From: a virus | Virus record (IMG/VR): IMGVR_UViG_3300043427_003424 | Span: 1 to 21,224 of that record | DNA: 21,224 nucleotides | Strand: one strand, 5' to 3' | Program-made: the position numbers and the translations under genes | Part shown: piece by piece, positions 1-21,224 of the stretch | How positions within the stretch are numbered: the first letter of the stretch is position 1 | How the letters are laid out: each line of letters opens with the position of its first letter | Notes under the pieces: generated by a model | What the model was told of the DNA's origin: nothing | Databases searched by the model: none | The model's input: the letters and a program-made list of their open reading frames with translations, nothing else

Positions 1-1
1 G

Positions 2-3000
2 TTTCAATTAAAATATGTTGCTGATCCTAGTGTTGTTGATGACACTAAAGCTTGGGATTATACTAAGTGGCCTGAAGTTGAATTTGTTGAAGAGTATATG
101 AAAGGATTAACACAGAAATTTAATCCGCCTGTTGCTCAAGAGCCTTTAGACTCGTCCAAATATACTAACATAGTTAATATAAATGCTTTAGAATTTCCTG
201 AGTTTTCTTTGGCGTATGCTAATAGAGAAGAGGTTAAATTTTTTTATGAAATATGGGAAAGACAATTTGTAACAGCTCATTACACGGGTTTATTTAGGGC
301 GGATAATCCACAATTTGATAAATTATTGGATGGAGTATTAGACTTTGAAAGTAAAAATATTGTTTCAAGTATTGGAATAAGTAATCCATATTTGGCGTTC
401 AAATTGAAAAACTATGAATTGAATGCTAAAATTTATCCTGGATTCCTAAGGAGTATTTCAAATAACGGAACAGGTAGATTTTATCAAGAATATATAAGAG
501 ACTTCTTTGTTACTCCATATCTTAAAGGTTTTCTAGAAACCCCAACATCAATACTAAAAGTTGATGAGTTGGGATCTATTCCACAATTAAGTGAAATAAA
601 TGTTTCGGAAAATATAAAAAGTGTGATAGATAGAGTATCCAATGAACCTACCGTGGTTGATACATATCCATTTACAGACATTAAATGGTGTTCAACAAAC
701 TTGGTGGGTTTTCAATACAATAGTGATGTTTCAAGATATAATACAAATAAAGTTATCACAATATTTGAGCAAAGAAATGTAATATCTAACTTTACAGATA
801 TAGATTCTTTTGTAAGAAATAGACCTGTAACTAATTTCTCTTATCTTAACTCACAGGATAAATCCGTTGGGTTAAACTCTTTCACTAATTTATCTGAAAT
901 ATATGTAAATTCTGAACCTACTGAATTTATGCCGACAGAGGGTTATGTAAGTGCAAATGCGCCATCATTGAACTATTTTGGTCGAGATATTGTTAATACA
1001 ACAACAAGCATGTTAAACACACCATATTTTATAAATGCAATACAAAAGGGTGTGGATCAGTGGAGAAGGAATGCTAAAAACCCTTACAAAGCGGCCGCAT
1101 ACTTATTCTTAAATTCTCTACCTCTAATTACCCTTAGAGAAAGAGTTAAATCACAATATTTGATTTCAGATGATAATACCCCTGCTGGTCAACAAACACC
1201 TGCGGGTCTAAATGATTTTGACTTCTTTTTTGCAACAATAAAAAAATTCGGAGCGGTACATAAACTACCTTACGCCTGGATTTTAAGGGCCGGTTCTTTA
1301 TGGCATAGATATAAGTTACATAAAGAAACAGGTGTTGATTTTATAGATGACGTGTGGAAAAGATTTGATGCGGTCACGAATTATGATCCAGTAACTAAAA
1401 GTTCTAATAAAGTTTATTCTTATATTGTTAATGGTGAAGAAAATAAAATAGTACTGCAAGATCAAACAACAGAGTCTATAAACATGAATGTTGGGTTCTA
1501 TCCTAAAGTGATTACCGACTTTAATGTATTCTATAACGGATATGATGTTTTCAAACAATATACAAATGAAGAATTACAAGATGCGGTAAATAATGGATTG
1601 AAAATTTGGGACTATCAAGGATCAAGACTTTCGAATATATCTCAAGGATCAACGTTATTGACTTTGAATACTAAGTCTATCATTATTCCTGCAAATATTC
1701 AAGTTACAATAACTGAAGAAAATTGTAAGGTTCCTGTTATTCAAAACATAGAAAATAATTACATATTACCATCTTTTGGAAGTCAGGTAAATGAAGTTAG
1801 ATCTGCATTGATTGAGCAAATAGGTACAGACAACCCATTTGTTGTTCCAGGATACTCTATTTCAGGTAATGATGCAGTTTTCAATGGAAGTGTTAGAATG
1901 TTTTGGAACTCACCAAATTACGGATATTTTAACTCATCTGAAATTGTTAAGCCAAGTACAGATTCTTACATGACCAAGGTACAAACAGACGCTAAGTTAA
2001 TGAGTCCGTTTAGGTTAATGAATAAGGATGAGTACACAAAAATAGATGATATGATTTCTGTTTTTGATAGAAAAACATTAGATCTTTTCGAGGATGAGTT
2101 CTTAAAGTTTTCTAATTCAGTTAATGATATTCAGAGTGGTGATTTAATTTCTGCACCGTTCAATAAATTTGTTAGTGATACAAATGCTCAGTATAAAAAC
2201 TTTCAGTACTTTATGAGAAATCTCATGAAAGTACCTCCAAAACAAGCCGATGAATCAGAAGAATTTTATTTTCAAAATATAGGTCAACAACAATATGGTA
2301 TTATTCAAAAACAAATTCAAAATTTTTTACAATTTGACATATTATTAAGAGTCGGTAATCCATCTGAATATAATAGACGAGTTTTTAATTCTTATTTGTC
2401 TCATGATTCGGCAACAATTAGTGTTGTTAATCCAATAAAGTTTGACCCTTATATTAAAAATACTTTACCATCGATGGGTGGTACAATAACATTATCACAA
2501 TCTAAACAACTATATCCAAAAGAATGGTTGGCTTTGGAATTGAATGTAGGATTTTCTACAATACCTGAATTAGAATATAAAAACAGTGGTTCATACATTA
2601 CAGATTTCTTTATCGATAATGACATAAAATTCAGTGTTGATAATATAGAAATTTTATCACCATTAATTAAAATGTATGCAACACAAAAACTTGATACGAC
2701 TGATACAACACCAAATAGTTTCAAAACTAAAATAAATCAGTTTTTAGACAAAACTAAAAAAACTCAAGATTATTTTATTGACGGAATAATTAACAGGTTA
2801 CAAGGGCCAGAATCGGATGGTGGTTTACCTAATTATTCTGAAGTTTCTGAAAAAAAGATTAATTCTGTTTTAGATGGGCAACAAAGTAAGGTTGAAAATT
2901 GGGAAGTATTTAAGGCGTTAAATGATAAGTGGATAGCTGGTGGAGATTATAATAATAAGACATTGTTTGAAGATATGTTATTTTTAGATAGGGCATCTAG

Positions 3001-4882
3001 AAATATTGGTGATACTTTATTAATTGATATTTTCGATTTGAAAAACGCAATTAACAAAACAATTCTTGGATCGGCAATACAAAATAAAATGTCGGTTTAT
3101 ACATTCATTTCTAGTATTTTAATTGATAATAATTTTACAATAATGAATTTACCGGCATATGTGAATTTTTATAATGTTACAAATGTTGATGGTACAAATA
3201 CATTTAGACCGGAAGGAAGTTTAGACTTTGCCAACAATATGTGGGGAACATTCTTAAATGTCGACTATAGGAATTCTTCACCGAAGATGGTGTGTTTTTA
3301 TGCCGGAAAACCGTCTAATTATGTTGCACTACCTGAAAACAAAACCTATATGTTTAAGGATGATGGTTTTGATTTAAGAAGAGCTTCCGAAAATCCTTTA
3401 ATTGAAAATTTAACAAACAAGACAGATTGGGGTTTATCAAACAGATGTGTTGGATTCAATGTTGATATAGGAATCAGAAATCAAAATATATTTTACGGAT
3501 TTAGTGTTGGCCAAGAAAATGGTAAAGCAACATCAGAAGCAATACAATCACAATTGAATATGATTAATCAAATTAATGGACAAAACACATCAACTCAAAA
3601 TGTAAGTCTATATAATTTATATAAACAGAGAAGTTATACATGTACTGTAACATCTTTAGGTAATGCATTGATTCAACCAACCATGTATTTTAACTTAAGA
3701 CATGTACCAATGTTTTACGGGCCATATATGATTACTGATGTTATACAAACAATAACACCAGGATCTTTTCAAACTCAGTTTACTGGAGTTAGACAAGGAA
3801 TATTTGATTTACCAACAATTGACAAATATCTCCAATCTATTAATCAAAATCTTTTAACTAAATTAGAGAAGTTCGTTCTAAATAAAGCGGATAGTATAGT
3901 ACCACCTAAAACAAATTATCAGAGCCAAGCGGATCAAAAATCTAAAGAGACTGACTCTAGAAAGCAACCACCTAACGCTTGTGACAATTCAGTTCTACCA
4001 ATTTATAAAGAAAAAGGTTTTGTTGCTACCTCAGCCCAAGAAGTTAAATTAACAAGAAAAGAAATGAGTGATTTGATAAATAGTGAATTGAGTAGGAGAC
4101 AAGGTACTCCTGACATTACACTTCAGGCAACAATGTACTCTATTTGTTATTTTAGTACCTTCAAAACCGAAGGCCAAGTCTTTATTGGTTTTAATAATTG
4201 TTATGCTACTCAATATGCGTTATCAAGTTCTTTTTCAACTTTTGAAACATTTTTCACTAAGACATATTGTTGTATGAAAAATGAAGGTCTTTCAGGGTCT
4301 TATCCTTTGCCAAATTTTAACTCCGCAAGTGATTTTATAAAGTTTCTTTTCTCTAGATTAGAAAAAAATGCAGATAGAATAAAAAAATTGGGTTTGTGGA
4401 AATTCTATTCATGTCATTTTCCAACGGACAAAATAGTCTCAGAGGAAGAGTTTGATAAAAATAAAAACACTAATGTTTCTTTCAAAAATATTAGAGACGT
4501 ATTAAACAAAGCATTAACTGATGCTAAAGGAGTTGGTATTGATGTTGGGGATATAAACTTATTCTTAGATGGACCAACACCACCTTCACAACCACAGCAA
4601 ACTGCAACCGTGCAACCATTATGTCCTGAGCCAGAAATCAATTCATTTGAACCTTTTTCAGCATATACCTCATCACCTTCACCTGAAATAACAATATATG
4701 GTACAAGTTTATATGGTAATACACAAGTTTTTATTGGTAATCAACCGTGTAATATAATAGAAAACACAGAAACAAAAATAGTTTTTGTCCCAACACAAAA
4801 GGTTGGTGGTAAGATTAAAGTAATAACTGAATATGGACAAGATGAAACACAAAGTCAATTTCAATTCATTTTCAGAAATTAA
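2..4882 (+). CDS. Giant tail/baseplate hub-like protein, 5' end outside window
   Basis: Seen: the frame is open from the first complete codon (nt 2), so this is a 5'-truncated gene; the ATG at nt 98 is only an internal Met. 1626 residues are visible. Counting from nt 2, residues about 1210-1271 (nt 3630-3815) run 'GNALIQPTMYFNLRHVP...GPYMITDVIQTITPG...TQFTGVR', a pattern like the hub domains of the gp27/phage late control D group. Residues about 1350-1475 are Cys- and aromatic-rich and could be a separate globular, perhaps wall-degrading, domain. Residues about 1547-1626 are an IPT/TIG-like beta domain (ITIYGTSLYGNTQVFIG), an Ig-like fold common in surface and tail proteins. The first 1200 residues I do not recognise. 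The length and beta-rich, Asn/Ser/Thr-rich composition suit a virion protein. Inference: a central baseplate hub or tail-tip protein; a tail fibre or large wedge protein is the alternative. Sure of a structural role, less of the exact one. Confidence 0.6.
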   Translation, partial: FQLKYVADPSVVDDTKAWDYTKWPEVEFVEEYMKGLTQKFNPPVAQEPLDSSKYTNIVNINALEFPEFSLAYANREEVKFFYEIWERQFVTAHYTGLFRADNPQFDKLLDGVLDFESKNIVSSIGISNPYLAFKLKNYELNAKIYPGFLRSISNNGTGRFYQEYIRDFFVTPYLKGFLETPTSILKVDELGSIPQLSEINVSENIKSVIDRVSNEPTVVDTYPFTDIKWCSTNLVGFQYNSDVSRYNTNKVITIFEQRNVISNFTDIDSFVRNRPVTNFSYLNSQDKSVGLNSFTNLSEIYVNSEPTEFMPTEGYVSANAPSLNYFGRDIVNTTTSMLNTPYFINAIQKGVDQWRRNAKNPYKAAAYLFLNSLPLITLRERVKSQYLISDDNTPAGQQTPAGLNDFDFFFATIKKFGAVHKLPYAWILRAGSLWHRYKLHKETGVDFIDDVWKRFDAVTNYDPVTKSSNKVYSYIVNGEENKIVLQDQTTESINMNVGFYPKVITDFNVFYNGYDVFKQYTNEELQDAVNNGLKIWDYQGSRLSNISQGSTLLTLNTKSIIIPANIQVTITEENCKVPVIQNIENNYILPSFGSQVNEVRSALIEQIGTDNPFVVPGYSISGNDAVFNGSVRMFWNSPNYGYFNSSEIVKPSTDSYMTKVQTDAKLMSPFRLMNKDEYTKIDDMISVFDRKTLDLFEDEFLKFSNSVNDIQSGDLISAPFNKFVSDTNAQYKNFQYFMRNLMKVPPKQADESEEFYFQNIGQQQYGIIQKQIQNFLQFDILLRVGNPSEYNRRVFNSYLSHDSATISVVNPIKFDPYIKNTLPSMGGTITLSQSKQLYPKEWLALELNVGFSTIPELEYKNSGSYITDFFIDNDIKFSVDNIEILSPLIKMYATQKLDTTDTTPNSFKTKINQFLDKTKKTQDYFIDGIINRLQGPESDGGLPNYSEVSEKKINSVLDGQQSKVENWEVFKALNDKWIAGGDYNNKTLFEDMLFLDRASRNIGDTLLIDIFDLKNAINKTILGSAIQNKMSVYTFISSILIDNNFTIMNLPAYVNFYNVTNVDGTNTFRPEGSLDFANNMWGTFLNVDYRNSSPKMVCFYAGKPSNYVALPENKTYMFKDDGFDLRRASENPLIENLTNKTDWGLSNRCVGFNVDIGIRNQNIFYGFSVGQENGKATSEAIQSQLNMINQINGQNTSTQNVSLYNLYKQRSYTCTVTSLGNALIQPTMYFNLRHVPMFYGPYMITDVIQTITPGSFQTQFTGVRQGIFDLPTIDKYLQSINQNLLTKLEKFVLNKADSIVPPKTNYQSQADQKSKETDSRKQPPNACDNSVLPIYKEKGFVATSAQEVKLTRKEMSDLINSELSRRQGTPDITLQATMYSICYFSTFKTEGQVFIGFNNCYATQYALSSSFSTFETFFTKTYCCMKNEGLSGSYPLPNFNSASDFIKFLFSRLEKNADRIKKLGLWKFYSCHFPTDKIVSEEEFDKNKNTNVSFKNIRDVLNKALTDAKGVGIDVGDINLFLDGPTPPSQPQQTATVQPLCPEPEINSFEPFSAYTSSPSPEITIYGTSLYGNTQVFIGNQPCNIIENTETKIVFVPTQKVGGKIKVITEYGQDETQSQFQFIFRN

Positions 4883-4918
4883 TTCACTTTTTTTGTATAT
4901 TTATAAGAAAGTTTTTAT

Positions 4919-5143
4919 ATGAATTTAACTTCAAAATTGAATGATTATTTGGGAAAACAAGTAAGATATTCTGAACAAGAAAACGGTGATGGAACAAAAG
5001 AAGTGTGTGATTTAGATACTGGTGAATGTTACATCGTAAGAGAAAAAGATGGATTAATTGAAAGAGCCGGACATCAACATACTGTAAATAGGAAAGTAAG
5101 AGTTGAGACACCAAGGGGTATAAAACAACTATTAAACGGTTAA
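4919..5143 (+). CDS. Small hypothetical protein, 74 aa
   Basis: Not recognised. A short soluble protein of mixed charge with two cysteines seven residues apart (CDLDTGEC), no signal peptide and no membrane segment. It starts at the ATG 36 nt after the stop of the giant tail gene and stops 3 nt before the next ATG, so it is co-transcribed and probably translationally linked with the acidic 207-residue protein. The gap before it carries TATATTTATAAG (4896-4907), one of several TATTTAT sites in gene-free leaders of this window. Position between tail and head-like genes suggests a virion or assembly role, but nothing in the protein shows this. Confidence 0.6.
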   Translation: MNLTSKLNDYLGKQVRYSEQENGDGTKEVCDLDTGECYIVREKDGLIERAGHQHTVNRKVRVETPRGIKQLLNG

Positions 5144-5146
5144 AAT

Positions 5147-5770
5147 ATGAGTTTAGATAAAAAAATAATTAGTGAAATAAAAAGATATCACTTTATTAAT
5201 AAATACATTTCTGAGCAAGAGGTTGCTCCAGAAGTTGCTCCTGAAGCGCCATTACCTGACGAGGGGTCTATTGATACCCCATCATTACCTGCAGCTGAAC
5301 CTGAGGTAATTGATGTAGAATCAGATGCCGAAGTAACTAAGATTGATGATAAAGGTAAATCTGAGGAGGGTTCTGGTAAAGATACTGAAGAACTTGATAT
5401 TACTGATTTAGTAAATTCACAAGAAAAAATAGAAACAAAACAAGATGAGTATTTCAAAAATTTATTTGATCATATTTCTAACTTGGAAAATAAGTTGAAA
5501 GAAATGGATTCTATTGTTAATAAATTAAATTCTATTGAGAATAAAATAGAAAAATATAGAGAAAAATCTCCTCAGGAAAAATTGGAACTTAGAACATATG
5601 ATTCATATCCTTTTAATCAAAAGCTATCTGACTTCTTCCATGATAAAAAAGATGAAATGGAAAAAACAGGTAAAAGAGATTATGTTTTAACATCAGATGA
5701 TGTTATAGATATTAGAGATAATGAGATTAAAGATAGTTTTGTTCCCCCACAAGAAGATGTTAAATTTTAA
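5147..5770 (+). CDS. Acidic coiled-coil protein with possible prohead-protease leader
   Basis: Not recognised by family. Seen: 207 residues. The N-terminus (1-23) is a short basic/amphipathic stretch ending in Ile-Ser-Glu; residues about 24-92 are low-complexity, rich in Glu, Asp, Pro and Ala (EVAPEVAPEAPLP) and likely disordered; residues about 93-140 are a Lys/Glu/Asn-rich coiled coil with heptad-like hydrophobics; the C-terminal part is charged. The ATG lies 3 nt after the previous stop and the gene ends just before a strong terminator, so it closes the left operon. Known: T4 prohead protease gp21 cuts after Leu/Ile-X-Glu, and T4 internal head proteins carry short N-terminal targeting peptides removed this way. 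Inference: the ISE at residues 21-23 may be such a site, making this a head-core or internal protein candidate. A tail chaperone or scaffold is equally possible. Confidence 0.65.
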   Translation: MSLDKKIISEIKRYHFINKYISEQEVAPEVAPEAPLPDEGSIDTPSLPAAEPEVIDVESDAEVTKIDDKGKSEEGSGKDTEELDITDLVNSQEKIETKQDEYFKNLFDHISNLENKLKEMDSIVNKLNSIENKIEKYREKSPQEKLELRTYDSYPFNQKLSDFFHDKKDEMEKTGKRDYVLTSDDVIDIRDNEIKDSFVPPQEDVKF

Positions 5771-5774
5771 TTAT

Positions 5775-5799
5775 AAAGGTCACTTCGGTGACCTTTTTT
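5775..5799 (+). terminator. Rho-independent terminator
   Basis: A perfect 9-bp stem, AAAGGTCAC paired with GTGACCTTT, around a TTCG tetraloop, with a six-T run (5794-5799) overlapping the stem base. It sits 4 nt after the stop of the acidic coiled-coil gene and just before the gp32 promoter, so it separates the tail block from the replication block. Confidence 0.9.
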
Positions 5800-5800
5800 A

Positions 5801-5832
5801 TTTGACTACAATGAAAAAATCAACTATATTTG
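5801..5832 (+). promoter_or_regulatory. Bacteroidota-type promoter for the gp32-like gene
   Basis: TTTG (5801-5804) is followed after 20 nt by TATATTTG (5825-5832). This matches the known Bacteroidota primary-sigma consensus, TTTG at about -33 and TAnnTTTG at about -7. Transcription would begin near 5838, giving a leader of about 30 nt, almost entirely A and T, before the ATG at 5869. It lies directly behind a terminator, so the downstream gene needs its own promoter. No comparable exact match was found upstream of the other genes here. Confidence 0.75.
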
Positions 5833-5868
5833 CATTATAAATTTTTTTTTAACTTTTAATTATTAAAC

Positions 5869-6705
5869 ATGAGTAACACAGTAGACGCCGTATTGGCACA
5901 GTATGAGAAATCAAAAATCGGGGGCGGGGCCCAATCAAAAATGTCACAAGACGAAAGAATGAAAAAGTATTTCGCTTTGATCCTTTCTGATAAAGAAAAT
6001 TCAGGACAAAGGAGAATTCGTATTCTACCAACACCTGATGGATCATCACCATTCAAAGAAGCATGGTATCATGAAATTCAAGTTGGTGGTAAATGGCAAA
6101 AGTTTTACGATCCGGGAAAAAATGACAATGAACGTTCACCTTTGAATGAAGTTTATGAAGAACTCATGTCAACAGGAAAAGAATCCGATAAAGAATTAGC
6201 AAAACAGTATAAGTCTCGTAAGTTTTATATTGTTAAAGTTATTGATAGAGACAATGAACAAGACGGACCAAAGTTTTGGAGGTTCAAACATAACTATAAG
6301 AATGAAGGTATATTAGATAAAATTATACCTATATGGAGAGCAAAAGGTGATGTCACCGATCCTGAAAAAGGTAGGGACTTGATAATCGAACTTACAAAGT
6401 CTAAGACCCCTAAGGGTAAAGAATATACAACAGTGTCAACAATCATGTATGATGATCCAACTCCTGTCCATGAGGATAAAAAACAATCTGATGAGTGGGT
6501 TAATGATGAATTAACATGGTTAGATGTTTATTCTAAAAAACCAGTTGAATATCTTGAAGCTATTGCTCGTGGAGAAACTCCAAGATGGGATAGTGAGAAA
6601 GGTGGATATGTTTATGGTAATGATGTAGAATCAACAACTTCTGTTGGTGGTGGAATCGTAGATCCGCAAGCGGATGAAGATTCAGATCCAGATCTTCCAT
6701 TTTAA
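5869..6705 (+). CDS. gp32-like single-stranded DNA-binding protein
   Basis: Role: coats ssDNA at the phage fork and during recombination, working with the UvsX-like recombinase and gp41-like helicase encoded just downstream. Seen: 278 residues against 301 in T4 gp32; a basic N-terminal arm, then an OB-fold-like core with QRRIRILPTPDG, EAWYHEIQVGGKW, RKFYIVKVIDRDNEQDGPKFWRFKHN and later beta strands; a Gly-rich linker; and an acidic C-terminal tail ending DPDLPF (273-278). There is no Cys at all, so the zinc-binding site of T4 gp32 is missing. The tail resembles the DDxPF tip of bacterial SSB, which recruits replication and repair proteins. The ATG follows a Bacteroidota-type promoter by 36 nt and the gene ends at its own terminator, making a single-gene unit suited to high expression. 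Identity rests on sequence pattern, acidic tail and synteny. A GC-rich run codes Gly-Gly-Gly-Ala near residue 20. Confidence 0.8.
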   Translation: MSNTVDAVLAQYEKSKIGGGAQSKMSQDERMKKYFALILSDKENSGQRRIRILPTPDGSSPFKEAWYHEIQVGGKWQKFYDPGKNDNERSPLNEVYEELMSTGKESDKELAKQYKSRKFYIVKVIDRDNEQDGPKFWRFKHNYKNEGILDKIIPIWRAKGDVTDPEKGRDLIIELTKSKTPKGKEYTTVSTIMYDDPTPVHEDKKQSDEWVNDELTWLDVYSKKPVEYLEAIARGETPRWDSEKGGYVYGNDVESTTSVGGGIVDPQADEDSDPDLPF

Positions 6706-6712
6706 TTATATT

Positions 6713-6742
6713 AAGTAGGGGTTTGAACCCCTACTTTTTTTT
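6713..6742 (+). terminator. Rho-independent terminator after the gp32-like gene
   Basis: An 11-bp perfect stem, AAGTAGGGGTT paired with AACCCCTACTT, around a 2-nt TG loop (effectively a tetraloop), followed by eight T (6735-6742). It starts 7 nt after the gp32-like stop. The next gene's ATG is 14 nt further on, so readthrough or an unseen promoter must feed the replication run. Confidence 0.9.
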
Positions 6743-6755
6743 AAGTTTTTTCAGT

Positions 6756-7016
6756 ATGAAACAACAAGATAAATTAGATCAACAACTAAAAAAAAACCCT
6801 AAGATTACCACTGAAATTTTAAGTGAATTACAAGATGTTCAGTTTTCATCAGGAAGAAAAGTAAATGTTGGTGATATCATTTTGAATGGGTTTATAAATT
6901 CAGATAGGGAGTTTATAATTTTACATATTGACGAGATCGGGGAAATTTATGAGGAAGATTATGAATATCCTGATCTTGAGTATCCAATTATAAGTTTGAA
7001 AAGAAAACAAAAATAA
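6756..7016 (+). CDS. Small acidic hypothetical protein, 86 aa
   Basis: Not recognised. I place the start at ATG 6756: an upstream TTG at 6723 would start translation inside the terminator stem and add a Phe-rich stretch encoded by its T-run, which is implausible. The N-terminus is Lys/Gln-rich (MKQQDKLDQQLKK); the rest is predicted beta (VNVGDIILNGFINSDREFIILHID) followed by a Glu/Asp/Tyr-rich stretch (EEDYEYPDLEYP). No membrane segment and no Cys. Its stop is 1 nt before the uvsX-like ATG, so the two are translationally coupled. Small accessory replication or recombination protein by context only. Confidence 0.6.
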   Translation: MKQQDKLDQQLKKNPKITTEILSELQDVQFSSGRKVNVGDIILNGFINSDREFIILHIDEIGEIYEEDYEYPDLEYPIISLKRKQK

Positions 7017-7017
7017 A

Positions 7018-8019
7018 ATGGCAATAAAGAAAAATGAATTTAGTAGTATTAAGAAAAAGTTTTCTACTTCCGCAAAGTATAAACCACAAAGATTTTTTGA
7101 TTTAGGTCCTGATTTTTTAGATGCGGTGGGTTTACCTGGTCCTGCGATTGGTCATATTAACATGTTTTTAGGACACTCAGATACAGGAAAAACAACTGCT
7201 GCTATTAAAGCGGCTGTAGATGCTCAGAAAAAAGAAATTCTACCGGTATTCATTATTACAGAACAGAAGTGGAGTTTTGAACATGCAAGGCTTATGGGAT
7301 TTCAGTGTGATGAAGTAATTGATAAAGAAACTGGTGAAATGGATTGGGATGGATTTTTCTTATTTAATAATAATTTTAGTTATATTGAGCAAATTACTGA
7401 CTATATCAATGAATTATTAGATGCTCAGGAGAAAGGTGACTTGAACTATAGTTTATGTTTTATTTGGGATTCTGTTGGTTCTGTACCTTGTAAAATGACT
7501 TATGAGGGTAAAGGTGGAAAACAACATAACGCATCTGTATTGTCTGATAAAATTGGTATGGGAATAAATCAAAGAATCTCAGGATCTAGAAAGGCCGATA
7601 CTGAATATGAAAATACTCTTATTATCATCAATCAACCTTGGGTTGAATTACCTGACAATCCATTTGGGCAACCAAAAATTAAGGCTAAAGGTGGTGAGTC
7701 TGTTTGGTTAAACTCTTCATTGGTATTTTTATTTGGTAATCAAAAAGGGGCTGGAACAACAAAAATAACTGCAACTAAAGACAAAAGATCTGTTAAATTT
7801 GCGGTTAGGAGTAAGATATCTGTTATGAAAAACCATATAAATGGTTTAGGTTTTGATGATGGAAAAATAATTGTTACACCACATGGATTTTTAGCAGGCA
7901 AAGATTCTGCGGAAGAGAAAGTATCTATTGAGTCTTATAAAAAAGAATATGCTGAGTATTGGAAAGATATTATTGGAAGTGAGGGTGATTTCATACTGAC
8001 AGAAGAAAAGGAAGATTAA
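7018..8019 (+). CDS. uvsX: UvsX/RecA-like recombinase
   Basis: Role: ATP-dependent strand-exchange protein that forms filaments on ssDNA, displaces the gp32-type protein and starts recombination-dependent replication. Seen: 333 residues (T4 UvsX 391, RecA about 350). Walker A is GHSDTGKTT (52-60); a Glu at 82 (FIITEQ) lies where RecA has its catalytic glutamate; Walker B is SLCFIWD (145-151). Then come a DNA-binding-loop region (GGKQHNASVLSDKIGMGINQRI), the IIINQPW strand and a GGESVWLNSSLVFLF segment matching the RecA L2/core end. The C-terminus is short and acidic. It begins 1 nt after the preceding stop and ends 3 nt before the methyltransferase gene, inside a dense operon that also carries the 5'-3' exonuclease and gp41-like helicase, as expected for T4-like replication. 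A DnaB or KaiC family member is unlikely because of the RecA-specific core. Confidence 0.88.
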   Translation: MAIKKNEFSSIKKKFSTSAKYKPQRFFDLGPDFLDAVGLPGPAIGHINMFLGHSDTGKTTAAIKAAVDAQKKEILPVFIITEQKWSFEHARLMGFQCDEVIDKETGEMDWDGFFLFNNNFSYIEQITDYINELLDAQEKGDLNYSLCFIWDSVGSVPCKMTYEGKGGKQHNASVLSDKIGMGINQRISGSRKADTEYENTLIIINQPWVELPDNPFGQPKIKAKGGESVWLNSSLVFLFGNQKGAGTTKITATKDKRSVKFAVRSKISVMKNHINGLGFDDGKIIVTPHGFLAGKDSAEEKVSIESYKKEYAEYWKDIIGSEGDFILTEEKED

Positions 8020-8022
8020 TTT

Positions 8023-8553
8023 ATGAAATTACACTTAGGTTGTGGTGATAAACATATTGATGGGTATATTAATATAGATTGTAGATTCTTACCTACAGTA
8101 GATGAAGTTCAAGATGTAACAATATTAAGAAAATATAAAAATAATTCTATTAATGTTATTTACGCTTCTCATGTGTTGGAACATTTCAAAAGGTGGGATT
8201 ATAAATATGTTTTGAACAGATGGTATGAACTTTTGGGTGAGGGTGGTATTTTAAGAATTGCAGTACCGGATTTTGAACAGATAGTTAACCATTATGTTAA
8301 ACATAAAAATTTGAGAGAACTATCAGGTTTACTTTACGGTGGTCAAGATTATGAAAAAAATTTTCATCATTGGATATGGGATTTTCAAACATTGAAAGAA
8401 GACTTAATTGATGTAGGATTTCATTCTGTTTACAGATATGATTGGAGAAAAACAGAACATAATCAAATTGATGATTTCTCACAATCTTATTTACCTCATT
8501 TATGTAAAGACAATGGAATGTTAATGAGTTTGAATGTTGAAGCGATTAAATAA
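8023..8553 (+). CDS. Class I SAM-dependent methyltransferase
   Basis: Role: transfers a methyl group from S-adenosylmethionine; the substrate is unknown. Seen: 176 residues with motif I LHLGCGDK (3-10), an acidic residue ending strand 2 (YINID, Asp19), ASHVLEHF (48-55) and GGILRIAVPDF (74-84), then the HHWIWDFQTLKEDLIDVGF segment typical of the small type-11 methyltransferases often found near sugar or lipopolysaccharide genes. No DNA-methylase catalytic motif (DPPY/NPPY or PCQ) is present, so it is probably not a Dam-like enzyme. It sits 3 nt after uvsX and 8 nt before the exonuclease gene, odd company for this family: it may modify a protein, nucleotide or hypermodified base, or be a passenger gene. 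The family call is firm; the substrate is not. Confidence 0.82.
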   Translation: MKLHLGCGDKHIDGYINIDCRFLPTVDEVQDVTILRKYKNNSINVIYASHVLEHFKRWDYKYVLNRWYELLGEGGILRIAVPDFEQIVNHYVKHKNLRELSGLLYGGQDYEKNFHHWIWDFQTLKEDLIDVGFHSVYRYDWRKTEHNQIDDFSQSYLPHLCKDNGMLMSLNVEAIK

Positions 8554-8561
8554 AAATCAGA

Positions 8562-9551
8562 ATGAAAACATTATTAGTTGATGGGGATAATCTTTTCAAG
8601 ATTGGTTTCCATGGTGCTAAAGATTTTTTTGTAGGAAACGATCATATTGGGGGAGTCTACCATTTTATCAATACTCTTAGGAGATTTTTAGAAGAACATA
8701 ATCATGATAAAGTAATTGTATTTTGGGATGCGGAACATAATTCATCGGCTCGTAAGTCTATTTATCCCTCTTACAAAGCCAATAGAAGAAATTCTATGGA
8801 TGAAGAACAATATTTTTCATATCTCCAACAAAAGATAAGAGTAAAACAATATCTAGAAGAGATATTTGTAAGACAAGCTGAAGTTATTAATAACGAAGCG
8901 GATGATTTAATATCTTATTATTGTAAGATTGCAATTGATGAACAGATTATTATCTTTTCATCCGATAAAGACCTTACGCAATTAATTTCAGAGAATATTA
9001 CAATTTATTCTCCCACCAAAAGAGACTATTTTAGATTTAACGATAAAATAAAAATAGGTAATGTTGAGATACCCCATCAGAATGTGTTAACCTGTAAAGT
9101 TTTAACTGGTGACAAATCAGACAACATTGAAGGAATTCAAGGGTTGGGTGAAAAAACTTTAATCAAATTATTCCCTAAATTGCAGGAAAAATCATGCACT
9201 GTTGAAGAAATCTTGGATAATGCACGAGATATCAGGCAAGAGAAAACTTCAAAAGTTTTGGAAAATATTTTGACAGGTAAGTCAAAAAGCGGTATACTTG
9301 GAGAACAATTCTTCATTATAAATAAAAAAATTATTGATCTACAAAATCCACTAATTACAGAAGATGGTATTGAACTGATAAAACAAATCTATAAAGACAC
9401 TATCGATCCAACAGACAGAGGATATAAAAATCTAATGAAGATGATGATAGAAGATGGAATGTTTAAGTATCTACCAAAAAACGATGATGAATGGGTTAAT
9501 TTTTTGAAACCATTTATGAAACTTATTAGAAAAGAAAAAAGAAAAGTATAA
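8562..9551 (+). CDS. 5'-3' exonuclease / T4 RNase H-type flap nuclease
   Basis: Role: removes RNA primers and adjoining DNA from lagging-strand fragments, working with the gp32-type protein. Seen: 329 residues (T4 RNase H 305). Metal-binding acidic residues of the PIN/FEN fold are all visible: LLVDGDN (Asp7, Asp9), VFWDAEHNSSARK (Asp56) leading into YPSYKANR (68-75), NEADDLIS (Glu112, Asp114, Asp115), SSDKDLTQL (Asp135, Asp137), and GDKSDNIEGIQGLGEKT (183-199), which combines the last metal ligands with the helix-3-turn-helix DNA clamp. The C-terminal third is less conserved. It sits between the methyltransferase and a small membrane protein in the replication operon. Host PolA-type 5' nuclease domains share the fold, but the operon favours the phage enzyme. 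Confidence 0.88.
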   Translation: MKTLLVDGDNLFKIGFHGAKDFFVGNDHIGGVYHFINTLRRFLEEHNHDKVIVFWDAEHNSSARKSIYPSYKANRRNSMDEEQYFSYLQQKIRVKQYLEEIFVRQAEVINNEADDLISYYCKIAIDEQIIIFSSDKDLTQLISENITIYSPTKRDYFRFNDKIKIGNVEIPHQNVLTCKVLTGDKSDNIEGIQGLGEKTLIKLFPKLQEKSCTVEEILDNARDIRQEKTSKVLENILTGKSKSGILGEQFFIINKKIIDLQNPLITEDGIELIKQIYKDTIDPTDRGYKNLMKMMIEDGMFKYLPKNDDEWVNFLKPFMKLIRKEKRKV

Positions 9552-9556
9552 AAGTT

Positions 9557-9718
9557 ATGATTATAATTAAAAGCATGATTACGAGTTTCATTTCCGCATT
9601 GGGTGGGGCTTTCGTAGTTTATGGTGAAATAGATGATTCACCAGGATTGGGAGGTATTGGACTACTAATGATTGGTATGTCTTTTTATTTGAACTTAAAA
9701 AACAACAAAAATAAATAA
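9557..9718 (+). CDS. Small two-helix membrane protein, 53 aa
   Basis: Not recognised. A short reading frame starting at an ATG 5 nt after the exonuclease stop and ending 1 nt before the next gene's ATG, so it fills the only available gap exactly and is probably real. Seen: a hydrophobic helix, about residues 7-22 (MITSFISALGGAFVVY), a short acidic turn (GEIDDSPG) and a second helix, about residues 31-46 (LGGIGLLMIGMSFYLN), then a basic Lys/Asn tail. This is a classic two-pass hairpin with an outside acidic loop and a cytoplasmic basic end. Possible roles are membrane anchoring of replication, superinfection exclusion or a holin-like function; none is shown by the sequence. Confidence 0.7.
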   Translation: MIIIKSMITSFISALGGAFVVYGEIDDSPGLGGIGLLMIGMSFYLNLKNNKNK

Positions 9719-9719
9719 T

Positions 9720-10172
9720 ATGAGAGAACAAGACACAACAAAGTTAGAATTTCTAATTACGTTGAACGAAAACATTGTAGTACAAAGATTTTTTAATGTT
9801 AGAGGGTTTAATCCTAAAGCGAAAAATTCCCTTGAGATCTATGAGTATGTTAAAGAGATTGTTGAAACACTTCACTATGATTTGAAGATGAAAACAGTGA
9901 TCTATATGTTAGATAATAGAGAATCAATCATGCATGATCCTGCGGTTATGGAGACTTCTTTCACTGAAGGTCCTGAAGTTTTTAATCTAATTATTAGAAA
10001 TGGAGAACAGACACTTTGTCATAGACAATTTGATGGAAAAAGATACCCGCCAAAAGTTCGTTATACGGTGGACGTAAGACCATATCTTAAAGAGATATTG
10101 AAAACTTTGACTGACATATTTTCAGACACAAAATTAAGTTTCGATTATCTTGGATATGAGTTGAGTAAGTAA
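9720..10172 (+). CDS. Hypothetical protein with internal duplication, 150 aa
   Basis: Not recognised. Seen: two copies of one unit joined by a linker. Copy 1 (about 12-58) and copy 2 (about 90-137) keep the same order of residues at a constant offset of 78-79: Leu-Ile (12/90), Asn (16/94), Arg (23/102), Phe (25/104), Pro-Lys (32/111), Tyr (43/122), Lys-Glu-Ile (45/124) and Leu (51/130). Each copy looks like a beta hairpin followed by a helix (EYVKEIVETL; PYLKEILKTL). The linker (66-86) is acidic and Met-rich. No catalytic motif, membrane segment or zinc site. It begins 1 nt after the small membrane protein and precedes the helicase gene by 35 nt. Inference: a pseudo-dimeric binding protein, perhaps a helicase or recombinase accessory factor. 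Confidence 0.75.
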   Translation: MREQDTTKLEFLITLNENIVVQRFFNVRGFNPKAKNSLEIYEYVKEIVETLHYDLKMKTVIYMLDNRESIMHDPAVMETSFTEGPEVFNLIIRNGEQTLCHRQFDGKRYPPKVRYTVDVRPYLKEILKTLTDIFSDTKLSFDYLGYELSK

Positions 10173-10207
10173 GTATTTAATATTATAAGGGGGTTCGTTT
10201 TTAAGTT

Positions 10208-11590
10208 ATGAGTAAGAATTTTGATTATTTAGGTAATACCTTTCAAATACAATTAATTAATCAAATAATAGAGGACAAAGATTTTGCATCATCTATAATG
10301 GATGTACTCGAAAGTTCCTATTTTGATAACAAATACTTCAAGATTATCACTCAAATGATTAAGGAGTATTACAAGAAATACGAATCTACACCATCATTTG
10401 ATACTTTAGAACAAATTATAAAGTCTGAAGTGACACAAGAACTTGTAGCAAAAATTGTTCTTGATACTTTGAAGCAAATTAAGAGTGCGCCTTTTGAGGG
10501 TTCTACTTTTGTACAGGAAAAGGGTCTGAAGTTCTGTAAACAACAAGAACTTCAGAAGGCTATGGAAAGAGCTCAGAAGATTATTAATGAAGGGGATTTC
10601 GAGTCTTACGATAAAGTTGAAGGGTTAGTTAGGGATGCATTACAGGTAGGTATTTTGGATAAGGGACAATCAGATGTTTTTAGTGAATTAGAAACAGTAC
10701 TTGATGAAGACTATCGACACCCAATCCCAATGGGGATTGCAGGAATAGATAATCTACTAAAAGGTGGATTGGCTAAAGGTGAGATAGGTGTTATCTTAGC
10801 ACCTACTGGTGTAGGTAAAACAACTGTTTTAACTAAGATTGCAAATACCGCATTTAATTTGGGGTATAATGTACTTCAAATCTTTTTCGAAGACAATCCT
10901 AAAATTGTTCAGAGAAAACATTTCACAATCTGGACAGGAATTGAACCAGACAAATTAGTCTTACACAAAGAAGAGGTAATGGGTAAAATTCGTGAGATTC
11001 AGGAAACAATGAAAAATAAGTTGGTTCTTAAAAAAATGGCATCTGATACGATGACCATGAATCAAATTAAGAATCAAGTAAGAAAACTAATTGCTGACGG
11101 TACTAAAATTGATATGGTTTTATTAGATTATATCGATTGTGTTTTACCTGAACAAAGTTCTAAAGACGAATGGAAAGCGGAAGGATCTGTTATGAGAGCT
11201 TTTGAAGCCATGTGTCATGAACTTAATTTGGCTGGGTGGACAGCAACCCAAGGAAACAGAAGTTCAATTTCATCGGAAGTTGTAACAACTGATCAGATGG
11301 GAGGATCAATTAAGAAAGCTCAAGTGGGTCACGTTATTATTACAGTGGCAAAGACATTGCAGCAAAAAGAAATGAATTTAGCAACAATTGCAATCACAAA
11401 ATCAAGACTAGGAAAAGATGGGGTTGTTTTTGAGAATTGTAAATTCAACAATGAACTTCTTGAAATAGATACAGAATCCTCAGTTACATTCTTAGGATTT
11501 GAAGAACAACAAGAAGAGAGGAAAAGGGATAGAGTTAAAGAGTTATTGGAAAAAAGAAAGCAAAGAGAAAACCAAAAAACATCAAACTAA
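10208..11590 (+). CDS. gp41/DnaB-type replicative helicase
   Basis: Role: hexameric 5'-3' helicase that opens the replication fork and partners with a primase not in this window. Seen: 460 residues (T4 gp41 475). An all-helical N-terminal domain (about 1-150) resembles the DnaB/gp41 primase-interaction domain. The RecA-like motor domain has GLAKGEIGVILAPTGVGKTT (Walker A 198-206), FFEDN (Glu228, catalytic-Glu position), Walker B MVLLDYID (303-310), the QGNRS sensor-like segment (348-352) and GGSIKKAQVGHVIITV (365-380). The C-terminus is a highly charged Arg/Lys/Glu helix. It follows a 35-nt gap containing AAGGGGG too far upstream of the ATG to act as a Shine-Dalgarno site. It is the last gene of the replication run before a 123-nt gene-free gap. 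A Dda or RadA-like protein is unlikely given domain order and size. Confidence 0.87.
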   Translation: MSKNFDYLGNTFQIQLINQIIEDKDFASSIMDVLESSYFDNKYFKIITQMIKEYYKKYESTPSFDTLEQIIKSEVTQELVAKIVLDTLKQIKSAPFEGSTFVQEKGLKFCKQQELQKAMERAQKIINEGDFESYDKVEGLVRDALQVGILDKGQSDVFSELETVLDEDYRHPIPMGIAGIDNLLKGGLAKGEIGVILAPTGVGKTTVLTKIANTAFNLGYNVLQIFFEDNPKIVQRKHFTIWTGIEPDKLVLHKEEVMGKIREIQETMKNKLVLKKMASDTMTMNQIKNQVRKLIADGTKIDMVLLDYIDCVLPEQSSKDEWKAEGSVMRAFEAMCHELNLAGWTATQGNRSSISSEVVTTDQMGGSIKKAQVGHVIITVAKTLQQKEMNLATIAITKSRLGKDGVVFENCKFNNELLEIDTESSVTFLGFEEQQEERKRDRVKELLEKRKQRENQKTSN

Positions 11591-11713
11591 ATATCTACTT
11601 TTTACAGAAAAAACTTATTTTTTTTTATCTAAAAATGGGTTCGCTTAATAGCAACCATCATATTTATTAAAAAAATCGTTGATTTTTTTTGATAAAACTA
11701 AACAATATAAAAA
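11591..11713 (+). other. Gene-free gap between helicase and reductase genes
   Basis: The longest gap in the window, very A/T-rich, with no open frame I would defend. It holds TATTTATT at 11661-11668 and, 2 nt behind it, a weak A/T hairpin (11669-11689), plus a smaller imperfect GGTTCGC/GCAACC hairpin at 11638-11656. No TTTG-N20-TAnnTTTG promoter is visible. It probably holds the end of the replication transcript and the promoter of the reductase transcript. Confidence 0.5.
11669..11690 (+). terminator. Possible weak terminator
   Basis: AAAAAAATC pairs with GATTTTTTT around a GTT loop, followed by the rest of an eight-T run. The stem is almost all A:T, so it is far weaker than the two GC-containing terminators upstream; it could also act on the reverse strand. 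It lies 24 nt before the reductase ATG. Confidence 0.3.
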
Positions 11714-13570
11714 ATGGAAATTTCAAACAGAATTTTATCGGACATTACAGTATACATGAAGTATGCAAAATATGTCCCTGAGTTAAACAGAAGAGAGACG
11801 TGGAATGAACTTGTGACCAGAAACATGGAAATGCACATAAAAAAGTTCCCACAATTAGAGAAAGAAATTAGAGAGAATTACAAGTACGTTTATACTAAAC
11901 AAATTCTCCCCTCAATGAGATCAATGCAATTTGCGGGTAAACCAATTGAAATTTCTCCAAACAGAATTTACAACTGTGCTTTTGCACCTGTTGATGATTG
12001 GAGAGTATTTTCTGAAATTATGTTCTTATTATTAGGTGGAACAGGAGTTGGATACTCAGTACAAAAACATCATGTTGACATGTTACCTGAAATCAGAAAG
12101 CCTTCGAAAGAAAGAGGTAGAAGATGGTTGGTTGCAGATTCAATTGAAGGATGGGCAGATGCTGTTAAAGTTTTAATTAAATCTTATTTCTTTGGTGGTT
12201 CTCATATTATATTTGATTTCAGTGATATCAGACCAAAAGGTGCTAGATTAGTTACTTCAGGTGGTAAAGCACCTGGACCACAACCTCTTAAAGAATGTCT
12301 AATTAAATTAGAAGGAATTCTTGATGCTAAAGAAGATGGTGAAAAGTTAAGAGCGATTGAAGTTCATGATATGGTATGTCATATCGCAGATGCGGTATTG
12401 GCTGGTGGTATAAGAAGAGCCGCACTTATTTCGTTATTCTCAGCAACAGATGATGAGATGATTGGATGTAAGAGTGGTTCTTGGTGGGAAACTAATCCAC
12501 AAAGAGGTAGAGCAAATAACTCGGCTGTGTTGCTCCGACACAAAATTACAAAAGACTACTTCATGGATCTTTGGAAGAGAATTGAAGCTAGCGGAGCTGG
12601 TGAACCCGGAATTTATTTAACAAATGACAAAGATTGGGGAACTAACCCATGTTGTGAAATTGCGTTAAGACCGTTTCAATTCTGTAACTTGACAGAAGTA
12701 AACGTATCAAATGTTGTATCACAAGAAGATTTTGAAGACAGAGTTAGAGCGGCGGCTTTCTGTGGTACATTACAGGCGGGATATACAGACTTCCATTATC
12801 TACGACCAATTTGGCAAAGAACAACTGAAAAAGATGCTTTGATAGGTGTATCTATGACGGGTATCGGATCAGGTGCGGTTCTGAAGTTAGATATGAAATC
12901 AGCGGCTAAGATTGTTAAAGAAGAAAACAAGAGAGTTGCTGAGATACTTGGAATTAATCCAGCGGCAAGAACAACAACTGTAAAACCTGCAGGAACTACA
13001 TCATTAACTTTGGGAACATCAAGTGGAATTCACGCATGGCATAACGATTACTACATTAGAAGAGTAAGGGTTGGTAAGAATGAATCAATCTATACGTACC
13101 TGAAGGAAAACCATCCTGAGTTAGTTGAAGACGAATATTTTAGACCTCATGATACTGCGGTAATTAGTATACCTCAAAAAGCACCTGAAGGGTCAATTTT
13201 GAGAAACGAGTCTCCAATACAACTATTAGAAAGAGTTAAGAAAGTTCATACTGAATGGGTTAAACCTGGTCACAGAACTGGATCCAATTCACATAATGTT
13301 TCTGCAACAATTTCGGTTAGAGAACACGAATGGCCTGCGGTTGGTGAGTGGATGTGGGAAAATCGTGATCAATATAATGGATTGTCAGTTCTACCCTATG
13401 ACGGAGGATCTTATATCCAGGCACCTTTCGAAGATTGTACTAAAGAAAGATACGACGAATTGATGCAGACACTACATGATGTGGATCTTTCAAAGATTGT
13501 AGAGGTGGATGATAATACAGATTTAAGTGGTGAATTGGCTTGTGCTGGTGGAGCTTGTGTTTTAGTATAA
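11714..13570 (+). CDS. nrdJ: Adenosylcobalamin-dependent (class II) ribonucleotide reductase
   Basis: Role: reduces ribonucleoside triphosphates to dNTPs using a cobalamin-generated thiyl radical, feeding phage DNA synthesis. Seen: 618 residues against 739 in the monomeric Lactobacillus leichmannii enzyme. Active-site residues align with that enzyme: Cys88 (its C119), Asn311 (N406), Cys313 (C408, radical thiyl), Glu315 (E410) and Cys324 (C419); the C-terminal CAGGAC gives Cys610 and Cys615, matching the C731/C736 pair that re-reduces the active site. SIYNCAF-like, GGTGVGYSVQ and KPAGTTSLTLGTSSGIH blocks are also present. The C88-C313 spacing is 225 residues instead of 289, so the region that carries the allosteric insertion appears reduced. 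Unusual: the active site reads NPCCEI, with an extra Cys beside the radical Cys. No class I or III partner subunit is nearby, which fits class II. It stands between the replication and baseplate blocks, followed after 5 nt by a DUF5522-like gene. Confidence 0.9.
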   Translation: MEISNRILSDITVYMKYAKYVPELNRRETWNELVTRNMEMHIKKFPQLEKEIRENYKYVYTKQILPSMRSMQFAGKPIEISPNRIYNCAFAPVDDWRVFSEIMFLLLGGTGVGYSVQKHHVDMLPEIRKPSKERGRRWLVADSIEGWADAVKVLIKSYFFGGSHIIFDFSDIRPKGARLVTSGGKAPGPQPLKECLIKLEGILDAKEDGEKLRAIEVHDMVCHIADAVLAGGIRRAALISLFSATDDEMIGCKSGSWWETNPQRGRANNSAVLLRHKITKDYFMDLWKRIEASGAGEPGIYLTNDKDWGTNPCCEIALRPFQFCNLTEVNVSNVVSQEDFEDRVRAAAFCGTLQAGYTDFHYLRPIWQRTTEKDALIGVSMTGIGSGAVLKLDMKSAAKIVKEENKRVAEILGINPAARTTTVKPAGTTSLTLGTSSGIHAWHNDYYIRRVRVGKNESIYTYLKENHPELVEDEYFRPHDTAVISIPQKAPEGSILRNESPIQLLERVKKVHTEWVKPGHRTGSNSHNVSATISVREHEWPAVGEWMWENRDQYNGLSVLPYDGGSYIQAPFEDCTKERYDELMQTLHDVDLSKIVEVDDNTDLSGELACAGGACVLV

Positions 13571-13575
13571 TACCT

Positions 13576-13770
13576 ATGGAAAGTAAAAATAAAGAAAGGG
13601 AGAATCAAAATGAGATTCTCCCTTCTGATTATTATATAGAAAATAATAGAGTAGTATTCACTGAGGAATACCATATTAGAAGGGGTCACTGTTGTGGTTC
13701 ACATAATGGTTGTAGGCATTGCCCTTATGAACCAAAAGGACTTAAAGGGAACACTATACTAAAAAGTTAG
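13576..13770 (+). CDS. DUF5522-like Cys-rich small protein
   Basis: Function unknown. Start placed at ATG 13576, 5 nt after the reductase stop; an in-frame ATG at 13540 would overlap the reductase and add an unrelated Trp/Cys-rich stretch. Seen: 64 residues, a charged N-terminus, then FTEEYHIRRGHCCGSHNGCRHCPYEP (from about residue 30), the hallmark of the DUF5522 family, small proteins I know mainly from Bacteroidota genomes. Four Cys and two nearby His could bind a metal ion. Its coupling to the reductase suggests, without proving, a link to redox or metal/cobalamin chemistry. It is the only gene here ending in TAG. Possibly acquired from a host. Confidence 0.7.
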   Translation: MESKNKERENQNEILPSDYYIENNRVVFTEEYHIRRGHCCGSHNGCRHCPYEPKGLKGNTILKS

Positions 13771-13790
13771 TCCATATATATTTATGAAAT

Positions 13791-14261
13791 ATGGCAAATG
13801 GTGTTACATATGGGTTAAATTTTCCGTTTCGTGATTCAAGGAAAGGAGATTATTTAGAACTTACAGAATTAGAATCGGAAGAAATAAGAGCCGATTTAAT
13901 ACATTTACTATTAACTCGAAAAGGTTCTAGATATTTTTTACCCACATTTGGTACCCGTCTTTATGAATATATTTTTGAACCTTTTGACGGATTAACATTT
14001 AGTGCGATTGAGACAGACATAAGAGATTCTGTTTCAACGTTCATGCCTAATTTAATACTAAACAACGTTTCTTTAGAACCAATAAGTACTGAAGATGAAG
14101 TTCCTGTAGGACCACCGGCAAGAGTTGGTACTGTTCAGGTATACGACATATATAGAGTACCTGGTAAAGGGACTGCAGATTACACGGCTAAGGTAAGAAT
14201 TGACTATACCATAGGAAATTCTGTTTTTGCTCAAAGTGATTTTGTTATTATCAATATTTAA
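13791..14261 (+). CDS. gp25-like baseplate wedge protein
   Basis: Role: gp25/GPW family protein that sits at the inner baseplate, contacts the gp6-type wedge and starts sheath assembly. Seen: 156 residues (T4 gp25 132). The core (about 10-115) shows FPFRDSRKGDYL, an early helix SEEIRADLIHLLLTRKGSRYFLPTFGTRLYEYIFEP, typical of the family with its conserved Gly-x-Arg and Glu-Pro, and a SAIETDIRDSVSTFMPNLILNNV helix and strand. The C-terminal extension carries the last beta strands. ATG 13791 is chosen over an out-of-frame ATG at 13784. Its leader carries TATATTTATG (13777-13786). It is followed after 5 nt by the gp6-like gene, the classic pairing. Confidence 0.85.
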   Translation: MANGVTYGLNFPFRDSRKGDYLELTELESEEIRADLIHLLLTRKGSRYFLPTFGTRLYEYIFEPFDGLTFSAIETDIRDSVSTFMPNLILNNVSLEPISTEDEVPVGPPARVGTVQVYDIYRVPGKGTADYTAKVRIDYTIGNSVFAQSDFVIINI

Positions 14262-14266
14262 TGTAG

Positions 14267-16105
14267 ATGGCAAATAATAAAATTTCATATACAGTCAGAG
14301 ATTATCAAGGTATTAGAGCGGAACTTCTTAATTATGTTAAACAATACTATCCTGATCTAGTTCAAGATTTTAGTGATGCTTCAGTTTTCTCAGTTTTTTT
14401 AGATTTGAATGCTGCGGTTGCCGACAACCTTCACTACCATATAGATAGGAGTATACAGGAGACTGTATTACAATATGCACAACAAAGATCATCAATTTAT
14501 AATATTGCCAGAACTTATGGTTTGAAAATACCTGGTGCAAGACCGAGTGTTTCTTTGGTTGATTTTTCTATAACAGTACCGGCTTTCGGAGATAAAGAAG
14601 ATGAAAGATATCTTGGAGTACTTTTAAGAGGTTCACAAATTTTAGGTGCGGGTCTTGTTTTTGAAAATGTTGAAGATATTGATTTTGCATCGCCATATAA
14701 TTCTTCGGGTTTTCCGAATAGATTAAAAATCCCGAATTTTAATTCAAATGGAGTTTTAATTAATTACACAATCACTAAGAGAGAGTTGGTTGTTAATGGA
14801 ATAACTAAAGTATATAAAAAAGTAGTACTACCAACGGATGTAAGACCATTCTTAGAATTATTTTTACCTGAAAAAAATGTATTGGGTATAACTAGCGTCT
14901 TGTTAAAAAATGGTACTGATTATACCAATATTCCACCAGCATCAGAATTCTTAGGATTGGCAAATAGATGGTATGAAGTTGATGCTTTAGCTGAAGATAG
15001 AATCTTTATCGAAGATCCAACCAAAGTTGCGGATCAACCTGGTATTAAAGTTGGTAGATATATCCAAACTAATAATAGATTTATTTCTGAATTTACACCT
15101 GAAGGCTTCAAAAAATTAACATTTGGAGGAGGGTCATCATCTTCACAAGATCAGTTAAATTTATTTACCAATTTTGGAGTTGAACCAACAATACAAAGTT
15201 ATTTCAATAATTTTTCATTAGGATCTACCTTAACACCTAACTCTACATTATTCATTCAGTACCGTGTAGGTGGTGGGCTAGGAACAAATTTAGGTCCTAA
15301 TGTAATTAATCAAGTTGGTACTGTGTCTTTTTTTGTTAATGGTCCATCGGACATAATAAATTCTTCAGTTCAAAATTCACTTAGGTGTGCAAACGTTACT
15401 GCGGCAATAGGGGGAGCAAATCAACCATCGATCGAGGAAGTTAGAAATTATGTTTCATTTAATTTTGCAGCTCAGAAAAGGGCGGTAACAGTTCAAGACT
15501 ATGAAGCTCTAATAAGGAATATGCCATCACAATTCGGAGCACCTGCAAAAGTTGCAATTACTGAAAAAGACAATAAGATTAATATTGAGATTTTATCATA
15601 TGATACTTCGGGTAAATTAACTAGTATTGTCTCAAACACGTTAAAACAAAATATTGCAAATTATTTATCCAATTATAGAATGATGAATGACTATATCTCA
15701 GTTGTTACTGCTGAAGTTATTGACTTGGCGGTTGAAGTTTCTGTGGTATTAACATCTAGTCAAAATTCAGGACAAATAATTGCAGATGTTATAGATAAGG
15801 TATCTGATTATTTTAATCCGTTGGTTAGAAACTTAGGTGAAAATGTTTATCTTTCTGAACTTAAAAGTATTATCCAAAATACAAACGGTGTAATTACTGT
15901 TACTGGAATCGATGTTTTTAATCAAGTAGGTGAACAATATTCTTCAGCTCAAACATCGATGCAATATGAGAATGAAGAAATAAAGCTAATACGTCCTGTA
16001 GATGATACTTTATTTGCTCAACCAAATCAAATTTATCAAATAAGATATCCAGCTAAAGACATTAGGGTCAGTGTTAAGAACTTTCAAAACGTTACTTTTA
16101 CTTAA
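14267..16105 (+). CDS. gp6-like (baseplate J-like) wedge protein
   Basis: Role: dimeric core wedge subunit that forms the inner ring of the baseplate with gp25 and gp7-type proteins. Seen: 612 residues (T4 gp6 660). The N-terminal region (YTVRDYQGIRAELLNYVKQYYPDLVQDFSDASVFSVFLDLNAAVADNLHYHIDRS, shown here in outline) is the usual gp6/J-like beginning; the middle is beta-rich and variable; residues about 400-500 (RAVTVQDYEALIRNMPSQFG, then INIEILSYDTSG and a helix with LSNYRMMNDYISV) form the conserved baseplate J-like core; the C-terminus ends in a beta region. It lies 5 nt after gp25 and before the giant gp7-position protein, with a 78-nt gap behind it. Confidence 0.87.
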   Translation: MANNKISYTVRDYQGIRAELLNYVKQYYPDLVQDFSDASVFSVFLDLNAAVADNLHYHIDRSIQETVLQYAQQRSSIYNIARTYGLKIPGARPSVSLVDFSITVPAFGDKEDERYLGVLLRGSQILGAGLVFENVEDIDFASPYNSSGFPNRLKIPNFNSNGVLINYTITKRELVVNGITKVYKKVVLPTDVRPFLELFLPEKNVLGITSVLLKNGTDYTNIPPASEFLGLANRWYEVDALAEDRIFIEDPTKVADQPGIKVGRYIQTNNRFISEFTPEGFKKLTFGGGSSSSQDQLNLFTNFGVEPTIQSYFNNFSLGSTLTPNSTLFIQYRVGGGLGTNLGPNVINQVGTVSFFVNGPSDIINSSVQNSLRCANVTAAIGGANQPSIEEVRNYVSFNFAAQKRAVTVQDYEALIRNMPSQFGAPAKVAITEKDNKINIEILSYDTSGKLTSIVSNTLKQNIANYLSNYRMMNDYISVVTAEVIDLAVEVSVVLTSSQNSGQIIADVIDKVSDYFNPLVRNLGENVYLSELKSIIQNTNGVITVTGIDVFNQVGEQYSSAQTSMQYENEEIKLIRPVDDTLFAQPNQIYQIRYPAKDIRVSVKNFQNVTFT

Positions 16106-16183
16106 TAAGTTTATTTATTGAACTATTAAGTTAAATTTTAATTGGTATTTTTTACCCTTAACTATTTATTCATTAAAGACCTG
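16106..16183 (+). other. Leader of the giant gp7-position gene
   Basis: A 78-nt gene-free leader between the gp6-like stop and ATG 16184. It contains two TATTTATT sites (16112-16119 and 16163-16170), the second 13 nt before the ATG. No exact TAnnTTTG promoter and no strong terminator; a GGTA/TACC hairpin (16144-16156) is too short to matter. Possibly a late promoter region. Confidence 0.4.
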
Positions 16184-19100
16184 ATGGGTTCAAGCTATAG
16201 AATTAAAACAGAATTAGGAACGACAAAAACAATAAATGTTGAACTTAACCAAGATTTTGAATTTTTAGAAATTCTTTCACTTAAAATTCAACAAGAAGAT
16301 GTTTATGATCGTAATTGTTCAGATTACGGATTAATCGTAGGTAGAGTAACCGCAAATAATGGGTTTGGTATACCAAATGCGAAAGTTTCGGTGTTTATTC
16401 CAATTAGTGATGCAGACCAATCAAACTCAATAATAACAAGTATATATCCTTATAAAAATCCTTTAGATGTAAATGAAGATGGATACAGATACAATTTATT
16501 ACCATATGAAAAATCATATAGTAAACATGCGGCAACAGGTACTTTCCCAAGTAAAAACGATGTTTTAAGTAATAACACAGCAATTGAGATATTTGACAAG
16601 TATTACAAGTTTACCGTAAAGACTAATGATAGTGGGGATTATATGATTATGGGGGTACCTGTAGGTTCTCAAACCATGGTTATGGATGTTGACTTATCTG
16701 ACATAGGAGAATTTTCTCTTACTCCTCAAGATTTAATAAGGATGGGAATAGCGACAGAATCTCAAGTTGCGGGTAATACATTTAGAACATCTTCAGACCT
16801 TAGCTCACTCCCACAAATAGTTTCAATCACAAAAAGTTTAGAAGTTTCACCTTTATGGGGAGATCCTGAATTGTGTCAATTTGCAGTTAATCGAGTTGAT
16901 TTTGATTTAAGAGATGATGCAAATATCGATATTCAGCCTACAGCTATTTTTATGGGATCAATTTTTTCAACACCTAACAAATTCAGGGTTAGAAAAAATT
17001 GTAAACCTAAAGATAACATGGGTAATTTATGTAATTTAATTGCAGGACCAGGTCAAGTTTTAGCTATACGACAAACTATAAGGGAAGATGAGGATGGGTT
17101 TCCAATTTTAGAGACATATAGTTTAGAACAATCAGGTAATATAATTGATGAGAATGGAACGTGGCTTACTGAATTACCTATGAATTTAGATTATGTTGTA
17201 ACTAATGAGTTTGGTGAAAGAATATTCTCACCAAATCCGGAGATTGGTATTCCTACTAAAGCAAAGTATAGATTCAAAATAAAGTGGCAACAACCAAATA
17301 AGTTAACAGGTAATACAAGAAGGGCTTATCATTTAGTACCTAATGTTAGAGAATATGGTTGGTATGGGGATATTGATCCTAATACATCAAATGTTAGTAG
17401 TCAGGCAAAAAAAGAATTGAAAGGATCTTATTATTTTGGATTAGATTGGAGTGGATATACGAATCCTAGTTCTGCGGTTGCATGTGAAGATACTTTTTAT
17501 GAATTTAATTATAATAGGGTTTATACTGTTTCGGGATTAATAGATCAATGGAAAAAAGGTGGAAGAGGCAGATTTATTGGTATAAAAGAAATTGATGATG
17601 ATTCTTGTTCAGACACCACTAATAAATTTCCAACTAATGACGGATTTAGAAACTTTGATTTTTTATTTTTTATATTTTCACTTTTATTTTTACAGATACA
17701 AATAATTGGATTAATAGTACTGATTGCCTCTCATTTTGTGGTGTGGCTCTTTGATAAGTTTATTAGTGCGATATGTGATATTTGTGAAGTTAGTATTTTA
17801 GGTGGATATCCGTTTAGGTTTATTTGTCGTAATCTAAATATTGATTGTAAACCTAGAGATTATACAATACGACTACCTATGATTACATATCCTGATTGCG
17901 ATGCGTGTGAATGTAAGGAAACTGAAGTAAGTGAATCTCGTCCTAAAGCGACATTAACAGGAAGCTTATCTTATTTATCGGGACCTACATATTATGTTAA
18001 TGGTTTACAAACTTATTTCGGTACAAATGAAAATAGTACAATATATAGTGTAGTTTATGGTCAAGCAATTGCGGGCAATAATTTAGAAATAACTAACACC
18101 GGTATATACAAGACACCTAAATCTGTACCCTTAAAGAGGATAACTGATGATTACTTGGTTTTTGCATATTCATATGATTTACCTATGGGTGAAAGAATTA
18201 ATGTGTTCAATACCAGGGATAGTTATTTTGATAATCTAAATAAAATAAAAGTAACGTTTGCTAAAGAGTCTAATTTAGGTAAGTATCATTTCGACAATAC
18301 AATAACAGTATTATCAACTCAATCTTATCAACCAGGACAATTATTAACTTCGGTAAACCCAACTTCATCTACTGATAAAAATTTCAATTATACTCAAACG
18401 ACAAATAACGGAGTGACATATGGTATCTCGGGGGTTAGTCAAAAAAACGCTTTTAATTTAACAACAAGATACGCAACAACTCAAATAACAGACTCTACTG
18501 TAGATTATTTTCTTCCAACAGGAACTACGGTTGAATCTCAAATTTATCCTATGGATAGGGAATATTTTCAAGTTATTACCGCAATAACTATTTCTGAAGC
18601 TGCGAAGTTATGGGATAATACTTCTCTTCAAACATTTCCAAATATTATAACCTCACCAACAAATGTTACATTAATGAGAAGTGTTGCACCTAATGGTGGG
18701 TTTGGAGTTTTTCAAGTAGAAGATTCAAAATCATTATATACTTCAGATTTATTTGAAAATTTCAATGATCAATATATTTTAATTCTACAAAGAGGAGTAG
18801 ACCCTTATTCACCAAAATATGTTAATGAGTATGGGTTAGGTTTGATTTTTGGGAAAAATATAGAAGATCCTAATTTTATAGTAACCGCATCAACCAGAGT
18901 TAACATTCCAATACAGAAAGTAAATTCAGGTTCTAATACTATACCTGAATTTAGTCCGATAAATATATATTATAGTTCTAGTTTCTTCACTCCTGGTGAT
19001 AATTTTAGTGCATTTACATCATCAACAATTGCTTATTATAGTAGTTTAGATGCTTCATTAACACCTAGCTCTCCAATATCGATACTCTCAGACTCTCAAT

Positions 19101-20881
19101 TTCAAGGTGCAACCGGAGTTGTAACAAGTACTTCAAATTATTTTTGGAATTCTCAAGAAAACTCAACTAAATACTCTAGTTCTGAAGACCTTACAGGATG
19201 TTCATTTATATACGGAAGACAGAACTCAGGAAGTATGTATGATGCATTTACATATGTCTATACAACTAAAAATTTATATCCTTCATTTACTGGTTCTCCA
19301 ATGAATATTGTAGATAAAACTAAAAATATAATGAGAACTGATAGGTTACCTTCATCAGATAAACTTGATGGTTATACTTGGGAACTTAATCCTTCATTAT
19401 TACAACAAAACAATAATTTTATTTTTTATGAAATACCTGAGCCTACAGAACCGTTACGATCTGGATTATATACTACAGGTGCTCAACAAGTTCAACCGGA
19501 TTTAGATGGACAACCTTTAGAATTGACTGTTCTAACTAGTTTCGATTGTGCTGGTATGGTTGGTCTCAGTTGTTATTCGGGTGATAGCTATTCTTTTGGA
19601 ATAAAGGAAAATTGTGAAGAAACGGATTATGTGGAAAGAGGTTGTTATGTTTTTTTGAAAAGACCTTTAAGTGGTTTAGGTAGAGATATTAATAATTTTA
19701 ATGAGTGGGCATACAGATTTAGGTTTTTCTATGGATTATGTAGAGGGGTTCTAGCACAATCTTTTGTAAATAATTGGGTAAATGGGTCTTTATATGCGTT
19801 CCCAATACAAGTCGACACGTTTTATGATAAACAAAACAAACCTAAACCACCAATTTTTTGCAATAATTTAGTTTATTTTGACCAGGCAACTACAAACTTC
19901 TATTATAGAAGTAGTCCATATAATTTGAATAGTAATGCATTTGTTGGAAAGATTAGTACTGAACCAACAGCAATAAATGACAGAAATCTTCTGTTCCCAA
20001 CTACCATAATTAATTTAGGTCCTAAAGATGTATTTTGGTCAGAAATTTCTATGGAACCATCATTCAAAGGATATATTATGAATCAGTTAGACTCGACAAG
20101 TTATGGGGATACTTCTGATTTAATAAATTTATTTGTTATAAGTAGGATTACTGACGAAGGATTTTTAGAAAGACTAGTTCAGTTAGGGGACAATTCGTTA
20201 AATCAATTATTCAGTAGAAATGGTTCTGATAGAAGAATCGACGGTGATTTAGCACAACTACTGTCAATAAACTCAGAAGAGGGAGTTATTAAATTTTCAC
20301 CTGAGTTTTATGGTTCAGGTGCAAAATTAGGAGACCCAATAGTAATTTTAGGATCCTTAAATAACCCAACATTAGGTGTTTTCTTTTCATCAACAACTGA
20401 AGATTTACAATTCAAAGATTATTTAACTCCGGGAAGAATTGATTACAGACCTGCAAATAATGCTAAAGCAATAGGTTATAACTACGGAATAAAATCACAA
20501 AGAGTTCCTTTTTACAGATGGGAACTTAAAAATGGTAATTCAATATTTGGAAGTGAAAGAAACAATTGGAAAACAAATTATAGTAATGACGTTGCTCTAA
20601 CAGGAATTTTCAGTAGGGAGTATCAATCATTGGATAGAACGGGAACAACAATACCATCATATTTTATTTCTTCAAATGCGCAAATTAATGATACTTATGC
20701 TAGAGGTTATATATTCAATGTCTCTGCGGATACAATAAATAACGAAACCATATTTTCTCCTTATGCGGGAAATTGGAATGGGTCATTCTTAGTTGGTGCT
20801 CCGTTTCATTTTTATTTTGGAACAGTTATAGGGGCGACTGCGATAGATAGGTTCAAAGAAAAATATTCGGTAGATGAATAA
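16184..20881 (+). CDS. Giant baseplate-locus protein with Ig-like domain, membrane-like helix and Cys cluster
   Basis: Start placed at ATG 16184; the frame is open back to a TTG at 16142, but TTG is unlikely and would add a Phe/Leu-rich stretch encoded by the leader. Seen: 1565 residues. Residues about 48-165 are a carboxypeptidase-regulatory-like (Ig-like) domain (GLIVGRVTANNGFGIPNAKVSV, later TNDSGDYMIMGVPVGSQTM) with a large insertion. Residues 493-523 are a 31-residue uninterrupted hydrophobic segment. Residues 531-577 contain seven Cys (CxxC, single C, single C, CxxCxC). The rest is Ser/Thr/Asn-rich, beta-type, with further Cys near 1130-1180. By order gp25-gp6-this it occupies the slot of T4 gp7 (1032 residues), a peripheral wedge protein. 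Inference: a large wedge or membrane-contacting baseplate protein. Stop overlaps the next ATG by 8 nt. Confidence 0.75.
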   Translation: MGSSYRIKTELGTTKTINVELNQDFEFLEILSLKIQQEDVYDRNCSDYGLIVGRVTANNGFGIPNAKVSVFIPISDADQSNSIITSIYPYKNPLDVNEDGYRYNLLPYEKSYSKHAATGTFPSKNDVLSNNTAIEIFDKYYKFTVKTNDSGDYMIMGVPVGSQTMVMDVDLSDIGEFSLTPQDLIRMGIATESQVAGNTFRTSSDLSSLPQIVSITKSLEVSPLWGDPELCQFAVNRVDFDLRDDANIDIQPTAIFMGSIFSTPNKFRVRKNCKPKDNMGNLCNLIAGPGQVLAIRQTIREDEDGFPILETYSLEQSGNIIDENGTWLTELPMNLDYVVTNEFGERIFSPNPEIGIPTKAKYRFKIKWQQPNKLTGNTRRAYHLVPNVREYGWYGDIDPNTSNVSSQAKKELKGSYYFGLDWSGYTNPSSAVACEDTFYEFNYNRVYTVSGLIDQWKKGGRGRFIGIKEIDDDSCSDTTNKFPTNDGFRNFDFLFFIFSLLFLQIQIIGLIVLIASHFVVWLFDKFISAICDICEVSILGGYPFRFICRNLNIDCKPRDYTIRLPMITYPDCDACECKETEVSESRPKATLTGSLSYLSGPTYYVNGLQTYFGTNENSTIYSVVYGQAIAGNNLEITNTGIYKTPKSVPLKRITDDYLVFAYSYDLPMGERINVFNTRDSYFDNLNKIKVTFAKESNLGKYHFDNTITVLSTQSYQPGQLLTSVNPTSSTDKNFNYTQTTNNGVTYGISGVSQKNAFNLTTRYATTQITDSTVDYFLPTGTTVESQIYPMDREYFQVITAITISEAAKLWDNTSLQTFPNIITSPTNVTLMRSVAPNGGFGVFQVEDSKSLYTSDLFENFNDQYILILQRGVDPYSPKYVNEYGLGLIFGKNIEDPNFIVTASTRVNIPIQKVNSGSNTIPEFSPINIYYSSSFFTPGDNFSAFTSSTIAYYSSLDASLTPSSPISILSDSQFQGATGVVTSTSNYFWNSQENSTKYSSSEDLTGCSFIYGRQNSGSMYDAFTYVYTTKNLYPSFTGSPMNIVDKTKNIMRTDRLPSSDKLDGYTWELNPSLLQQNNNFIFYEIPEPTEPLRSGLYTTGAQQVQPDLDGQPLELTVLTSFDCAGMVGLSCYSGDSYSFGIKENCEETDYVERGCYVFLKRPLSGLGRDINNFNEWAYRFRFFYGLCRGVLAQSFVNNWVNGSLYAFPIQVDTFYDKQNKPKPPIFCNNLVYFDQATTNFYYRSSPYNLNSNAFVGKISTEPTAINDRNLLFPTTIINLGPKDVFWSEISMEPSFKGYIMNQLDSTSYGDTSDLINLFVISRITDEGFLERLVQLGDNSLNQLFSRNGSDRRIDGDLAQLLSINSEEGVIKFSPEFYGSGAKLGDPIVILGSLNNPTLGVFFSSTTEDLQFKDYLTPGRIDYRPANNAKAIGYNYGIKSQRVPFYRWELKNGNSIFGSERNNWKTNYSNDVALTGIFSREYQSLDRTGTTIPSYFISSNAQINDTYARGYIFNVSADTINNETIFSPYAGNWNGSFLVGAPFHFYFGTVIGATAIDRFKEKYSVDE

Positions 20882-21224
20882 ACATACCATTATACCAAGT
20901 GAATTACAATACCAATCGGCACCCAGTGTTGATCAAAAACTTACTATTTCTCTAGATGAATCACCAAAGACTTTAGTTGAATATGATAGAAACTCAAATG
21001 TTAGTTTAGCTCAAGTTTTTGAGGATGAAAGGAATGCGTCCTCAACATTTAGACCAACTTTCAAATTTTCTTTTTTATATGAAAACACATTAACGGGCAC
21101 AACTTCGTATCTACCATTTCAATATAATTTATATTATGTTGATAATGAAAATTCAACTGTGAGTGGGATATGGAAAGGATTTCCACAGTTCTTTGAATTT
21201 GATGTATTGCGAACTGATATAGAC
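20874..21224 (+). CDS. Structural protein, 3' end outside window
   Basis: Seen: the frame opens at an ATG overlapping the last 8 nt of the giant gene and runs without a stop for 117 codons to the window edge, so the gene is truncated here. The visible part is polar and aromatic-rich and beta-type (TFRPTFKFSFLYENTLTGTTSYLPFQYNLYYVDNEN, given in outline), with no signal peptide, membrane segment or Cys. The 8-nt overlap implies translational coupling with the preceding protein and so a linked role in baseplate or tail assembly. By position it could match T4 gp8, but sequence similarity is not visible, so I do not claim it. Confidence 0.7.
   Translation, partial: MNKHTIIPSELQYQSAPSVDQKLTISLDESPKTLVEYDRNSNVSLAQVFEDERNASSTFRPTFKFSFLYENTLTGTTSYLPFQYNLYYVDNENSTVSGIWKGFPQFFEFDVLRTDID

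Follow-up and report, generated by a model that had tools for sequence, protein, structure and literature searches.

A conserved hydrophobic helix with flanking cysteine motifs in a giant baseplate-locus protein of uncultured contractile-tailed phages: a candidate for baseplate-membrane contact

How a contractile tail holds on to, and passes through, two host membranes is only partly understood. Among the described systems, the thylakoid-anchored CIS of Anabaena is a contractile-tail machine whose baseplate-associated parts contact a membrane: the TM helix of Cis13 is needed for anchoring, and the baseplate part Cis12, whose extension includes a putative amphipathic helix, touches the membrane (PMC8894136). 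In Cis13, a small tail-fibre-like trimer, the TM helix is C-terminal, whereas the giant protein described in this work has an internal helix with flanking Cys motifs; the two Anabaena proteins are likened to it by role, and no sequence relation is claimed. Tail-tip proteins of non-contractile systems have also been proposed or reported to put hydrophobic segments into the host membrane, namely the RcGTA megatrons, whose N-termini are proposed membrane pore formers (PMC7296036), and the phi29 tail, whose pore-forming loop is cited there for hydrophobic insertion into the host membrane on delivery (reference 50 of PMC7296036). Their segments are of another type and belong to other protein families, so that the comparison concerns mechanism only. 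In lambda gpL and the RcGTA hub, four Cys residues of a tail-tip protein hold an iron-sulfur cluster (PMC10721106, PMC7296036); the giant protein likewise has four conserved Cys, which form a candidate metal site, but their spacing is different and the resemblance is again one of role.

The nearest counterpart by gene position is gp7 of T4, a monomer present in six copies per virion (PMC3004832). The sequence-only reading had held that the T4 wedge proteins lack any membrane-type segment, which is wrong: residues 886-904 of T4 gp7 are TM-like (KD 2.07), six divergent T4-like gp7 proteins are likewise hydrophobic (1.67-1.79) and free of charge in the corresponding columns, and the GenBank record for T4 gp7 notes its C-terminus as a predicted integral membrane domain. 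Like the giant protein, gp7 is large, is encoded after gp6 in the baseplate cluster of a contractile phage and has a conserved TM-like segment; however, the two show no detectable homology, and the segment of gp7, located close to the C-terminus, is the shorter and weaker one and has no accompanying Cys motifs.

The window analysed here is a stretch of 21,224 nucleotides of viral DNA (IMG/VR record IMGVR_UViG_3300043427_003424, positions 1 to 21,224). The features relevant to the giant protein are the following.

13791..14261, + strand: gp25-like baseplate wedge protein (PF04965, E=7.6e-11; phrog_261)
14267..16105, + strand: gp6-like baseplate wedge protein, Baseplate_J (PF04865, E=8e-6; phrog_219, E=4e-25)
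16184..20881, + strand: giant 1565-aa baseplate-locus protein with helix and Cys motifs; in nearly all relatives gp6 immediately precedes it
16184..17596, + strand: N-terminal domain, residues 1-471, the best-conserved part of the giant protein
residues about 44-250, inside the N-terminal domain, + strand: weak carboxypeptidase-regulatory/CnaB-like beta-sandwich (PF13620, below cut-off)
17606..17608, + strand: C475, invariant Cys ahead of the helix (43/43 and 46/46 distinct relatives)
17621..17641, + strand: NKFPxND motif, residues 480-486, ahead of the helix (N480, P483 and N485 near-invariant)
17660..17752, + strand: hydrophobic helix, residues 493-523, with a polar seam of S499, T/Q503, Q506 and H517 (family consensus positions)
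17732..17734, + strand: H517, near-invariant His in the hydrophobic run (45/46 and 42/43 relatives; 64/68 clusters)
17774..17848, + strand: variable linker with the lineage-specific Cys pairs C531/C555 and C534/C548, identified by Cys pairing counts
17882..17914, + strand: ITYPDCDACEC motif with C572, C575 and C577 (46/46 distinct relatives of the window's family)
17915..20878, + strand: C-terminal part, residues 578-1565

The open reading frame of the giant gene spans 16142-20881, and the conserved MGxSYRI start of the relatives sets its initiation codon at ATG16184, giving 1565 aa. Whole-protein searches returned no significant Pfam, PHROG or PDB sequence match. PF13620 scores 11-18 bits against the giant protein and thus does not reach its curated threshold of 32.3, and the fold search with the N-terminal model retrieved generic beta-sandwiches with Z of at most 5.8, a value under the level that the tool calls reliable (best match: 2.9 A over 92 residues). 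Residues about 592-1090 are predicted, mostly with confidence, as a beta-rich domain; the C-terminal model gave nothing at E<0.001 against PDB and BFVD, and Z did not exceed 2.9 in VIA. The structure models are long and partly poor. In one relative (L047, 4989-5849 and 5834-9838) the giant gene appears as two overlapping reading frames, by frameshift or assembly error.

Relatives of the giant protein number hundreds in IMG/VR. Searching the fetched loci with an HMM built from the N-terminal ~470 residues gave 352 ORFs, which were reduced to 170 distinct superfamily members by removal of near-duplicates. A hydrophobic 24-mer is found at the same position, just after the N-terminal domain, in 158 of these 170; the twelve exceptions comprise eight contig edges, one uncertain case (L124) and three helix-less proteins (L121, L123 and L281). 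An NxFPxN-type motif is present in 115 of the 158. The viromes in question, with habitat labels read off the metagenome names, are freshwater, marine and rumen/gut, and four representatives compared with 50,697 phage records, in a search for cultured relatives, found no match.

Among loci with room for it, gp6 is encoded no more than 600 bp upstream in 171 of 172 of the window family, in 73 of 75 of the marine/freshwater group and in 66 of 77 of the rumen/gut group. The helix-less L121, L123 and L281 are short or divergent relatives that also lack the CxxCxC motif, and no gp6 or gp25 homologue was detected upstream of them within the available sequence; the presence of the helix thus follows the gp25-gp6 context. 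The sequence-only reading had named homologues without both hydrophobic run and Cys cluster as evidence against itself, and these three distant proteins are the only ones of that kind. A scan found no relatives of L123, and the region upstream of L281, in which no gp6 was detected, encodes a protein with a KSKGHRK motif resembling that of tail protein I. The best explanation of the family as a whole is that the giant protein is a virion or tail-assembly component of a large uncultured clade of contractile phages.

The assignment of this protein to the "gp7 slot" holds as far as its position directly after gp6 is concerned, but the search for similarity to T4 gp7 was negative. Comparison of the family profile by hhalign gave E of 0.44 against T4 gp7 and 0.93 against a seven-member gp7 profile, values with which a shared fold is still compatible, and the giant protein has neither a PF09684 or PHROG wedge hit nor a tail-protein-I-type domain with the KGT motif. 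Sub-threshold PF09684 hits (E 0.03-0.1) were obtained instead in proteins of about 1000 aa encoded elsewhere, in four of eight genomes. An example is the ~996-aa protein of L008 (17295-20282), encoded five genes downstream of the giant gene, which carries KSKGTRRSVEFMLRLIGAP, a stretch resembling tail protein I and the T4 gp7 stretch STKGIEASYKFLFKVL. A direct profile comparison on this protein was not significant, yet its alignment covers just the KSKGTRRSVEFMLRLIGAP stretch. We regard it as a lead that the gp7/gpI-like wedge partner of gp6 is probably the ~996-aa downstream protein, and that the giant protein is therefore probably something additional to this wedge component. The proteins encoded after gp6 in Flavobacterium phage immuto and Microcystis phage Mel-JY01 were considered as homologues and rejected, as they gave no significant match; the ORFs after gp6 in these two phages and in LR756508 contain no TM-like segment.

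Residues 493-523 of the giant protein (FLFFIFSLLFLQIQIIGLIVLIASHFVVWLF) contain no Asp, Glu, Lys or Arg, exactly as had been noted from the sequence; the accompanying description of a run of Phe, Leu, Ile and Val applies to most of the stretch, though not purely, as S499, Q504, Q506, S516 and H517 are part of it. The best 31-residue mean hydropathy is 2.40 (p=0.00005 against shuffles of the same protein), and the best 24-mer and 19-mer likewise stand out from the shuffles (p=0.00035 and p=0.004, respectively). A 24-mer with hydropathy (KD) of at least 2.1 occurs in 240 of 311 family proteins; among the other ORFs in the fetched loci with a length of 200 aa or above, 1095 in all, a single one has such a 24-mer. 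An alignment of 43 diverse members has almost no charged residues in columns 493-523 and places its conserved polar positions (499, 503, 506 and 517) on one face of the helix. The hydropathy spectrum of the window family has a sharp peak at 100 degrees (p=0.0001), which recurs in two other groups with z about 17. In the AlphaFold2 model of the N-terminal part, which is poor overall (mean pLDDT 49, with values under 50 at 434-492 and 562-600), residues 487-534 form a single helix and score better than any other stretch. The insert is one unbroken hydrophobic helix, some 31-40 residues long, along which a narrow polar seam runs; a re-entrant hairpin, prompted by the central G/P residues, was dropped because the 100-degree periodicity is unbroken over 31 columns. 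This helix module is real, conserved and, among the ORFs of the locus, unique. The helix is uncharged, hydrophobic and long enough to span a bilayer.

Further hydrophobic segments accompany it in part of the family. The linker between H517 and the YPxCxxCxC motif ranges from 18 to 131 aa, and many of its versions hold one to three additional hydrophobic segments; as the total count varies from one to four and its parity is not constant, no TM topology can be assigned from the counts. At one loop near window residue 1018, 18 relatives carry a second hydrophobic insert, which is rich in Gly and Ala, is 45-60 aa long and comes in at least two sequence types. This second insert, near residues 1010-1075, is found in L003, L004, L005, L011, L039, L040, L042, L129 and others, and is not present in the window protein. 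We infer that such gain and loss of hydrophobic inserts fits lipid contact better than a packed core.

We therefore consider the helix as a putative membrane-contacting element, either freed on contraction or serving as an assembly anchor, a reading that the sequence evidence leaves evenly balanced. In the free particle the helix would pack on neighbouring subunits via its polar seam; upon contraction the baseplate would rearrange, so that the hydrophobic surface could enter the lipid bilayer and anchor the baseplate there. Alternatively, insertion might occur earlier, during assembly, at the inner membrane of the producing cell. Shielding must be assumed for membrane contact, as free virions would aggregate if their helices were exposed, and the helix-less L121, L123 and L281 count against it.

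The strongest competing explanation, which we judge to fall somewhat short of an even chance, is that the helix is an ordinary structural one, if very hydrophobic, which lies buried between subunits of the baseplate, in the style of a wedge-core bundle, and never enters lipid. T4 gp7 provides a precedent, since it belongs to a soluble virion and yet has a conserved TM-like segment, and for this reason hydrophobicity alone is no proof of membrane contact. The polar seam, typical for helix-helix packing, fits packing within a helix bundle equally well, and the near-invariant H517 suggests a specific contact. On the other hand, most of the 24-residue cores have no charge at all over dozens of divergent lineages, and the existence of helix-less homologues means that the helix is not a universal core element. 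It is mainly because the hydrophobic additions in the linker and in the second loop come and go that we prefer membrane contact over the buried helix.

Within membrane contact, a narrower variant would have the helix anchor nascent baseplates to the inner membrane of the producer, while playing no part in the infection that follows. The protein is synthesised in the cytoplasm, where a TM-like helix could insert at once, and the Cis13 TM helix holds the Anabaena CIS inside its own cell (PMC8894136). However, the sequence offers nothing that separates assembly from infection, and the disulfides that the pairing of linker Cys points to would form more readily outside the cytoplasm; we consider this variant unlikely.

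The Cys residues that follow the run were counted correctly by the sequence-only reading as seven in 47 residues, at positions 531, 534, 548, 555, 572, 575 and 577, a density reached in none of 2000 shuffles of the giant protein. Their conservation is uneven. C572, C575 and C577 of the YPxCxxCxC motif are constant and, together with the upstream C475, are co-conserved in all 46 distinct relatives; across the superfamily as a whole, 100 of 158 members have a YPxC motif after the helix, and 118 of 158 have at least four Cys within 150 residues. This pattern suggests a four-Cys metal site formed by C475 and C572/C575/C577, which would pin both ends of the insert. In contrast, C531, C534, C548 and C555 are variable. 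Of the linkers of window type, 22 contain the complete set of four and 12 the outer pair alone, with one of each class placed after a shifted slot had been corrected; none has an unpaired member of the set. By parsimony, the number of linker Cys changed 18 times, in 16 cases by an even number. As C531/C555 and C534/C548 are retained or lost as pairs, nested C531-C555 and C534-C548 disulfides are suggested for some lineages, where they may stiffen the linker. That all seven Cys make up a single metal or disulfide collar, as initially proposed, is very improbable: the window protein and many close relatives do carry all seven, but only C572, C575 and C577 of them are invariant, and the other four, missing from many relatives, behave as two optional pairs.

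Taken in full, the membrane-contact scenario would be that the clade carries a dedicated, metal-pinned helix that plants the baseplate in a host membrane on contraction, with extra hydrophobic segments in some lineages and no T4-type counterpart found. We hold it tentatively, as a possibility rather than an expectation.

A Bacteroidota host is plausible for the window. Its UvsX is closest to that of Flavobacterium phage immuto (42%), start sites are mostly without a Shine-Dalgarno sequence, and two of four MAG hits are to Bacteroidota, the others being to Wolfebacteria and Mycoplasmatota bins; the promoter motif TTTG-N17-20-TAnnTTTG has three matches versus 1.2 expected, which is uninformative on the host. 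The neighbourhood contains several other genes worthy of mention. A B12-dependent (class II) ribonucleotide reductase is encoded at 11714-13570, and at the same site, between a DnaB-like helicase and gp25, L008 (1974-5501) and L063 (2109-5502) have a two-gene pair resembling NrdB and NrdA of class I; one enzyme type appears to have been exchanged for the other at this locus. A small DUF5522 protein with the CCGSHNGCRHCPY motif (13576-13770, E=2e-15) lies between the reductase and gp25. The 1594-aa protein at 98-4882, with an IPT/TIG domain at its end and no PHROG match, may be a giant hub or some other structural protein. In L014 an extra ORF (16480-17124) with two CxxC motifs (SKCNIEKPFEDF...), homing-type-nuclease-like, is located among the structural genes.

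A description of the helix module would aid annotation of a family that has no Pfam or PHROG name and is unmatched in the phage records searched. The helix, which hundreds of IMG/VR contigs encode at the baseplate locus, is a testable candidate for direct contact between baseplate and membrane.
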